Positions 1 to 64,000 of a stretch of DNA of 64,000 bases are shown piece after piece. The position numbers and the translations under genes were made by a program. The notes below the pieces were generated by a model. It searched no databases. It worked only from the letters and a program-made list of their open reading frames with translations, and was not told where the DNA came from. How positions within the stretch are numbered: position 1 is the stretch's first letter; every line of letters starts with the position of its first letter. Origin of the DNA: Lachnospiraceae bacterium (GTDB lineage: Bacteria; Bacillota; Clostridia; Lachnospirales; Lachnospiraceae); assembly GCA_024693845.1 (NCBI GenBank), contig JAILKJ010000003.1, positions 1 through 64,000 of the forward strand, in the 5' to 3' direction.

Positions 1-532
1 CGAGCTTATCAAGCAGATTGAAATCAATATTGATTACATTCTTATGCTGGTGAAGAAGTATCATGACAGCCACTGCGAGGATAAAGAGGTTCTTGTTACC
101 ATCAAGAAAGCGATTGCAGCAAGCCCTGAGCTTAGGAGTAAGAAAGCGCTTATCGAAAACTTCATTGCCGGAATTAATGATGTTGATGACATAAGGACAG
201 AATTGAACAACTATGTCGCTGCTCAGCGTGATCAGCAACTTATTATTATCATTGATGAAGAGAAGTTACAGGAAGAAGCTACAAGAAGATTCATGGAGTA
301 TGCCTTCCGTATCGGAGAAATTAAGACAACAGGTACAGACATTGATAAGATTCTTCCTCCGGTATCACGATTTGGTGGTGGAAATAGATCAGAGAAGAAG
401 GAACGCGTTATCGAAAGACTGAAGGCATATTTTGAGAAGTTCCATAATATTGGAGAACCCTTCAAGGCGGATAATAGTTATGAGAATGCAGCAGATAGCG
501 ATATAGGGGGCATAGATACAGATGAAGAATAG
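1..532 (+). CDS. hsdR: Type I restriction endonuclease subunit R, C-terminal part (truncated by window edge)
   Basis: The reading frame is open from base 2 and continues past the ORF-track start at 44, so this is the 3' end of a longer gene. The visible part of about 176 residues resembles the C-terminal helical region of EcoR124-type HsdR, with segments such as LRSKKALIENFIAGIND, FRIGEIKTTGTDIDKILPP and SRFGGGNRSEKKE. In this family the subunit carries the nuclease and translocase of a type I restriction system and works with HsdM and HsdS, which must lie outside the window. The stop overlaps the next gene by 11 bases, implying translational coupling. Identification is by remembered family sequence. 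Confidence 0.88.
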   Translation, partial: ELIKQIEINIDYILMLVKKYHDSHCEDKEVLVTIKKAIAASPELRSKKALIENFIAGINDVDDIRTELNNYVAAQRDQQLIIIIDEEKLQEEATRRFMEYAFRIGEIKTTGTDIDKILPPVSRFGGGNRSEKKERVIERLKAYFEKFHNIGEPFKADNSYENAADSDIGGIDTDEE

Positions 533-1946
533 GATTGAACACCCTAAGGTCTTTATTTCATATGCCTGGGGATCGCAGGAACATGATGAAAAGGTTATTG
601 CTTTAGCCACTAATCTTAAGAGTGATGGAGTGGATGTTGTTTTTGATAAATGGCAGTTAAAAGAAGGCAATGATACTTTCAAATTCATGGAAAAAAGTGT
701 TTTAGATGAAAGTATCACAAATGTCCTTATTCTAATAGACCCTACTTATGCAAAGAAGGCAAATGAAAGAGCTGGTGGCGTAGGTACAGAAACACAGATC
801 ATATCATCGGAGGTATACAATAAGGTAGAACAGAGAAAGTTTATTCCGGTCGTATTTGAGAGAGATGCCGAAGGTAATGTATGTAAGCCTCAGTACTTAA
901 AAGGACTTTTGCACTTCGATTTATCGTTGCCGGATACATATGATACTGAATACCAGAGAATGGTGCGTACACTATATGGAATAGATACGTATAAGGAACC
1001 GGAATTAGGGAATCCACCAGCATGGTTGGATGAGTCACCTAAGGTATCATATAAGTCGAGGGTGACAAGTGATTTTTTTCGCGGGACGGCAAGTGACGCC
1101 GTAAAGAAAAGTAAGTTTTCCGAGAATTTGGAAGATCTGAAAAAACAGATTTTGGATTATGAATATACTGAAAAAGAGGTTATTCCCTGTTATCTTGAAT
1201 TAATGCCATTTAGGGATGAATTCCTTCTTCTCGTTAAAAGTACTGAATACGTTCAAGAAGGATATAAACAGGTAGCTAAGTTCCTCGAAGAATTGATGTA
1301 TGAAATACGAAGGCAAAAAACAAATTATGCCAATTTGAAAGAGACATTTGTGCATGAGTGTTTCATATATGTGGTGGCTTATTATCTGAAAAAGAATGCA
1401 AATGATGCTCTAAGGTATATTCTAAATAAAACATATTTTGCAGGTACTTCCAATTTCAATCAAGAGGCTGATAGCTATAACTGCTTTTATTGTTATAACG
1501 ATGTCTTGGATAATGCTGTATGTAAAAGGGATAATAAAAAATATTATTGTGGAACCGCCGCGCTATGGATTGAAAACCTTAATGTTGAAGTTTGCAACAA
1601 AGACGAATTTGTTTCAGGAGATTTGTTTTGCTACAGCGCATCTTTTTTGATTTCCAATTATGAGAAGGGCTGGGCATGGTTCCCTTTAACTTACGTTTAT
1701 AACAGCGATGAGTATAGGGGATTGTTTGCAAATTATTCAAAAAGGTTAGTCTCTAAGGAACATTTGGAAGAAATGATGTTCGTTCTCAACTTTGAATCAA
1801 TTAATGAATTTAAAGAACAATACAAGAACGTGGAAGAGAAGTTCCGTAAAGGTGACCTAAAAGAGTATCGATATAATAGTGGCTTTGAAACAGCCAAAAG
1901 TTTTTGGGATTATATGAAGTCGGAAGATCTTGGTATAAGAAACTAA
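522..1946 (+). CDS. SEFIR (TIR-like) domain protein, possible defence effector
   Basis: The protein has 474 residues. The N-terminus (about residues 8 to 150) has the look of a SEFIR/TIR fold: PKVFISYAWGSQEHDE, then DGVDVVFDKWQLKEGND and NVLILIDPTYAKKA. The remaining 300 or so residues are unassigned, rich in Tyr, Phe and charged residues with a few Cys (YNCFYCYND). No signal peptide or membrane segment is visible. The ATG at 522 follows AGGGGG and lies inside the last codons of hsdR, so the two are co-translated. SEFIR and TIR domains in bacteria are often effector or NAD-consuming modules in anti-phage systems; that role here is inference from position in a restriction locus. Confidence 0.75.
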   Translation: MKNRIEHPKVFISYAWGSQEHDEKVIALATNLKSDGVDVVFDKWQLKEGNDTFKFMEKSVLDESITNVLILIDPTYAKKANERAGGVGTETQIISSEVYNKVEQRKFIPVVFERDAEGNVCKPQYLKGLLHFDLSLPDTYDTEYQRMVRTLYGIDTYKEPELGNPPAWLDESPKVSYKSRVTSDFFRGTASDAVKKSKFSENLEDLKKQILDYEYTEKEVIPCYLELMPFRDEFLLLVKSTEYVQEGYKQVAKFLEELMYEIRRQKTNYANLKETFVHECFIYVVAYYLKKNANDALRYILNKTYFAGTSNFNQEADSYNCFYCYNDVLDNAVCKRDNKKYYCGTAALWIENLNVEVCNKDEFVSGDLFCYSASFLISNYEKGWAWFPLTYVYNSDEYRGLFANYSKRLVSKEHLEEMMFVLNFESINEFKEQYKNVEEKFRKGDLKEYRYNSGFETAKSFWDYMKSEDLGIRN

Positions 1947-2201
1947 AATATAGCAAGGTGACGAGGTCACCGCAGTATGATCCTGGTGTAAGCGAAGGAT
2001 TGAATATTGTTGCGAAATAACATCGGTATCTGGGAGAGTGCCGGCTGTGCCGGCCACGCAAAAAATAATTAATGGACAAGGGCCAGATCAGTAGCGTGTT
2101 ACTCTCCCTTATGCCCTTTTGCTATCTAAGTCATTGAACGTCGTTGATCTGACGCAATTAATAAAAAACCTGATAATCCAGGGGATTCAGCTGCTGTCGA
2201 A

Positions 2202-2368
2202 AGTACGACGCATCGTGTCGTACTACGACGCGATCTTTCCAAAACCCGCATAAACAGGCACTTTTTAATTCGAAACTACGTCGTATATCTATATCCCCGG
2301 TCGCACACTACGTCGTAATAAAAATTCTGACCTTATAAGGGGTTTTTATTACGTCGTATTACGTCGTA
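2202..2368. repeat. TACGTCGTA repeat cluster with inverted repeats
   Basis: Four exact direct copies of TACGTCGTA start at 2277, 2309, 2350 and 2360. The opposite orientation (TACGACG) occurs at 2204 and 2224. AGTACGAC (2202-2209) and GTCGTACT (2217-2224) form a perfect 8-bp inverted repeat with a 7-base gap. CGTAATAAAAA (2314-2324) pairs with TTTTTATTACG (2343-2353). Such clustered sites usually bind a sequence-specific protein (iteron, parS, operator or recombinase arm site). Which one applies here is unknown. Confidence 0.7.
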
Positions 2369-2519
2369 GTTTTATATTTGGGATAATTTTCGGAGCTATC
2401 TAAGGGTGATCTGGGAGCTATCCGGACACGTCTTATTTATCCTGTTCGTGTAACTGTTTTCGCTCGTCGAAAAAGTTAGAACAGGAATCGGTGGACAAAA
2501 TGCATGCTCCCATGAAAAT

Positions 2520-2800
2520 AAAATGCCCTTAAATGGTCCACAAAAAGACCATTTATCCTGATATTAACCCATCTTTGGAACTTATAGGGGTGATTTATTT
2601 GAAAAGGCGCCCCTAATATGTCCTTGAAACAACCATATAAAGTACATTTATACAAAACACGCCCATCTTTGGTATTTAATGGGGTCAATTATTGAAAAAA
2701 ATATATAATAAACCCACAAAACGTCCAAAGAAAGTCCATTTATTAAAAAAATCGCCCCAAATGTGGCCTGATTTTATCCATGAAAAGTCCAATAAAACCC
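2520..2800. repeat. Three degenerate direct repeats of about 93 bp
   Basis: The block AAAGWMCATTTAT recurs at about 2544, 2639 and 2731. CCCATCTTTGG recurs at 2568 and 2662, each followed by a similar AT-rich run and GGGGT. Spacing is 92 to 95 bp. Homology decays in the third unit. The repeats end just before the promoter at 2805. Confidence 0.5.
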
Positions 2801-2804
2801 GTGG

Positions 2805-2833
2805 TTGACGCATTTCTGATAGAGTGGTATACT
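2805..2833 (+). promoter_or_regulatory. Strong sigma-A type promoter
   Basis: TTGACG (2805-2810), a 17-base spacer and TATACT (2828-2833). The predicted transcript starts near 2840 and runs through about 420 non-coding bases before the first gene at 3261. Confidence 0.8.
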
Positions 2834-2839
2834 ATTATT

Positions 2840-3240
2840 AGGAGGATATTGGTTCAATGTGACAGTTTGAGGCAGATGTGACGTCACTTTGGATTCAGTA
2901 GTAAAGATCAGGGCGATCTGATGCCCCGCTGTTTATAACAGTGGACGTTATCAATCACTGTCAGATTGATAATGATCGCGAATGAAGTAGTTAATGCGGT
3001 TTCATCTCCGGATATGCCGCGAGCGGATTGAGTGATAGTTATTCACTCTTAATGGGAAATATGATGCTTTTGCATATAAGATGATGTCGGATTATAAGAT
3101 CCGTACCTAACCATCCGAACCGGAGCAAACAGATTAAAGAGATCCAGATTCAAGTGATAAAGACTTGGGTTTAGATTTAGAACCAATCTGTTTGCTATAC
3201 GGTTTAATCGGGTGGTTCTTTTTATTTTTGCCCGATTCAA
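2840..3240 (+). ncRNA. Hairpin-rich leader or stand-alone structured RNA
   Basis: Downstream of the promoter at 2805 I can fold a series of local hairpins by eye: ATCAG/CTGAT (2907-2922), CTGTT/AACAG (2929-2941), TTATCAATC/GATTGATAA (2948-2972, 9 bp), GAGTGA/TCACTC (3030-3048), CGGAT/ATCCG (3088-3103), AGCAAACAGATT/AATCTGTTTGCT (3124-3196, 12 bp perfect with an inner CAAGT/ACTTG hairpin) and AATCGGG/CCCGATT (3206-3237). There is no convincing ORF inside. It could be a long regulatory 5' leader of the DUF6462 gene or a separate small RNA. I recognise no known RNA family. Confidence 0.5.
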
Positions 3241-3260
3241 TATGGATTGGAGAAAAAGTT

Positions 3261-3497
3261 ATGCCCAAAGAAAGAGCAGAGATTAATGTAGATACCCTGA
3301 AAAGATTGGTAAATTCGGGGCAGAAAAAATTTGTGAGATATGATGAAGGAAAGGTTTTATACTCCATGGGATTGCACTCCTTTCAGGAACTTGCCAAGGA
3401 GGCAGGGGCTGTTTACCACGTAAAACGTATGGTACTTGTAAATACGGAAAAGATTGATAGCTATCTTGAGAATTTTTGTGATCCAACGGATGACTAA
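3261..3497 (+). CDS. DUF6462-type small protein of integrative elements
   Basis: The protein has 78 residues from the ATG at 3261, preceded by GGAGAAAAAGTT. The ORF track begins at 3165, but that extension lacks a ribosome site and runs through the hairpin sequence. Segments such as FVRYDEGKVLYSMGLHSF and LVNTEKIDSYLE match what I remember of DUF6462 proteins. These are small, possibly DNA-binding, and usually sit next to tyrosine integrases in Lachnospiraceae elements. A role as an excisionase-like factor or element regulator is inference from that context. The stop codon lies at the start of a large inverted repeat. Confidence 0.7.
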   Translation: MPKERAEINVDTLKRLVNSGQKKFVRYDEGKVLYSMGLHSFQELAKEAGAVYHVKRMVLVNTEKIDSYLENFCDPTDD

Positions 3498-3648
3498 AGT
3501 GATTATTTTAACTTTACGGTGAACTATGACCGCAGTTCAGCGCATCTTGACCACACATGAGAGATTTAGCTACAACCTGCATATGGGAGCATGTTCTATG
3601 TGTGAAATACGCACCAGCATATGCGCTGAATTTGCGGATAATCACTTT
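3496..3648. other. 153-bp nested inverted repeat (cruciform or structured RNA)
   Basis: Outer arms AAAGTGATTAT (3496-3506) and ATAATCACTTT (3638-3648) are perfect complements. Inside them CGCA-g-TTCAGCGCAT (3531-3545) pairs with ATGCGCTGAA-tt-TGCG (3621-3636), and CACACAT (3552-3558) pairs with ATGTGTG (3598-3604). The left arm includes the stop of the DUF6462 gene. No U-tract follows, so it is not a standard terminator. It could be a small RNA, an oriT-like hairpin or a recombination site. Confidence 0.7.
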
Positions 3649-3693
3649 AATATGTAGTTTATTGATAATTAACTGAAAAAAGGAGATAAACAT

Positions 3694-4095
3694 ATGAGAA
3701 AACTTAATAAAACAGAAAAAAGTGAAGCAACAAAGCTGCTTTCGATGTTAGCTGTGACACTTAGAATTATCTATCACTTGATCATAGAAGCAGAGAAGTG
3801 TGCTAACCAGATGCAACGTTTCGAAATCAGAACAAAACTGTTGGTCGGCACACTTTGCCAAGCGAATGCTCTTATCCAAAAAGCAAAACGAAAGCTATTC
3901 GAAAGTGTATACCATCAGGTGGATAATGCACATATATACTCAGTGGATCTTGACGATATCATGTGTAAGATGAACTATTCAGAGGCATACCAGCATATCT
4001 ACAAATTAAGGATGGATATTGTAGATGCTGCTGTCAAAGATTTGGCAGATGGAATGTATCAGTTTATCACAGAGGATGAATTTAAAAACAAGTAA
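3694..4095 (+). CDS. Hypothetical small helical protein of the mobile element
   Basis: The protein has 133 residues with a good ribosome site (AAAGGAGATAAACAT before ATG). I do not recognise the family. The sequence is mainly helical and basic in its first half (MRKLNKTEKSEATK, later RFEIRTKLLVG), with several Cys residues that do not form a clear metal site. There is no signal peptide or clear membrane helix. It lies between the DUF6462 gene and the RHH gene, so it is probably part of the same element. No function is proposed. Confidence 0.65.
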   Translation: MRKLNKTEKSEATKLLSMLAVTLRIIYHLIIEAEKCANQMQRFEIRTKLLVGTLCQANALIQKAKRKLFESVYHQVDNAHIYSVDLDDIMCKMNYSEAYQHIYKLRMDIVDAAVKDLADGMYQFITEDEFKNK

Positions 4096-4140
4096 AAGTC
4101 TTATATGGATATAAAAGGTGAGGAATGGCAGGTATTACAC

Positions 4141-4175
4141 TTGAATTTTGGAACCCATTATTATATACTATGGGT
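4141..4175 (+). promoter_or_regulatory. Promoter of the RHH gene with overlapping palindromic operator
   Basis: TTGAAT (4141-4146), a 17-base spacer and TATACT (4164-4169). An inverted repeat ACCCAT (4153-4158) and ATGGGT (4170-4175) brackets the -10 box. That is where an autoregulating ribbon-helix-helix repressor would be expected to bind; the autoregulation is inference. Confidence 0.6.
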
Positions 4176-4198
4176 GATAGACAAAAGCGAGGTGCAAG

Positions 4199-4378
4199 AT
4201 GCCAAGAAGAGAAGGCGCAGGAAGACCTAAAATGGACGATCCCAAAGCGAATAAAGTCAGTGTGAGACTCTCCAATGAGGATCTTAAGCGCTTCGAGGCT
4301 TATGCAGAAAAGCATGGTCTATCCAAAGCAGATACCCTTAGGAAAGCTGTAGAAGAGCTTCTTAAAAGGGACAAGTAA
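4199..4378 (+). CDS. Ribbon-helix-helix (CopG/Arc-like) regulator, 59 aa
   Basis: This gene is too short for the ORF track. Translation from the ATG at 4199 gives MPRREGAGRPKMDDPKANKV, then VSVRLSNEDLKRFEAYAEKH and a second helix containing LSKADTLRKAVEELL. This is the beta-strand plus two-helix layout of RHH DNA-binding proteins, with a basic N-terminal tail. GAGGTG precedes the start. It sits 35 bases before the integrase and behind its own promoter, so it is a plausible element repressor or integrase regulator. The target operator is inferred from the inverted repeat at its promoter. Confidence 0.75.
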   Translation: MPRREGAGRPKMDDPKANKVSVRLSNEDLKRFEAYAEKHGLSKADTLRKAVEELLKRDK

Positions 4379-4413
4379 ACCGTGCTGTTCCTCACAGAAA
4401 GTGAGGAGAAAGG

Positions 4414-5643
4414 ATGGCAAAAGAAAAAAGAAAAGATAAAAAAGGCTACATGCTAAGGATCGGTGAATGTCAGCGAACTGATGGAAGGTATTCCTATTCT
4501 TATACAGATAGGTGGAAAAAACGCCATACTGTGTATGCGAATTCGTTGGTAGATCTTAGGGAAAAGGAAAAGCAGATCCGTATGGATATCGATTCGGGAA
4601 TCAATCCGAATGCTGCAAAAGCCTTGACCGTCAATGATATGTTTGACAGGTTCATCGAGCGCAAGTATGATATCAAGCCTACTACCAGAGCCAAGTATTA
4701 CTTTGATTTTGATCATTATGTGAGAGAGGGCTTTGGAAAACAGAAGATTGGTGAAGTTCATTATTCCGATGTAAAGAAATTTTATTACGATCTTCTCGAA
4801 GGGAATAAACTGAAACCCGGAACACTCGACGGGGTGAACACGGTCCTGCATCAGACATTTCAGCTTGCAGTAAGAGATGAAGTAATCAGGGGTAATCCGA
4901 CAGAGGGAGTCATGGCTGAGATCAAAAGAAGTGATCTTTGGGTTAAACCGAAGAGACATGCCTTGACTTTGCCGGAACAGAAAGAACTGATGGACTATAT
5001 CAGTGATAATCATATGTTCAAGGGCTGGGTCCCTCTCATAACAGTTCTTTTGGGAACGGGAATGCGTATTGGAGAATGCTTGGGACTGCGTTGGGAAGAC
5101 ATCGATCTCGATAAAAGGCTCATCCGCGTAGACCACAATCTTGTGGAATACAAGGATAAGAAGCTCGGCAAGATGGTTCACAGCATCCAGAGTACAAAAA
5201 CGAGAGCAGGTGTGAGAGTCATTCCTATGATTGATGAAGTGTATGAAGCCTTTATCACTGAGTTTGAGTTCCAGCAGTGTACCGGCTTCTGTACGGAAGA
5301 GATCAGCGGATATTTGGGATTCATCTTCGCTACCACAGACGGGAATGTTATGAAGAGATCCGCTGTCAACAATGCAATCCACAGAATCGTTGATATTCAT
5401 AACGAAGAGGAAAACAAGAAGGCAAAAGCTGAGAAGAGAGAACCGAATCTCATTCCGCAGTTTACGGCCCACCAGCTTAGGCATACGTTCTGTACGAGGT
5501 TCTGTGAAAATGAAACTAACTTGAAAGTGATCCAGGAAATCATGGGACATGCAGACATCACGACGACTATGGATATCTATGCCGAGGCTTCTCCCGAGAA
5601 GAAACAGGAGATCATGACCAATCTGCAGGGAAAGATTTTTTGA
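4414..5643 (+). CDS. Tyrosine recombinase / integrase of the element
   Basis: The protein has 409 residues and starts after GTGAGGAGAAAGG. The core-binding SAM-like region (about 68 to 150) contains LTVNDMFDRFIERKYDIKP. The catalytic domain shows GTGMRIGECLGLRW with the first Arg near residue 217, HQLRHTF (His353, Arg356), MGHADI (His379) and the Tyr nucleophile near 389 in MDIYAE. All catalytic residues appear intact. The length and the N-terminal arm-binding segment resemble Tn916-type integrases. It lies last in the element, pointing outward, so the attachment site should be in the following 250 bases. Confidence 0.93.
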   Translation: MAKEKRKDKKGYMLRIGECQRTDGRYSYSYTDRWKKRHTVYANSLVDLREKEKQIRMDIDSGINPNAAKALTVNDMFDRFIERKYDIKPTTRAKYYFDFDHYVREGFGKQKIGEVHYSDVKKFYYDLLEGNKLKPGTLDGVNTVLHQTFQLAVRDEVIRGNPTEGVMAEIKRSDLWVKPKRHALTLPEQKELMDYISDNHMFKGWVPLITVLLGTGMRIGECLGLRWEDIDLDKRLIRVDHNLVEYKDKKLGKMVHSIQSTKTRAGVRVIPMIDEVYEAFITEFEFQQCTGFCTEEISGYLGFIFATTDGNVMKRSAVNNAIHRIVDIHNEEENKKAKAEKREPNLIPQFTAHQLRHTFCTRFCENETNLKVIQEIMGHADITTTMDIYAEASPEKKQEIMTNLQGKIF

Positions 5644-5893
5644 TAATTAAAGATTGCAAGATGTATTATAATGAAACGTTGTGTTACATGTACTTGATAG
5701 TCTTCACATGGACACATACAGACCGATAAGGATATCGAATCGGAATACATCCCATAATCAATGATGACACATATTTGACCCGCGGGGGTAAGCCCTCAAT
5801 CATGAGTACCAGGGTTTGAAAAATCCCCGCATTTCTGCAGGGATATGGATATTTGATAGATTTAATTATATTTTGAAATATTAAGACTGTTTT
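5644..5893. other. Non-coding stretch after the integrase, expected to hold the attachment site
   Basis: No gene is seen. A hairpin-like TCCC-c-GCA-tttc-TGC-a-GGGA lies near 5835 without a following T-run. No tRNA 3' end is recognisable, so the integration target is not a tRNA visible here. The other end of the element is outside the window and the core repeat cannot be defined. Confidence 0.4.
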
Positions 5894-6061
5894 ATGAGGC
5901 TCGGATATTCATGCTGGCCATATTTTGACCAGAGCATGAGATCTTCGAGGGATTTGAGATTTGTCTCATCCATGTGCTTTGGTATGTCTGATGAAGTTGA
6001 TATCACTGAGCCTAAGGATGCTACTGAAGAATTAAATGATTTATATCGGAGTGTTAAATGA
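5894..6061 (+). CDS. Short ORF at the island edge, possibly a gene remnant
   Basis: A 55-codon frame runs from the ATG at 5894 to the TGA at 6059-6061, with an acidic C-terminus (MSDEVDITEPKDATEELNDL). It has no ribosome binding site. It may be the 3' remnant of a gene interrupted when the element integrated, or chance. It is below the ORF-track cutoff. Confidence 0.25.
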   Translation: MRLGYSCWPYFDQSMRSSRDLRFVSSMCFGMSDEVDITEPKDATEELNDLYRSVK

Positions 6062-6107
6062 TAGGCGTGCATTTTTCCTAAGATCATTGAGATAGGAGGG
6101 GGCAATC

Positions 6108-6653
6108 ATGAGTAGATCATCAATGAGAAAAACAATACATTTTTTGAGTGCATTCTTTGTGCTGCTTTCTGTTTTTGTGGCTGCGCCGTGTGTGAAGACG
6201 GAGGCAAAGGCGATCCGCATTACGGCTTCCAGTGATAAGGATCTTGCGCCGGAGGTTGTGCCGGGGAAGACGTATATTGTGAAGGTTGGTAAACCCAAGG
6301 GGGGAGTGCAGTGGCAGTTTGTGAAATTCGTGGTTCCGAAGACGAAAAACTGGAAGTTCACTTTTTCCGAACTGAAGCATTCTCGTAAGAAGAAGTTTAC
6401 TACGCTTTGTTATTGCCTTACGCCGCTTGGGAATGGGTATGGAGCGAATATGATGGCTACGCAGGGCGGCGCTACCGGATTGATCACGCTTAAAACGAAG
6501 AAGTACAATAAGAAGTATAAGGGGCAGCCGCAATATAAGCCGCTGAACAAACGGACCGGAAGAAGGGTTTTTCAGGAATATGAAACGGTGTATATTCATG
6601 CGATGCCGGCCTATAAGAAGGGGTATTATACGTATAAGTTGAAGATTCAGTGA
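6108..6653 (+). CDS. Small secreted protein of unknown function
   Basis: The protein has 181 residues, with a strong ribosome site (ATAGGAGGGGGCAATC) before the ATG. The N-terminus is a typical signal peptide: basic RSSMRKTIHF, a hydrophobic core LSAFFVLLSVFVAA, and a likely cleavage near TEAKA. The mature part is basic and rich in Lys, Tyr and Gly, probably all beta (YIVKVGKPKGGVQWQFVKF). I do not recognise a family. Its isolated position just outside the mobile element suggests a chromosomal cell-surface or secreted protein. Confidence 0.6.
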   Translation: MSRSSMRKTIHFLSAFFVLLSVFVAAPCVKTEAKAIRITASSDKDLAPEVVPGKTYIVKVGKPKGGVQWQFVKFVVPKTKNWKFTFSELKHSRKKKFTTLCYCLTPLGNGYGANMMATQGGATGLITLKTKKYNKKYKGQPQYKPLNKRTGRRVFQEYETVYIHAMPAYKKGYYTYKLKIQ

Positions 6654-6714
6654 GTAAATGATTATGTGACAGAGAATGGAATCTAAAAAATAACCCCTAA
6701 CGGAGAACAATTTA

Positions 6715-7965
6715 ATGCTACTAGTAATCGCGATGATCATACTACTGATCGTTATTATCGCATTGATAATTAAATACGTGTATGTACAGGCTCATATCTT
6801 AAGCTCGAAGGAGTTCAGAAAGACTGCCGAAAAGAAGTCTGTTAAGATGCGGGTCAAGAATACGGAAATAACCTGTGATTATTGCGGAGGTGTCATCGAT
6901 ACAGCTAAAGATAAGAGATGCCCCAACTGTGCTGCGGTCTACGGAGAAGATGCGGAGTTTAAGAATCGTTTTAAAGTAGATGAGAAAGCTGTTGAAAAGA
7001 TGGCTAATACCGCAGCAAATGATGCCGTTGCAAAAGCCCATCAGAAAGGGCTGGAGACTTTGAAGCAGCTGCGGGTCGCGATCATAGTCCTGGTGTGTAT
7101 TTTTGCCCTGATGGTTGTATGTGCTGTATTTACCGACAGGAGTACGCCTTCTTATACTCACAAATATCGCGGGAATGAAGAGCTGAAACATAACAGTTAC
7201 TCGGAATATACTCTGATTGACAGTCCGGAAGTGACGATTTTGGATCGGGATGGCGTGACGCTGCGTTTGATGAAAGTATATGCCGATACGGATAATGGAA
7301 CCTATGGCAGGCCTTCCTACAGTTACCGGGTGGCTTTTTCCCTGGTCAATACGCGAAAGGAGCCCGTCACTCTTACTTTAAAATGTGTGGGCGTCAACGG
7401 CCGATGCAAATCAAGGGATTATATCTACATCTATAGTCATTTTGATAAGAATTCGGATGTGGTATTTTATGAAAATGTGTATGGCGAATGGTTTGAGTCT
7501 ATCGATGAAATAGTGATCGGTGAATGTTGTCTCAGAGACGATAACGAAGAATTGTATAAAAAAAGCACCATGGAAACCTTCAAGCTTACCGATAAGGGGT
7601 ATGCTGTCATAACGGATGATCAGGATCTGGGCAGTGTTATTTTTGAAAATGATGCGATCCGCATCAGGAGCCAAAAGCAGGAGGATGGCGACGGGCGGTA
7701 TGATGTTTGGATCGAGAATCTCTCGGAGAATAACTACTACATCGATGCTTCGGATATGAAGGTAGACGGTGAGGTCAACGATTCCTATATTCTCTATGAT
7801 GCCGGGCTTCCTGCGGGATATACCCTTCATCATGATTCGGTTTACGGCCTCGGGGAAGAGTATAAAGAACGTGCGGGAGATGCGGCGGTAGAGGTGTCCT
7901 TCAGCTTTTCCGATACGGAGGATCCGAGGAATGATTTTTCCACCGGATATATTACTCTGAAATAG
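6715..7965 (+). CDS. Zinc-ribbon membrane protein with extracellular domain
   Basis: The protein has 416 residues. It has an N-terminal membrane helix (LLVIAMIILLIVIIALIIKY), a zinc ribbon at about residues 56 to 78 (CDYCGGVI and CPNC), a short charged linker and a second membrane helix around 125 to 143 (VAIIVLVCIFALMVVC). The C-terminal 250 or so residues look like beta domains, possibly two related halves each beginning with a hydrophobic strand and ending in YLDS/YIDASDMK-like segments. The zinc ribbon is predicted to lie between the two helices. GGAGA precedes the start. No function is claimed. Confidence 0.6.
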   Translation: MLLVIAMIILLIVIIALIIKYVYVQAHILSSKEFRKTAEKKSVKMRVKNTEITCDYCGGVIDTAKDKRCPNCAAVYGEDAEFKNRFKVDEKAVEKMANTAANDAVAKAHQKGLETLKQLRVAIIVLVCIFALMVVCAVFTDRSTPSYTHKYRGNEELKHNSYSEYTLIDSPEVTILDRDGVTLRLMKVYADTDNGTYGRPSYSYRVAFSLVNTRKEPVTLTLKCVGVNGRCKSRDYIYIYSHFDKNSDVVFYENVYGEWFESIDEIVIGECCLRDDNEELYKKSTMETFKLTDKGYAVITDDQDLGSVIFENDAIRIRSQKQEDGDGRYDVWIENLSENNYYIDASDMKVDGEVNDSYILYDAGLPAGYTLHHDSVYGLGEEYKERAGDAAVEVSFSFSDTEDPRNDFSTGYITLK

Positions 7966-7984
7966 TGGGGAATAGGAGAGCAAG

Positions 7985-8440
7985 ATGCACAGATTATATG
8001 AACAGGAAGATATCGCGGTATTCTGGGATTCGGTGAAGTGCCGTCATGCCAAGAGGTGTGTGGGAGCAAGTCCTGTGACTTTTAATCGGGAGAGAAGACC
8101 CTGGATCGATGTTACTAAGGCACCGGCAAAGGAGATCTGGCAGGCGGTCAGCGCATGTCCTTCGGGAGCGCTGACCTGTGTTTATACCCACGGGATCAGG
8201 GTGACGCTGGATGAGAGCGGATTGAAGAGTGTGGCATATGATGGTGATAAGGTCATTGGGGAATGTGATTATCACATAACGCCCGACGGCTGGGTGATCT
8301 ATCACACGGAGGTTCTGCCTGAATATGGCGGCAAGAGCATTGCCAAGCGGCTGGTGTACAAGGTGATCGAGAAGGCGGAGCGAAGCGGCGCAGAGGTTTC
8401 TGCTACATGCTCGTATGCAGTGAAGGTCTTGGCGGAGTGA
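7985..8440 (+). CDS. Fused divergent Fe-S (YjdI-like) and GNAT (YjdJ-like) protein
   Basis: The protein has 151 residues and starts after AGGAGAGCAAG. Residues 8 to 65 match the YjdI/Fer4_19 type mono-cluster domain: KCRHAKRCV, then SACPSGALTC, giving four Cys and one His. Residues 75 to 150 resemble the short YjdJ acetyltransferase-like domain (LPEYGGKSIAKRLVYKVIEKA and a conserved CSY near the end). In many bacteria these are two adjacent genes or one fusion, of unclear physiological role. The assignment is from remembered family sequences. Confidence 0.7.
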   Translation: MHRLYEQEDIAVFWDSVKCRHAKRCVGASPVTFNRERRPWIDVTKAPAKEIWQAVSACPSGALTCVYTHGIRVTLDESGLKSVAYDGDKVIGECDYHITPDGWVIYHTEVLPEYGGKSIAKRLVYKVIEKAERSGAEVSATCSYAVKVLAE

Positions 8441-8445
8441 ACAGC

Positions 8446-8474
8446 TTGCAATCGAATCGGATTTCGGCTAAAAT
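8446..8474 (+). promoter_or_regulatory. Promoter of the AAA/DUF4143 ATPase gene
   Basis: TTGCAA (8446-8451), a 17-base spacer and TAAAAT (8469-8474). It overlaps the N-terminal extension given in the ORF track, which supports the downstream start at 8509. Confidence 0.55.
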
Positions 8475-8508
8475 AAGATTGCATCGTATTTTGGACGGAG
8501 GGAATCGC

Positions 8509-9735
8509 ATGGCATACATCAAGCGAACGCTTGAAGAAAGCATAAAGAAGATCAGTGAAGATTACAGCTGTCTGCTGTTGATCGGGCCGAGACAGGTTGG
8601 GAAGACAACCATGCTCGAACATCTTATGGATGGTACAAACAGGCAGAAAGTCTCACTGGATGATGCGGAAAACAGGAGACTGGCGAAAACGGATCCGGCA
8701 CTTTTCCTGGAAATGCATCCTGCACCTGTGTTGATCGATGAAGTGCAGTATGCGCCGGAATTATTCGCATACATCAAAATCGCTGCGGACAACGGTGCAG
8801 CGCCGGGAGCGTATTGGCTTACAGGGTCACAGGCATTTCAGCTTATGGAATTGGCGCAAGAGTCATTAGCAGGGAGAACGGCGATCATTCACATGTCAGC
8901 CTTGTCGCAGTCGGAAATGTATGGAGACGGGACGACCAGTCCTTTGTTGTTCAGCACTGAAGGACTGAAGCGTCGTGGTGAACATCTCAGCAATTGCAAA
9001 CCGATTGATATGTATGAGAGGATTTGGAATGGCGGGATGCCGGGCCATAGGAGCGGGAGATATAAGGATAGGGATGTTTTTTACAGCTCATATATTCAAA
9101 CTTACATCAACCATGACGTGAGCGATATGATTCCGGGAGTTGATAAACTGCTGTTTGCTGATTTTATCCGTGCGGCTGCATGTCGCGTGGGGCAGATGCT
9201 GAATACACATGACATTGCGGGGGATGTCGGCGTCTCGGATGATACGGCTAAAAGATGGCTTCGGATACTTGAAAAATCTGAGGTTATTTTCTACCTCAGA
9301 CCATATTCCAACAACCTTCTGAAGCGGACTGTCAAAACGCCTAAGATGTATTTTTTTGATACGGGGCTTGTAGCGTACCTGACAAAGTATTCAAGTCCTG
9401 AAATTCTCATGAATGGCGCGATCAATGGAGCTATTTTAGAGAACTATACGGTGGCGGAAATCAGAAAGACTTGGTCAAACATTGCAAAGGAAAGCCTGAT
9501 TCATTACTATCGTGACAAGGACACGAATGAAATAGATATGGTCATCGAGGTTGACGGGCAGCTTCATCCGTTGGAGATCAAAAAGAGTACAAATCCCGGA
9601 GCGGAGCTGGCTTCGGCTTTCAAGGTGTTGGACAAAGGGTCGGTTCCCAGAGGCTCGGGAGCTATTCTGTGTTTGAGAGATGAGCTGTCTGCTGTTGACC
9701 GAAGTACTTTTATTCTTCCAATCTGGATGATCTGA
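8509..9735 (+). CDS. ATPase with AAA_14 and DUF4143 domains
   Basis: I place the start at the ATG at 8509 (MAYIKRTLEESI), which follows GGACGGAGGG; the track's start at 8407 overlaps the preceding gene and the promoter. The protein has 408 residues. Walker A is IGPRQVGKTTM, Walker B is VLIDEVQY, and a sensor-like LTGSQAF follows. The C-terminal half matches DUF4143 (YFFDTGLVAYLTKY, DTNEIDMVIE, HPLEIKKSTNP), a nuclease-fold-like domain. Such proteins are common, often multicopy, and their role is poorly known. It stands alone, with its stop four bases before the ABC exporter. Confidence 0.85.
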   Translation: MAYIKRTLEESIKKISEDYSCLLLIGPRQVGKTTMLEHLMDGTNRQKVSLDDAENRRLAKTDPALFLEMHPAPVLIDEVQYAPELFAYIKIAADNGAAPGAYWLTGSQAFQLMELAQESLAGRTAIIHMSALSQSEMYGDGTTSPLLFSTEGLKRRGEHLSNCKPIDMYERIWNGGMPGHRSGRYKDRDVFYSSYIQTYINHDVSDMIPGVDKLLFADFIRAAACRVGQMLNTHDIAGDVGVSDDTAKRWLRILEKSEVIFYLRPYSNNLLKRTVKTPKMYFFDTGLVAYLTKYSSPEILMNGAINGAILENYTVAEIRKTWSNIAKESLIHYYRDKDTNEIDMVIEVDGQLHPLEIKKSTNPGAELASAFKVLDKGSVPRGSGAILCLRDELSAVDRSTFILPIWMI

Positions 9736-9738
9736 CCT

Positions 9739-11469
9739 ATGAAACAAAACCTGAAACGAATGATAAGCTATTATAAACCGTATATTGGTGTGTTTGCGGC
9801 GGATATGTTCTTTGCCTTTGTGGCATCGGCCATTGCACTGGTGATACCGCTGCTTGTCAGGTACATCACCCAGAACCTGCAAAACGGTGGAGCGCCCATG
9901 GATACCCGCAGGCTCCTTGTGATCGGGGCGGTGCTCATCGGACTGGTGATCCTGCAGTTCGGGGCGAAGTTTTTCATCGCATACGTGGGCCATATGATGG
10001 GTGCCCGGATGGAGTATAACATGCGGGCGGAGATTTTTGCCCACTATCAGAAGCTTTCCTTTTCCTTCTATGATGAGCAGAAGGTGGGGCAGCTGATGAG
10101 CCGCATCACCAATGATCTGTTCGAGATCAGCGAGCTGCTGCATCACGGACCGGAAAGCATTGCGCTTTCGCTGATCAAGCTGATCGGCGCTTTTGTGATA
10201 CTTTTTCATATCAACGGATATCTGACTCTGGCGGCTTTTGCCCTGGTACCGGTGATGCTTGTCTATGCCCTCTATATGAACGGAAAGATGAAGCAGGCTT
10301 TCCGGCGAAACCGCGAGAAAGTTGCCCAGATCAACACTCAGATCGAGGACAATCTGGCGGGAATCCGCGTGGTAAAATCCTTTGCTAACGAAAGCATAGA
10401 AGAGGAGAAGTTCAAGGTGGGCAACGACGCCTTCGTAGAGGCGAAGAAGGCCAGCTATTTCTATATGGGCATGTTCCATTCGGGAATGAATGCTTTTACG
10501 CTGCTGGTGCAGATCGTGGTTGTTATCTTCGGCGGCATTATGATCACTCAGGGAAAAGTGAGCATTCCGGATTTCATTGCCTTCCTTCTGTATATCAATG
10601 TTTTTACGGAGCCGATCCAGACGCTCATCGACTTTACGGAGCAGTTCCAGAACGGCTATACCGGCTTTGAACGATTCCTTGAGATGATGGCCATTGAGCC
10701 TGACATCGAGGATAGTCCCGAGGCGGAGCCGCTGGTTGATGTAAAGGGTGATATCGCCTTTGAGGATGTCTCTTTTAAATATCATGACAATGCCCACAGG
10801 GTGCTTCGGCACATTAACCTGGAGATCCCGGCGGGGACCTATGTTGCTTTGGTGGGTTCCTCCGGCGGCGGTAAGACCACGCTGTGCAGTCTGATCCCCC
10901 GGTTTTATGATGTGACGGGCGGACGGGTCCTGGTGGATGGCAAAGATATCCGCGATGTGACCTTAAAGAGTCTTCGGGAGAACATCGGCATCGTGCAGCA
11001 GGATGTGTATCTCTTTGCGGGTACTGTCTATGACAATATTCTTTATGGTAAGCCATCGGCAACCCGGGAAGAGGTGATCGAGGCGGCCAAGCTTGCCAAT
11101 GCCCATGAGTTTATCGTGTCCTTGCCCAATGGGTATGAGACGGATATCGGTCAGCGGGGTATCAAGCTTTCCGGCGGTCAGAAGCAGAGGCTTTCCATTG
11201 CCCGGGTATTTCTGAAAAATCCCCCGATCCTTATTTTTGACGAAGCTACAAGCGCGCTGGATAATGAGAGCGAGGCTATCGTGAAGGAGTCCTTAGAGCG
11301 GCTGGCGGGCGGCAGAACCACCCTGGTGATCGCCCACAGGCTGTCTACCATCCGCAATGCGGAGAGGATCTTGGTGCTCAGTGATCATGGCATTGAGGAG
11401 AGCGGAACCCACGATGAGCTGATGGCAAAGGGCGGTGTTTATGCGCAGCTTTATGAGTGGACGAGATAG
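9739..11469 (+). CDS. ABC exporter, fused membrane and ATPase domains (MsbA/MdlB type)
   Basis: The protein has 576 residues. The N-terminal 320 residues form the six-helix ABC exporter domain, with YDEQKVGQLMSRITND as the coupling region. The ATPase domain has Walker A GSSGGGKTT (about 372), signature LSGGQKQR (about 477), Walker B ILIFDEATSALD (about 496) and the H-loop IAHRLST. It should work as a homodimer or half-transporter. It forms an operon with a response regulator and histidine kinase, which suggests an export system tied to sensing a peptide, lipid or drug; substrate unknown. The start is close to the preceding stop and has a weak ribosome site. Confidence 0.9.
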   Translation: MKQNLKRMISYYKPYIGVFAADMFFAFVASAIALVIPLLVRYITQNLQNGGAPMDTRRLLVIGAVLIGLVILQFGAKFFIAYVGHMMGARMEYNMRAEIFAHYQKLSFSFYDEQKVGQLMSRITNDLFEISELLHHGPESIALSLIKLIGAFVILFHINGYLTLAAFALVPVMLVYALYMNGKMKQAFRRNREKVAQINTQIEDNLAGIRVVKSFANESIEEEKFKVGNDAFVEAKKASYFYMGMFHSGMNAFTLLVQIVVVIFGGIMITQGKVSIPDFIAFLLYINVFTEPIQTLIDFTEQFQNGYTGFERFLEMMAIEPDIEDSPEAEPLVDVKGDIAFEDVSFKYHDNAHRVLRHINLEIPAGTYVALVGSSGGGKTTLCSLIPRFYDVTGGRVLVDGKDIRDVTLKSLRENIGIVQQDVYLFAGTVYDNILYGKPSATREEVIEAAKLANAHEFIVSLPNGYETDIGQRGIKLSGGQKQRLSIARVFLKNPPILIFDEATSALDNESEAIVKESLERLAGGRTTLVIAHRLSTIRNAERILVLSDHGIEESGTHDELMAKGGVYAQLYEWTR

Positions 11470-11477
11470 GTGAAATT

Positions 11478-12149
11478 ATGCGGATCTTGATCGCGGAAGA
11501 TGAGGTGGCAACTGCAAAGGCTTTAAAGCTCCTGCTGGAGAAGGGCGGCTATACGGTAGACATCGTCCACAGCGGAACGGATGCCTGGGATTATATTCAG
11601 GCGGGCACTTATGATGTGATAGTGCTCGATATCATGATGCCCGGGATCAGCGGTCTGGAGGTTCTGGAGAGGATCCGGAGGGCCCGGATGAAGACGCCGG
11701 TGCTGATGCTGACGGCAAAGGCGGAGATAGAGGACAGGATTGCGGGTTTGGAAGCGGGTGCGGACGATTATCTGCCGAAGCCTTTTGCAACGGGCGAGCT
11801 TATAGCGCGCGTTAAGGCGCTGGGGCGCAGGAGTGAGAATTACACCGACTCTCTGCAAAAAGTGGGGAATCTGGAGCTCGATGGCAACCGCTATGAGATG
11901 CGGTGCGGTAAGAAGAGTGTGAATCTGACGAATAAGGAGTACCGATTACTGGAGTTGTTTGCCGCTAACCCCGGCCGCGTCTTTTCCACAGATCATCTGA
12001 TGGATAAGATCTGGGGTCTGGATACGGAGTCGGATATTGATGTGGTCTGGACGCATATCGGTTATGTGAGGAAGAAGCTTCGCTCGATCGGAGCGGACGT
12101 GGAGATCCGGACTATCCGCGGCGCGGGATACTCCCTGGAGGTATCGTAA
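11478..12149 (+). CDS. OmpR-family response regulator
   Basis: The start is placed at 11478 (MRILIAEDEVATAK) because AGGTG precedes it; the track start at 11457 is inside the ABC gene. The protein has 223 residues. The receiver domain has AEDE at its start, phospho-Asp near residue 51 (VIVLDIMMPG) and LPKPF with the conserved Lys. The C-terminal winged helix carries NLTNKEYRLLELF and RTIRGAGYSLE. It overlaps the next gene by one base (TAATG), so regulator and kinase are co-translated. It probably controls the ABC exporter or surface genes. Confidence 0.92.
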   Translation: MRILIAEDEVATAKALKLLLEKGGYTVDIVHSGTDAWDYIQAGTYDVIVLDIMMPGISGLEVLERIRRARMKTPVLMLTAKAEIEDRIAGLEAGADDYLPKPFATGELIARVKALGRRSENYTDSLQKVGNLELDGNRYEMRCGKKSVNLTNKEYRLLELFAANPGRVFSTDHLMDKIWGLDTESDIDVVWTHIGYVRKKLRSIGADVEIRTIRGAGYSLEVS

Positions 12150-13525
12150 TGCTGAAACAGATGAGACGGCGTGTGATCCTGGCGGCTATGCTGGCTTTTT
12201 TTGCAGTTGTGCTGATGATCGCGGCGCTTGTGAATATCGTGAATTACTGCGTGGTGACGGGAAGAGCGGACGAGACGCTTTCCGCCATCCTTTCGTTTGA
12301 GGAGGGGAGTCCGTTCTATGAGGGGAATTCCGGTGCCGGGCCGGTGGGCCCTGTTGGAGAAACTGAGGAGTCGATTGACGATAATCCTGTAGGCTCAGGG
12401 AAAGAAGAGTTTGCGGGTGAGATTGCGCAGAAAGCGTCCGGTCTCGATAGAGAAACCGAGGGAGCAGCTATGCCCGAGGCCCGTCCTCCGGAGAGACCAT
12501 TTAACGGCTTGCCGGATGTGGAAGCAAATTATATGACGCGTTTTTTCGTTGTTCGGATGGATGCGGATGGGAAGCCTGTTTCCTCGTCGATTGATTATAT
12601 TGCCAGCGTGGATGAGGCGCTGGCGTTTGAGTATGCATCTTTGGTACTGGAGAAAAAGCGTGAGCGTGGGTATCTGAAGGAGTACCGCTATGTGCGGGGC
12701 ACGATCAGGGAAACGTCTGTGGTGGTGTTCCTGAATGCGTCCCGTGAGTTGCAGTCGATGCGGACACTTTTGCTGCTGACGGTTGCTGTTTCGTGTGTGA
12801 GCCTGCTGATCGTGTTTGGGCTGGTTGAGATCTTCGCAGGGCGGGCTATACGGCCTATTGCCAACAATATCAGCCAGCAAAAGCAGTTTATTACGGATGC
12901 GAGTCATGAACTGAAGACGCCGTTGACGTCCATTGTGACGAGTCTGGATGTGCTTGAGATGGACAAGGGGCAGGATGAGTGGACGGAGAATATCCGGCAT
13001 CAGACTTCCCGGATGTCGAAACTGGTCAGTGAGCTGGTGACGTTGTCGCGGTTGGATGAGGATCAGCCTATGCCGGATAAGGAGCATTTTGCGCTGGATA
13101 CGGCGGCTTGGGAGATTTTCGATGTATATCAGCCGCAGGCTAAGGCGGCGCAGAAGGAGATGAGTGCGGATATTGAAGAGGGGGTTACGCTCCTCGGGGA
13201 TAAGGCGTCGATCCAGCAGATGCTGTCGGTGCTGCTGGATAATGCGATCCGGTATTCCGACGAGAAGGGGGAGATCCGGCTCAGTGTCTTTAAGAAGGCG
13301 GGAAGGGTCAGGATCGAGGTGTTCAATACCTGTAACTATGAGGTGGCGCCTGATACGGAGCGGCTCTTTGACCGGTTCTATAGGCCTGACAGCTCACGGA
13401 GCACCGTGACCGGTGGCAACGGAGTGGGGCTGTCCATCGCCCGCGCCGTGGTCCAGGCCCATGGCGGCACCATCACCGCCTCCTGCCCGAGCGGGAAGAC
13501 GATGACGATGAAGATAAAATTTTGA
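12149..13525 (+). CDS. Sensor histidine kinase, partner of the OmpR regulator
   Basis: The protein has 458 residues, with a membrane helix at about 10 to 30, an extracytoplasmic loop of about 170 residues rich in Glu, Gly and Pro, and a second helix near 205 to 228. HisKA shows FITDASHELKTPLTS (His near 252). The ATPase domain has the N box LLDNAIRYSD and a G2 box GGNGVGLSIARAVV. The usual DxGxG box is replaced by a shorter VFNTCN segment, as in some Firmicute kinases of this class. The gene overlaps the regulator by one base. The signal sensed is unknown. Confidence 0.9.
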   Translation: MLKQMRRRVILAAMLAFFAVVLMIAALVNIVNYCVVTGRADETLSAILSFEEGSPFYEGNSGAGPVGPVGETEESIDDNPVGSGKEEFAGEIAQKASGLDRETEGAAMPEARPPERPFNGLPDVEANYMTRFFVVRMDADGKPVSSSIDYIASVDEALAFEYASLVLEKKRERGYLKEYRYVRGTIRETSVVVFLNASRELQSMRTLLLLTVAVSCVSLLIVFGLVEIFAGRAIRPIANNISQQKQFITDASHELKTPLTSIVTSLDVLEMDKGQDEWTENIRHQTSRMSKLVSELVTLSRLDEDQPMPDKEHFALDTAAWEIFDVYQPQAKAAQKEMSADIEEGVTLLGDKASIQQMLSVLLDNAIRYSDEKGEIRLSVFKKAGRVRIEVFNTCNYEVAPDTERLFDRFYRPDSSRSTVTGGNGVGLSIARAVVQAHGGTITASCPSGKTMTMKIKF

Positions 13526-13526
13526 A

Positions 13527-14162
13527 TTATCCGATCAGAATCTCGGGGGCGCAGTCCAGCAGTCTTGCGAGGGTGATAACATATGCGGCGTTGGCCTTGG
13601 CAAGGGACTTGTCACCCTGTTCGTAGTGCTGCAGCGTCTTTAATGGAATGCCGGAAAGTTCGGCCAATTCGCTTTGGCTGTATCCCCTAAGTTCACGGTA
13701 TTTCTTTAGGTATGTCATGCATCTGGCCGCCTGTCGCATCTCGTCTATCCGTGTTACAAAGTGGGAGATGTCCATTTCGTGGTATTTATCATACATTTTC
13801 AGGATCTTAGCGATAGGCACTTCCTGATCCAGAATTCTCAGGCTGCAGGCATTATACCACTGATAGTAGGCGATTGCCCATCCGGCCCAATATTCCGGCG
13901 TTTTGCCATCATGATAGACACGTTTCATAGGCTTGATCTTTGCATTATCTCTTGCGGCAACCATAAGAGCGAGTTCTATGCCCGACTTGCCTGAAACCAG
14001 AAAGGGGTCACCTTTTTCAAATCGGGCACAGATGTCACTGTTTACAAAAGTGTTGTAATACTGTGTCAAATCCAGGTTGAGGGTATGTACAGCATAGTCC
14101 AGACTGTTTGCAAGTTGTTTTCTGGCATCTGTGAGATATAATTTACTGTAGGCGGGGATCAT
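13527..14162 (-). CDS. XRE-family protein, probable antitoxin of the DUF3990 pair
   Basis: The protein has 211 residues on the minus strand. The C-terminal 60 residues form an XRE helix-turn-helix (LKKYRELRGYSQSELAELSG, then LKTLQHYEQG). The N-terminal 140 residues are unassigned and mostly helical. The gene overlaps the upstream DUF3990 gene by 20 bases, so the toxin-like protein is translated first. Small HTH genes next to DUF3990 genes are read as toxin-antitoxin modules; the antitoxin role is inference from that arrangement. It is convergent with the kinase gene and the stops lie one base apart. Confidence 0.7.
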   Translation of the reverse strand: MIPAYSKLYLTDARKQLANSLDYAVHTLNLDLTQYYNTFVNSDICARFEKGDPFLVSGKSGIELALMVAARDNAKIKPMKRVYHDGKTPEYWAGWAIAYYQWYNACSLRILDQEVPIAKILKMYDKYHEMDISHFVTRIDEMRQAARCMTYLKKYRELRGYSQSELAELSGIPLKTLQHYEQGDKSLAKANAAYVITLARLLDCAPEILIG

Positions 14163-14814
14163 CTGCCTTCACCTCCTCATCTATTATACGAATCATATAG
14201 AGTTCACCACGTACGTAAGAATCTTTGTTCATCTTATGATAATCAATTCTTGCCTGTTTATCCCTGTTATATTTTCTTTCATACCATTCGCCGGCGGAAA
14301 CCATTTTGCCTTCTATGAAACGGATCGAATCGAAGGCTTTTTTGCTGCGGAGGAAGACCTGTTCGCCAAGATTACCGAGATGCATAGCTTTATTTAGCTG
14401 AGAAACGGATATTACACCGTTTATGAAATCCTGTGCATACGAGAAATAGCTGTCATCTGCCCTGTAACCGATTATAATATCAACATCCGTCAGATCCGGC
14501 ATGAAATGTTTCGACAGGTATTTAACGGCTTCTTTTGACAAAGGGGTTTCCAGTTCAAATTGGCGATTGTTGAGAAGGATTGTGATCCAATGTAGGATAC
14601 AATATGGATCCGAATTGAGATTCAGAATACGCAGATTGGTGGTGCTTAGCTCGTAAGTGCTGACAAATCCGTCGCGCTCCTGATCAACTGCCCACTCGCA
14701 TGCCAGATCGATATCCTCTGTGCAATAAAAACCTCTGCCGTAATCATTGTACTGCTTTCCTTTGCCATATTCAGGCGTGGTAACTATATGGTCAGATCCG
14801 TGATAAATACGCAT
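14143..14814 (-). CDS. DUF3990 (ADP-ribosyltransferase-like) protein, probable toxin
   Basis: I start it at the ATG at 14812-14814 (MRIYHGSDHIVTTPEYG), which follows AGGAGGGATAAAA; the track start at 14835 adds seven residues without a ribosome site. The protein has 223 residues. The DUF3990 pattern is clear: YHGSD, then DYGRGFYCTEDIDLACEWA. This family is related to PARP-like ADP-ribosyltransferases. A dedicated promoter and operator lie just upstream, and an XRE gene follows with overlap. Toxin activity is inferred from family and context and has not been shown here. Confidence 0.78.
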   Translation of the reverse strand: MRIYHGSDHIVTTPEYGKGKQYNDYGRGFYCTEDIDLACEWAVDQERDGFVSTYELSTTNLRILNLNSDPYCILHWITILLNNRQFELETPLSKEAVKYLSKHFMPDLTDVDIIIGYRADDSYFSYAQDFINGVISVSQLNKAMHLGNLGEQVFLRSKKAFDSIRFIEGKMVSAGEWYERKYNRDKQARIDYHKMNKDSYVRGELYMIRIIDEEVKADDPRLQ

Positions 14815-14839
14815 TTTTATCCCTCCTAGCTGCAATCAT

Positions 14840-14868
14840 ATTATACCACCGTGGTGGGATATAGTAAA
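14840..14868 (-). promoter_or_regulatory. Promoter with embedded operator for the DUF3990-XRE operon
   Basis: On the minus strand TTTACT (14868-14863), a 17-base spacer and TATAAT (14845-14840). The spacer holds CCACC-gt-GGTGG (14846-14857), a dyad fit for an XRE dimer, next to the -10 box. Confidence 0.65.
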
Positions 14869-14975
14869 GAGGGATGGATGAGAGAAGTCAAGCAGACTTC
14901 TTTTTTGTTTATTTCAGGTTCATTTCAGGTTGGGGTTGTAGGATGGGTCTATCACAGAGAAGAGGAGGCGGAAGA

Positions 14976-15668
14976 ATGAGCGAAGATAAGCGCTATCGGC
15001 ATGAACTGAAGTATGCGATCTCGGTTGCGGATTATCAGGCAATGCGAAGGCGGCTCGCCCGCGTGATGCGATCGGATCCGCACACGAACGAAGACGGACG
15101 GTATCGGATCCGGAGCATCTATTTCGACAACAGCGACGATAAGGCTTTGCGGGAGAAGATAGATGGGATCGAAAAAAGAGAAAAGTTCCGCATCAGGTAC
15201 TACAACGATGATTTTTCCTTTATCACGTTGGAAAAGAAGATGAAGATCCAAAACCTGTGCCTGAAATATGATGCGCCGATCACGGAGCAGGAGTGCAGAA
15301 GGCTTTTGGACGGCGATCTTGCGTGGATGAAGGAACATGAGAGCCTGTTGGTGCGGGAGCTGTACGCAAAGATGCAGTATCAAAGGCTTCGGCCGCGAGT
15401 GTTGGTGTCTTACGAAAGGGAGCCTTACATATACCAGGCGGGCAACGTGCGGATCACCTTTGATTCAAAGGTTCGGACGAGTCTTTATACACAGGAGTTC
15501 CTGAAACCGGAGGTTTCCGATATTTCGGCTACGGATGATGCGCAGGATATGATCCTGGAGGTGAAGTACGATGCATTCCTCCCGGAGATCATACAAGACC
15601 TCATACAGGTTACCGGGATCCGGCAGCAGGCATTTTCGAAGTATGGAGCGTGTCGCAGGTACGGGTGA
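14976..15668 (+). CDS. VTC-domain (polyphosphate polymerase-like) protein
   Basis: The start is set at 14976 (MSEDKRYRHELKYAIS) after GAGGAGGCGGAAG; the track start at 14874 overlaps the DUF3990 promoter region. The protein has 230 residues. It shows the basic tunnel motifs of VTC/CYTH-like proteins: RHELKYAI, YRIRSIYFD, KFRIRYYN, LEKKMK, SYEREPY and ILEVKYDAF. In eukaryotes VTC4 makes polyphosphate; the bacterial homologues next to DUF4956 and CotH genes have no settled role. It is first in a three-gene cluster. Confidence 0.85.
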   Translation: MSEDKRYRHELKYAISVADYQAMRRRLARVMRSDPHTNEDGRYRIRSIYFDNSDDKALREKIDGIEKREKFRIRYYNDDFSFITLEKKMKIQNLCLKYDAPITEQECRRLLDGDLAWMKEHESLLVRELYAKMQYQRLRPRVLVSYEREPYIYQAGNVRITFDSKVRTSLYTQEFLKPEVSDISATDDAQDMILEVKYDAFLPEIIQDLIQVTGIRQQAFSKYGACRRYG

Positions 15669-15798
15669 TACGATGTATGAAATCTCAGCTTTGATCGTGA
15701 TACGTCATTTGAAATGGAGATAATGGGATCAAGACGCGGATCTTCAAACAAAGGCAATAATACATAATCATGAAAAACATAATCAGGAGGACAAAAAT

Positions 15799-16470
15799 AT
15801 GACTTTCAGCGATATTTTCAAATCTAGTTTCTTGGATAGCGTAACAGAGTTTTCGGCGGTGGATACCCTGATCGGTATGGCATTTGCCCTGGTGATCGGA
15901 CTTTTCATCTTTGTGATCTATAAAAAGACCTTCAGCGGCATCATGTATTCCACAGGTTTTGCGATGTCTTTGGTGGGACTTTCCCTGGTAACGACCCTTG
16001 TGATCATGGCGGTAACCTCGAACGTAGTGTTATCCCTTGGTATGGTCGGTGCCCTTTCCATCGTTCGTTTCCGTGCAGCGATCAAGGAGCCCATGGAAAT
16101 TGTGTTCCTTTTCTGGGCTTTGGCAGTAGGTATCGTGATCGGCGCCGGTATGATCCCGCTTGCAGTGATCGGCTCAGGTATCATCGGTGTGATCCTGTTA
16201 CTCTTTGCTAACCGCAAGCTTCACAATACTCCTTATATTCTGATCGTAAACTGCGCAGATGAGAAGACAGAAGAGAGCGCCATGAACATCATTGAGAAGT
16301 CCGTTGACAAGTATCTGGTTAAGTCTAAGACCGTAAATAGCGCCGGCATAGAGCTGACTGCAGAGATCCGTGTAAAAGACGCGGCAACAAGCTTCGTAAA
16401 CAGGATCAGTGAGATCAACGGTGTCTCCGGTGCTACGCTCGTTACCTTTAACGGTGAGTACATGTCCTGA
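15799..16470 (+). CDS. DUF4956 membrane protein
   Basis: The protein has 223 residues with a good ribosome site (AGGAGGACAAAAAT). Four membrane helices occupy about residues 20 to 145 (for example ALVIGLFIFVIYK and IIGVILLLFANRKL). The conserved segment VGALSIVRFRAAIKEPMEI is typical of DUF4956. The C-terminal 75 residues are a soluble, possibly ferredoxin-like domain. Its gene sits between VTC and CotH genes, an arrangement repeated in Clostridia. Its function is unknown. Confidence 0.85.
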   Translation: MTFSDIFKSSFLDSVTEFSAVDTLIGMAFALVIGLFIFVIYKKTFSGIMYSTGFAMSLVGLSLVTTLVIMAVTSNVVLSLGMVGALSIVRFRAAIKEPMEIVFLFWALAVGIVIGAGMIPLAVIGSGIIGVILLLFANRKLHNTPYILIVNCADEKTEESAMNIIEKSVDKYLVKSKTVNSAGIELTAEIRVKDAATSFVNRISEINGVSGATLVTFNGEYMS

Positions 16471-16485
16471 AAGGGGGGCGTGACT

Positions 16486-18732
16486 ATGGTTGCGAACAAG
16501 CATATTACGAAGATCGTTTTTGCGATCATGGCAGTGGCGGTTGCACTGTGTTTACTTGCGATCACCATGTCGGACAAGTTGAATGTCATGCTCGGCGGCA
16601 CCGGCGTGACGATGGAGTATGAAACCAAGCTTTTCGATACGGATGAGATCATCAGCATAGATATTCAGATGGATGAAGAGGAATGGGAGGAAATGCTCGC
16701 TAACTCTACATCGGAAGAATACTACGTCTGTGATGTGGTGATAAACGGTCAGACGGTGCGCCAGGTGGCTATCCGTCCCAAGGGCAATACCTCCCTTTCT
16801 GCGATCGCTAAAGATCCCGACAGCGACAGATATTCCCTCAAGCTGGAGTTCGATCATTTCGTGGAAGGTCAGACCTGCTTCGGGCTGGATAAACTGATTC
16901 TGAATAATAACTACGCAGATGCCACCAACATGAAGGAAGCCATTATCTACGATATGTTCCAGTATATCGGCGCAGATGCTTCCCTGTACAATTATGCGAC
17001 GGTTTCTCTGAACGGAGAATATCGCGGAGTATATCTGGCGCTGGAAGGTGTTGAGGACAGCTTCTTCTTAAGAAACTATGGCACCCAGGACGGAGAGCTT
17101 TACAAGCCTGATTCCATGGAGATGGGTGGCAAGAAGATGTCCGGATTCGGCGGCGGTTTCCCGGGTGGGAACTTCGGTGGGGAGTCGCGCTCAAGCCGAT
17201 CCAACAATACATCAGGTACGTCGACGGATTCGAAGAGTGCAGAAGATACCTCGGGAGGTGAGGCGCCGGCATTCGGCGACTTTGATCCATCAAACATGCC
17301 TCAGATTGGTGATTTCGATCCCTCGAACATGCCTCAGATTGGTGATTTCGATCCCTCCAATATGCCGGAAGGCTTCGGCCCCGGTAGAGAAACAAACGAT
17401 GAGACGAAATCTTCGGATGATAATTCTCAAGCTGGATCAACCGGCGATACGAAGGAAGCGGGTGATTCATCTGATAGTAGTTCGGATAAGGCTTCCGGCA
17501 GACCGGAGATGCCCGGCGGCGGTAAAGGCGGCTTCTCCATGGGCGTCAGTGGAGCCAACCTGAACTATACGGATGATGATCTGGACAGCTACTCGACTAT
17601 CTGGGATGGTGAGATCACCGAGACCAGCAAGGGCGACCACAGGAGAGTGGTAACGGCTCTTAAGAACATCAGCGAAGGCACGGACCTTGAGAAATATATG
17701 GATGTGGATAACATCCTCAAATACATGGCAGTGCATACCTTCTCGGTAAACATGGACAGCCTTTCCGGTACGATGGCCCATAATTACTATCTGTATGAGT
17801 ATGACGGTCAGCTGAACATCTTCCCCTGGGACTACAACCTTTCCCTCGGCGGAATGACCATGGGAAGCAGCGGCGCCACGGATATGGTCAATGATGCTAT
17901 CGATACCCCGTTCCAGAGCACGGAATTCTTCGATGCCCTTCTGGAGAACGAAGAGTATCTTGCCAAGTATCATGAATATCTGAACCAGCTGGTAGAAGAG
18001 TATGTATATGGCGGCAGATTTGAAGAGGTCTATAACCGCATCCGCAGTCAGATCGACAGCCTGGTGGATACCGATCCGACAGCCTTCTACAGCTATGATG
18101 AGTATGATGCAGCTGCAGAAACGCTCTATGAGACAATTCAGCTTCGTGCTGAGAGCATTCGCGGCCAGCTCGACGGAACGATTCCTTCGACGGACGACGG
18201 TCAGAAGCAGGATTCCTCGAACCTCGTAGATGCTTCGCATATCGACGTTACGGTCATGGGTCAGTTTGATATGGGCGGCGCCATAGAAAAAATGAACGCG
18301 GAGGTTACCGGAGAGGATACGGAGAGTGAGAGCGTAGCAGTTCTTGACGCTACAACTGCCGTTATAAATGTATCAGATATAGCTGGCAACAGCACTCTGA
18401 TTGAGTATGGAACCTCAGGGGGAACAGTGGGGGAAATTGATAAGCAAGTGAGTGCTTCAACAGAGGAAAACAAAACTGTGGATGAGAAGAATGCGAGTGA
18501 GACGAGTGAATCGAGTGATTCATCAGACGCAAGACCTTCCTTCGGGCCGGGTGGTCAGGGATTCGGTGGTGGCAATTCTCCGGATTTCGCGGGGATGAGT
18601 GGACAGACATCGAATCAGACACGAAACAACCTGATCCTGTTCGGAGCCTTGTTCGCCGGTATGTTGATCGCTCTTGTGGCTTGCAAACTGATCAAACGCA
18701 GAAAGCCGCTGAAAAAGGCGGAATCGGTATAA
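16486..18732 (+). CDS. CotH-family kinase-like surface protein with repeats
   Basis: I choose the ATG at 16486 because AAGGGGGG lies seven bases upstream; the GTG at 16480 is too close. The protein has 748 residues with an N-terminal signal anchor (IVFAIMAVAVALCLLAITM) and a C-terminal membrane helix (LILFGALFAGMLIALVAC) followed by KLIKRRKPLKK. CotH motifs are seen: RPKGNTSL, YSLKLEFDHF, LDKLILNNNYADATNMKEA and FPWDYNLSLGG. Between the two CotH halves lies an insertion of about 150 residues with three GDFDPSNMP repeats and Ser/Gly-rich linker. CotH proteins in spores are protein kinases; the substrate here is unknown. Confidence 0.85.
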   Translation: MVANKHITKIVFAIMAVAVALCLLAITMSDKLNVMLGGTGVTMEYETKLFDTDEIISIDIQMDEEEWEEMLANSTSEEYYVCDVVINGQTVRQVAIRPKGNTSLSAIAKDPDSDRYSLKLEFDHFVEGQTCFGLDKLILNNNYADATNMKEAIIYDMFQYIGADASLYNYATVSLNGEYRGVYLALEGVEDSFFLRNYGTQDGELYKPDSMEMGGKKMSGFGGGFPGGNFGGESRSSRSNNTSGTSTDSKSAEDTSGGEAPAFGDFDPSNMPQIGDFDPSNMPQIGDFDPSNMPEGFGPGRETNDETKSSDDNSQAGSTGDTKEAGDSSDSSSDKASGRPEMPGGGKGGFSMGVSGANLNYTDDDLDSYSTIWDGEITETSKGDHRRVVTALKNISEGTDLEKYMDVDNILKYMAVHTFSVNMDSLSGTMAHNYYLYEYDGQLNIFPWDYNLSLGGMTMGSSGATDMVNDAIDTPFQSTEFFDALLENEEYLAKYHEYLNQLVEEYVYGGRFEEVYNRIRSQIDSLVDTDPTAFYSYDEYDAAAETLYETIQLRAESIRGQLDGTIPSTDDGQKQDSSNLVDASHIDVTVMGQFDMGGAIEKMNAEVTGEDTESESVAVLDATTAVINVSDIAGNSTLIEYGTSGGTVGEIDKQVSASTEENKTVDEKNASETSESSDSSDARPSFGPGGQGFGGGNSPDFAGMSGQTSNQTRNNLILFGALFAGMLIALVACKLIKRRKPLKKAESV
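17275..17370 (+). repeat. Three 33-bp tandem repeats inside the CotH gene
   Basis: Units start at 17275, 17308 and 17341, each coding GDFDPSNMP plus QI or EG. The second unit and the start of the third are nearly identical in DNA, so the copy number could change by slippage. Confidence 0.85.
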
Positions 18733-18750
18733 CCGTTAACTGAATAAATG

Positions 18751-18779
18751 TTGCAATAACTAACAACTCCTGCTATTAT
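18751..18779 (+). promoter_or_regulatory. Promoter of the XRE-UDP-glucose dehydrogenase gene
   Basis: TTGCAA (18751-18756), a 17-base spacer and TATTAT (18774-18779). The predicted start, near 18786, lies inside the loop of the hairpin listed next. Confidence 0.65.
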
Positions 18780-18838
18780 GAAGCTGATGCAAACAAAAAG
18801 ATTGACGCTATCAGCAACATAATAAGCAGGAGTTTTTT
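18765..18838 (+). terminator. Terminator-like hairpin overlapping promoter and ribosome site
   Basis: AACTCCTGCTATTATG (18765-18780) and GCTGAT pair with ATCAGC and CATAATAAGCAGGAGTT (18818-18834), with one bulged A. TTTTTT follows and then the ATG at 18839. The 3' arm holds the AGGAG ribosome site. Only transcripts reading through from CotH contain both arms. Confidence 0.75.
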
Positions 18839-20371
18839 ATGAGACAATTATCCCTTCAGAAGCTTTCCTATACCGTAGCAAACCGTAGAAAGGCCCTGGG
18901 TCTGTCACAGACTGCCCTTTCCGAGAAGTCGGGTATCAACCGTTCGATCCTCTCCAGACTGGAATCCGGAACCTACAGTCCTTCCGTTGACCAGCTCTTG
19001 GTTCTTTCCGAGATTCTGGGCTTTGAGATTTCGGATTTGATCGAGAACGGAAGCGGGGATGAGGCTGATGGAAGGAAAGCAGCTGCTAACAATCCCGACA
19101 AGACGAAGGTCGGAAGAAAGAAGATCGCCGTTGCTGGAACCGGCTATGTTGGCCTATCCCTTGCTGTATTGTTAGCACAGCACAACGATGTGACGGCAGT
19201 GGACATTGTGCAGGAGAAGGTGGACCTTTTAAATGAGCACAAAAGCCCCATACGTGATGAGTATATTGAAAAGTACCTTTCGGAATACCGGGAGAGGGGC
19301 CTTTCTTTAAAGGCAACAACGGACGGCGCAGCAGCCTATTCCAAGGCGGATTTCATCATCGTATCCGCACCCACCAACTACGATCCCAGGAATGATTTTT
19401 TTGACTGCTCGGCAGTGGAAGCCGTTCTTTCTCTGGTTAAGACTTCATGCAAAAATCGTAAGAAAAAACCTACGGTGGTCATCAAATCAACGATTCCCGT
19501 GGGCTACACGGCGCAGGTGCGTCAGAAGTTAGACATGGATAACATTATCTTCAGTCCGGAGTTTCTTCGGGAATCCAGAGCGCTGTATGACAATCTCTAT
19601 CCCAGTCGTATCATTGTGGGCTCGGATGATGCCAATATGCCTGCGGCAAAGGAGTTTGCAGCCCTTTTGGAACAAGGGGCCATCAAAACCGATATACCCA
19701 TACTTTTCATGAATACTACGGAAGCAGAGGCAACGAAGCTCTTCGTGAACACCTATCTGGCCCTTCGCGTCAGCTATTTCAACGAGCTGGATACCTATGC
19801 TGAGGTGAAGAATCTTAAAACGGCGCCCATCATAAAAGGGGTTTGCCTGGATCCCCGGGTGGGGGATTTTTACAACAATCCTTCCTTCGGATATGGCGGC
19901 TACTGTCTGCCGAAGGACACCAAGCAGCTGCTGGCTAACTATCAGGATGTGCCGGAGAATCTCATTGAAGCCATTGTTGAGAGTAACCGCACCAGGAAGG
20001 ATTTCATTGCGGACAGGATCCTGGATATCGCCGGTGCTTACGGTCACAGCGATCCCTATTCCAGCGACAGAGAGATCCTGCAGAAGGATGTAGTGGTGGG
20101 CGTATACCGACTGACGATGAAGTCCAACTCCGACAACTTCCGCCAGTCCTCGATCCAGGGGGTTATGAAGCGTATTAAGGCTAAGGGGGCCAAGGTGGTG
20201 ATCTATGAACCGACCCTGGAGGACGGATCCACTTTCTTCGGATCGTTAGTTGTGAACAACTTAAAGAAGTTCAAGAAAATGTGCGGCTGCATCATCGCCA
20301 ACCGCTATGATCCGATCCTGGATGACGTGGAGGATAAGGTATATACGAGAGATCTGTTCAGAAGGGATTAA
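18839..20371 (+). CDS. XRE HTH fused to UDP-glucose 6-dehydrogenase
   Basis: The protein has 510 residues. Residues 5 to 65 are an XRE helix-turn-helix ([20 protein letters not shown], then [16 protein letters not shown]). A linker leads to a full nucleotide-sugar dehydrogenase: [20 protein letters not shown] (NAD binding), [32 protein letters not shown], and the catalytic Cys in [12 protein letters not shown]. Length after the linker (about 410) fits short bacterial Ugd. The enzyme would make UDP-glucuronate for capsule or exopolysaccharide. The DNA-binding fusion could make it autoregulatory; that is inference. It has its own promoter. Confidence 0.88.
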
Positions 20372-20377
20372 AAACTG

Positions 20378-20405
20378 TTGTAAATTGCCGCGGATATGGT
20401 ATGAT
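20378..20405 (+). promoter_or_regulatory. Promoter of icd
   Basis: TTGTAA (20378-20383), a 16-base spacer and TATGAT (20400-20405), about 70 bases before the icd start. Confidence 0.55.
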
Positions 20406-20472
20406 TGTGAGAGTGTGAGGCAAGGGAGCTTCCGCGGAAAATTCAAATATGATAGTTCCCAAGGAGGTAAGT

Positions 20473-21678
20473 ATGGCTAAAATTGCAATGACCACCCCGC
20501 TGGTGGAAATGGACGGAGATGAAATGACGAGGATCCTCTGGAAGATGATCAAGGACGAGCTTTTGCTCCCTTACGTTGATCTGAAGACAGAGTATTATGA
20601 TCTTGGCCTGGAGCATAGAAACGAAACCGATGATCAGGTTACCCGTGACAGCGCTGAGGCGACCAAGAAGTACGGCGTGGCTGTTAAGTGTGCGACCATC
20701 ACCCCGAATGCGGCAAGAATGGATGAGTATCATCTCAAAGAGATGTGGAAGAGTCCCAACGGAACCATCCGTTCCATGCTGGACGGAACCGTTTTCCGCG
20801 CACCCATCATTGTTAAGGGCATCGAGCCCTGCGTGCGCAACTGGGAAAAGCCCATTACCCTGGCTCGTCACGCATACGGCGATGTTTACAAAAATGTTGA
20901 GATCGCAGCAAATGGCCCCGGTAAGGCTGAGCTGGTATTTACCGCAGCTGACGGCACCGAAGAGAGAAAAGTGATCCACGAGTTTGACGGCCCCGGTGTG
21001 ATCCAGGGCGTTCATAATACGAAGAAGTCCATCGAGAGCTTCGCAAAGGCTTGCTTTAATTATGCCCTTGATACGAAGCAGGATCTGTGGTTTGCAACCA
21101 AGGATACGATCTCCAAGACTTATGATCATACCTTCAAGGATGTATTCCAGGAGATCTTTGATGCGGATTACAAGGAGAAGTTCGATGCGGCAGGCATTAT
21201 CTACTTCTATACGCTGATCGATGATGCTGTAGCCCGCGTTATGAAGGCAAAGGGCGGCTTTATCTGGGCCTGCAAGAACTATGACGGCGATGTGATGAGT
21301 GATATGGTTTCCTCCGCCTTCGGTTCTCTTGCCATGATGACCAGTGTTCTGGTATCTCCCGCAGGCGTATACGAGTACGAGGCTGCTCACGGAACCGTAC
21401 AGCGTCACTATTATAAGCATCTGGCAGGAGAGGAGACCTCCACCAACTCCGTGGCTACCATTTTTGCATGGACCGGCGCCCTTCGTAAGCGCGGCGAGCT
21501 GGATGGCAACAAGGATCTGATGGCTTTTGCAGACAAGCTTGAGAAGGCTACCATCGATACCATCGAGAGTGGACGCATGACCAAGGACCTTGCGCTGATA
21601 ACTTCCCTGAAGGACGTAACCGTACTCAACAGTGAGAACTTCATCAAGGAGATCCGCAAGACCCTTGAGGCGATGTGA
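20473..21678 (+). CDS. icd: NADP-dependent isocitrate dehydrogenase (eukaryotic-type)
   Basis: The start is placed at 20473 ([20 protein letters not shown]) after AAGGAGGTAAGT; the track start at 20449 has eight extra residues. The protein has 401 residues, like the subfamily II homodimeric enzymes. Characteristic segments are [63 protein letters not shown] and [13 protein letters not shown]. It oxidises isocitrate to 2-oxoglutarate in the cytoplasm, supplying NADPH and glutamate precursor. It stands alone, with a promoter before and a terminator after. Confidence 0.95.
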
Positions 21679-21715
21679 GGATCCTACCGGATGGTTTATT
21701 AGCTCATAAAGAGAC

Positions 21716-21754
21716 GCCTCCCCTGTTGGCAGACAGGAGAGGCATTTTTATTTT
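21716..21754 (+). terminator. Intrinsic terminator after icd
   Basis: GCCTC-c-CCTGT and ACAGG-a-GAGGC form a 10-bp stem followed by ATTTTTATTTT. It lies between convergent icd and aroC. Confidence 0.85.
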
Positions 21755-21801
21755 CGCTTATTACTTCTCTTATCGAGAAAGTTCAGCAACGCTACGAGCA
21801 G

Positions 21802-22902
21802 TCAGGAATACACCTTCATCAGGTTCTCTAGCTTTGAGGACATGTTGCCCATGAGCAGGTCCAGGATGGTAAGTGCGGTCATGCACTCGACTACGACTAC
21901 GGCGCGGGGGACGATGACGGGATCGTGGCGCCCGGTGATGGTCAGCTCTGTAGGTGTGCCGTCCTGAGTGACGGTCTGCTGGGGCTGATAGATGGAAGGG
22001 GTGGGCTTGATGTGAGCCCTTATGATCAGATCGCTTCCGTCTGAGATGCCGGCCAGTGTTCCGCCGCTGTGGTTGGTGATCTTAACGATCTTGCCGTTCT
22101 CATCGGCGCTGAAGCCGTCGTTGTTTTCGCTTCCCTTAAGTTTTGCGGCATTGATGCCATCGCCGATCTCAACGGCTTTAACGGCGCCGATGGACATGAG
22201 GGCAGCTGCAAGGCGGGCATCCAGCTTATCAAAAACAGGATTTCCGATACCGGGCATAAGCCCTTTGGTCACACATTCGATGACGCCGCCGGCGGAATCC
22301 CGTTTCTCAATGCAATCAGCCAGATAAGCTTCCGCTAACTGAGAGGATACGCGATCCGGCATGGCAGTAGGCGTCTCAAGGATGGCCTGCCTGTCAAAGC
22401 GGGCAGGATCGATGGAAACTGAGCCGATGCTTTTGGTATAGGCAAAGATCTCAATGCCCAGCTCTCTAAGGATCTTGGCGGCAACTGCGCCTGCAGCCAC
22501 GCGTCCTGCAGTCTCGCGGCCGGAAGAACGTCCGCCTCCGCGATAATCCCTGAAGCCGTATTTTTCATCATAGGTATAATCCCCGTGTCCCGGACGATAG
22601 CAGCTTGCAATCTGGGAATAATCCGATGAGCGCTGGGAGGTGTTGCGGATCAGAAGGGCAATGGGAGTGCCGGTGGTCTTACCTTCGAACACGCCAGAGA
22701 GGATCTCCACCTCATCAGCCTCCTTGCGCTGGGTCGTGATGGCGCTCTGACCCGGCTTGCGTCTGTCCAGGTACTTCTGTATATCCGATTCACTGAGCGA
22801 AAGCCCTGCGGGACAGCCGTCGATCACGGCGCCAAGGCCGGGTCCGTGGGATTCTCCGAAGGTCTGTACTCTGAAGTTATTGCCGAAACTTGATCCGTTC
22901 AT
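21802..22902 (-). CDS. aroC: Chorismate synthase
   Basis: The start is set at 22902 (MNGSSFGNNFRVQTFGESHG) after GGGGAAAG; the track extension to 23157 runs into the divergent vanY-like gene. The protein has 366 residues, the usual size. The motifs are clear: TFGESHGPGLGAVIDGCPAG, RPGHGDYTYDEKYGFRDYRG, GGRSSGRETAGRVAAGA. It converts EPSP to chorismate with reduced FMN, the last step of the shikimate pathway. Other pathway genes, aroA and tyrA, lie 13 to 15 kb away in this window. Transcribed divergently from the VanY-like gene. Confidence 0.97.
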   Translation of the reverse strand: MNGSSFGNNFRVQTFGESHGPGLGAVIDGCPAGLSLSESDIQKYLDRRKPGQSAITTQRKEADEVEILSGVFEGKTTGTPIALLIRNTSQRSSDYSQIASCYRPGHGDYTYDEKYGFRDYRGGGRSSGRETAGRVAAGAVAAKILRELGIEIFAYTKSIGSVSIDPARFDRQAILETPTAMPDRVSSQLAEAYLADCIEKRDSAGGVIECVTKGLMPGIGNPVFDKLDARLAAALMSIGAVKAVEIGDGINAAKLKGSENNDGFSADENGKIVKITNHSGGTLAGISDGSDLIIRAHIKPTPSIYQPQQTVTQDGTPTELTITGRHDPVIVPRAVVVVECMTALTILDLLMGNMSSKLENLMKVYS

Positions 22903-23040
22903 TTTTCTTTCCCCTGTAAGATGTAGATTGACGATGTTTGTCTTGATTTCGTCTCGATTAGAATACCACAGATAGGCGATTTCGTACAAGGGCGACATTT
23001 TTATTGTATCCTGCATGGATTGTGGTATATACTGTATCTC

Positions 23041-24000
23041 ATGAGTAATATAAAGTATTGGCTGAAAAAAGCAGGGATCGCAGCTCTGCTCATAGTGGTG
23101 ATGCTTTTCTGCAGCAGTATTTTCTACCAGACGGGAAGTGCTGCGGATGAAAGACATATAGCGGAGTTTGAATGGGAAGCCATGTCGGATGACTGGACAT
23201 CGGTTTACTACGAAGGAAGCGATGAGGCGAATGACGTGAATCTAAAAGATAAGGCTGATTCCGGAGAAGCGGCTGATTCGAAGGAAGCTACGGGCGAAGA
23301 GATCGATGCGTCAGAAGTCGGAAAGGGAACCTCCCTTCTCAGCTACTCGAAGATAAGCGCTGAGGAAGAGGAGGATGATCCTCTGGCGGCCTTCTCTTCA
23401 GATGACTGGGAGCTGATCCTGGTGAACAAGCAGCATCCCATTCCGGATGACTACAGCTTTGAGTTGGGAAGTATCCACAACGGACTTCGGGTGGACAAAA
23501 GGATCACGGACAAGCTGGACGCCATGCTGAGTGCGGCGGCGGACGACGGAGTGCCGCTCCTTGTGATCTCGCCCTATCGAAACGGCGACAAGCAGAAGGA
23601 TCTGTTTGATAAGAAGGTGAAACGGGCGCTGAAGAATGAGAAAAGCTACCTGGATGCCTATCGCGAGACGGCGCAGGCGGTGACGATCCCGGGCTCCAGT
23701 GAGCATGAGATCGGTCTTGCGGCGGATCTGACAACGAAGGCGCATATCACCCTGGATGCGGAATATGCCGAGTCGGAGGGCGGAAAGTGGCTTGCCGCTA
23801 ACTGCACCAGATTCGGTTTTATCCTGCGTTATCCTGTGGGAAAAGAGAAGATCACGGGCATTGAGTACGAGCCCTGGCATTTCCGCTACGTAGGCAGGGA
23901 GGCGGCCGAGTATATCACGGAGCATGATCTGTCCTTAGAAGAGTTTGTAAGCCTTTTAAAGGAGCGGGAAAGAGCCATGGAGCAGGAGAAGAGTGAATGA
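23041..24000 (+). CDS. D-alanyl-D-alanine carboxypeptidase, VanY/M15 family
   Basis: The ATG at 23041 gives MSNIKYWLKKAG followed by an N-terminal membrane anchor (IAALLIVVMLFCSSIFY). The protein has 319 residues. After an acidic linker of about 90 residues comes the M15 peptidase domain (about 130 to 310), with the zinc-binding pattern SSEHEIGLAADLT and EPWHFRYVG. It would trim the D-Ala termini of peptidoglycan on the outer face of the membrane. No ribosome site precedes the start, and a TATACT box (23028-23033) ends eight bases upstream, so the message may be leaderless. It overlaps tgt by four bases. Confidence 0.88.
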   Translation: MSNIKYWLKKAGIAALLIVVMLFCSSIFYQTGSAADERHIAEFEWEAMSDDWTSVYYEGSDEANDVNLKDKADSGEAADSKEATGEEIDASEVGKGTSLLSYSKISAEEEEDDPLAAFSSDDWELILVNKQHPIPDDYSFELGSIHNGLRVDKRITDKLDAMLSAAADDGVPLLVISPYRNGDKQKDLFDKKVKRALKNEKSYLDAYRETAQAVTIPGSSEHEIGLAADLTTKAHITLDAEYAESEGGKWLAANCTRFGFILRYPVGKEKITGIEYEPWHFRYVGREAAEYITEHDLSLEEFVSLLKERERAMEQEKSE

Positions 24001-25130
24001 AATATACATTACTGAAAACGGAAGGAAGAGCCAAAAGAGCTCAGTTTGAAACCTGTCACGGCACGGTACAGACGCCGGTGTTCATGAACGTGGGAACGGT
24101 GGCTGCCATCAAAGGTGCCGTGGGAACGGAGGATCTGGAGTCCATCGGGACGCAGATTCAGCTGTCCAATACCTATCATCTCCACGTAAGGCCAGGAGAT
24201 AAGCTGATCCATGATCTGGGAGGACTCCATAAGTTCATGGTCTGGGACAAGCCGATCCTGACCGATTCCGGTGGATTCCAGGTCTTTTCCCTGGCTACCC
24301 TTCGAAAGATCAAGGAAGAAGGTGTTACCTTCCGCAGTCATATAGACGGACATAAAATCTTCATGGGCCCCGAGGAGAGCATGCAGATCCAGTCGAACCT
24401 GGGATCCACCATCGCCATGGCCTTTGACGAATGTCCCCCGGCTTTGGCGGAAAGAAGCTATGTGCAGCCCTCCGTGGACAGAACCACCAGATGGCTGGAG
24501 CGCTGCAGGACAGAGATGAAGCGGCTGAACAGCCTTCAGGATACAGTTAACCCCGAGCAACTTTTGTTTGGTATCAATCAGGGCGCCGTTTATTCCGATA
24601 TCCGCATCGAGCATGCCAAAACCATCGCCGATATGGACCTTGACGGCTATGCCATCGGGGGTCTTGCCGTGGGAGAGAGCCATGAGCAGATGTATGAGAT
24701 GATCGAGGCAGTCACCGAGTATCTGCCCAAGGACAAGCCTACCTATCTGATGGGAGTGGGAACGCCTGTCAACATCATCGAAGCGGTAGAGCGGGGCGTG
24801 GACTTTTTCGACTGTGTCTATCCTTCCAGAAACGGAAGACACGGACATGTCTACACCCATGACGGGAAGCTGAACCTGTTCAATCAGCAGTATGAGAGGG
24901 ATATGCGGCCCATCGAGGAAGGGTGCGGCTGTCCTGCCTGCAGAAGATACAGCAGAGCTTACATCCGACACCTTCTGAAGGCCAAGGAAATGCTGGGGCT
25001 TCGCCTCTGTGTTCTCCATAACCTGTATTTCTACAATCACCTGATGGAAGAGATCAGGATCTCCCTGGATGAGGAGCGATTTTCCTCCTTCAAAAAAGAG
25101 TTCCTGGAAAGGTATCAGGGGGAAAAATAA
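23997..25130 (+). CDS. tgt: Queuine tRNA-ribosyltransferase
   Basis: The protein has 377 residues and overlaps the peptidase stop (ATGA). It inserts preQ1 at the wobble G of tRNAs with GUN anticodons. Visible motifs are LSNTYHLHVRPG, LTDSGGFQVFSL (the general Asp near 89), AIGGLAVGE, FDCVYPSRNGRHGH (the nucleophile region) and the zinc site CGCPACRRYSRAYIRH. All appear intact. queA, the next queuosine step, is 5 kb downstream in the same orientation, separated by a 6S-like RNA, a YihY gene and pheST. Confidence 0.97.
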   Translation: MKYTLLKTEGRAKRAQFETCHGTVQTPVFMNVGTVAAIKGAVGTEDLESIGTQIQLSNTYHLHVRPGDKLIHDLGGLHKFMVWDKPILTDSGGFQVFSLATLRKIKEEGVTFRSHIDGHKIFMGPEESMQIQSNLGSTIAMAFDECPPALAERSYVQPSVDRTTRWLERCRTEMKRLNSLQDTVNPEQLLFGINQGAVYSDIRIEHAKTIADMDLDGYAIGGLAVGESHEQMYEMIEAVTEYLPKDKPTYLMGVGTPVNIIEAVERGVDFFDCVYPSRNGRHGHVYTHDGKLNLFNQQYERDMRPIEEGCGCPACRRYSRAYIRHLLKAKEMLGLRLCVLHNLYFYNHLMEEIRISLDEERFSSFKKEFLERYQGEK

Positions 25131-25134
25131 GCAG

Positions 25135-25163
25135 TTGCTTAAGGTACGAATTTTTAGTATAAT
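25135..25163 (+). promoter_or_regulatory. Promoter of the 6S-like RNA
   Basis: TTGCTT (25135-25140), a 17-base spacer and TATAAT (25158-25163), giving a start near 25170. Confidence 0.7.
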
Positions 25164-25169
25164 GAGCTT

Positions 25170-25355
25170 AACCTGAATGAGGGTTTTCTCATTATTTTGA
25201 ACCTACATTTACTTGAAACGGGATTCCTATATTGTCATGCGGATGTCACGCCTTACCTACGGGTCAGAGGACGGCAGAAGCGTGGTTGCGGTTGCCCACC
25301 TGGCTGTGCGCTAGGAGTCAAAGTATGAGAGCCTTGTTCAGGGGTTTCTTATTTT
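25170..25355 (+). ncRNA. Rod-like structured RNA, possibly 6S RNA (ssrS)
   Basis: About 185 bases between tgt and the YihY gene lack an ORF. The 5' end AACCTGAATGAGG...CTCA can pair with the 3' end TGAGAGCCTTGTTCAGGGGTT, GATTCCTA with TAGGAGTC, and CACGC with GCGTG. This gives a long interrupted rod with closed ends, as in 6S RNA, and it ends in TTTCTTATTTTT. A strong promoter precedes it. Family identity is a guess from shape and size; a covariance model search would decide. Confidence 0.5.
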
Positions 25356-25367
25356 TGTGAGGATTTC

Positions 25368-26261
25368 ATGTTTGGCAAGTGTTACAGGATCTGGCTGAAT
25401 TTCAGCAAAAAGCTGAGCGATGATCACATCGGTGCGTATGCTTCCAGCACCGCTTTTTTTACATTCCTGTCGCTCATTCCCATGCTGATGGTGCTCCTGG
25501 CACTGCTTCCTTATACGCCGCTGCAGCAGGATGTGCTGCTGGAGGTGGTCTCGGCGGTTTTCCCCGATTACATGTATGATATCATCAACAGCATCATTCA
25601 GGATCTGTATTCGGCTTCCGGCGTAGTGCTTTCCGTTACGCTGGCCTTTACGATCTGGTCTGCGGCCAAGGGCACGCTGTCCCTTCTGCGGGGCCTGAAT
25701 GTGATCTTCGAGGTAGAGGAGCAGAGAAACTACTTCGTTCTGCGTCTGCGTGCCGCGCTCTATACCTTTGCGATGCTGCTGATCATTCTGCTTTTGCTGG
25801 TAGGCGTCGTCTTCACCCACAAGATCAGGGACATGATCCTGGTGACCTTTCCCTCCCTGAGTCCGGTATTCGGATTCCTTGTGTCGGTGCGGGCCTTTTT
25901 TGTGATCGCGGTGCTCAGCGTGCTGTTTACCGCCATCTACACCTATCTGCCCAATGCCAAGAACAAGTTCCACTGGGAGATGCCGGGTGCCATCTTTTCG
26001 GCCTTTGCCTGGTATATCGTCTCCCTGGGCTTTTCGGCTTACGTCAATAACGTCATGGGTAAAAATGCATTCGGAAGCATGACGACGGTGGTCATTGCCA
26101 TGCTGTGGATGTACATCATTTTTTACCTGATCCTGTTCGGGGCGGCCGTAAACTGCTTCCTGCTGGAGACCTTCCGGTATCTAAATTCCAGAAGGATCGA
26201 GCGGAAACGGGAGAGAGCCGAGCAAAGAAGGCTAAACAGAGAGCAAAAGAAAACAATTTGA
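25368..26261 (+). CDS. YihY/BrkB family membrane protein
   Basis: The protein has 297 residues with a GTGAGGATTTC ribosome site. It shows about six membrane helices and the family pattern: an N-terminal SDDHIGAYASSTAFFTFLSLIPM, YTPLQQDVLLEVV, WSAAKGTLSLLRGLN and MLWMYIIFYLILFGAAVNC. The C-terminus is highly basic. The family was once annotated as ribonuclease BN in error; its real function is unknown, possibly transport or envelope related. Located just before pheS and after the 6S-like RNA. Confidence 0.88.
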   Translation: MFGKCYRIWLNFSKKLSDDHIGAYASSTAFFTFLSLIPMLMVLLALLPYTPLQQDVLLEVVSAVFPDYMYDIINSIIQDLYSASGVVLSVTLAFTIWSAAKGTLSLLRGLNVIFEVEEQRNYFVLRLRAALYTFAMLLIILLLLVGVVFTHKIRDMILVTFPSLSPVFGFLVSVRAFFVIAVLSVLFTAIYTYLPNAKNKFHWEMPGAIFSAFAWYIVSLGFSAYVNNVMGKNAFGSMTTVVIAMLWMYIIFYLILFGAAVNCFLLETFRYLNSRRIERKRERAEQRRLNREQKKTI

Positions 26262-26328
26262 TCATTCACAAAAGGCCGCAATTGTGTTATGCTAACAGGT
26301 GGCAAATTTTTCAAAAAGGAGACAGAGG

Positions 26329-27348
26329 ATGAAAGAAAAACTGTTGAAAATAAAGGAGGAGGCCCTTGCTCAGATCTCTAAGAGCCAGACCCTTGAGCAG
26401 CTCAATGAAGTCAGAGTCAGCCAGCTGGGTAAAAAGGGCGCTCTCACAGAGATATTGAAAGGGATGAAGGACGTATCCGCCGAGGAACGTCCGAAGATCG
26501 GTCAGCTTGTGAACGAGACCCGCGCCGAGATCGAAGCCGTTCTCGAGGAGGCCCGCAAGAAGATGGAAGCCATCGTGATGGAGGCAAAACTTGCCCAGGA
26601 GACCATCGACGTTACGCTGCCGGCCAAGACCATGAAGGTGGGGCATATGCATCCCAATACCCGTGCTCTGGAAGAGGTAGAGAACATCTTCATCGGTATG
26701 GGCTATGAGGTTGTGGAAGGCCCCGACGTAGAGCGTGATTATTACAATTTCGAAGCACTGAACATTCCTGCGGATCATCCCGCCAAGGATGAGCAGGATA
26801 CCTTCTATATCAGCGGGGACATCCTGCTGCGTACCCAGACCTCATCCACTCAGGTGCATGAGATGGAAAAGGGCAAGCTCCCCATCCGTATGATCGCACC
26901 GGGCCGTGTATTCCGTTCGGATGAAGTGGATGCCACCCATTCCCCTTCCTTCCATCAGATCGAGGGCCTTGTCATCGACAAGAACATTACCTTCGCCGAT
27001 CTGAAGGGAACCCTTTCCGTGTTCGCCAAGGAGCTGTTCGGAGAGGATACCAAAGTGAAGTTCAGACCGCATCACTTCCCCTTTACCGAGCCTTCGGCTG
27101 AGATGGATGTGAGCTGCTTTAAGTGCGGCGGTAAGGGCTGCCGTTTCTGCAAGGGCGAGGGTTGGATCGAGATCCTCGGTTGCGGAATGGTTCATCCCCA
27201 TGTGCTTGAGATGAGCAAGATCGATCCCGAAGAATATGTTGGCTTTGCTTTTGGTGTGGGCCTGGAGCGTATCGCCCTTCTGAAGTACGAGATCGATGAT
27301 ATGCGACTGTTGTATGAGAACGATGTTAGATTTTTGGATCAATTCTAA
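26329..27348 (+). CDS. pheS: Phenylalanine-tRNA ligase alpha subunit
   Basis: The start is at 26329 ([20 protein letters not shown]), since AAAAAGGAGACAGAGG precedes it. The protein has 339 residues: an N-terminal coiled coil, then a class II synthetase core with [37 protein letters not shown] and [13 protein letters not shown]. It contains a [16 protein letters not shown] segment resembling a small zinc knuckle, as in many Gram-positive PheS. It forms a heterotetramer with PheT. No T-box leader is visible upstream. Confidence 0.97.
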
Positions 27349-27383
27349 TATTATTTCAACGGTTCAATGAGCAGCAAGCCTAA

Positions 27384-27448
27384 GCTTCTGATCTCTCTTC
27401 GGACGACATTACGAGCTTTGCGAGTCTGAGGGAGAAGAGAGTCAGAGC
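27384..27448. other. Inverted repeat between pheS and pheT
   Basis: GCTTCTGATCTCTCTTC (27384-27400) pairs with GAGAAGAGAGTCAGAGC (27432-27448) with few mismatches. No T-run follows. It may be a processing or folding element in the pheST message or a decayed small repeat. Confidence 0.5.
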
Positions 27449-27496
27449 GCAGGATTGATGCGGTGTAAATACTAGATAAGAAAGGATAATAGCTCT

Positions 27497-29917
27497 ATGA
27501 ACGCAGCAAAAAGCTGGCTGAAAGCCTATGTACCTGATCTGAACTGCTCTGATCAGGAATTCATGGATAAAATGACCCTCTCCGGTACCAAGTGTGAGGG
27601 ATTCGAGAGAATGGACAAGAACCTCGAGAAGATCGTGGTAGGTCAGATCGAAAAGATCGAAAGACATCCTGATGCGGACAAACTCATCGTATGTCAGGTA
27701 AATGTGGGTACCGAGACGATCCAGATCGTAACCGGTGCTCCCAATGTAAAAGAGGGAGACAAGGTTCCCGTAGTTCTGGATGGCGGTAAGGTTGCAGGTG
27801 GTCACGACGGCTCACCCCTTCCCGAGAACGGCATCGAGATCAAAGCGGGCAAGCTTCGCGGTGTGGATTCCTTCGGTATGATGTGCTCCATCGAGGAGCT
27901 GGGCTCTGATCGGAACATGTATCCCGAAGCGCCTGAAAACGGCATCTACATCTTCTCCGATGATGTGAAGGTGGGTGATGATGCAGTAGAAGTGCTGGGT
28001 CTTCATGATACCCGCTTCGAGTTTGAGGTGACCTCCAACAGAGTGGATTGCTACAGCATCCTGGGTCTTGCCAGAGAGGCGGCGGCCACTTTTGACCTAC
28101 CCTTCAAGGCCCCTGAGGTAAAGGTAAATGAGACATCCGAGAAGGTGGAGGATTATATCAGCGTTGAGGTGAAGGATCCGGATCTTTGCCCCAGATACTG
28201 CGCAAGAGTTGTTAAGAACATCAAGATCGAGCCTTCACCCGAATGGATGCAGAGACGCCTGGCTTCCAGCGGCATCCGTCCCATCAACAACCTGGTGGAT
28301 ATCACCAACTACGTGATGGAAGAGTACGGCCAGCCCATGCATGCCTTCGATCTGGACACCGTAGCCGGCAACAAGATCGTTGTAAAGAGAGGCGTGGACG
28401 GTGAGCAGTTCCAGACTCTGGACGGTCAGATGAGAACTCTGGATCACGATGTACTGATGATCTGTGACGGTGAGAAGGAGATCGGTATCGCCGGTATCAT
28501 GGGCGGTGAGAATTCCAAGATCACTGATGATGTGAAGACGGTCCTGTTTGAGGCGGCTACCTTTAACGGTGCAAATATCCGTAAGTCTGCTAAGCGTGTG
28601 GGTATCCGTTCCGACGCTTCCGGTAAGTTCGAGAAGGGTCTGGATCCCAACAATGCAGAAGCAGCCATCAATCGTGCCTGCCAGCTTATCGACGAGCTGG
28701 GCTGCGGCGAGGTGGTGAGCGGTATCGTGGATGTAAAGGAGCCCATCAAGCCCCTTGTACAGCTTCCCTTCGAGCCTGATTTCTACAACGGCCTTCTGGG
28801 AACCGATATTGACAAAAATGATATGCTTGCGATCTTCAAAAAGTTAGAGATCGCTTATGACGAGAGCACCAACATGCTCACCTGTCCTTCCTTCAGGCAG
28901 GATCTGCTGGGCAAGGTGGATATTGCCGAGGAGGTAGCACGTTTCTTCGGTTATGACAAGATCCCCATGACGCTGCCCAGAGGCGAGGCAACCACCGGTA
29001 AGCTTCCTTTCAAGCTTGTGGTTGAGAAGATCGCTTCCAGAGTTGCCATGTATTGCGGTTTCTCCCAGGGTATGTGTTATTCTTTCGAAAGTCCCAAGGT
29101 ATTTGACAAGCTGAGGATCCCCGAAGGTGATAAGCTTCGTGAGGCGATCAGGATCGCAAACCCGCTGGGCGAGGACTTTTCCATCATGAGGACCACCTCT
29201 CTGAACGGTATCCTTTCCAGTCTGTCCACCAACTTCAACAGACGGAACAAGAACGTCAGATTGTTTGAGATCGCTAACATTTATGTACCCAAGTCGCTGC
29301 CCCTTACCGAGCTTCCCGATGAGAGAAGCCAGTTCACCCTGGGATTTTACGGTGACGGCGATTTCTTCACCATGAAGGGTGTGCTGGAGCAGTTCTTCAG
29401 CGAGCTGGGCATGACGGAGGAGAGAGAGTATGATCCTTCCGTAAAGCGCCCCTATCTGCATCCCGGCAGACAGGCTGATATCGTTTACAAGGGCGTAAAG
29501 GTGGGATACCTGGGTCAGGTACATCCCATGGTAGCCCAGGCTTATGAGATCAAGGGGAATGTATATGTGGCAGTGATCGATCTGCCCGAGATCCTGGATT
29601 TCGTAACCTTTGACAGAAAATATGAAGGTATTGCCAGATTCCCTGCGGTAACAAGAGATCTTTCCCTTGTGGTTCCCAAGAATATCATGGTAGGCCAGAT
29701 CGAGAGCATGATCCGCCAGAGAGGCGGCAAGCTGCTTGAGAATCTTGAGCTGTTCGATGTCTATGAGGGTGATCAGATCAGCGCGGGCTTCAAGTCCGTT
29801 GCTTACTCCCTTTCCTTCAGGGCTAAGGACAGAACCCTTGATGAAAACGATGTTTCCGGTGCCATGAAGAAGATCCTGAATGGTCTCACCTCCATGGGGA
29901 TCGAGCTTAGGGCATAA
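27497..29917 (+). CDS. pheT: Phenylalanine-tRNA ligase beta subunit
   Basis: The protein has 806 residues, a normal length. It starts MNAAKSWLKAYVPDL. An N-terminal EMAP-like tRNA-binding domain is at about 40 to 150 (VGQIEKIERHPDADKL). The B3/B4 editing region (PINNLVDITNYVMEEYGQPMHAFD), B5 region, core and a C-terminal anticodon-binding FDX-ACB domain (FPAVTRDLSLVV) follow. It lies 148 bases after pheS in the same orientation, an unusually wide gap containing an inverted repeat. queA follows after six bases. Confidence 0.97.
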   Translation: MNAAKSWLKAYVPDLNCSDQEFMDKMTLSGTKCEGFERMDKNLEKIVVGQIEKIERHPDADKLIVCQVNVGTETIQIVTGAPNVKEGDKVPVVLDGGKVAGGHDGSPLPENGIEIKAGKLRGVDSFGMMCSIEELGSDRNMYPEAPENGIYIFSDDVKVGDDAVEVLGLHDTRFEFEVTSNRVDCYSILGLAREAAATFDLPFKAPEVKVNETSEKVEDYISVEVKDPDLCPRYCARVVKNIKIEPSPEWMQRRLASSGIRPINNLVDITNYVMEEYGQPMHAFDLDTVAGNKIVVKRGVDGEQFQTLDGQMRTLDHDVLMICDGEKEIGIAGIMGGENSKITDDVKTVLFEAATFNGANIRKSAKRVGIRSDASGKFEKGLDPNNAEAAINRACQLIDELGCGEVVSGIVDVKEPIKPLVQLPFEPDFYNGLLGTDIDKNDMLAIFKKLEIAYDESTNMLTCPSFRQDLLGKVDIAEEVARFFGYDKIPMTLPRGEATTGKLPFKLVVEKIASRVAMYCGFSQGMCYSFESPKVFDKLRIPEGDKLREAIRIANPLGEDFSIMRTTSLNGILSSLSTNFNRRNKNVRLFEIANIYVPKSLPLTELPDERSQFTLGFYGDGDFFTMKGVLEQFFSELGMTEEREYDPSVKRPYLHPGRQADIVYKGVKVGYLGQVHPMVAQAYEIKGNVYVAVIDLPEILDFVTFDRKYEGIARFPAVTRDLSLVVPKNIMVGQIESMIRQRGGKLLENLELFDVYEGDQISAGFKSVAYSLSFRAKDRTLDENDVSGAMKKILNGLTSMGIELRA

Positions 29918-29923
29918 GGCAGC

Positions 29924-30979
29924 ATGAGTCAGCAAAGTTTAAAAAAATCAGATTTTTACTATGATCTTCCCAAAGAACTGATCGCGCAGCATCCCCTTGA
30001 GGATCGCTCTTCCTCACGGCTTTTGCACCTTGATAAGGAAAGCGGAGCCGTGGAGCACCTTACCTTCAGGGATGTTAAGTCCTTTCTGCAAAAAGGGGAT
30101 TGTCTGGTGCTGAACAACACCAGGGTCATCCCCGCAAGACTGATCGGCAGAAGGGTGACGGGAGGTGCCGTTGAGGTGCTTCTTCTCAAAAGGCGCGAGC
30201 TGATGCTTTGGGAAGTCCTTGTTAAACCCGGTAAAAAAGCCCGCCCCGGCGATGAACTGATCTTCGGGGAAGGCATGCTGAAGGGTGTGATCGAGGATGT
30301 GGTGGAAGAGGGCAACCGTCTGATCCGCTTTTCCTGCGACGGCGTATTCGAGGAGGTCCTGGATAAACTGGGACAGATGCCTCTGCCGCCTTATATCACC
30401 GAAAAGCTGGAGGATAAGACCAGATATCAGACCGTTTATGCCAAGTATGACGGCTCTGCGGCGGCTCCCACGGCGGGCCTGCATTTTACCCCGGATCTGC
30501 TGGATGAGATCCGTGATATGGGCGTAAAGCTTGCCTTTGTCACCCTTCACGTAGGATTGGGAACTTTCCGACCCGTTAAGGAAGATGATATCTTAAAGCA
30601 CCATATGCATACCGAGTGGTATGAGATCACCAGGGAAACCGCCGATCTTATCAATGAGACGAAAAAAGCCGGCGGAAGAGTGATCTGCGTGGGTACCACC
30701 AGCGTCCGCACCATAGAAAGTGCTGCGGTTGAGGATCCTTCTTTGGAGGGAAGCTATCTGGTGAAGGCCGGAAGCGGCGAGACGGGCATTTTTATCTATC
30801 CCGGTTATACCTTCAAGCTTACACAGGGGCTGATCACCAATTTCCATCTGCCCGAGTCTACGTTGATCATGCTGGTCAGCGCACTGGCAGGCCGTGAAAA
30901 CGTGCTTGCCGCCTATGAGGAAGCGGTGAAAGAGAGGTATCGTTTCTTCTCCCTGGGAGATGCCATGATCGTCATCTGA
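29924..30979 (+). CDS. queA: S-adenosylmethionine:tRNA ribosyltransferase-isomerase
   Basis: The protein has 351 residues. It makes epoxyqueuosine in tRNA from preQ1 and SAM. Recognisable segments are [60 protein letters not shown] and [14 protein letters not shown]. It starts six bases after pheT and is probably co-transcribed with it. With tgt 5 kb upstream, the two queuosine steps flank pheST. Confidence 0.97.
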
Positions 30980-31017
30980 CCGAATTGGTGACTATACGGG
31001 TCATTTTTGCAAATGGC

Positions 31018-31046
31018 TTGTAAATAGTATACAATTTTGATACAAT
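31018..31046 (+). promoter_or_regulatory. Promoter of the PilZ gene
   Basis: TTGTAA (31018-31023), a 17-base spacer and TACAAT (31041-31046). Confidence 0.55.
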
Positions 31047-31098
31047 TAAAGCAGTCTTATAGCAAAACAATTCATAGAAAGGCATTGAGGTGGCTGAT

Positions 31099-31443
31099 AT
31101 GGATGAGAGAAGAAAAAGTAAGCGGATCGGGCTTGAATCCAAGCTGGTGATGAAACGGCTTTCCGACGGGGATGCTTTTTCAGAGGAGATCGCGATCGAG
31201 ATCATCGACGTTTCAAAGACGGGCGTCGGATTCCTTTGTGAGAAGCCTCTGGAGATCGGCGCTGTTTATGAAGGCTATCTGACCATTTGGACGAAAGAGG
31301 TTATCCACGCTTTTATCGAGATCGTAAGGATCATCAAGGAAGATGATGTTTTTTCCTACGGCGGGATTTTTATTGGAATGCCCGAGATGGACGCATCCAG
31401 GATTGCGGTTTATGAGACGGTTTCCGAGTCAAATGCCGAGTAA
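31099..31443 (+). CDS. PilZ-domain c-di-GMP binding protein
   Basis: The start is taken at the ATG at 31099 because GAGG lies nine bases before it; the GTG at 31090 is too near. The protein has 114 residues. Both PilZ ligand motifs are present: RRKSKRIGL (RxxxR) near the N-terminus and DVSKTGVGF (D/NxSxxG). It would bind cyclic di-GMP and act on a partner protein in the cytoplasm. No diguanylate cyclase is seen in the window. It is followed by a zinc-ribbon/SHOCT gene in the same orientation. Confidence 0.85.
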   Translation: MDERRKSKRIGLESKLVMKRLSDGDAFSEEIAIEIIDVSKTGVGFLCEKPLEIGAVYEGYLTIWTKEVIHAFIEIVRIIKEDDVFSYGGIFIGMPEMDASRIAVYETVSESNAE

Positions 31444-31461
31444 TACAAGGAGGTAGCTGTT

Positions 31462-32061
31462 ATGAAATGTTTTATCTGCGGAAGGGATTCCGTTGGCGAG
31501 GTCTGCAACTCCTGCACAAGAGATGAGCAGGGCTTTTATAACAGGGATTTTCAGTACAAGGAAGGCCTTTTGGGCCGTAAGAAAGAGGATTTTCGCGTTA
31601 ATATCACCAACGCCAGGATCTCCGGTATCAGTATCGTAAGTCCTTACGAGAACGGAATGAACTCCAAGGTGGATAATTTTAACCACTGGATCGGCGCTGT
31701 TGACAGTGTTGGTGAGACTACTTATAACAAGTCCCCCGCACCTTATGTGCATATCAAGGTGCCCGGTGGTATGGATCGTTACCTGATCTTCCCGCAGCTG
31801 GATGATATGAACGGTATCCGCAATGCCATTGACAAGGCGAAGGCAGCCAAGATGGCATCCCCTGCTGCAGCACCTGTTTATGCGGCTCCCACAGCACCTG
31901 CGCCCGCTCCCAGACCGGCAGCACCGGCTCCTGCGCCCGCACCTGCGGCTCCGCTGGATCCCGCAAAGCAGGATAAGCTCAACAAGCTGAACGCGCTGCT
32001 TACCAGCGGCATCCTGACCCAGGCTGAGTACGACGCAGAGAAGATCAAGTTAGGCTTATAA
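31462..32061 (+). CDS. Zinc-ribbon and SHOCT-domain protein
   Basis: The protein has 199 residues with a good ribosome site (AAGGAGGTAGCTGTT). It begins with CFICGRDSVGEVCNSC, a four-Cys zinc ribbon. A central domain of about 90 residues follows, then an Ala-Pro linker (APAPAPAA). The C-terminus is SHOCT-like: LDPAKQDKLNKLNALLTSGILTQAEYDAEK. SHOCT tails are often membrane-surface or oligomer modules. Function is unknown. A hairpin (CCCGGC/GCCGGG, 32082-32100) lies just after the stop and before the tRNA. Confidence 0.75.
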   Translation: MKCFICGRDSVGEVCNSCTRDEQGFYNRDFQYKEGLLGRKKEDFRVNITNARISGISIVSPYENGMNSKVDNFNHWIGAVDSVGETTYNKSPAPYVHIKVPGGMDRYLIFPQLDDMNGIRNAIDKAKAAKMASPAAAPVYAAPTAPAPAPRPAAPAPAPAPAAPLDPAKQDKLNKLNALLTSGILTQAEYDAEKIKLGL

Positions 32062-32104
32062 GATTTATGTTTGAATATGACCCCGGCTTTTTATGCCGGG
32101 ACCC

Positions 32105-32175
32105 GCAGGATTAGTACATCGGTAGTGCGCCAGCTTCCCAAGCTGGATAGGCGGGTTCGACTCCCGTATCCTGCT
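32105..32175 (+). tRNA. tRNA-Gly, anticodon CCC
   Basis: A 71-base cloverleaf: acceptor GCAGGAT/ATCCTGC, D arm GTAC/GTGC, anticodon stem CCAGC/GCTGG with loop TTCCCAA (anticodon CCC), and T arm CGGG-TTCGACT-CCCG. The 3' CCA is not encoded. It reads GGG glycine codons. Confidence 0.95.
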
Positions 32176-32312
32176 TACCCTGAGAAGAGTAAACCAAAAG
32201 AAAAGAGCTCCGCATGCTCGCATGCAGGAGCTCCTTTTCTTTTCGGTTTATTCGGCGAAGCCGAACATCCGGTGAACGCGAAGCGTTTACCGGATGCTCT
32301 TCTCATGGTAAG
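32174..32312. other. Branched inverted repeat (four-way structure) after the tRNA
   Basis: Outer arms CTTACC-c-TGAGAAGAG (32174-32189) and CTCTTCTCA-t-GGTAAG (32297-32312) are perfectly complementary. Inside are a long hairpin AAAAGAAAAGAGCTCC...GGAGCTC-TTTTCTTTT, TTCGGC-gaa-GCCGAA, and CATCCGGT...ACCGGATG with an inner ACGC/GCGT. The right outer arm overlaps the last codons of the hybrid kinase gene and the left one the tRNA end. It may act as a two-way terminator, or be a MITE-like repeat. Confidence 0.75.
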
Positions 32313-34597
32313 CCGGATAAAAGCTTTTCCGCCAACTCTTTATAACGATCCATAAGCTCCGGATGCAACTCCTTCAATCCATCCACATCCTTCTCCTTGG
32401 CCAGCATCTCAAGCTTCTTTGCCAGCTCCGAAACCTCCATGGCACCGATGGTTTTGGAGGTGCTCTTTAAGGCGTGGACGGTAGTCTGGTAATCGGCGAT
32501 CTTGCCTTCATCCAGGAAGGTTTGCAAAAGCTTACTTTTCTGGGGCTGCTCATTGGAATAATCCGAGAGCATTTCCCGGTAGAAATCCATGCTGCCGCCG
32601 CAGTAGCGGATCGCAGCTGTCGTATCCAGACCCAGGGCTTTCAGGTCATCCTCGCCGTTGCCTGAAGCGGAAGAGCTTCCGTCGTCTTCCTGGGGCTCAA
32701 ATGTTAAAACTTCATCGCCATCCGAAGTGAATGATGTTTCCGAGTTCTCAATCAATTCCGCAGGCAGATGCATCCGGATCTTTTCTTCCATCTTGTCCAT
32801 TTCTATAGGCTTGGAGATATAGTCCGTAAAGCCTTCCGAAAGGTATTTCTCTTTAGCGCCCACAACCGCATTGGCCGTCATCATCAGAACAACGGTATCG
32901 GAAGGAAGAAGGTTATCCTCTTTCAGCTTATGCAGCGTTTCTATACCATCCATCTGGGGCATCATATGGTCCATACAGATGATGTGGTAGTGTTTATGCT
33001 TAACCTTGTCAATGGCTTCGGCTCCTGAGGAAGCCAGATCCGGTACGATGGAAAACAGGCCCAGAAGATTCTTGGCCACCTTTAAGTTCATGGTATTGTC
33101 ATCTACAACCAGGATATCAGCATTGGGCGCCTTGAAGGATAGATTGATGTGGCTTTCGCTTCGGCTGTTCACCAGCCGTTCATTGATATCACCGATGGGG
33201 GTATCATTATTGATCCCCTGTTTAACGGTAAAGGAGAAGACGGAACCTTCACCGTAAACACTTTCCACATTCAGCTCGCTGTTCATCATGGCAAGCAGTC
33301 TGGATACGATAGACATACCAAGTCCCGTGCCCTCAATGCTGTGATTGCGCTTTTCATCGATCCTCTGGAAGACTTCGAAGAGCTTTCCGATATCCTCCTC
33401 CTTGATGCCGATGCCGGTATCCTTAACGGCAACGAACAGATCCATCTTACCGTCTTCGGTCTTGGTACCCCTCATACAAAAGGTGACGGTGCCCCGTTCC
33501 GTGTATTTTACGGCGTTGGTCAAAAGATTCATGATGATCTGGGTTAGTCTGACATCATCACCGATGAGTTCCGAAGGAAGATCGGGATCGACGGCCAGGT
33601 TCAGATCCAGGCCCTTGCTGATGGCACGGTCGGAAACCGAGTGCACCAGATTGATGATGACGGAAGAGGTATCGTAGGATACGTTCATGATCTCCATCTT
33701 ACCGTCTTCGATCTTGGAAAAGTCCAGAATGCTGTTGATCAGCGCAAGGAGGGTTTTGCCTGCGTCGCTGATATTCAGAGAGTACTCGCGGATCTGGGGA
33801 TCGGCGGACCGAAGGACCATCTCGTTCATACCCAGGATGGCATTGATTGGGGTCCTGATCTCATGGGACATCTGTGCCAGGAACACCGACTTGGCGCGGT
33901 TGGCGGTATCAGCCTTTTCACGCTCTGCAGCCAGCATTTCGATGAGCATGGCATCCGGGCTTTCCACTGTATAGAACAGCGCCACGTTGATCAGGGTAAG
34001 TCCGATATGGGTGATCAGAAGGGCATGGAAGATACCCTGCAAAACCGTTACCAGCATCAGAGTGCACAGGGAAATGGAGATGGCCTGAACGGACTTTTTC
34101 TCCATATACTTACCCCTGCGGATCAAAAGGGCGATGCTGAGCAGGAAATACAGATAGGCACAGACAAAAGCCACCGTCAAAAAGGGTCCGGAGGAGTAGT
34201 TGCCGTGATCCGAGGTTTCATAACCGAAGGGCAGGATCGCCACCGAAGCAATGGAAACGATCAGCGGCAGAAGCCATATGGGCTTGAATTTGAACTGTTC
34301 ATAAGCCAGGGTCTGGATATACATGAAGATGATGAACAGCACCGCAGCTATGGTGGATACGAAGATCACGTGAAAGATGCGGTTCCATATGATGGGGATC
34401 TCATCGGCGTGATTGACGGAATAAACCGTCACCATATCGAAGATCAGATCCACGATGGAAACGATGATCAGTGAGGAAAAAAGCCTGTGGGCAATGGTAT
34501 CCCGGCGCTTCACAGAGAAGTAGGTCCAGGCGATATAGAGCAGGATACAGGTACAGCCGATCTGCCCGCGAATGGAAATGATATAATCATAGATCAT
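32303..34597 (-). CDS. Hybrid sensor histidine kinase with receiver and HPt domains
   Basis: The protein has 764 residues. The N-terminal 215 residues have about seven membrane helices (7TM sensor type). HisKA follows with LAQMSHEIRTPINAILG (His near 245), an ATPase domain with LLTNAVKYTERG, DTGIGI and GTGLGMSIVSRL, a receiver with VVDDNTMNL and CMDHMMPQMDG, and a C-terminal HPt with VHALKSTSKTIGA. This is a full phosphorelay in one chain. No response regulator is adjacent. Its last codons overlap the branched inverted repeat beside the tRNA. Confidence 0.92.
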   Translation of the reverse strand: MIYDYIISIRGQIGCTCILLYIAWTYFSVKRRDTIAHRLFSSLIIVSIVDLIFDMVTVYSVNHADEIPIIWNRIFHVIFVSTIAAVLFIIFMYIQTLAYEQFKFKPIWLLPLIVSIASVAILPFGYETSDHGNYSSGPFLTVAFVCAYLYFLLSIALLIRRGKYMEKKSVQAISISLCTLMLVTVLQGIFHALLITHIGLTLINVALFYTVESPDAMLIEMLAAEREKADTANRAKSVFLAQMSHEIRTPINAILGMNEMVLRSADPQIREYSLNISDAGKTLLALINSILDFSKIEDGKMEIMNVSYDTSSVIINLVHSVSDRAISKGLDLNLAVDPDLPSELIGDDVRLTQIIMNLLTNAVKYTERGTVTFCMRGTKTEDGKMDLFVAVKDTGIGIKEEDIGKLFEVFQRIDEKRNHSIEGTGLGMSIVSRLLAMMNSELNVESVYGEGSVFSFTVKQGINNDTPIGDINERLVNSRSESHINLSFKAPNADILVVDDNTMNLKVAKNLLGLFSIVPDLASSGAEAIDKVKHKHYHIICMDHMMPQMDGIETLHKLKEDNLLPSDTVVLMMTANAVVGAKEKYLSEGFTDYISKPIEMDKMEEKIRMHLPAELIENSETSFTSDGDEVLTFEPQEDDGSSSASGNGEDDLKALGLDTTAAIRYCGGSMDFYREMLSDYSNEQPQKSKLLQTFLDEGKIADYQTTVHALKSTSKTIGAMEVSELAKKLEMLAKEKDVDGLKELHPELMDRYKELAEKLLSGLP

Positions 34598-34751
34598 AGG
34601 AAAGCCTCATGTGCTTTACATCGGGTATTGTAAATACAGTTCAATATTATATAACATATGAACGATTATTTCAATTTAACGGGAGAGATTGCATATGAGA
34701 GCGTAGTATGCTATGGTCTTTTCGATGAATGGAAACGGATATGAGGGAAAA

Positions 34752-35693
34752 ATGAAGGCTGAAAATTCACGAAATTACAATATCGAGCTCTGGCGCATCG
34801 TCTTTTGTGTCGTCATCGTGATCTACCACTTCGGCATTACCTTCGGCAGGAACCTGCTTGGTGCCGGTTATCTTTGCGTGGAGTTTTACTTCCTGCTCAG
34901 CGGTCTGGGGATTTACATGGCTTATCAAAAGGGAAAAGAGCAGGGCATCAAAGGCCTGTTTCCTTATGCTAAAAGCCGCTTTCTCCGCCTTTATCCGCTG
35001 TATATTGCCAGTATGGCGGCCATGCTGATCTCGGATCTGATCACCCATCAGATTGTCCTTTCCGAAGTTCCCGGATTGTTGAAAAATTGCCTCGCGGAGT
35101 TTTTTATGCTGCAGTGCAGTCCCCTGGGCAACTCCGTTCTTGTCTATACCAACTGGTATGTGGCCACCCTGTTCTGGGGAAGTCTTCTTTACATGCTGAT
35201 CCTTCTTTTGCTGAAAAAAGCGGCCGTCTACGTGATCTGTCCCCTGACGGGCATCGGATTGTATTATTATTACGCCCGCCTTATCGCCAAGATCGACGTT
35301 ATCGTGTCCTATCACGGCTTCCTGCGGGCTCTGGCAGGACTGGGCCTTGGGATCTTTCTGGCGGCTCTTGCAGAGGCTGTAACCCATCTTCGGGATGAAA
35401 AAGCTCCGAATACCGAAAACTCAGCATCCGGAGGGATTTGGATCATATTGGTCATTCCTGCAAACCTGCTTCTGATCTACGCCGTCTATTATTTTGGCAT
35501 AGGGGTCAGGAGCCTGAAGGACTTTGTGATGATAGGTCTGTTTTTCGCAGCACTTTTCCTGCTGGTTTCCGGAAAGGATCCGGTTCCGAAGAAGGGGAGA
35601 AAAATGTTAGCCGTGGCTTCCCGGCTGACCTATCCCGTATATCTGTTCCAGCTGCCTGTGTTGCAGCTTCTGTATTACCTTTCGCAGCGCTGA
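34752..35693 (+). CDS. Acyltransferase 3 family membrane protein
   Basis: The start is placed at 34752 (MKAENSRNYNIELWRI) because GAGGG lies just upstream; the track start at 34713 lacks a ribosome site. The protein has 313 residues and about nine membrane helices. The family signature includes NYNIELWRIVFCVVIVIYHF and the FYFLLSGLGIYMAY segment. Such enzymes O-acetylate or otherwise acylate surface glycans or lipids. The stop directly abuts the aroA stop from the other strand. Substrate unknown. Confidence 0.85.
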   Translation: MKAENSRNYNIELWRIVFCVVIVIYHFGITFGRNLLGAGYLCVEFYFLLSGLGIYMAYQKGKEQGIKGLFPYAKSRFLRLYPLYIASMAAMLISDLITHQIVLSEVPGLLKNCLAEFFMLQCSPLGNSVLVYTNWYVATLFWGSLLYMLILLLLKKAAVYVICPLTGIGLYYYYARLIAKIDVIVSYHGFLRALAGLGLGIFLAALAEAVTHLRDEKAPNTENSASGGIWIILVIPANLLLIYAVYYFGIGVRSLKDFVMIGLFFAALFLLVSGKDPVPKKGRKMLAVASRLTYPVYLFQLPVLQLLYYLSQR

Positions 35694-36971
35694 TCAACGC
35701 ATCAGAGACTCCAGATCCCCATAGAAGCCGGGATAGGAGATATCCACACATTCTTTGTTTTTGATCGTTGTTTCACCCTCAGCCACAAGAGAAGCTACGG
35801 TAAAACTCATGGCGATGCGGTGATCCAGATAGGAATCCAGAGCGGCGCCGGTAAGTGATCCGGTGCCGTTTATGATATATCCGTTCTCTGTGGGGGTGAT
35901 ATCAGCCCCCATCTTTTTCAGATTCTCCGTTACGGTCATGATCCTGTCGGATTCTTTAACCTTCAGCTCAGCGGCATCCTTTACCACAGTTGTTCCCTCG
36001 GCCATGGCAGCCATAACCGCGATCATGGGAAGCTCATCGATGAGAGTGGGGATCAGATCGCCTTCTACAGTAGTTCCTTTCAGTAAGGAGGAGCGTACCA
36101 GCAGATCTGCTACGGGTTCTCCCTCGCCGCCTCTGCGATTTAAGTATTCGATGTTTCCGCCCATTTTCTCGGCAACCTCCAAGATACCTGCCCTGGTGGG
36201 GTTTATGCCCACATTGCGGATCAAAACCTCTGAGCCGGGCACCAGAAGAGCGGCGGCAATGAAGTAGGTGGCAGAGGAAATATCCCCGGGAACCTCAAAA
36301 TCCACGGCATTCAGCTCATTTTCGGGAATAAGGGTTGCGCTGTTGCCTTCACTTTTTACCGTGGCACCTAAGGATCTGAGCATGCGCTCCGTATGATCCC
36401 GGGAAAGCGCAGGCTCGATGACGGTGGTGCTGCCTTCTGCGTACAGGCCTGCCAGCAGGATGGCTGATTTCACCTGGGCGGAGGCTACGGGAGAGTTATA
36501 GGTGATACCCTTTAGAGCGGAAGGCGTGATGTGCAGGGGCGTACAGCCGTTTCCGCCTTCACTTTCTATGGATGCGCCCATTTGGGTCAGTGGATCGATC
36601 ACGCGCCCCATTGGTCGTTTACAGATGGAGGCATCGCCACTGATACGGCTTTCAAAGCTCTGGCCGGCCAGAATGCCGGAAAGCAGTCTTGTGGTGGTGC
36701 CGCTGTTGCCTGTATAGAGAAGATCTGAGGGAGCCTTCAGTCCATGGAGGCCCCGGCCCTGCAGCAGGATCTCTGAGCCTGTATCCTCAATATCGATGCC
36801 CATCTGACGGAAGCAGGAGATGGTGGAGAGGCAGTCCGCCCCTTTCAAAAATCCCGTGATCCTGGTTTTGCCCTTGGAAAGAGCGCCGAACATAACGGCT
36901 CTGTGAGAAATGGATTTGTCACCGGGTACGGTGACTTCCCCTCGAAGCGGTTTAATACTTGATAATGACAT
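35694..36971 (-). CDS. aroA: 3-phosphoshikimate 1-carboxyvinyltransferase (EPSP synthase)
   Basis: The protein has 425 residues, full length, and follows GAGGGATAAAAATC. It joins shikimate 3-phosphate with PEP in the shikimate pathway. Motifs: VPGDKSISHRAVMFGALS, LYTGNSGTTTRLLSGIL, GDASICKRPMGRVIDPL, and KVKESDRIMTVTENLKKMGAD, with DHRIAMSF near the C-terminus. It lies downstream of tyrA on the same strand with a 63-base gap and is probably in the same operon. Convergent with the acyltransferase without any gap. Confidence 0.97.
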   Translation of the reverse strand: MSLSSIKPLRGEVTVPGDKSISHRAVMFGALSKGKTRITGFLKGADCLSTISCFRQMGIDIEDTGSEILLQGRGLHGLKAPSDLLYTGNSGTTTRLLSGILAGQSFESRISGDASICKRPMGRVIDPLTQMGASIESEGGNGCTPLHITPSALKGITYNSPVASAQVKSAILLAGLYAEGSTTVIEPALSRDHTERMLRSLGATVKSEGNSATLIPENELNAVDFEVPGDISSATYFIAAALLVPGSEVLIRNVGINPTRAGILEVAEKMGGNIEYLNRRGGEGEPVADLLVRSSLLKGTTVEGDLIPTLIDELPMIAVMAAMAEGTTVVKDAAELKVKESDRIMTVTENLKKMGADITPTENGYIINGTGSLTGAALDSYLDHRIAMSFTVASLVAEGETTIKNKECVDISYPGFYGDLESLMR

Positions 36972-37034
36972 GATTTTTATCCCTCATACAAATTATTTCA
37001 TGTGACTAACTCATCTGTTAGCTATTGCTGACTT

Positions 37035-38156
37035 TTACCTGAACAGTCGGTAACCCTCACCGCGAAGGACCTCAGCAGCTTTGGCGGCAGTGGCATCGTC
37101 ATAGAATTCGATGCGCAAAGCACCTTCCTGGAATTCGCGGGAATGCATGATGCCGATATTTTTGATGGAAAGATCCTGATCTGCCAGGATGGTAGCTGTC
37201 TTGGCAAGAGAGCCGGGCACATCGGGAATGTCCACATACAGATCGTGTACCTTCTTGATGGGGCCGTGATCGGCGATCTGGAAGCTGTCTCTGTATTCCT
37301 TGGCACCGGAAAACAGCTGATAGAGAGCATCGAGATCCCGCTTTTGCACGATGGAGAGGATCTCTTCCAAAGATCTGATATAGGCCTCCAGCATATCCGT
37401 GATATTCTCACTGTTGGCACGGCAGATGGACTGCCACATCACGGGAGAGGAGGATGCGATCCTGGTAATATCCTTAAAACCGCCGGCGGCGATGAGCTTC
37501 ATGGTCCGATCCTCATCGTCCATATCACGGATCAGACTCACAAGAGCAGCTGCCACGATATGGGGCAGATGACTGATGGCGGCGGTGACTTCGTCATGCT
37601 TGTCGGGGCTCATCACAATGGGGATGGCTCCTGTCTTTGCGATCAGCTCCCGGAAAAATGCCACCTTTTCCTCACTGACTTGCTCCGAAGGAGTCAGGAT
37701 ATAGTAAGCATTCTCTAACAATGAAGCGCCGGAATTGGCATAGCCCGTCTTTTCGCTGCCCGCCATGGGGTGTCCGCCGATAAAGGCCTTCGCCAGCGGG
37801 GTGGAAGCGATAGCCTGGCAGGTACTTTTTTTCACACTTCCCACATCCGTGATCAGGGTGTTATCGCCGATCTTATCGGAGAGCTCAAGGATCATGGAAT
37901 CATTCTCCAGTACCGGCGCACATAAAAAGAGCACCTCGCAGCTGAGGAAGTCGCCTGAAGGGGTATCGAATGCTTCATTTACAACCCCATCCCGAAGGGC
38001 AAGATCCAGTGAGGCACGGTCCCGGTCACAGGCTTTGATCACGGCGCCGGGAAGAGCATTCCGAAGAGCCCTTGCGATGGAGCCTCCGATCAGACCCAGT
38101 CCGAAGAAGCCAATCACGGGATTTTCTGAGATTTGAAAGTCGTTTATTTTTTCCAT
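37035..38156 (-). CDS. tyrA: Prephenate dehydrogenase with ACT domain
   Basis: The protein has about 373 residues (start MEKINDFQISENPV; ATGs at 38162 and 38165 are also possible and none has a good ribosome site). The NAD-binding region is VIGFFGLGLIGGSIARAL, followed by ITDVGSVKKS, GGHPMAGSEKTGY and HDEVTAAISHLPHIVAAAL. A C-terminal ACT domain of about 75 residues (VDIPDVPGSLAKTATILAD) suggests tyrosine feedback. It converts prephenate to 4-hydroxyphenylpyruvate, next to aroA. Confidence 0.95.
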   Translation of the reverse strand: MEKINDFQISENPVIGFFGLGLIGGSIARALRNALPGAVIKACDRDRASLDLALRDGVVNEAFDTPSGDFLSCEVLFLCAPVLENDSMILELSDKIGDNTLITDVGSVKKSTCQAIASTPLAKAFIGGHPMAGSEKTGYANSGASLLENAYYILTPSEQVSEEKVAFFRELIAKTGAIPIVMSPDKHDEVTAAISHLPHIVAAALVSLIRDMDDEDRTMKLIAAGGFKDITRIASSSPVMWQSICRANSENITDMLEAYIRSLEEILSIVQKRDLDALYQLFSGAKEYRDSFQIADHGPIKKVHDLYVDIPDVPGSLAKTATILADQDLSIKNIGIMHSREFQEGALRIEFYDDATAAKAAEVLRGEGYRLFR

Positions 38157-38230
38157 AGACATCATAGTAACGCATTTTTCAGAAAATGAAAAGCACAGGC
38201 CGTTATGTTAGTCAAAATTCCGAAAAAAAG

Positions 38231-38259
38231 TTGTAATTGTAGCAAGAATTTAGTAAAAT
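38231..38259 (+). promoter_or_regulatory. Promoter of the EF-G-like gene
   Basis: TTGTAA (38231-38236), a 17-base spacer and TAAAAT (38254-38259). Confidence 0.6.
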
Positions 38260-38333
38260 ATCCCTAAGTGTATTCCCAAGTGTATGGTTGGGGTCATACG
38301 TGGAATACCAAATTTTTTCGTGGAGGTTACAAA

Positions 38334-40424
38334 ATGAAAGTTTACACAACAGACAAGATCCGAAACGTTGTATTACTGGGGCATGGCGGCGCCGGAAAGA
38401 CTACTCTGGCAGAAGCTTTTGCTTACCTGGGGGGACTGACTTCCAGAATGGGTAAGGTTGAGGACGGAAATACTGTATCTGACTTCGGTAAGGAAGAGCA
38501 GAAGAGAGGTTTTTCCATTTCCACATCCATGATCCCCATCGAGTGGGAAGACTGCAAGATCAATGTATTGGATACTCCCGGATATTTTGACTTTGTCGGC
38601 GAGGTTGAGGAAGCGGTTTCCGCAGCCGATGCAGCCGTTATCGTGATCTCCGGTAAGGCCGGTGTCGAGGTGGGGACCCTCAAGGCATGGGATATCTGTG
38701 AGAAATATAATCTGCCGCGTATGATCTACGTTTCCGATATGGATCAGGACAACGCTTCCTATCGTGAGATCGTTGAGGATCTTATTGCCAGCTACGGCAA
38801 GAAGATCGCTCCTTTCCATTTCCCCATCCGTGAGGAAGGCAAGTTCGTGGGCTATGTAAATGTGGTTTCCGAGACCGGTAACCGTTGGCAGGGCAAGGAA
38901 GTTGTTGAGTGCGACATCCCCGATTACAGCCAGTCTTACCTGGAGCAGTATAAAGAGACCCTGATGGAGGCAGTTGCCGAGACCAGCGAGGATATGATGG
39001 AGCGTTACTTCTCCGGCGAGACCTTCTCTGATGCGGAGATCCGTGCGGCCCTTCGTACCAACGTTATGGATTGTTCCATCATCCCCGTATGCATGGGTTC
39101 CTCCATTACCTGTCAGGGACCTTACACCCTGCTTGATGATATCATCAAGTATTTGCCTTCACCTGAGAACAGGACCATGGCAGGTATCGCGCTGAAGACC
39201 AATGAGATCTTCCAGGCTGACTACGATTTCTCCAAGGCAAAATCCGCCATCGTATTCAAGACCATCGTGGATCCCTTCATCGGTAAGTATTCCCTCATCA
39301 AGATCGCTTCCGGCGTTTTGAAGACCGACGATCTGATGTACAACAAGGATAAAGAGACTGAGGAGAAGATCGGTAAGCTCTATGTGCTTCAGGGGTCCAA
39401 GCCCATTGAAGTTCCCGAGCTTCATGCCGGTGATATCGGCGCACTTGCCAAGCTTTCCAAGGCTCGTACCGGCGATACCCTTTCCACCAAGGCTACGCCC
39501 ATCCAGTATACCAAGGCAGACATCTCCACGCCTTACACCTACATGCGCTACAAGGTAGCCAACAAGGCTGAGATCGACAAGGCCGCTCAGGCGCTTCAGA
39601 AGCTGTCCCATGAGGATCAGACCCTGAAGGTTGTAAACGACAGCGAGAACGGTCAGATGCTTCTGTACGCTATCGGCGATATGCAGCTTGAGGTGGTTAA
39701 GAGCCGTCTTGCCAATGATTACAAGGTTCAGATCGATCTTTCCGAGCCCAAGGTTGCTTATAAGGAGACCATCCGCAAGAAATCCGATGTGGAGGCTAAG
39801 TACAAGAAGCAGTCCGGCGGACATGGTCAGTACGGTCATGTAAAAATGCGCTTCGAGCCTCTCGGCGATCTGGATCAGGCTTATGCCTTCGAGCAGGAAG
39901 TCGTGGGCGGTGCCGTTCCCAAGAACTACTTCCCGGCTGTTGAGAAGGGTATGCAGGACGCAGTCCTCAAGGGCCCTCTGGCTGCTTACCCCGTAGTAGG
40001 CGTTAAGGGTATCCTTTATGACGGATCCTATCACCCTGTTGATTCCTCCGAGATGGCATTCAAGAAGGCTACCATCCAGGCCTTTAAGGACGGCTTCATG
40101 AAGGCTGATCCCATCCTCCTTGAGCCCATTGCCAACCTGAAGGTTACGGTTCCCGACAGCTACACCGGTGATATCATGGGCGACCTTAACAAGCGTCGCG
40201 GCCGCGTTCTGGGTATGAACCCCATCGCAGGCGGTAAGCAGGTGATCGAGGCTGATATCCCCATCAGTGCTCTGACGGGATATTGTACCGTGCTCCGTTC
40301 CATTACCGGCGGACAGGGCGACTATGAATACAAATTTGTTCGTTATGAGCAGGCTCCTTCGGATGTTCAGGCAGCCGAGGTTGAAGCAAGAAAGAGCAAG
40401 CTGACGGATTCCGAGGAAGACTGA
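38334..40424 (+). CDS. Elongation factor G-like GTPase (second EF-G type)
   Basis: The start is at 38334 (MKVYTTDKIRNVVLLGHG), after GGAGGTTACAAA; the track start at 38268 is within the leader. The protein has 696 residues with all EF-G domains. G1 is GHGGAGKTT, G2 region RGFSISTSM and G3 DTPGYFDF, as in the EF-G-like group, not canonical FusA (AHIDAGKTT). The guanine-specificity motif, usually NKxD, reads SDMD (YVSDMDQDNA). It probably acts on ribosomes or in recycling, but this paralog's job is uncertain. It stands just upstream of the LytTR and coiled-coil gene cluster. Confidence 0.85.
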   Translation: MKVYTTDKIRNVVLLGHGGAGKTTLAEAFAYLGGLTSRMGKVEDGNTVSDFGKEEQKRGFSISTSMIPIEWEDCKINVLDTPGYFDFVGEVEEAVSAADAAVIVISGKAGVEVGTLKAWDICEKYNLPRMIYVSDMDQDNASYREIVEDLIASYGKKIAPFHFPIREEGKFVGYVNVVSETGNRWQGKEVVECDIPDYSQSYLEQYKETLMEAVAETSEDMMERYFSGETFSDAEIRAALRTNVMDCSIIPVCMGSSITCQGPYTLLDDIIKYLPSPENRTMAGIALKTNEIFQADYDFSKAKSAIVFKTIVDPFIGKYSLIKIASGVLKTDDLMYNKDKETEEKIGKLYVLQGSKPIEVPELHAGDIGALAKLSKARTGDTLSTKATPIQYTKADISTPYTYMRYKVANKAEIDKAAQALQKLSHEDQTLKVVNDSENGQMLLYAIGDMQLEVVKSRLANDYKVQIDLSEPKVAYKETIRKKSDVEAKYKKQSGGHGQYGHVKMRFEPLGDLDQAYAFEQEVVGGAVPKNYFPAVEKGMQDAVLKGPLAAYPVVGVKGILYDGSYHPVDSSEMAFKKATIQAFKDGFMKADPILLEPIANLKVTVPDSYTGDIMGDLNKRRGRVLGMNPIAGGKQVIEADIPISALTGYCTVLRSITGGQGDYEYKFVRYEQAPSDVQAAEVEARKSKLTDSEED

Positions 40425-40452
40425 TCAGCAAAAGGTTAGCAGAGGGAGACTT

Positions 40453-41163
40453 ATGTTTCATATTGTAGTATGCGATGATGATCCGGTGATCTGCACACAG
40501 TGCAAGGATCTGCTGGAAAAACATTACAAAAAACAAGTCAGTATAACGGTCCTCGGCAGTGCCGAGGACCTGAAGGGGTGGCTGGAGGAGAAGGATAAAG
40601 GCCAGACCAATATCATTCTCCTTGATATCGCCCTGGGAGACGCGGACGGCATTGAGCTGGCAAAGGATATCCGCAGGGATTATCCTCAGATCAAGGTGAT
40701 CCTGCTCTCAGGATATGCGCAGCTGGCCAGCAACGTATTCGATGCGGATCCGGTGTATTTCCTTTCCAAGCCCATCGATTCTTCCAAGCTCTTTGCCTCC
40801 ATGGACAGAGCCATGAAGATCGTGTCCAGCCAGGAGATCAAAGCGGTTACCGTTACCGGTGTGGGCGGCAAGATATTCCGTCTGAAGGTGGATGAGGTGG
40901 TCTACATTGAGACCAGCGGGCGCAACTGCCGCGTACATCTGGATAACGGACAGATACGTGACGTCAACTGCAAGCTTTCCGAGATCCTTTCCATGATGCC
41001 CGACCATGTGGTTGCCACCCATCAGAGCTACGGGTGTAATCTTCACAAGGTCAAGGCCTTTTCCAAGGAGGACGGCATCGATCTGGCAGGCGGCATGAAT
41101 ATTCCCGTCAGCCGCAGGCATTATAAGGGTGTGAAGGAGAAATTAGCACTGCACATGGTATAA
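40453..41163 (+). CDS. LytTR-family (AgrA-like) response regulator
   Basis: The protein has 236 residues; GAGGGAGACTT precedes the start. The receiver domain shows VVCDDDPVIC, phospho-Asp in IILLDIALGDADG, and FLSKPID with the conserved Lys. The LytTR DNA-binding domain occupies about 135 to 235 (VVYIETSGRNCRVHLDNGQ and THQSYGCNLHKVKAF). Such regulators bind direct repeats near promoters and often control peptide-signalled functions. Its partner is the next gene, 15 bases away. The cluster of large helical proteins starts 1.1 kb downstream, so it may be the target. Confidence 0.9.
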   Translation: MFHIVVCDDDPVICTQCKDLLEKHYKKQVSITVLGSAEDLKGWLEEKDKGQTNIILLDIALGDADGIELAKDIRRDYPQIKVILLSGYAQLASNVFDADPVYFLSKPIDSSKLFASMDRAMKIVSSQEIKAVTVTGVGGKIFRLKVDEVVYIETSGRNCRVHLDNGQIRDVNCKLSEILSMMPDHVVATHQSYGCNLHKVKAFSKEDGIDLAGGMNIPVSRRHYKGVKEKLALHMV

Positions 41164-41178
41164 CGAGGTAACAGAATA

Positions 41179-42099
41179 ATGATAAGCCACGGCGAAAAAC
41201 AGCTAATCGGCAGGATGCAGCAGGCCTGGTCGGATATGAAAAGGCCGGATGAGCTGTATCGTGGTTTCCGCAGGATCAGACATGATTTTGCCAACTATAT
41301 ACAAAGCAGCAGTTTCGAATCGGAGGATGAAGGTTTTATCCTCCGACTTCGTGTGTTAAAAAAGAATACACTGGACCTTACCAACGAACTGCTGGAGGAA
41401 GTAAACGAATATATCGCAACGGAGCCTTTGAAGACCTATGACTATCTTACAGAAGAGCTTCCCGAGATGGGAGCAAGGGATGTAAGAGGGCAGGTCCTTC
41501 GAAGGCTCTGGCTGTCTATGCGGGAGTATTTTGCCGTTCAGCTCACAGAGCTTTCCCGGGTAAAAGAGATCCTTGAGCATCTACAGGACAGGCTGGAGAG
41601 AAGCCTCCCCCCCGACGAGGAAGAAAGCAGGATCCATCTGGAGGAGTGCGACAGCATCACCTGTCATATGACGGCAGATGATCCGTTGCTGGCGGCCTAT
41701 GTATACACCCTGAACCGCCGTTGTTCTGAGGCGGGAGGCATGTTCCGGTTCCAGATGGGCATCCCCGTCTGCTTCCAGCAGGATGTGGCGGATCTGTATT
41801 ACATTTTGGGCAGGATCAGTGAAGTGATCGAAGTATTTTTGCAGGAGCTTGCTTTGCAGGAAGAAGTAAAGGGCCGGGGAGGCGAAGATGCGCAGCAGAG
41901 CAGCCCTGTCCTTATCAGGCTGAGACTGGCCGGGAATATGGGCCTTTGGCATCTTTTCCTGGAAATGGGTCCGGCCAGAGAGGGGGATCCTGCATATCTT
42001 GCCAGGGATAAGGCACTGAAAAAGATCCTTCGAAGAATGGACGCTTCTTTCCGGCAGATGCGGGAAGAGGATAAGATCAGGATCGATATTACAGGATAA
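41179..42099 (+). CDS. Degenerate AgrC-like (GHKL) kinase-related protein
   Basis: The protein has 306 residues without membrane helices. Residues 29 to 45 (FRRIRHDFANYIQSS) strongly resemble the phospho-acceptor H box of AgrC-type kinases (RxxRHDxxNxL). A helical dimerisation region follows. The expected ATP-binding N box appears reduced to VADLYYILGRISEVIEVFLQ, without the Asn-Ala core, and I see no G boxes. It is therefore probably not an active kinase but a phosphotransfer or anti-regulator partner for the LytTR gene, 15 bases upstream. This reading is inference from motif remnants. Confidence 0.6.
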   Translation: MISHGEKQLIGRMQQAWSDMKRPDELYRGFRRIRHDFANYIQSSSFESEDEGFILRLRVLKKNTLDLTNELLEEVNEYIATEPLKTYDYLTEELPEMGARDVRGQVLRRLWLSMREYFAVQLTELSRVKEILEHLQDRLERSLPPDEEESRIHLEECDSITCHMTADDPLLAAYVYTLNRRCSEAGGMFRFQMGIPVCFQQDVADLYYILGRISEVIEVFLQELALQEEVKGRGGEDAQQSSPVLIRLRLAGNMGLWHLFLEMGPAREGDPAYLARDKALKKILRRMDASFRQMREEDKIRIDITG

Positions 42100-42128
42100 T
42101 GCAACCTTTTGTGAAAAATCGCGGTATT
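42099..42128 (+). promoter_or_regulatory. Conserved element ATGCAACC-N16-GGTATT, copy A
   Basis: ATGCAACC (42099-42106), 16 bases, GGTATT (42123-42128), at the stop of the preceding gene and about 100 bases before the 978-aa gene. It is the least perfect of four copies. Confidence 0.6.
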
Positions 42129-42229
42129 ATGGTTAAAGCGGCAGGAGCCCGGGAAAGAAGTGGAGATAAGGTTGAGCAGACAAGGAAGCAAAATGAGCAG
42201 CACAAGAAGCAGGCTATGGGGAGGTTCTC

Positions 42230-45166
42230 ATGAAAGATTATAACGATAACGAAATAAAAGATGTAAGCATCCTCTTACCCGAGGATGGGTATGAGGAAGA
42301 TGATCGCGGCGGTGAAAACGAAAAGGAAGCCGAAGATTATTCCCAGATGTCCGACGACGAATTTTTTAAGAGCATGTGGGGCTTTTTGAAGGACGTTAAT
42401 GATGTGCACGGATCCTTCGGCAAGAATCCTTCTGAAAAGGAGCAGATCATCGAGGTGCCGGACGATGGGGACGGGCTTTATGATGGCGAAAATGAGGCCC
42501 CTGAAGAGGATCTGATCATCAAGCAGGATCAGAAGGACCGGGATGAGGAAAAGGAAGCCGAGAAGAAGAAAACAAAGCATATCAAGACCAACTCCCTGGC
42601 TTATTATATCGCCATGGAGAATGAGTATAAGTATGCCAAGAAGATAGATCCCAATGCGGAAATGCCTGAGGAACTGAAGGGCTTTCGTGAGACCATGAAG
42701 GCTCCTCTTATGAATAATACAGGCGAAAAGACAGGGGTTAAGATCGTTTCCGATCCCCGAAGGGATCAGGTGATAAAGGAAGCACAGGAGGCTGAAAAAA
42801 GAAAAGATGCGGCAAGTAAGGAGTTGGAGGCTGCAAAGGCTAAGCACAGCAAGTACCGGATCCGGGATCTTTCCCGTTTGGAGCTGAAGAGAAATCAGGA
42901 TCAGATCGCTGCTCTGGTGGAGCTTTTGGACAGCAAGGATCACTGGTGGAGAGGCAGTTCCCCAAATTTCCGGGCTCTGATGAAGGAGCTTAAGACCCTC
43001 AAGGAGCTTTCTGCCGATCTGGCGGCTCAGCGCGCAGATCATACCGAGATCACGGATCCCGCAAAGCAGAAGGAAAAGGAGAAACAGATGAAGGCGGCAA
43101 TGGGCCGTTACCAGCGCCAGATCGATCTGGTGGGACACGCTGCGGAAACCTATCTGATAAATAAGGTAGGGAAGATCAATTCCGATTATGCCCAGGCCCG
43201 GTTCGATACCATTACCGATATCAGGAATATCATGCTGGTAAACAGGGATTCCCTGAAAAATGCCTATCTGGAGAATGATGCTGTCAATACGGAGCGCAGG
43301 ATCAAGAACCGCAAACAGATGGAAAAGAGCAATGCCCAGCGTCAGAAGATCTATGACTGGCAGCAGAATATATATCACAAGTGCTCCTATTCAACCGACC
43401 TGTGCGGAGTCCGCAGCTCTTATATGGGTGATAACTTCACACAGGACTCTCTGGTTAAACTGGGCGGCAAGTTTTCCGTTGCCAGAGGTGCCGGTTTTTC
43501 TCTTTCCATGATGATCCTGATGGGTGAAAAGGATGAGAAGGGAAATAGGAAATATTCTATCGATGATGTGTTGGATCCCACAAAACTGTTGGCCGAAAAA
43601 CAGAAGATCTTCAAAGAAGTGATCGGTCATATGAAAAAGGGAGACGAAGACAATGAATGGTTGGCCGAAAAGTTTTATGAAGCCCATAAGACAGGTGAAG
43701 CGGCCATTGATGAGCTGATGAAGAAGGTGGATTTTAAAGATCCTGATTATATGATGTCGGAAGCCTTCACAAAGGCCGGTGTGATCGGTCATTCCATGAT
43801 GGATGTATGGCAGGAACTGGCCAGGATCCCGGAGGAGTCCCTGAAGGTATTAAAGGAGAAAGAGCCGAACCTACGGGGCATCAACAATATCAATGATTAC
43901 GGAGAACTGCTGGGAGCCAGAAGAGGCTATATCGATGTGATGAATGAAATGCAGTCCAAGCTGGCATCCCATCTGAAAAAACAGGAAGGCAATGGCGGTG
44001 TTGGCGTAGATGAACAGATGGCGTTGACATCTGCTTATTCCCTCAATATTCTGAAGGGTCATTTAACGTCCATCGCAGAGAAAAACAAGGACAAGCCCTT
44101 TAATCATTGGTTTAAAGTGCAGGATGCCGTTTTCGGCAAGGAGCTGGAGAAGGATGCGGCGGATTATTTTTCCGCCCTGCCGATCCCCGGCGGGACATTC
44201 TTCGATTACAATCTTTCCTCATTCCTGGACGGAAGTGCTTTTAAAGACCTTCATCATAAGAGGAAGGAAGACGGCGAGATTTCCGGTTCTCTGCAGGGCG
44301 ATTTTAATATAAATGCCATGGCAGATGATCACTCAGTGATCACTTTGACGGATGCGGAGCTCTATCGCCGGATCGACAATAAGCTGGAGCATTATGATGA
44401 GCTGAAGAAGACCAGCAACAAACAGCTGCAGGAGTACATAAACGGTGCCATGAAGGCTACAGGTTTTTTGGCAAAGCATATCGTAAGTCCCGAAAAGATG
44501 AATGAGGATGAGAAGAAGCAGGCTGCAGAGAGCATGGAGGCGATCTTTAAGTGTCAGGTAGCGATCGAGCTGCAAGGTGCCGGAGCCACCGGAGATCTGC
44601 TGAAGAAAGAAGTTGACGATATTACGGTCAAGCTTCCGGAATACCAGCGCTACATGAAGAACATCGGCAAAACTTCCATGGCAGCTCTGATTTACGGTAA
44701 TCTGGCCAATGAAGTTTCATCCAGCAAAGAGACGGATCTTTCCAAAGGCAGGATCGCCCGGGCCAGACTGGCGGACGGAAAGCAAAAGAGCGATCACAAT
44801 TTTGCCGTTTTCTATGCCACAGCTTTTGCCTGTGCCGTATATGAGGCCAATAACGGAGTATTGCCCATCAATCCCTATAAGCCTTTTGATAAAAGATTTA
44901 AAATGGGAGAGTATATCGACCATGTTTACGATTCCTTCTTCGGCTCGCCGGCAGGAAAGGCAAAGCTTGAAGAACTGAAGGCGAACCCGCATCAGATCCC
45001 CATGATCATGGACAATAAGGATAAACTGCGGGAAATGGTCAAGAGTCAGGACGAAAAGCTTCTTGCCCAGCGTGCGGAACAGCGCAAACTGGATGAGGAA
45101 AAGTTCCGTAAGCAGCGGGAGGAGAGTAAAAAGAATCAGGCGGCGTTGAAGAAGACCAAAGTCTGA
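42230..45166 (+). CDS. Large charged helical protein, 978 aa (cluster protein A)
   Basis: I do not recognise a named family. It is preceded by GGGGAGGTTCTC. There is no signal peptide or membrane helix, so it is probably cytoplasmic. The first 110 residues are acidic and disordered-looking (EDDRGGENEKEAEDYSQMSD). A coiled-coil-prone zone follows (about 185 to 300), containing GSSPNFRALMKELKTLKEL and YLINKVGKINSDYAQARF, a module also found in protein B. The middle part is more globular (CSYSTDLCGVRSSYMGDN, GKFSVARGAGFSLSMMIL), and the C-terminus is a basic and acidic helical tail. Element A precedes it. Function unknown. Confidence 0.7.
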   Translation: MKDYNDNEIKDVSILLPEDGYEEDDRGGENEKEAEDYSQMSDDEFFKSMWGFLKDVNDVHGSFGKNPSEKEQIIEVPDDGDGLYDGENEAPEEDLIIKQDQKDRDEEKEAEKKKTKHIKTNSLAYYIAMENEYKYAKKIDPNAEMPEELKGFRETMKAPLMNNTGEKTGVKIVSDPRRDQVIKEAQEAEKRKDAASKELEAAKAKHSKYRIRDLSRLELKRNQDQIAALVELLDSKDHWWRGSSPNFRALMKELKTLKELSADLAAQRADHTEITDPAKQKEKEKQMKAAMGRYQRQIDLVGHAAETYLINKVGKINSDYAQARFDTITDIRNIMLVNRDSLKNAYLENDAVNTERRIKNRKQMEKSNAQRQKIYDWQQNIYHKCSYSTDLCGVRSSYMGDNFTQDSLVKLGGKFSVARGAGFSLSMMILMGEKDEKGNRKYSIDDVLDPTKLLAEKQKIFKEVIGHMKKGDEDNEWLAEKFYEAHKTGEAAIDELMKKVDFKDPDYMMSEAFTKAGVIGHSMMDVWQELARIPEESLKVLKEKEPNLRGINNINDYGELLGARRGYIDVMNEMQSKLASHLKKQEGNGGVGVDEQMALTSAYSLNILKGHLTSIAEKNKDKPFNHWFKVQDAVFGKELEKDAADYFSALPIPGGTFFDYNLSSFLDGSAFKDLHHKRKEDGEISGSLQGDFNINAMADDHSVITLTDAELYRRIDNKLEHYDELKKTSNKQLQEYINGAMKATGFLAKHIVSPEKMNEDEKKQAAESMEAIFKCQVAIELQGAGATGDLLKKEVDDITVKLPEYQRYMKNIGKTSMAALIYGNLANEVSSSKETDLSKGRIARARLADGKQKSDHNFAVFYATAFACAVYEANNGVLPINPYKPFDKRFKMGEYIDHVYDSFFGSPAGKAKLEELKANPHQIPMIMDNKDKLREMVKSQDEKLLAQRAEQRKLDEEKFRKQREESKKNQAALKKTKV

Positions 45167-45228
45167 TATTGCAGCAGAAAGAAAAGGCAAAGCCGAAGGC
45201 GGCGGGAATGTGAATGAAATCACATTTT

Positions 45229-45258
45229 ATGCAACCGATATGGTATAATCAGTGTATT
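45229..45258 (+). promoter_or_regulatory. Conserved element ATGCAACC-N16-TGTATT, copy B
   Basis: ATGCAACCGA begins at 45229 and TGTATT lies at 45253-45258, 24 bases before the ATG of the 654-aa gene. A TATAAT (45244) also falls within the spacer. Confidence 0.75.
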
Positions 45259-45281
45259 TAGGATAACAGGAGGATCTTAAC

Positions 45282-47246
45282 ATGCCGAGACGAAATAAGA
45301 AAAAATACGACCTGAAAGCAGAGGATGTCATCGCCCAGAACAGAGCGCGGGAAGAGCAGGAACTGCAGCAGCGCGAGCAGGAAGCACAGCAAATGGAGGA
45401 AGAGCTTCTTACCGAGAACAAGCAGGATATTTATGATTATGCCTCAAGGGACGAGAAGATCGATTATCTCAAACAGCTGATGTGGTCCAAGGTGCTTCCG
45501 AGCGTGGGCGAGAACGGCGAGCGGTTTAAGGAAGAGCTGGAAAAGCCCGAAACCAGAGAGACCCTTGGTCTTGTTGCTGATAGGGTAAAGAATATCCGGG
45601 TAGCAGCCGAGCTGATGGAAAGCAAGGATCTGCAAAGGACCATATTCGGCGGACTTGTGCCCGGTAAAAAAGGCTGGGATAAGGCCAAAGAAGATTTTAT
45701 TCAGAATAAGCTGAACGGCATTGAAAATTATGGCACGGAATCCGCCTATCGAAAGGTGCTGGCGGAAAGAGAAGCCAAAGAGCGCTTGTGGCGGCAGAAA
45801 CTGGATGAATTTGCGTTCACTCAGGAGGACTATGAGAATGCTACGCCCAAGGAAAGAGCCGCGAAAGCAACGGAGTATATCAAGCTGTATTATTCGAAAG
45901 ATGCAGCAGATCCCAAGGCAATGGATGAAAAGCTCAAGGATCCCGTGGCTCAGGAAGTGATCCTGAAGACGGTAACGGACTGCAAGCTTTGGCACACTGT
46001 GGTAGACATGACCGGTCACGGTTCCTTTGTGGATGCCACACTCGGTTCATCCTATAATGCAAATTTTGACGACGCACAGAGAGAGCAGTCCAAGGAAGAT
46101 TTTTTGGAATACAACCTGAAAGCTGCCGTTCAGTATGATGAAAAGGCCGGACTCGAGGCACGGGCAAAGGAGAAAGCCGACAAGCAGAAGGAAGAAGAGC
46201 AGAAGCGAGTTGAAGATGCGGACAGCAGAAAACGGGAACACGCTGCCATCGATGTGGAATTCTATGATGATCACGGTCGGAATTTTGAAAAATGGCAAAA
46301 GTGGATCGAGGGTGTTGATTTCAATATGGCAGGCACCGGTTCCCGGACCTTTAAGCAGATGAAGGAAGCCATCGTGGATCTGAATAAGTTTCATAAGGAG
46401 ATGCGTTTCAATTTCAGGGAGGGGTATGATCTGCAGCAGCAGGAAGCGCTTATGGACAAGCAAAAAGCTGCTATGAAAGCCGTAGAAAAGTATTTGGCCT
46501 ATAAGCAGAAACAGATGGATAACGAGCCGGAACGAAGAAATAATCCCAAGAAGCAGAAACGGGAACAGCCCCGTATTGCCACCTCCATCAGGATCCTGAA
46601 GGAGATGGAAGATACCTTCGCGGTAGAGCAGGATGTTACCTTCAGAAAAGAAAGACATTTGCGGGATGAGCTGTATGACAAGATCATGGAAGAGGACAAG
46701 ATCCTGAAAAACCATAATACACCGCAGAAGGAATACCTGGCCTCCGTTGCCAGAACGGTGGATATGATCAATAATTTCGACGCTAAAAGATGGTATAAGA
46801 GTAACGAGCATGCATCGGATTTTCTGGAGATCCATGATAAAGAGGTGCATAAGGATTACAATCCCGATGTGATGAGGGAACTGCTTGGTGCCAGAACGGC
46901 ATCGGGGATGAAGGTATATAACGAGGCCTACAACATGACGATGAACGATCCGGATAAAAGACTGCATGTGAATGATCTGATTAATATGTCGCATGAGATG
47001 AGAGGCTTTGAGTTTCATCATCCGTTTCCCAATGTTAAACAGGCCATGGCTCTAGAACATGAAAAGGATGACTATATCAGAAATCTCTTGTCGGCAGATT
47101 CCAAAAATCAGCTCAATCGTCATGATCTTTTCAAAAATGAAGACAGCCAGATCATGGAACGAATGAATGCACAGGCAGAAAGACAGCAACAGCAAAACAG
47201 AAGCCACAACAGAAGCCAAAACAGAAGCCACAACAGAATGATGTAA
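45282..47246 (+). CDS. Large charged helical protein, 654 aa (cluster protein B)
   Basis: Unrecognised family. It starts after ACAGGAGGATCTTAAC. It begins basic (MPRRNKKKYDLKAED) and then has a Gln/Glu-rich predicted coiled coil (RAREEQELQQREQEAQQMEE). Around residues 350 to 445 it carries a module shared with protein A and, in part, F: GTGSRTFKQMKEAIVDLNKF, then YLAYKQKQMDNEPERRNNPK and QPRIATSIRILKEMED. The C-terminus is a repetitive tail, RSHNRSQNRSHNRMM, preceded by Gln runs. No signal peptide, membrane helix or enzyme motif is visible. Its own copy of the conserved element precedes it. Confidence 0.7.
   Translation: MPRRNKKKYDLKAEDVIAQNRAREEQELQQREQEAQQMEEELLTENKQDIYDYASRDEKIDYLKQLMWSKVLPSVGENGERFKEELEKPETRETLGLVADRVKNIRVAAELMESKDLQRTIFGGLVPGKKGWDKAKEDFIQNKLNGIENYGTESAYRKVLAEREAKERLWRQKLDEFAFTQEDYENATPKERAAKATEYIKLYYSKDAADPKAMDEKLKDPVAQEVILKTVTDCKLWHTVVDMTGHGSFVDATLGSSYNANFDDAQREQSKEDFLEYNLKAAVQYDEKAGLEARAKEKADKQKEEEQKRVEDADSRKREHAAIDVEFYDDHGRNFEKWQKWIEGVDFNMAGTGSRTFKQMKEAIVDLNKFHKEMRFNFREGYDLQQQEALMDKQKAAMKAVEKYLAYKQKQMDNEPERRNNPKKQKREQPRIATSIRILKEMEDTFAVEQDVTFRKERHLRDELYDKIMEEDKILKNHNTPQKEYLASVARTVDMINNFDAKRWYKSNEHASDFLEIHDKEVHKDYNPDVMRELLGARTASGMKVYNEAYNMTMNDPDKRLHVNDLINMSHEMRGFEFHHPFPNVKQAMALEHEKDDYIRNLLSADSKNQLNRHDLFKNEDSQIMERMNAQAERQQQQNRSHNRSQNRSHNRMM
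47195..47240 (+). repeat. 12-bp repeats coding an NRSH/NRSQ tail
   Basis: AACAGAAGCCA recurs three times in tandem at the 3' end of gene B and codes for the repeated RSHN tetrapeptide. Slippage could vary the tail length. Confidence 0.7.
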
Positions 47247-47326
47247 AGCAGTACAGAACCGTTTGGGTGACAGTCATCATCGAGACGGTTCTGTTGCTCG
47301 TTATATTGTCCGCAGATTTGCGAGGA

Positions 47327-47356
47327 ATGCAACCGAATGCGGATCAGCCGTGTATT
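47327..47356 (+). promoter_or_regulatory. Conserved element ATGCAACC-N16-TGTATT, copy C
   Basis: ATGCAACCGA begins at 47327, and TGTATT lies at 47351-47356, 67 bases before the 1097-aa gene. The 14 bases between ATGCAACCGA and TGTATT differ from the other copies. Confidence 0.75.
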
Positions 47357-47422
47357 CTGAACAGATACGAAAAAAACACAGACAGTATTGGTTCAGAGTA
47401 AAGACACAGGAGGAACGAACAT

Positions 47423-50400
47423 ATGCCGAAAATGACCAAGGAGACCCTCAGAGCTTTAAAACAATTTGCCGACCAGGTGATCGCAGCGGGAAATATCAAT
47501 ACCCCCGAAATGCGACGCTATTTCATTGAGGCCGCAAGGAACACTTCTTACAGTGAAGATGCCAGAAATGATGCGAATGAGATCTATAATATCATTACCA
47601 ACGACCATTTTCAGGCTTTTGATAAACTGAGTGCGCTTTCCGCCAAGATGCAGACCATGATCGATGATCCGAATTATCCAGACAATTCTCCGACTGCCGA
47701 GGACGACACGAGGGCAGTAACGGATACCTTCCGGGATTATTATGACAATTATCGCATGCTGGATACCCATATCATGAATTTTAACGCGGATACGGGTTAT
47801 AAGCCGCTGAACAAGCTCAATTCTCCGCTGCAGTCTTTGATCGGTGTGATCCATTCCTATTCCCAGATCGATACGCAGTATGATCTGATAAATATTCAGA
47901 TCGAGAACAGCTATACTCAGGCACAGATCGATGCACTGAAAAAGGAAAACAAAAAGTTGGATGACATGACCGACTTTATCGTGTTTGAAGTGGCGGATGA
48001 TGTGGATTTCCATAATGTGAACGATATTATTGACAAGCATCATGCAGATGAAAGAACCCTGAATGCCACCAGGGCGGAGCTTGCCGACTTAAAATCCCCG
48101 GACAAAAGACTTGTCTACGAAACCCTTGAAAAAAGGCGCATTGAAGAAGCACAGCAGCACCAGAAAAATTATGTGGATGCTTATAAAAAGGTTTTGGACG
48201 AGGCGGATCATGAGGTTCAGAAAGCCCAGGAGCTGACGGACAGTGCCCGGCATGATTTTGATGAGTATAAAAATCTGGAGGCCAGAACCCTGCCTATGAT
48301 CAGAAGGGCTGCAGAGGCCAAACAGGAACATGAAAGAATGTCGAAAGAGCTGCAGGAAATGCGAAGAAATCGCGTGAAGCTCAATAATCTGATCGATCTG
48401 ACCCATATCGATAAAGAGCCTCAAAGTGAGGCCGACAAACTGTATAAGGCCTATTATAAAGCAAAACGGAACAGTGAAAAATGGGAACAGGTGGGAAAGC
48501 TGTTTGAAGAGTTCTTCGAGAAGTACGGTAACTCCGATATGGCCATGGCAGTATGTGCAAGCCCGGAAAGCAACGTCGCCGTCACTTTCAAGAAGGTATA
48601 CCAGAATAATCCCAACACGAAAGCACAGTCAGACGAGATCAACGGTTCGGAAAAACTGCTTGCCGATATCAAAAAGATCCTTCCGGATCCCGAGTTCTGG
48701 GAAAAGAATGTGGCCAAGGCAAAGAATGAACAGGGCGTTTTGGACAGAAAGCTTTTGCGGGAAACGATCGAAAAGGAGACGACGCAGTTTGCGGAAAGCT
48801 CTTTTTATGATCTGGCAAAAGATCAGAATTATATCAATCATTTCCGTCTGAAGCAGATCAATAAGCTGCTCCTTGAGGCGACTGATAAGGAGGATCCCCG
48901 TGCGATCGAAATGCTGCAGGAGGAACAGAAAAAGCTCTATGACGAAATGTTAAACAACGGTTCCGGTGCCGTGGATCTGAAGCATGTCGACGACATCCTG
49001 GTGCTTCAGAAGCTTGTCAAGGACTTCGATCAGCTGAAACTGGATTTTGAGAATGCGGCAAAAGACTATGCCGAGAAACAGCAGGGAGCTTTGACCGCGC
49101 TGAATGATCTTGAAAAGCTGAAAGCCGGACAACTGATCAAAAACAATCCCGGCTTTGCCCGGCTGCGTGAAGCTGTGGAAAAGGGTGAGCTTTCCAAGAC
49201 AAGTTATGATACCGTTGTATCCCAGGCCTTCAAAGGCAATCAGATCCATAAGCATTATGAGGATATGACGCAGAAGGCGGAGGAGAACCTTCGCCAGAAG
49301 AAAGCCAGCCGAAAAGCGGTCAGTGAGCAGTATCGCAAGCTTAAGAGGGAAAATACCGAGATGAAGCTCGATGCTAAAGACTGCAGCTTTAATAACTATG
49401 TATATGATGTGGTCAAGAAGGCTGTTTCGGTACACAATCATGAGAAAGAACTGGAAAAGAACAGCGGCAGATATCAGCATATCCAGGATACCAAGCTGCA
49501 GTTCAAAACCGTAGAAGACAGCCGCCGCAATCTCTATGTTGCTTTCAAGGAAAAGGCGGCCAAAAAGCAGATTGCCAAGGGAATCTATGATAAAGTCAAC
49601 GAATTGAAAAGAAGCTTTACCTTTGCCCGGAATAATCCGAATCCGGATCCCAAGGCCGGTAACTCCAACAAATACAACGCCATCTATACCGCACTGGAAA
49701 GCTTCGGGACCAAACAGGATATTGAAAAGCTCTCGCCCGATGAGCTGAGGGAAAAATTCCGCGTTTTGTCCAAAGCGGCATCGGATTATAAAACAGCCAA
49801 GTTAAACCAGAAGCTTCATTTCAAGATCTTTGCTTCCAAGCAAAGAACCTTCCGTCTGGCCTATGCGGATGAGGTGACTACCTTCTGCAAGAACGAAACC
49901 GCACTGCTTGGCAACGGCTGGGATATCACGCCGGAAAATGAGCGCTATATCAGTGACCAGGCAAAGCTTCTGCCGGAAGGCATGCGCTATATGATCGATA
50001 ATCCCCGGGGACGCGATCACGTCAGGGATGAAAGTGTAGATGTGCGTTTCCGTCGCTATACCGAAAAACAGGCGGATTATAATGCGGTACACTATAAGGT
50101 GAATCAGCTCAAGGATATGGAGGCGGATATTAAAAGCCGTCTGAATTCCATAGACCTGCAAAGAAAAGGCCGCAAGGAGATCATCATGACAGATGAGGAG
50201 AATAAGCGGATCTATGAGCAGGAGACATGGACAGTCCTGTATTATCTTCATACTCTGGATGAACTGCACAACTACAAAGCCGGTGAAACTTCGGAGGAGA
50301 GATGGACAAGGCTGACTAATATGTATGAAGAATACAATGAGGATGCCAATGTCGCTGCGTTCATGGCAAACCCGCCGGATCAGAAATACAAGGATGTGGC

Positions 50401-50716
50401 CAATTATATCAACACAACCTATTCAAATCCCTCTGCCCTCATGCGGGAAAAGGTGGATACCGCTTCGATGCGCTCTTACCTGAAGGCTTACGGTAAGACT
50501 GCGGTGGAAAAGAACACCGAGAAGGAACTGTATGACAGAGAAAGGCAGCGTTTAAAAGCCATAGAGGACGAAAAGAAAAGAATACAGGAAGCGGCTGAAA
50601 AAGCAAAAAAAGACGAGCCGAAGTACGACAAGAAAGGGAATCGCATTCCCAAGCCTTCCGCTCCCCATAAGGATCTGACGGGGCCTACGGGCTTTCAGGG
50701 GCCGGGCAAAAAATAA
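47423..50716 (+). CDS. Large charged helical protein, 1097 aa (cluster protein C)
   Basis: Unrecognised family, 1097 residues, preceded by ACAGGAGGAACGAACAT. It is very rich in Lys, Glu, Asp and Asn with long predicted helices and coiled coils (about 240 to 340 and 590 to 690). No signal peptide or membrane helix is seen. Near residues 747 to 845 is a module shared with protein D: LESFGTKQDIEKLSPDELRE, then SKAASDYKTAK and FRLAYADEV. The end is a basic, Pro-rich tail (NRIPKPSAPHKDLTGP). Conserved element C lies upstream. Function unknown. Confidence 0.7.
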   Translation: MPKMTKETLRALKQFADQVIAAGNINTPEMRRYFIEAARNTSYSEDARNDANEIYNIITNDHFQAFDKLSALSAKMQTMIDDPNYPDNSPTAEDDTRAVTDTFRDYYDNYRMLDTHIMNFNADTGYKPLNKLNSPLQSLIGVIHSYSQIDTQYDLINIQIENSYTQAQIDALKKENKKLDDMTDFIVFEVADDVDFHNVNDIIDKHHADERTLNATRAELADLKSPDKRLVYETLEKRRIEEAQQHQKNYVDAYKKVLDEADHEVQKAQELTDSARHDFDEYKNLEARTLPMIRRAAEAKQEHERMSKELQEMRRNRVKLNNLIDLTHIDKEPQSEADKLYKAYYKAKRNSEKWEQVGKLFEEFFEKYGNSDMAMAVCASPESNVAVTFKKVYQNNPNTKAQSDEINGSEKLLADIKKILPDPEFWEKNVAKAKNEQGVLDRKLLRETIEKETTQFAESSFYDLAKDQNYINHFRLKQINKLLLEATDKEDPRAIEMLQEEQKKLYDEMLNNGSGAVDLKHVDDILVLQKLVKDFDQLKLDFENAAKDYAEKQQGALTALNDLEKLKAGQLIKNNPGFARLREAVEKGELSKTSYDTVVSQAFKGNQIHKHYEDMTQKAEENLRQKKASRKAVSEQYRKLKRENTEMKLDAKDCSFNNYVYDVVKKAVSVHNHEKELEKNSGRYQHIQDTKLQFKTVEDSRRNLYVAFKEKAAKKQIAKGIYDKVNELKRSFTFARNNPNPDPKAGNSNKYNAIYTALESFGTKQDIEKLSPDELREKFRVLSKAASDYKTAKLNQKLHFKIFASKQRTFRLAYADEVTTFCKNETALLGNGWDITPENERYISDQAKLLPEGMRYMIDNPRGRDHVRDESVDVRFRRYTEKQADYNAVHYKVNQLKDMEADIKSRLNSIDLQRKGRKEIIMTDEENKRIYEQETWTVLYYLHTLDELHNYKAGETSEERWTRLTNMYEEYNEDANVAAFMANPPDQKYKDVANYINTTYSNPSALMREKVDTASMRSYLKAYGKTAVEKNTEKELYDRERQRLKAIEDEKKRIQEAAEKAKKDEPKYDKKGNRIPKPSAPHKDLTGPTGFQGPGKK

Positions 50717-50722
50717 AATCCT

Positions 50723-50752
50723 ATGCAACCGAATCCGTTTCGCTTGTGTATT
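50723..50752 (+). promoter_or_regulatory. Conserved element ATGCAACC-N16-TGTATT, copy D
   Basis: ATGCAACCGA begins at 50723 and TGTATT lies at 50747-50752, seven bases after the stop of gene C, 86 bases before the 1149-aa gene. Confidence 0.75.
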
Positions 50753-50837
50753 ATACACAGAAAGAATCGAAACACTGCTGGATTTATAACATAACATCGA
50801 CGGATCCGAAGGATCTTCGAAAAAAGGAGGGACACTC

Positions 50838-53800
50838 ATGCCGAGAACAAAAAACCACCAGGTCAATTACACAAAGAACGATTTTAAGATGCTGATCGGT
50901 CTCGCAAACGATGTCGGCGAAGTGAAACTTGGTGATCAGAAAAAGATTGAAGATAAGCTGAGCGGCTATATCCGTGCAAACGAAAACAGCGAGGATCCTT
51001 CCAAGGTTAAGAAGGTGGCTGCGGCAAAAGTACTCCTTCCTTTCCTGAAAAAGGGAGGTACGCTTGAAAAGATCAAAAACTCAATGGCGCAGTCGGTGCC
51101 GGAGATCCAGGAAGAATTGGAAGAAAAATTCGAGAAAAACCCTCAGGTCGAAGTCATTGACGGTATGGATGTGAATATGCTGATCTATAAGGGTTTTGAT
51201 GAACTTAAGAGAGTAGACGATATGGATGATGATGCAGGGATCCTGCGCGTGGATCAGGCTTTGACCGACTTTTTTGAAGAGCAAAACTTTGCGGAGTACG
51301 AGGATGATTCTCCGCTGAAGGATATTGTGGATTCCGTGAAGACCTGTGTCAATGCATGGCATGCCAATGAACATATTCTGGCCAACGGAGACAGGCAGAG
51401 ATATTTTTCCGATAATCCGGAAGAAAAGATGAGAAACATGTGGCGCACCTTCAGTAAGAAAAATGTGCAGCCGCTCATATCAGCCTATGATAACGATCTG
51501 GATCTGGAAAAGGTGCAAAGAGACAGAAAGCAGACCAGAACCGAACTGGTCCGGGTGTCAAAAGAGATCACAAGCCTGCAGAGGCAGTATGATGAACAGA
51601 TCAAGGCGGAAAGCAAGGCACGCAATGATCTTGCGTTATACGAAAATGAATACAGGTCTGTGGAAAGAGAGCTTGAGGATGAAAGCAGAAAGGCCATCAG
51701 CGGAGAAGGCATCAGGATGACCATACAGGAAAGAGAGGCCTATTACAATGCCATGAGAGAGCTTGCGCTTGCTCATAAAGACATTACCGACGGCCTTAAC
51801 AGCCAGCCTCCCAAACAGGTGAACCTGTTTAAAGAAGCGCAGGAGGATGCCAGAGCCTATGAGCAGATGAAGCAGGAAGTTGATTCGATCAGGGAGAAGA
51901 CCGATCCCGATCTTCTGATCGAAAAGCTGGTGGCAAATGATCTGACAGACAAAGAGGCTGCTCGCACCGCGCTGAAAAAGTTTTATAACGATGCCGTGGC
52001 TTCTAAAACAGCGGAAAAGAAGTGGAATCAGATCAACGGAACTTTCATCAACTATAAAAACCTCTTCTCTGATGATCCGGATATCATGAACTTTTTGATC
52101 AGCAACGATGATACCCTGGTTTCCAGAGGCTTTCAGAAGCTTCAGAATGAGTATGCTCACAGCGATGATCCGGATAAGAGGAGTCTCTACGATCAGGCCG
52201 TCGGTTTAAAATCCAGGATCATTGAAAATATGGATGAAAAGCTGGATACCGTATTTAATTATGACGGTAAGACGGATCAGAAGACTTATCTTGCTACTCT
52301 GGAGAAGAATCTTTCCGAAAAACCGCTTCAGATCCGTAAGGATTTCGCCGAGAATAATCGTGTCTTCCGTGCTTACAGAGGCTTCACGAAATCGGATGAG
52401 CGGTTGACGGAGAATAAGGAGCTTCTTGAGGCGGAGATGAAGAAGGGCGATCAGGCAGATCCGAAGCTCATCGAAGAATACTCCAACAATATGACCAAGT
52501 TTGCTCAGAAAAAGTCCGAATATGATGAGCAGCTGCTTTCCTTAGAAATCAAATATGCGGATCAGATCAAGGCGCTGGATGATCTGGCAAACCAAAATGT
52601 GTCTTCTGACAGCCTGTTAATGAATTATCACGAGAATAAACTGAATCAGGCGAAGAAAAAAGCGGATAAGAGTGCGGCTAAGGCGAAGAAGATCAAGGAT
52701 GCGGTTGAACTTCTGAATAAATCCGCCATCGCCAATGAAAGTAATGAGCTGCAGGATCTGATCCATGTGGTCACCGCGGAGAATCCGGATTATTCCAAGC
52801 TTCCGAAAAGCGTTGCTTTCATGGACAAGGTATTTGAGAAAAAGAAAGAAAGTCTGAATAAAAACAACGAGCGCAAAATGAAAGAACTGCAGGAGCGCAA
52901 GGCGCAGCTCTACAATAAAAAAGCTGCTGCAGATCAGGTGATAAATAACTTAAAGACCGGCGAGCTGTTGGATAAACTGGTAGAAAAGTGCACGCTGCAG
53001 AATCGTCTGACGAAACAGGATGAGGTACTCACGCAAAAGGAAAAAATGATCCTGGCTGTGGGCGATGGTGCCAAGCAGTACATGAAGCAGCAGTACGATT
53101 CCTTTAAGGCAGGCGTAAAGAATTTCCCTACATACGGAACCGAAAAGGCCTATGAACGGATCTTTGACAAGATCGAATCTTTGCGTCACGATTATTCCAA
53201 ATGTATGCGTAAGGATTATGCCAGAAATCCGAATAAGAACAGTACGGAATACAAGTTGATCAAGGAAAAGCTGGACAGCTTCGGAACCAGAGAAGATTTT
53301 TATAAGCTTACCAAGGAAGAGATCGCACAAAAGCTGGGTCAGCTCCAGAAGGCCGCTTCCGATTATAAGACAAAGAAGCTGGATGAAACCAGACTGTGGT
53401 GGTCAGCCCAGAGAAGATACCGTCTTTCTTATGCGGACAGGATCGTGGATTTTGCCAAGGGTGAATCTAAGATTTTAACCGGTATTCTCGCACCCGGCAA
53501 TGATGAACAGGATCTTGCCAGGGTAAAGGAGTTAAGTACAAAGTTTGAGAATGTTAATCCCAACGGTAAAAAGCTGGTGTTCGATCAAGAAGGTTTCCCG
53601 TCTCTGGAGCCCAAAACAAAAGAGGATGTTGCCAAAGAGATCTTCGCAATGCAGCCGGATCAGGCGGGCACACTTTCCGATTTCGATGCCATAGACAGAT
53701 TTATCGAAAAGACCAAAAAGGATATCTTAAAGAAACTGGATAAATCTTCCGACCAGATCTCGGATCGTGATGTAGCGCATGTTTTGATCGGACTGGATAT

Positions 53801-54287
53801 ATTGAATGATGTCAAAAAAGACCTCAGAGATCCCAAAGCGCTTCTGCTGGAAGGAAATGAGGAGCACCTTGCAAAAATAAAAGAGGCACTGACTAAGCAG
53901 GAACTCAGCAAAAAGGCAGGAGAAATCCAGGATAACAAATATGATTATGATCTGTATCTGGATTCCGCAGCGAGAATGGATAAACTATTCCTTTCCCACA
54001 TTACGGATCCCCAGAAGGTTCTGGATCACAGAGAAAAAATGGATATCCGTGCGGATCAGAAGTCATTCGCTTTGGGACGCCTGGACAGCAAGCGCCGGAT
54101 GGCCGAAGACAGTATTCATTTCCAGGTTAATAAAAACATTAAGTCCCTTAACAAAGATAACCTGAATGACGCAATGGATCAGGCAGGGATCGGTAAGAAG
54201 GTTCAGAAGAATAACGCCGAGGGAAATCAGGCCGAGGCCCCCAAAGCCAAAAGGAAGCCTGCTAAGAAAACATTCCAGCCCGGCTGA
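50838..54287 (+). CDS. Large charged helical protein, 1149 aa (cluster protein D)
   Basis: Unrecognised family; the closest relative in the window is protein C. AAAAAGGAGGGACACTC precedes the start. Mostly helical and highly charged, with coiled coil around 230 to 290 and 615 to 720. The shared module is at about 800 to 890: LDSFGTREDFYKLTKEEIAQ, LQKAASDYKTKK, and RRYRLSYADRIVDFAKGESK. The C-terminal tail is Lys/Pro-rich (EAPKAKRKPAKKTFQPG). No enzyme motif, signal peptide or membrane segment is visible. Conserved element D precedes it. Confidence 0.7.
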   Translation: MPRTKNHQVNYTKNDFKMLIGLANDVGEVKLGDQKKIEDKLSGYIRANENSEDPSKVKKVAAAKVLLPFLKKGGTLEKIKNSMAQSVPEIQEELEEKFEKNPQVEVIDGMDVNMLIYKGFDELKRVDDMDDDAGILRVDQALTDFFEEQNFAEYEDDSPLKDIVDSVKTCVNAWHANEHILANGDRQRYFSDNPEEKMRNMWRTFSKKNVQPLISAYDNDLDLEKVQRDRKQTRTELVRVSKEITSLQRQYDEQIKAESKARNDLALYENEYRSVERELEDESRKAISGEGIRMTIQEREAYYNAMRELALAHKDITDGLNSQPPKQVNLFKEAQEDARAYEQMKQEVDSIREKTDPDLLIEKLVANDLTDKEAARTALKKFYNDAVASKTAEKKWNQINGTFINYKNLFSDDPDIMNFLISNDDTLVSRGFQKLQNEYAHSDDPDKRSLYDQAVGLKSRIIENMDEKLDTVFNYDGKTDQKTYLATLEKNLSEKPLQIRKDFAENNRVFRAYRGFTKSDERLTENKELLEAEMKKGDQADPKLIEEYSNNMTKFAQKKSEYDEQLLSLEIKYADQIKALDDLANQNVSSDSLLMNYHENKLNQAKKKADKSAAKAKKIKDAVELLNKSAIANESNELQDLIHVVTAENPDYSKLPKSVAFMDKVFEKKKESLNKNNERKMKELQERKAQLYNKKAAADQVINNLKTGELLDKLVEKCTLQNRLTKQDEVLTQKEKMILAVGDGAKQYMKQQYDSFKAGVKNFPTYGTEKAYERIFDKIESLRHDYSKCMRKDYARNPNKNSTEYKLIKEKLDSFGTREDFYKLTKEEIAQKLGQLQKAASDYKTKKLDETRLWWSAQRRYRLSYADRIVDFAKGESKILTGILAPGNDEQDLARVKELSTKFENVNPNGKKLVFDQEGFPSLEPKTKEDVAKEIFAMQPDQAGTLSDFDAIDRFIEKTKKDILKKLDKSSDQISDRDVAHVLIGLDILNDVKKDLRDPKALLLEGNEEHLAKIKEALTKQELSKKAGEIQDNKYDYDLYLDSAARMDKLFLSHITDPQKVLDHREKMDIRADQKSFALGRLDSKRRMAEDSIHFQVNKNIKSLNKDNLNDAMDQAGIGKKVQKNNAEGNQAEAPKAKRKPAKKTFQPG

Positions 54288-54367
54288 TAGGGATTGCATG
54301 ATAAGAACAAGGCAGTGTAAATGGCTGTCTGTATGAACGGAAACATATCATATAGGAGATCAAGAGG

Positions 54368-57157
54368 ATGAAAGAACAAGAACAAAACGGCGGCAATTTT
54401 TTTGAGATAAAGGAAGAAACAATAAAGGACAAAATGATCCGGGAGGTGCAGACCAGCGCATCACCTGTGCGCGCTCAGGCCGCAAGGTTCTTTCTGGACG
54501 GAAGGTATGAGGAGGCCTCCGAGCAGGATCGCAGGGAGAAGGTAGGGGAGTATTTGTCCTTAAAAACGGTGGAGATCAGAAACAACCTGAATCTGGATAA
54601 TGAGGCTTATGAAAAAGTAATCACTGATCTGGACAAACCTCAGGTGGAGGATGTGCTGAATTCGCTTCTGGAGAATGTGCAAAGTGGACCGGATATGCTG
54701 CTGGCTCTTAATCTGAAAGAGATCGATACAGTTTTATATCCCACTCTGGATGAGAGGATCAATATGTCCTACAATGAGGGCGCCGATGATCTGACCAGGA
54801 CATTTCGAAATGATCTCATCGAGAGGATCGAATCTATTGATGATGATTCTGAAGACATGACCTTTGAAAACCTCTTCCTCAGAAATGATGGCGTTGAGTT
54901 TGTGCCGGATGAATATGATGTGGAAGGCAATAGGCTGGACGGTAAGAAGGAATTCGTCTTTGATGAGGATGCCTATGTGAACGGCCCCATCGAACAGACC
55001 TATGAGGAAGCTTATCAGGAGCAGAAGGATGCTTTTGAAAGAGAACAGATCCTGAATGATATTGATGATGACGATGAGCTGGATGTTGATGTTCCAAACC
55101 TGAATGACCTGATCGGAGATTATGAAGGTCCGACTACTTTCACGCTTTCCAATGATGAGGCTGCGCAGAAGCAGGCGGATATTCAGAACGAAGAACAGGA
55201 AGACATTAAGAACGAAGAACAGGTAAACATACAGGAAGAAAAGCCGATAGAAGTGGATCCGGAAGTGGAAAGGATACTGGAGGAAGACCGGGCCAAACTG
55301 CAAGTAAGCAAACAGAAGTCGGCACTTACAAAGCTTATGATCCTCCATACACCGAATGATAAGGAAAGCTTTAACAGTTCACGGATCAATAACAGGATCC
55401 TCAATAAGATCGTAAATGAAATGAGCAGGCTGGATCAGGAAGGAGCCGATCCCAAATACGAAGAGCTGGTAGATAAGGATGATGAAGCACTGAAGGAGCT
55501 TGATCCCTGGAAGAACTATTCCCTGGAGGATCTGGAAAGAGAAGAAAAGCAGGAGGCAGAGCAAAAACAGAAAGAGCAGGAAGAGCAATACAAAGCCTTT
55601 GTTGAAGCCAGAGAAAGGGAGAAAGAAAATGAAGATGTGATAATCAATAAACAGACCGGAAACGCTCAGGTGATGTATACCAATAAGAACCTGAGTGATT
55701 CGGCAGAGCGGGAGAATGAGGAGCCCAAGCAGGAGATTCCCCAAGAAGATCTTGAGATGGAGAATCTCAAGATCGAAGAGGCAGCGAAAGAGGGCAACAT
55801 CTTCCATCAGGAGGAGAAAAAAGAAGAAAAGGTTGTAGAAGCTCCCAAGGCGGAAACACCCGAAGAGTTCATCATGAACGGCAATAAGTTCCTTTACTGC
55901 GGTAAGAGCCGGCGCGTGGCGGCGTTAAAGGAGTATCTGGTACAGCGTGCCATGGATCGGTATACGGACTTTTACGGAACCGGTTATGAGAACCGGGAAG
56001 AATCCTTCATGAAGTACCTTTCCACCAACGAGGTGGCCATGCAGCTCATCGATGATATGGCCAGATCCCTCAACGGACCTCAGTGTATGCAGATCCTGAA
56101 GTCCGATAAGATCATGAAGGTGGGCTTTGATGCTTTTGAGAAGAACCTGGAGGTAAGCGACCGCAAACGTGCGAAAAACGTTTCCAAGTTTTATACCGGC
56201 CCCGATGAGATCAGCAATAATCTGAGAGACAAGGCTAAAAGCCGTTTCTTCGGAAGCATCTTAAATCCCAGCCCCACTGTGGAACGGATGCAGGAGGAGT
56301 GCTACAGAAAGTTGGACGAGGCTAAGGAACGCCCCTTCAAGATCAACCATGACAATATGACCAAAGCAGCAGATCTGATCTTTGCGGAAATGCTTACCCG
56401 TAACCAGGCTACCATGGCAGGCGGTTACTTCGGGAAAGGCAAAGATGAGCTGATCAGACCCGAGCACAACTGGGATCTGAGCTCCGGTGAATTCAAACTC
56501 ATCGGCTCTAAAATGGGCAAAAACGATCATACCTTAAAGCAGCATAATGAGAAGATGCAGTCCATGCGTGATCGCATGCTGAAGGATAAGATCTTTAAGA
56601 AAGTCTTTGAGGAAGAGCGAAAGAGGGGCGGCACCTCCGCAGATTTCGTAAAGCGTTACAAGGCGGAATGGAAAAGGGAAATGGAATTCTCTGCCGGCAA
56701 AGAGCAGGTATGGGTGAAAAACAGAGCCCTTGACTCTAAGAAGATCTCCCTGTCACAGGATGAAAAAGAATTCTTCCGAAACATGTACAATGACATGTGG
56801 AACTTCAACAATAAAGAGGTCCGCAAGGGCGTGAACGAAGACATGATGAAGGCGCTGAAGAACGTCAACGAAAAGGCGGCGGGAGATGCTCTTACGGTTG
56901 AGGATATGAAGCTGCTCAACTATACCAGTGCCAAGTACTATATGGCCAGGAAAGGTACCTTCATGGAGCCTGTCACCCAGGCCGGTAAGGACAGACTGCA
57001 GGCATCGGCTGATATCCACAAGAAAGCCAACGGCATCATCGATGGCATTGAAGCTAAGCTGGCGAATGATAAGAGCGCTGAATATGACAAGATGATGCAG
57101 GAGAACAACCCCGTAACATCCCGGCAGCAAAAGAAGGTAAGTGCTCCGGCTAAATAA
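54368..57157 (+). CDS. Large charged helical protein, 929 aa (cluster protein E)
   Basis: Unrecognised family, 929 residues, starting after ATAGGAGATCAAGAGG. The first 520 residues are strongly acidic with Glu/Gln-rich stretches (NEEQEDIKNEEQVNIQEEK). Residues 530 to 800 look globular (NGNKFLYCGKSRRVAALKEY). Near the end, YTSAKYYMARKGTFMEPVTQ and GKDRLQASADI match protein F over about 95 residues and, loosely, the C and D module. No clear copy of ATGCAACC-N16-KGTATT lies upstream; the 80-base gap has only a weak TGCATG/TGTAAA resemblance. Function unknown. Confidence 0.7.
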   Translation: MKEQEQNGGNFFEIKEETIKDKMIREVQTSASPVRAQAARFFLDGRYEEASEQDRREKVGEYLSLKTVEIRNNLNLDNEAYEKVITDLDKPQVEDVLNSLLENVQSGPDMLLALNLKEIDTVLYPTLDERINMSYNEGADDLTRTFRNDLIERIESIDDDSEDMTFENLFLRNDGVEFVPDEYDVEGNRLDGKKEFVFDEDAYVNGPIEQTYEEAYQEQKDAFEREQILNDIDDDDELDVDVPNLNDLIGDYEGPTTFTLSNDEAAQKQADIQNEEQEDIKNEEQVNIQEEKPIEVDPEVERILEEDRAKLQVSKQKSALTKLMILHTPNDKESFNSSRINNRILNKIVNEMSRLDQEGADPKYEELVDKDDEALKELDPWKNYSLEDLEREEKQEAEQKQKEQEEQYKAFVEAREREKENEDVIINKQTGNAQVMYTNKNLSDSAERENEEPKQEIPQEDLEMENLKIEEAAKEGNIFHQEEKKEEKVVEAPKAETPEEFIMNGNKFLYCGKSRRVAALKEYLVQRAMDRYTDFYGTGYENREESFMKYLSTNEVAMQLIDDMARSLNGPQCMQILKSDKIMKVGFDAFEKNLEVSDRKRAKNVSKFYTGPDEISNNLRDKAKSRFFGSILNPSPTVERMQEECYRKLDEAKERPFKINHDNMTKAADLIFAEMLTRNQATMAGGYFGKGKDELIRPEHNWDLSSGEFKLIGSKMGKNDHTLKQHNEKMQSMRDRMLKDKIFKKVFEEERKRGGTSADFVKRYKAEWKREMEFSAGKEQVWVKNRALDSKKISLSQDEKEFFRNMYNDMWNFNNKEVRKGVNEDMMKALKNVNEKAAGDALTVEDMKLLNYTSAKYYMARKGTFMEPVTQAGKDRLQASADIHKKANGIIDGIEAKLANDKSAEYDKMMQENNPVTSRQQKKVSAPAK

Positions 57158-57177
57158 AGGTTTTTGAATTCCGTCTG

Positions 57178-57879
57178 GTGAAGGGTTATCTGGATCATAA
57201 GCTTTTCGAATTTGCCGAACACCCCGCACAGCGCGACCCGGATCGCAAGCAGAAGCATGAACAACCCAGAATACAGGCTGTCATGAAAGTATATGATGAT
57301 ATGAAAAAGCAGCTGCTGGAAGAGCCTGAGCTTTTAAAGCAGGCCATGGCTGATGCAGCCTCTCCAAAAGAAATCTACGGTAAGCTCCGTGAAAGACTCC
57401 GCCGGAATATGGATACCGGTGTGGATGACGCAAAGAAAGCCGAAGAAGCGGAAGCACGCAGAGAAAAGAGCCTGCTTACTGATGCGGAGGATATCTATAT
57501 CCTGGGCAAGAAGGATAATGATTATCTGAAAAAGACCCGCAAGGAGTTAAAGGAGCTCTATGTGCTGGACGGAAAGTTCCGCTCCGAATATGCGGAAAAG
57601 CTCTATAAAAAGCTGGACAGAGTGATCAGATCTGCGGATCAGAATGACGGTATCATTCCGCAGAAGGAGATCAACAGCCTGAAAAACAAAGCCCTGGTAT
57701 ACTACGATAAGAGAAAGGGCGTTTTGATGGGACCCATCACCGACAAGGGCAAGGCGAGGCTGAAGATCGTGGAAAACCTTGCGCACAGACTGGATCGGAT
57801 CTCGATCCAAGCGAATATCCGGGATGCTGACCGAAATATGCAAAATAATAATCGCAGAGTGCCGGGTAATCATATCTGA
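57178..57879 (+). CDS. Truncated paralog of the cluster proteins, 233 aa (protein F)
   Basis: The frame starts at a GTG (57178) without a ribosome site, 21 bases after the stop of E and in another frame. Its first 45 residues (YLDHKLFEFAEHPAQRDPDR, QPRIQAVMKVYDDM) match the middle of the protein B module. Its last 95 residues (YYDKRKGVLMGPITDKGKAR) match the C-terminus of E. It looks like a 3' fragment of a once longer paralog whose start was lost. It may not be translated efficiently. Confidence 0.5.
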   Translation: MKGYLDHKLFEFAEHPAQRDPDRKQKHEQPRIQAVMKVYDDMKKQLLEEPELLKQAMADAASPKEIYGKLRERLRRNMDTGVDDAKKAEEAEARREKSLLTDAEDIYILGKKDNDYLKKTRKELKELYVLDGKFRSEYAEKLYKKLDRVIRSADQNDGIIPQKEINSLKNKALVYYDKRKGVLMGPITDKGKARLKIVENLAHRLDRISIQANIRDADRNMQNNNRRVPGNHI

Positions 57880-57944
57880 TCCGTACATTGTACGGGTATG
57901 AGTGAAAGACTGCCCTCGCTGAGCGGAAGTTGAGACGCGTTTTG

Positions 57945-57973
57945 TTGACATTGATTATAAAAACTTATAGAAT
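57945..57973 (+). promoter_or_regulatory. Promoter of leuS
   Basis: TTGACA (57945-57950), a 17-base spacer and TAGAAT (57968-57973), giving a start near 57980. Confidence 0.75.
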
Positions 57974-58012
57974 AGTAAAGGTGCGAAATTACGCGCCTTT
58001 ACTATTTTGTAT
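57972..58012 (+). terminator. Terminator-like hairpin overlapping the leuS promoter
   Basis: ATAGTAAAGG-t-GCG (57972-57985) pairs with CGC-g-CCTTTACTAT (57992-58005), followed by TTTGTATTT. The left arm overlaps the -10 box, so only transcripts entering from the upstream cluster carry the whole hairpin. Confidence 0.7.
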
Positions 58013-58030
58013 TTACGGAAGGAAAAAGTG

Positions 58031-60433
58031 ATGAGGTACAATTTTAAGAAGATCGAACAAAAATGGCAGGAGGAATGGGAGAAGGCGGGCATTTTTCATG
58101 CGCAGGACTTCTCTGACAAGCCGAAATTCTACGGACTTGTGGAGTTCCCTTATCCTTCGGGTGCCGGCATGCATGTCGGACACATCAAGGCTTACTCCAG
58201 TATCGAGGTAGTAGCCAGAAAGCGCCGTATGCAGGGTTATAACGTACTATTTCCCATCGGCTTTGATGCCTTCGGCCTTCCTACCGAGAACTATGCGGTA
58301 AAGACCAATACGCATCCCCGCATCATCACTGATACCAATATCAAGAAGTTCTCCGAGCAGCTGCAGAAGGTGGGCTTTTCCTTTGACTGGACAAGAGTGG
58401 TGGATACCACCGATGAGAACTATTACAAGTGGACCCAGTGGATCTTTTTGAAGATGTTCGAAAAAGGACTGGTTTTCCGCGACAATGCGCTGGTCAACTA
58501 TTGCCCCCATTGCAAGGTTGTCCTTTCCAACGAGGATTCCCAGGGCGGTAAGTGCGATATCTGCCACAGCGACGTGATCCAGAAGCCCAAGACCGTTTGG
58601 TATCTGAAGATCACTGAGTATGCCGATAAGCTTCTCAGCGGCCTTAAGGACGTGGAGTATCCCGAGAATGTAAAAATGCAGCAGGAGAACTGGATCGGTA
58701 AATCCACCGGTGCTTTTGTTGACTTTACCATCGAAGGCATCGAGGATAAGCTGCAGATCTACACCACCAGACCGGATACCCTTTTCGGTGTTACCTTCAT
58801 GGTAATCGCTCCTGAGCATCCTCTGATCGACAAGTATGCAGACCGCATCTCCAATATGGATGCCATAGAAAATTACAGAAACGAATGTGCAAAGAAGACG
58901 GAGTTTGAGAGAACCCAGCTTGTTAAGGACAAGACCGGTGTGAAGATCGAAGGTCTTGAGGCTGTGAATCCGCTCAATGGTAAGAAGATTCCCGTCTTCA
59001 TCGCGGATTATGTAATGATGGGCTATGGTACCGGCGCTATCATGGCCGTACCGGCTCATGACCAGAGAGACTATGATTTTGCCAAGGCCTTCGGCGTAGA
59101 TATCATCGAGGTTATCAAGGGCGGAGACATTAATGTGGAAGCCTATACCGGCGACGGGGAGATGATCAACTCCGATTTTCTTAACGGTTTCACCAATAAG
59201 AAGGATTCCATTGCAAAAGTGATCGAGGTACTTACCGAAAGAGGTATCGGTCAGGCAGGCGTTCAGTTCAAGATGAAGGACTGGGCCTTCAACAGACAGC
59301 GTTACTGGGGCGAGCCTATTCCCCTGATCCACTGTCCTTCCTGCGGTATCGTTCCCGTGCCTTATGATCAGCTGCCTCTGGTACTTCCCGATGTGGAGCA
59401 GTTTGAGCCCGGTGAGGATGGTGAATCACCTCTTGCCAAGATCGAAAGCTATGTGAACTGCAAGTGCCCCAAGTGCGGCGGCGATGCTAAGAGAGAGACC
59501 GATACCATGCCCCAGTGGGCAGGCTCCTCCTGGTATTTCCTGCGTTATATCGATCCTGAGAACGATAAGGAGCTTGCCTCCATGGATAAGCTTAAATACT
59601 GGATGCCCGTTGACTGGTATAACGGCGGTATGGAGCATGTGACCAGACATATGATCTATTCCCGTTTCTGGCATCACTTCCTCTATGACGAGGGCATCGT
59701 GAACACTCCCGAGCCCTATGCCAAGAGAAGTATCCAGGGTCTGATCCTGGGCCCCGATGGAGACAAGATGAGCAAGTCAAAGGGTAACGTGGTGGATCCT
59801 TTGGATATCGTGGAAGAGCTGGGTGCGGATACCCTGAGAGTTTATGTGCTCTTCATGGGTGACTACGGCGCAGCTACTCCCTGGAACGACAGCTCCGTAA
59901 GAGGTTGTAAGAGATTCCTGGAAAGAGTGGCATCCCTGGAAGAGATCATCACTGAGGGAGAGGAGACCAAGTCCCTTTCCGCAGCGATCCATAAAGCCAT
60001 CAAGAAGGTATCCTCCGATATCGAGGAGACCAAGTTCAATACGGCCATCGCAACCCTGATGACCCTGATCAATACCATCACCAAGGAAGGCAAGATTACA
60101 AAGAGCGAGCTGGAGATCTTCATCAAGCTGCTGGCTCCTTTTGCACCTCACCTTTCCGAGGAGATATGGCACAATCTGGGACATGATGATTTCATCGCCC
60201 TTGCTCCCTGGCCGGAGTACGACGAAGCCAAGATGGTAGAGGATACCATCGAAGTGGGCGTTCAGGTGAACGGTAAGCTGAAGAACACCGTATCCATTCC
60301 CTTCAACGGAGAGAAGGACGCAGTTCTTGCCATCGCCAAGGCAGACGAGAAGGTGGCAGCCGCACTTGAGGGCAAGAACCTTGTCAAAGAGATTTACGTG
60401 CCTAACAAGATCATTAATTTCGTTGTAAAGTGA
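58031..60433 (+). CDS. leuS: Leucine-tRNA ligase
   Basis: The start is at 58031 (MRYNFKKIEQKWQEEWEKAG), with AAGGAAAAAGTG upstream; the track start at 58007 lies in the leader hairpin. The protein has 800 residues, typical. The HIGH region is PYPSGAGMHVGH, the editing domain follows (about 220 to 400, with GYGTGAIMAVPAHDQRDYDF), a CPSCG/CKCPKCG zinc site is near 445 to 490, and the KMSKS loop is DKMSKSKGN. It starts a return to core genes after the coiled-coil cluster. Confidence 0.98.
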   Translation: MRYNFKKIEQKWQEEWEKAGIFHAQDFSDKPKFYGLVEFPYPSGAGMHVGHIKAYSSIEVVARKRRMQGYNVLFPIGFDAFGLPTENYAVKTNTHPRIITDTNIKKFSEQLQKVGFSFDWTRVVDTTDENYYKWTQWIFLKMFEKGLVFRDNALVNYCPHCKVVLSNEDSQGGKCDICHSDVIQKPKTVWYLKITEYADKLLSGLKDVEYPENVKMQQENWIGKSTGAFVDFTIEGIEDKLQIYTTRPDTLFGVTFMVIAPEHPLIDKYADRISNMDAIENYRNECAKKTEFERTQLVKDKTGVKIEGLEAVNPLNGKKIPVFIADYVMMGYGTGAIMAVPAHDQRDYDFAKAFGVDIIEVIKGGDINVEAYTGDGEMINSDFLNGFTNKKDSIAKVIEVLTERGIGQAGVQFKMKDWAFNRQRYWGEPIPLIHCPSCGIVPVPYDQLPLVLPDVEQFEPGEDGESPLAKIESYVNCKCPKCGGDAKRETDTMPQWAGSSWYFLRYIDPENDKELASMDKLKYWMPVDWYNGGMEHVTRHMIYSRFWHHFLYDEGIVNTPEPYAKRSIQGLILGPDGDKMSKSKGNVVDPLDIVEELGADTLRVYVLFMGDYGAATPWNDSSVRGCKRFLERVASLEEIITEGEETKSLSAAIHKAIKKVSSDIEETKFNTAIATLMTLINTITKEGKITKSELEIFIKLLAPFAPHLSEEIWHNLGHDDFIALAPWPEYDEAKMVEDTIEVGVQVNGKLKNTVSIPFNGEKDAVLAIAKADEKVAAALEGKNLVKEIYVPNKIINFVVK

Positions 60434-60494
60434 GGCGCACATTTTGCGGCATGGGGGCCTCACAGAAATGAATTAAACACAGTACTACTACGTT

Positions 60495-61007
60495 ATGCGA
60501 CAAAAATCTTCTTACAAGATAGCGACGCTGGGCCTGGCCCTGACGCTGGCCCTGATCCTGGGCTATGTGGAGTCTCTGATCATACTCCCTGTGGCCATCC
60601 CGGGTATCAAGGTGGGACTTTCCAATCTGGCGGTGGTTTTTCTGCTGTACCGATACGGTTGGAAAGAAGCGTTGCTTGTAAACACAGCGCGTATCCTTCT
60701 TAGCAGCCTGTTGTTCGGAAGCCTGATGGGCCTTTTGTTTTCCGCCTCCGGAGCGCTGCTGAGTTTTCTGTTCATGATAACGGTGAAACGGTTTGATTTT
60801 TCTTCACCGCAGTTTACCAGCGTTGTGGGCGGTGTTACGCATAATGTGGGGCAGCTGGTTGCGGCGATGCTCTTATTTTCACAGGTTATGCTGGGATATT
60901 ACCTGCCGGTGCTGCTCGTAGCGGGGCTGATCACGGGACTACTGAACGGGATGCTGGCGGATATCCTTTTGAAGCGGATCCCGGATGGATTACAGATAAA
61001 TAATTGA
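60495..61007 (+). CDS. Gx transporter / heptaprenyl diphosphate synthase component I family protein
   Basis: The protein has 170 residues and about five membrane helices. The family pattern is LGLALTLALILGYVESLI, VGLSNLAVVFLLYRYG, and TSVVGGVTHNVGQLVAA with GLLNGMLADIL. The family is predicted to resemble ECF-type S components and may transport a small precursor; its name as a heptaprenyl diphosphate synthase subunit is old. The gene lies between leuS and ruvA in the same orientation. Confidence 0.82.
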   Translation: MRQKSSYKIATLGLALTLALILGYVESLIILPVAIPGIKVGLSNLAVVFLLYRYGWKEALLVNTARILLSSLLFGSLMGLLFSASGALLSFLFMITVKRFDFSSPQFTSVVGGVTHNVGQLVAAMLLFSQVMLGYYLPVLLVAGLITGLLNGMLADILLKRIPDGLQINN

Positions 61008-61023
61008 GACTGCAGAGGACGTT

Positions 61024-61641
61024 ATGTTCGGATATATCAAGGGAATGTTGGCCGAGATCGATGAAGGCTCGGTAACGGTAGATGTTAACGGAATAGGGAT
61101 TCAGATCCTTGTGGGCGCCGGATTGATAGGCCGGATGCCTGCCATGGGCAGTGAGGTGAAGATCTATACCTACACCTATGTAAAAGAGGACGCCTTTTCT
61201 TTGTTCGGCTTCGGTTCCAAAGAGGAGCTGGAGCTTTTTAAGAAGCTGATTACCGTCAGCGGAATCGGCCCCAAAGGCGGGCTGGCACTTTTATCCACCC
61301 TGGAGCCTTCCGAGATACGATTCGCCATCTATTCGGCGGATATCAAGACCATTTCCCGGGTTCCCGGCATCGGAAAGAAAACGGCGGAACGCCTGATCCT
61401 GGAGCTGAAGGACAAGATCTCCCTGGATATGCCTTCCGGTTCCGAAGGGGTTTCCCTGCTGGCGGGAAACGAAACAGCCGCCGCTCAGGATCTGATGAAC
61501 AATCAGAAGGATGCGGTGGAAGCGTTGGTGGCTTTGGGCTATTCTGCTACAGAAGCAGCAAGAGCTGTTCGCGAATGCGCGCCGGATGAGTCCATGAGCG
61601 CTGATGAGATCCTGAAGAAATCGTTACGTTTCCTTTTGTGA
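61024..61641 (+). CDS. ruvA: Holliday junction DNA helicase subunit RuvA
   Basis: The protein has 205 residues. It begins MFGYIKGMLAEIDEGSVTVD, an OB fold, followed by two helix-hairpin-helix motifs (LITVSGIGPKGGLALL and ISRVPGIGKKTAERLILEL) and a C-terminal helical domain (DAVEALVALGYSATEAARAV) that contacts RuvB. It binds Holliday junctions and loads RuvB. It is 17 bases upstream of ruvB in the same operon. Confidence 0.97.
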   Translation: MFGYIKGMLAEIDEGSVTVDVNGIGIQILVGAGLIGRMPAMGSEVKIYTYTYVKEDAFSLFGFGSKEELELFKKLITVSGIGPKGGLALLSTLEPSEIRFAIYSADIKTISRVPGIGKKTAERLILELKDKISLDMPSGSEGVSLLAGNETAAAQDLMNNQKDAVEALVALGYSATEAARAVRECAPDESMSADEILKKSLRFLL

Positions 61642-61658
61642 TATAAGGAGAAAACAAC

Positions 61659-62654
61659 TTGTCCAGAGTGATAGAAACCAATCTTACAAGTGAAGATATT
61701 CCCGTTGAGGAAAGCCTGCGGCCCCAGCTTCTTGCCGACTACATCGGACAGAAGAAGGCCAAGGAAACTCTCAAGATCTACATAGACGCGGCTAAGCAGC
61801 GAGGCGACTCCCTGGATCATGTGCTTTTGTACGGACCTCCGGGACTTGGCAAGACCACCCTGGCCGGCATCATAGCCAACGAAATGGGAACCCATATCAA
61901 GGTGACCAGCGGTCCGGCCATCGAAAAGCCAGGTGAGATGGCCGCGATCCTGAACGGTCTTGCAGAAGGCGACGTTCTTTTTGTGGATGAGATCCACCGT
62001 CTGAACCGTCAGGTGGAAGAGGTGCTGTATCCGGCCATGGAGGACTATGCTATCGATATTATGATCGGCAAAGGACAGGGTGCCAGAAGCGTGAGACTGG
62101 AGCTTCCGCATTTTACCCTGGTTGGCGCGACTACCAGGGCGGGACTTTTGACAGCGCCCCTCAGAGACCGGTTTGGCGTGATCCACAAGCTGGAGTTCTA
62201 CACCGTGGACGAGCTGGAGAAGATCATCCTTCATTCGGCAAAAGTGCTGGATGTGCCCATCGAAAAAGAGGGGGCATTGGAGCTTGCCAGAAGAAGCCGC
62301 GGAACCCCGAGACTTGCCAACAGGATCTTAAAGCGTGTCCGGGATTTTGCCCAGGTCAAATACGACGGAAAGATCACTCTTGAGGTTGCCAATACGGCTT
62401 TGGATCTTCTGGATGTGGATAAGCTGGGCCTTGACCATGTTGATCAAAACCTGATGCTTACCATGATCGACAAGTTCGGAGGCGGCCCAGTAGGACTGGA
62501 TACCCTGGCTGCCGCAACCGGTGAGGATGCGGGCACCATCGAAGATGTCTACGAGCCCTATCTGATCTTAAACGGTCTTATAAACCGAACACCCCGTGGC
62601 CGTATGGTCACTCCCGGAGGATATGAACATTTTCACAGATCCGCTCCCGATTAA
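61659..62654 (+). CDS. ruvB: Holliday junction branch migration ATPase RuvB
   Basis: The protein has 331 residues and begins with a TTG codon (61659) after AAGGAG; no ATG lies near. Walker A is [12 protein letters not shown], Walker [16 protein letters not shown], and the sensor region [20 protein letters not shown]. The C-terminal winged helix has [17 protein letters not shown]. It drives branch migration with RuvA. Its stop codon lies within a terminator hairpin. Confidence 0.97.
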
Positions 62655-62669
62655 GGGGCGGATCTTTTT
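62637..62669 (+). terminator. Intrinsic terminator overlapping the ruvB stop
   Basis: AGATCCGC (62637-62644) and GCGGATCT (62658-62665) form a stem, with TTTTT following. The UAA of ruvB is in the loop. Confidence 0.85.
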
Positions 62670-62694
62670 ACTCAACTATATCTTGTATTACCCC

Positions 62695-62722
62695 TTGCTT
62701 TTTATGGAAAATATAGTATAAT
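62695..62722 (+). promoter_or_regulatory. Promoter of zapA
   Basis: TTGCTT (62695-62700), a 16-base spacer and TATAAT (62717-62722). Confidence 0.6.
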
Positions 62723-62783
62723 TTCTACGTATCTACTTTTCGTTTACACAATCAGTCAATCATAATAAGCAGAGGGAATATCC

Positions 62784-63119
62784 ATGAAAGAAGCCAAAAC
62801 AGATACCGAAGTGCTGATCAGGGGACGGATCTACACGCTGAGCGGATACGAGAGCGAAGAATATCTGCAGAAGGTCGCACTTTATATCAACAATAAATTT
62901 GCGGAATACAACAAGAACGAGACTTTCAGCCATCAGAGCACCGATACCCAGAGCGTGCTTCTGGAGCTGAACATCGCCGATGATTATTTCAAGGCAAAGA
63001 AGCAGATCTCTCTTCTGGAGGAGGCGCTGGCTCAGAAGGAGCAGGAGCTTTCCGACGTGAAGCATGATCTCATCGCATTGCAGATGCGTACAGAGAGCAA
63101 GCAGGCGAGCGGCGTATGA
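62784..63119 (+). CDS. zapA: Cell division protein ZapA
   Basis: The protein has 111 residues, starting after AGAGGGAATATCC. The N-terminal domain (TEVLIRGRIYTLSGYESEEYLQKVALYINNKF) is typical of ZapA, followed by a long coiled coil (about 50 to 105). It binds FtsZ and promotes ring assembly. The stop overlaps the start of the U32 peptidase gene (ATGA), an arrangement seen in many Firmicutes. Confidence 0.88.
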   Translation: MKEAKTDTEVLIRGRIYTLSGYESEEYLQKVALYINNKFAEYNKNETFSHQSTDTQSVLLELNIADDYFKAKKQISLLEEALAQKEQELSDVKHDLIALQMRTESKQASGV

Positions 63120-64000
63120 CAGAGCTTCTTTCGCCTGCAGGCAATATGCAATGCCTTACGGCTGCGCTGGCAGGTGGAGCTGACGCTGTTTATGTGGGCG
63201 GGACCAGTTTTTCCGCCAGAGCCTATGCGGACAATTTCGGCCGTGAAGAGATGATAGAGGCCATCAGACTGGCCCATCTGCATCACAGAAAGCTGTATCT
63301 AACTGTTAATACCCTGGTCAGGGAGCAGGAGCTTGCGCCGCTTCCTGATTTTTTACTGCCCTTTTACGAGGAAGGGTTGGACGGCGTCATTGCCGCGGAT
63401 CTGGGAGTGATATCCTATATCCATGAGTATTTCCCGGATCTGCCGATCCATGCAAGTACCCAGATGACGCTGACGGGGCCGCTTTCCAGCGAACTGTTAA
63501 AGCCTCTCGGCATCAGCCGTATCGTGCCTGCCAGGGAGCTTTCCCTTGCGGAGATACGGAATCTTAAGGAAAAATGCGGCATGGAGCTTGAGATCTTTAT
63601 CCACGGCGCCATGTGCTATTGTTATTCGGGACAATGCCTGATGTCCAGTATGCTGGGAAGAAGGAGCGGAAACAGAGGCAGATGCGGAGGACCCTGCCGT
63701 CTGCCTTATCAGAGCCTGTGCGACGGAAAGAAGATCGGCAAACAGAGCGATGAGTATCCCCTTTCCTTAAAGGATCTTTGTGCATTGCCCATCCTGGATG
63801 AACTGATGGATCTTGGGATCGATTCTTTCAAGATCGAAGGCAGGATGAAATCCCCGGAATATGTATATTTTGTCACCAGTCTCTACCGTAAATACATGGA
63901 CAGACATGTGAAGGGACAAAAGACCGTCATCGAGCCTGAGGATGCGGATGCACTGACCAAACGCTTTAACCGGGGCAGTTTGCAGACCGGCTACTTTAAG
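63116..64000 (+). CDS. U32 family peptidase, N-terminal part (runs off the window)
   Basis: The ORF is absent from the track because it is open to the window end: 295 codons from ATG at 63116 without a stop. It begins MTELLSPAGNMQCLTAALAG, and then VYVGGTSFSARAYADNF, both typical of U32 proteins. The conserved cysteine region is HGAMCYCYSGQCLMSSMLG with RGRCGGPCRLPY. It overlaps zapA by four bases. Members act in RNA modification or collagen-like degradation; the substrate here is not known. The C-terminal part is missing. Confidence 0.93.
   Translation, partial: MTELLSPAGNMQCLTAALAGGADAVYVGGTSFSARAYADNFGREEMIEAIRLAHLHHRKLYLTVNTLVREQELAPLPDFLLPFYEEGLDGVIAADLGVISYIHEYFPDLPIHASTQMTLTGPLSSELLKPLGISRIVPARELSLAEIRNLKEKCGMELEIFIHGAMCYCYSGQCLMSSMLGRRSGNRGRCGGPCRLPYQSLCDGKKIGKQSDEYPLSLKDLCALPILDELMDLGIDSFKIEGRMKSPEYVYFVTSLYRKYMDRHVKGQKTVIEPEDADALTKRFNRGSLQTGYFK

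Follow-up and report, generated by a model that had tools for sequence, protein, structure and literature searches.

A structured, probably regulatory leader ahead of a DUF6462 excisionase-like gene in a Lachnospiraceae mobile element

Genes and features of the locus

The window, a stretch of 64 kb from a Lachnospiraceae bacterium (contig JAILKJ010000003.1), comes from a contig that begins within a mobile element of this gut or rumen-type bacterium; a right-end att site was not located via a second copy. Among the upstream genes, one encodes a SEFIR domain and fits PADLOC's model for bSEFIR defence (E 1.9e-88); another encodes a type I restriction subunit, of which the C-terminal part is present. 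The features relevant here are listed below, with positions counted in the window.

2519-2791, no strand assigned: three diverged 44-nt repeats with 92-95 bp spacing and a fourth, partial one, upstream of the promoter
2805-2833, plus strand: sigma-70-type promoter, TTGACG-17-TATACT, with extended -10 (TGG), 10 of 12 consensus matches
2839-3104, plus strand: 5' part of the leader RNA, folding z -2.5
2840-2845, plus strand: AGGAGG at the predicted 5' end, 11 nt ahead of ATGTGA (read from the sequence, as is the next feature)
2857-2862, plus strand: start-stop codon pair ATGTGA, with a second copy at 2876-2881
2847-2900, 2926-2944 and 2946-2974, plus strand: well defined hairpins, p about 0.85-0.98
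3110-3229, plus strand: terminator-type hairpin with T-rich tract (3217-3229), outer stem p 0.97, -46.6 kcal/mol, z -6.9
3232-3250, plus strand: small hairpin (3232-3239/3243-3250), p 0.95
3261-3497, plus strand: DUF6462 gene, 78 aa, excisionase-like (Pfam PF20063, E 1.2e-26)
3495-3655, no strand assigned: second long imperfect hairpin, 160 nt, from DUF6462 to the next gene, z -4.0 on the plus and -3.6 on the minus strand
3694-4095, plus strand: 133-aa protein (p133), to which database searches assigned no family
4199-4378, plus strand: ribbon-helix-helix (RHH) protein, 59 aa
4414-5643, plus strand: tyrosine integrase (PF00589, 5.1e-28) with a Tn916-type N-terminal, arm-binding DNA-binding domain (PF02920, 3.5e-17)

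The predicted fold of the DUF6462 protein (pLDDT 75) resembles the RdfS excisionase 8dgl (prob 0.96, TM 0.52/0.58, E 0.07) and also matches the Pukovnik Xis 4j2n, both weakly. Together with the Tn916-type integrase downstream, this excisionase-like fold indicates that the leader heads an excision-integration operon. The second hairpin (3495-3655) has perfect 12-bp outer arms, lacks a T tract and is single copy in the genome.

A first-pass annotation of the sequence had described a strong consensus promoter followed by about 420 nt of RNA without an ORF and then by a 78-aa gene. The promoter is the top of nine promoter-like sites in 2.5 kb. Since chance alone would yield 8.3 such sites at the looser cut-off, it is plausible rather than proven. 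Transcription would start at about 2840. The description was confirmed: about 390 nt separate the promoter from the DUF6462 gene without a credible ORF, and the ORF listing contains no plus-strand frame of at least 40 aa wholly within the leader. A 63-aa minus-strand ORF with a TTG start does lie wholly within it. The DUF6462 frame can be extended upstream to a TTG at 3165, but its homologs begin where the ATG at 3261 would lie. With tblastx and tblastn, no coding similarity was detected between the leader and the fetched loci, or between the leader and the proteins of ~190 aa encoded ahead of DUF6462 in relatives; a decayed copy of the gene for these proteins was rejected accordingly.

The repeats at 2519-2791, which share a AAAGnCCATTTAT core and are accompanied by CCCATCTTTGG repeats, may be a protein-binding region, with arm sites or regulator sites as candidates. 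By eye, similar AAAGTCYATTC repeats are seen upstream of the operon in loci L117, L016 and L120. Further upstream, within a 1.3-kb non-coding region, ACTACGTCGTA occurs four times at 2275-2368 in inverted and direct orientation.

Folding of the leader and its terminator-type hairpin

The sequence from 2839 to 3260 folds at -139.3 kcal/mol (z -6.4), and none of 100 shuffles folded as well; z values for the leader range from -5.4 to -6.4. The at least seven inverted repeats of up to 12 bp perfect pairing noted in the first pass are borne out by 10 pairs of 8 nt or longer, among them a perfect 12-bp pair at 3124-3135/3185-3196. Folding is uneven, however. Whereas 3105-3230 reaches z -6.9, the 266 nt of the 5' part (2839-3104) reach only -2.5, and 2975-3104 is poorly defined in the predicted fold. 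Nearly all excess folding is carried by the 107-nt hairpin 3110-3216, and the earlier statement that the structure exceeds that of a normal leader is therefore only partly right: most of the excess stability belongs to one terminator-type hairpin. Across the 64 kb, the best 200-nt window of the leader ranks 7th of 638 window-strands, six being equal or better.

The hairpin is built from an outer 9-bp stem (3110-3118/3208-3216) and two inner stems (3124-3135/3185-3196 and 3146-3155/3163-3172), and stands about 30 nt ahead of the DUF6462 start. UCUUUUUAUUUUU lies directly 3' of it, so that a stable hairpin is followed immediately by a U tract, as is typical of intrinsic terminators. It does not have the compact G+C-rich stem with a short loop that is also typical: the outer stem encloses 89 nt, which are mostly paired. 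A simple terminator scan misses the hairpin because its loop limit is 8 nt. Judged by its modelled fold, 3110-3216 looks like an intrinsic terminator.

In folds of nascent lengths, 3110-3118 has no strong partner before the 3' arm is made, and then pairs with it (p 0.97); the hairpin is therefore predicted to be on by default. These folds predicted no mutually exclusive antiterminator hairpin of the kind found in riboswitch-like attenuators, and a two-state attenuator was rejected on this ground. Of the ribosome site GGAG (3249-3252), the first two G fall within the small hairpin at 3232-3250.

Folds of the minus strand are stable too (z -5.3 for 3105-3230, -2.3 for 2839-3104 and -5.05 for the leader overall), and folding alone thus does not decide between a function as RNA and one as DNA. 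If the region acted as DNA, the hairpins would be palindromes in integrase arm sites or in a transfer or replication origin. The direct repeats at 2519-2791 and the ACTACGTCGTA repeats at 2275-2368 lie just upstream and would suit such a role, but they end before the promoter. Over 2839-3230 the plus-strand fold is lower by 31 kcal/mol and has many G-U pairs, and only the plus strand carries the T tract. We regard a function as DNA as very improbable.

Relatives of the leader and leaders of other DUF6462 genes

No Rfam family matched the leader at gathering or relaxed thresholds. For pemK RNA (RF02913), the leader stays below the covariance-model score of 34.8 bits and gives no match even at E 10, and the same genome holds no pemK RNA elsewhere. 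A second copy of the leader was not found in its own genome, and a multicopy insertion was rejected for this reason. DNA comparison with 98 relatives yielded no homolog; a match to 2998-3029 in a genome of the same genus is antisense inside a coding region that reads as topoisomerase-like and was judged a chance hit. Phage records and 72,556 plasmids (the latter searched by distant blastn) were likewise without a homolog. Covariance models built from the single sequences 2839-2976 and 3105-3222 had no hits in 97 fetched loci, and the model of 2839-2976 gave no credible hit in 299 genomes. When 295 genomes of the order were searched at the DNA level, only matches of chance length came back; those with E 0.003-0.009 and exact 18-mers, spanning 18-44 nt with no DUF6462 or integrase nearby, were rejected. 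Overall, roughly 700 relatives were searched by DNA comparison and covariance models, in genome sets that overlap, and no homolog emerged. The closest DUF6462 relatives found (69-73% identical) have other upstream regions, and no homology links the present leader to those of other DUF6462 genes.

Terminator-type hairpins were present within 320 nt upstream of 32 of 100 DUF6462 genes, compared with 16 of 200 stretches drawn at random from these loci, a control that is not matched for intergenic position. A recurring hairpin of the form RGGACATTTTCTAAAGAAATTTAGAAGATGTCCYTTTTT stands upstream of DUF6462 in loci L044, L055, L026, L022, L012 and L067. In several loci this hairpin comes after a gene whose C-terminus reads as lysyl-tRNA synthetase, so the gene may be an integration site. 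Another terminated leader, nearly identical in loci L117 (~5310-5480) and L016 (~960-1130), consists of a promoter and, after it, two short terminator-like hairpins; it stands at the operon head, upstream of a 186-aa gene and DUF6462.

Several sister elements carry the cis-regulatory pemK RNA of Rfam ahead of DUF6462, in five of them at 106-164 nt from the gene match. This RNA occurs in 96 of the 299 genomes of the bacterial family; loci with it include L123 (2473-2536, minus strand), L125 (2497-2552, minus strand), L145, L154, L155, L168, L170, L171 and L173. DUF6462 was nearby in 4 of 30 pemK RNA loci, and others precede ParA-, ParB-, PemK-like or Tn916-type Xis genes, as assigned by eye without a profile search. 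Because pemK RNA thus precedes several kinds of mobile-element genes, it probably serves operons more generally as a leader, perhaps as an antiterminator, instead of being specific to pemK.

Possible function and comparison with known systems

The leader is real, probably regulatory and of a known general kind, and heads the excision operon. The order of the parts, from the promoter through the structured RNA, the terminator-type hairpin and the partly covered ribosome site to the excisionase-like gene and the integrase, agrees with the first-pass idea of a complex regulatory leader belonging to an integrative element. The other first-pass idea, a novel small RNA, gained no support but was not refuted either. 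As a concrete form of the regulatory leader we propose, at about even chances, a terminated untranslated leader whose 5' part governs read-through into the excision-integration operon of DUF6462, p133, RHH and integrase genes. Transcription would start near 2840 and stop by default at the 3110-3216 hairpin and its U tract, which would leave a short transcript of about 385 nt and keep excisionase low. On activation of the element, polymerase would pass the terminator and the excision genes would be expressed, with the partly covered ribosome site as a second brake. Use of the promoter, termination at the hairpin and control of read-through by the folded 5' part are our inferences; the 5' part would most likely act as a canT-type cis-acting antiterminator or else through an element-encoded factor. 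What the analysis computed is the promoter match, the gene order, the weak match to an excisionase fold and a stable hairpin (p 0.97, z -6.9) followed by UCUUUUUAUUUUU some 30 nt from the gene. The hairpins ahead of 32 of 100 DUF6462 genes and the pemK RNA in the same place in five other elements also argue for a terminated leader. Against it stand the missing homologs, the lack of an antiterminator hairpin, the modest 5' part (z -2.5) and the 89 nt inside the outer stem.

The z value of the 5' part would equally suit an ordinary spacer, in which case the hairpin would only insulate the operon against upstream transcription, like T1 of Tn916. DUF6462 genes elsewhere often follow simple terminators, several of them just past the lysyl-tRNA synthetase-like host gene, which is in keeping with insulation. 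However, the cargo genes are separated from the terminator by a good extended -10 promoter, which would fire straight into that terminator, and we consider pure insulation rather unlikely. The same promoter, with a terminator directly 3' of the structure, would also suit an independent structured non-coding RNA, about 385 nt long, that has its 3' end at the terminator and works in trans, while DUF6462 would be weakly expressed by read-through. The ends of such an RNA could pair, UAGGAGGA with UCUUUUUA (predicted p 0.82-0.85), but three of the eight pairs are G-U and the pairing uses the U tract. Known large bacterial RNAs are widely conserved, whereas this one has no homolog in the collections searched and no Rfam match; an RNA acting in trans is thus an unlikely explanation.

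For the terminated leader, the nearest experimental parallel is canT of Tn916, a 452-nt cis-acting RNA antiterminator between orf8 and xis that lets polymerase pass terminators (PMC11658703). Like canT, of which 341-452 nt are active, the leader is non-coding and has a comparable length and a complex predicted fold; it sits on the coding strand immediately ahead of xis-int, in an element whose integrase is of the same type. A terminator is present in both elements; in Tn916, T1 insulates and controls the element genes (PMC11658703). No resemblance in sequence between the two RNAs was seen, as judged by blastn against the 72,556 plasmids, which are expected to hold Tn916-like elements. Furthermore, canT has a more distant promoter, Porf7, and its targets, after excision, are terminators beyond the other end, whereas promoter and terminator flank the leader directly. 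It speaks against a canT-type reading that canT is dispensable for Tn916 excision and acts on genes far downstream (PMC11658703).

The processive antitermination RNAs conAn, EAR and put (PMC8955417, PMC11658703) are also structured leaders near the start of terminator-containing operons. No sequence relation to the leader emerged, in a comparison that covered those with families in Rfam, and antitermination by the leader itself is our conjecture. That it represents a class of processive antiterminator RNA of its own, acting in cis, without sequence kinship to canT, conAn, EAR or put, with its own target terminator attached and residing in the excision operon of an integrative element of this bacterial family, seems doubtful. 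Control of excision-linked genes by termination and antitermination has only recently been shown, for Tn916, and the leader would, if the proposal is true, add an independent case from gut and rumen elements with defence genes, which have been little studied. The pemK RNA of the sister elements is, like the leader, a structured RNA ahead of DUF6462. It differs in its size (about 52-128 nt in the genomes searched) and has no match in the leader; as a conserved family, it is the better starting point for testing such RNAs.

Follow-up and report, generated by a model that had tools for sequence, protein, structure and literature searches.

A nested inverted repeat at the DUF6462 stop codon near the integrase end of a putative integrative element from a Lachnospiraceae bacterium

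Tn916 carries canT, a 452-nt cis-acting RNA antiterminator located between orf8 and xis, and also has terminators, one of which insulates the element's genes from host transcription (PMC11658703). In addition, Tn916 replicates by the rolling-circle mode and has an sso and an oriT (PMC11658703). We analyzed a 64-kb stretch of DNA from a Lachnospiraceae bacterium (hereafter, the window) in which a hairpin lies at the stop codon of a DUF6462 gene. With canT, this hairpin shares the character of a structured RNA near the xis-int end and the company of a Tn916-type integrase; it differs from canT in that it lies downstream of the gene in the xis position, is only 155 nt long and has no established sequence similarity to it.

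Architecture of the hairpin and its setting

The window starts at the first base of its contig, and the contig does not include the left part of the element. The left 5.65 kb has a GC content of 39%, against 48% for the whole window, and is thus foreign by composition. It opens with the end of a type I restriction R subunit and a SEFIR-domain protein, which matches the bSEFIR defence model, followed by DUF6462, the hairpin, ORF133, a ribbon-helix-helix (RHH) protein and a Tn916-type tyrosine integrase. From this gene content and composition, we infer that the 5.65 kb belongs to an integrative element carrying defence cargo and forms its integrase end. The start codon and ribosome-binding site of DUF6462 were read from the sequence. 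The features are as follows.

3261-3497, + strand: DUF6462 gene, 78 aa (Pfam PF20063, E 3e-26), in the xis position of the module
3495-3506, + strand: outer arm, 5' side, TAAAGTGATTAT; it begins with the DUF6462 stop codon
3507-3529, + strand: one-sided bulge of 23 nt, which separates the outer stem from the middle stem on the 5' side and has no 3' counterpart
3530-3545, + strand: middle arm, 5' side, CCGCA-g-TTCAGCGCAT
3552-3558, + strand: inner arm, 5' side, CACACAT, 7 bp
3559-3597, + strand: apical loop, 39 nt
3598-3604, + strand: inner arm, 3' side, ATGTGTG, 7 bp
3621-3637, + strand: middle arm, 3' side, ATGCGCTGAA-tt-TGCGG
3638-3649, + strand: outer arm, 3' side, ATAATCACTTTA, 12/12 complementary to TAAAGTGATTAT
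3694-4095, + strand: ORF133 (133 codons), an orphan gene with a strong ribosome-binding site, AGGAG
4141-4169, + strand: promoter of the RHH-integrase operon, with an equivalent promoter in relatives
4199-4378, + strand: RHH protein (Pfam RHH_1)
4414-5643, + strand: Tn916-type tyrosine integrase (Pfam PF00589, PF02920)

The nested inverted repeat spans 3495-3649 (155 bases), with genes of a mobile genetic element on either side. A previous reading of the letters and open reading frames (the sequence-only reading) had detected the repeat and assigned it to 3496-3648, an extent that falls two bases short; its 7-bp inner arms and 39-base loop hold, and the outer and middle arms, given as 11 and 14, are really 12 and 15. 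It was right to start the structure at the DUF6462 stop codon, since the outer 5' arm begins with that TAA (3495-3497). The middle stem consists of 15 pairs (5 + 10 bp) flanking a 1x2 internal loop, and all the defining stems are Watson-Crick. When the bulge is ignored, the outer and middle arms make up one near-perfect repeat of 27 pairs, which stops at TA on both sides (TA..TA). In the predicted fold, the bulge can pair locally with the start of the middle arm (CGG..CCG) to give a small hairpin.

Structure prediction, which the sequence-only reading had proposed as a check, yielded a stable fold for 3480-3665, with -50.1 kcal/mol as RNA (z -3.2) and -28.1 kcal/mol as DNA (z -3.8), and none of 200 shuffles was equally stable in either case. 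Perfect 12-bp inverted repeats with a spacer of at most 140 occur only twice in the 64 kb, namely, in the hairpin and at 3124-3196, within a stem that immediately precedes DUF6462. None of 60 Markov-simulated 64-kb windows contained a 12-bp repeat enclosing a 10-bp one. In a sliding-window scan, the hairpin ranks 10th in the window for excess stability. The nested inverted repeat is therefore real and not a product of chance, yet it is not extreme. The most over-stable place of the window is 32176-32312 (z -10.8), a single-copy sequence in the genome that follows a tRNA gene directly and in which an outer stem surrounds several hairpins.

Comparison with related integration modules

The integration module has a conserved order of DUF6462, promoter, RHH and Tn916-type integrase. 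Our DUF6462 search returned 53 loci in genome contigs and one viral contig, plus loci in family genomes. The RHH start could be scored in 37 loci, some of which are near-duplicates of one another; in 35 of them, the DUF6462 stop lies 45-147 bp before RHH, and the gap mostly holds a promoter of the form TTGACTTTTTGTCATACAATAAGTATAAT. In this window, the same distance reaches 702 bp because the hairpin and ORF133 sit in between. Given the short gap of the relatives and the position of the equivalent promoter (4141-4169) after ORF133, the sequence comparison indicates that the hairpin and ORF133 were added to this element only. As this promoter equivalent is downstream of the extra segment, the segment belongs to the DUF6462 side of the module. 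Two other loci (L050 and L051) have an unrelated 1.2-kb addition at the same position, between DUF6462 and RHH. A very stable fold follows DUF6462 in L030 and L034 (z -6.6 and -8.7, respectively), two elements that have seemingly lost the RHH gene.

A covariance model built from the single hairpin sequence recovered only the hairpin itself from 348 family and 256 order genomes. The sequence-only reading had proposed looking for the same hairpin beside other DUF6462 or RHH genes, and the model gave no credible match in 38 related loci; the arms, whose conservation or compensatory change in relatives was to be the test, are missing altogether from relatives that have the DUF6462-RHH-integrase module. 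No relatives were found by DNA similarity and exact-arm patterns in phages, plasmids and IMG/VR viral contigs; five viral contigs showing the TTCAGCGCAT..ATGCGCTGAA pattern are unlike the hairpin in sequence and fold. Rfam returned no match to the hairpin at gathering or relaxed thresholds. A genome search detected no second copy in the hairpin's own genome, where single-arm pattern matches are no more numerous than in other family genomes. Among seven same-genus genomes, only the genome of origin matched the module DNA and the other six did not, and a search with the right flank revealed no clean empty site in the genus. With no homologue in related elements, the structure is not among the conserved components of the module.

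The second component of the addition, ORF133, resembles genes in codon use, but in no frame other than its own (codon z 4.2). It had no known family, defence-gene or solved-structure match and no homologue in any collection searched, a weak genome match (E 0.004) with one internal stop not being accepted as a homologue. An AlphaFold model obtained without an alignment depicts a helical protein at low confidence (pLDDT 64, pTM 0.35).

Candidate roles of the hairpin

The sequence-only reading had concluded that the structure was not a simple terminator, and we agree. No T-run extends past either palindrome end and no terminator match was found, on either strand; without a U-tract, the hairpin is no intrinsic terminator. 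The same reading had mentioned oriT, retron-like or recombination systems, none of which found support. A retron msr-msd was rejected, as no reverse transcriptase is adjacent and the hairpin is followed by ORF133, which has no family match, then by RHH and the integrase. An integron attC site was likewise rejected, since the core motifs RYYYAAC / GTTRRRY are absent from the palindrome ends; the integrase carries a Tn916-type DNA-binding domain and scores far under the integron integrase cut-off. For an oriT, no relaxase was found among the genes at 44-5643, the left part of the element being off the contig. The last of its suggestions, mRNA regulation, is the one that we favor, in a modest form.

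We tentatively read the hairpin as an intercistronic RNA element that insulates or processes the DUF6462-ORF133 message, an assignment to which we give slightly less than an even chance. We prefer it because the flanking genes lie on the same strand with no promoter match between them and because the DUF6462 stop codon forms the base of the stem. The predicted fold keeps the ribosome-binding site of ORF133 out of the hairpin, with weak pairing at most. Further points in its favor are that the RNA fold beats all the shuffles, that the codons of ORF133 are gene-like in a single frame and that the extra segment is on the DUF6462 side of the module, upstream of the equivalent promoter. On the other hand, with no homologue in the family and order genomes, plasmids and phages, there is no covariation; stems made only of Watson-Crick pairs suit a DNA palindrome equally well, and folding is no less significant as DNA than as RNA. 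Co-transcription, folding in vivo and processing are what we infer, and so is the step from fold to function. In such a scheme, about 34 pairs in nested stems would fold in the mRNA from the DUF6462 stop codon onward, and the fold would end 44 nt ahead of the ORF133 start codon. Without a U-tract, the hairpin would leave transcription unterminated. It could shield the DUF6462 message from exonucleases by capping its 3' side, and the stem might supply a double-stranded cleavage site of the RNase III type. One transcript could thereby give differing expression levels for the gene in the excisionase position and for the added orphan ORF133. The hairpin would have arrived together with ORF133 or next to it, as an addition to one element. 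We consider it very doubtful that the two form a functional pair, in which translation of DUF6462 would open the stem at whose base its stop codon lies and so decide what becomes of the downstream message, linking the control of excision to a small helical protein.

The main rival, which we regard as unlikely although it deserves more weight than the other alternatives, is that the hairpin is a functionless MITE-like insertion or other palindromic debris. Such an insertion would have occurred exactly at the DUF6462 stop codon, which would stay TAA without the insert. The terminal inverted repeats of a MITE are present, with 27 near-perfect pairs over some 155 bp once the one-sided 23 nt is ignored; TA stands exactly at both ends, as expected of a TA target duplication, the segment is missing from relatives, and the element that harbors it is foreign by composition (39% GC against 48%). 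However, the several copies that define a MITE were found neither in the hairpin's own genome, where it is single copy and where single-arm matches are no commoner than in other family genomes, nor in the family and order genomes scanned. Moreover, the inner 7-bp stem and the one-sided bulge are atypical, and accidental TA ends have a sizeable chance.

A rather improbable alternative is that the repeat acts at the DNA level, as single-stranded or cruciform DNA, in a single-strand origin, a transfer origin or a binding site for DUF6462 or RHH. The significant DNA fold, neighboring genes that are DNA-binding by family or position and the precedent of Tn916, a rolling-circle element with sso and oriT (PMC11658703), are consistent with this alternative, but the visible part of the element, whose left part is off the contig, has no relaxase or replication gene. 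The hairpin is also unlike any plasmid or phage record searched, including rolling-circle plasmids with known ssos. The integrase promoter and the rest of the element contain no further copy of its arm sequence, and the hairpin is missing from relatives with the same DUF6462, RHH and integrase. As for chance complementarity in AT-rich DNA, folding energy alone, which puts the hairpin merely 10th in 64 kb, would accommodate it; the nested arrangement, which none of the 60 simulated windows reproduced, and the shuffles, 0 of 200 as stable for RNA or DNA, make it extremely improbable.

Other structured regions and likeness to known systems

A stretch of ∼390 nt upstream of DUF6462 (2842-3232), free of ORFs, is far more structured than the 3495-3649 hairpin (z -6.4). 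It is preceded by a promoter match, TTGACG-17-TATACT, at 2805-2833 on the + strand, which is among the best of the scanned region, and its last part, immediately ahead of DUF6462, is a long stem followed by a U-tract. A search of 325 order genomes turned up no sequence homologue of 2842-3255. Strong stems with U-tracts, of differing sequences, also stand directly before DUF6462 in many relatives (L012, L031, L038, L039, L042, L044, L054 and others). The recurrence of these stems suggests that transcription of upstream cargo is kept out of the module and that expression of DUF6462 may require readthrough. Within the region, TTTAATCGGG (3203-3212) has two potential pairing partners, one upstream, within the long stem, and the other, CCCGATTCAA (3231-3240), downstream; this alternative pairing across 3203-3240 is a possible terminator/antiterminator switch before DUF6462. 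Farther upstream, between the SEFIR gene and DUF6462, ∼0.5 kb of noncoding DNA (2260-2750) consists of degenerate repeats, with several TACGTCGTA units at 2277-2377 and repeats spaced 92-95 bp at 2518-2743. At the other end of the module, a short hairpin (4389-4407) lies over or beside the integrase ribosome-binding site, directly before the start codon. Many relatives have a hairpin at the integrase start made of different bases, such as TCCTCAC/GTGAGGA, CTCACC/GGTGAG and CCTTCT/AGAAGG; an automatic alignment of the integrase leaders gave no consensus structure, and covariation was not confirmed.

By itself, the 3495-3649 hairpin is of little consequence, being another nonconserved intergenic hairpin: it is genuine but of an ordinary kind, and the role proposed for it is modest. 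Its wider interest is that the DUF6462-RHH-integrase module, which is widespread in Clostridia, tolerates cassettes between the gene in the xis position and the integrase promoter. The RNA features that recur in the module are the stable stems or long-stem terminators before DUF6462 and the hairpin at the integrase ribosome-binding site.

Among described systems, canT of Tn916 would have its counterpart in the region at 2842-3232, which resembles it in position, size and orientation, and not in the 3495-3649 hairpin; the parallel is positional only (PMC11658703). Bacterial MITEs and palindromic interspersed repeats share with the 3495-3649 hairpin long near-perfect terminal inverted repeats, the 155-bp size, TA ends and absence from the equivalent place in relatives; unlike MITEs, the hairpin is single copy, and neither a parental transposase nor sister copies were found. 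Intercistronic processing or stabilizing hairpins, such as RNase III-type sites and 3'-end caps, differ from this hairpin in that it is known from sequence alone and is unconserved in related modules, whereas they share with it a stable long-range stem between same-strand genes, positioned directly at the stop codon and lacking a U-tract.
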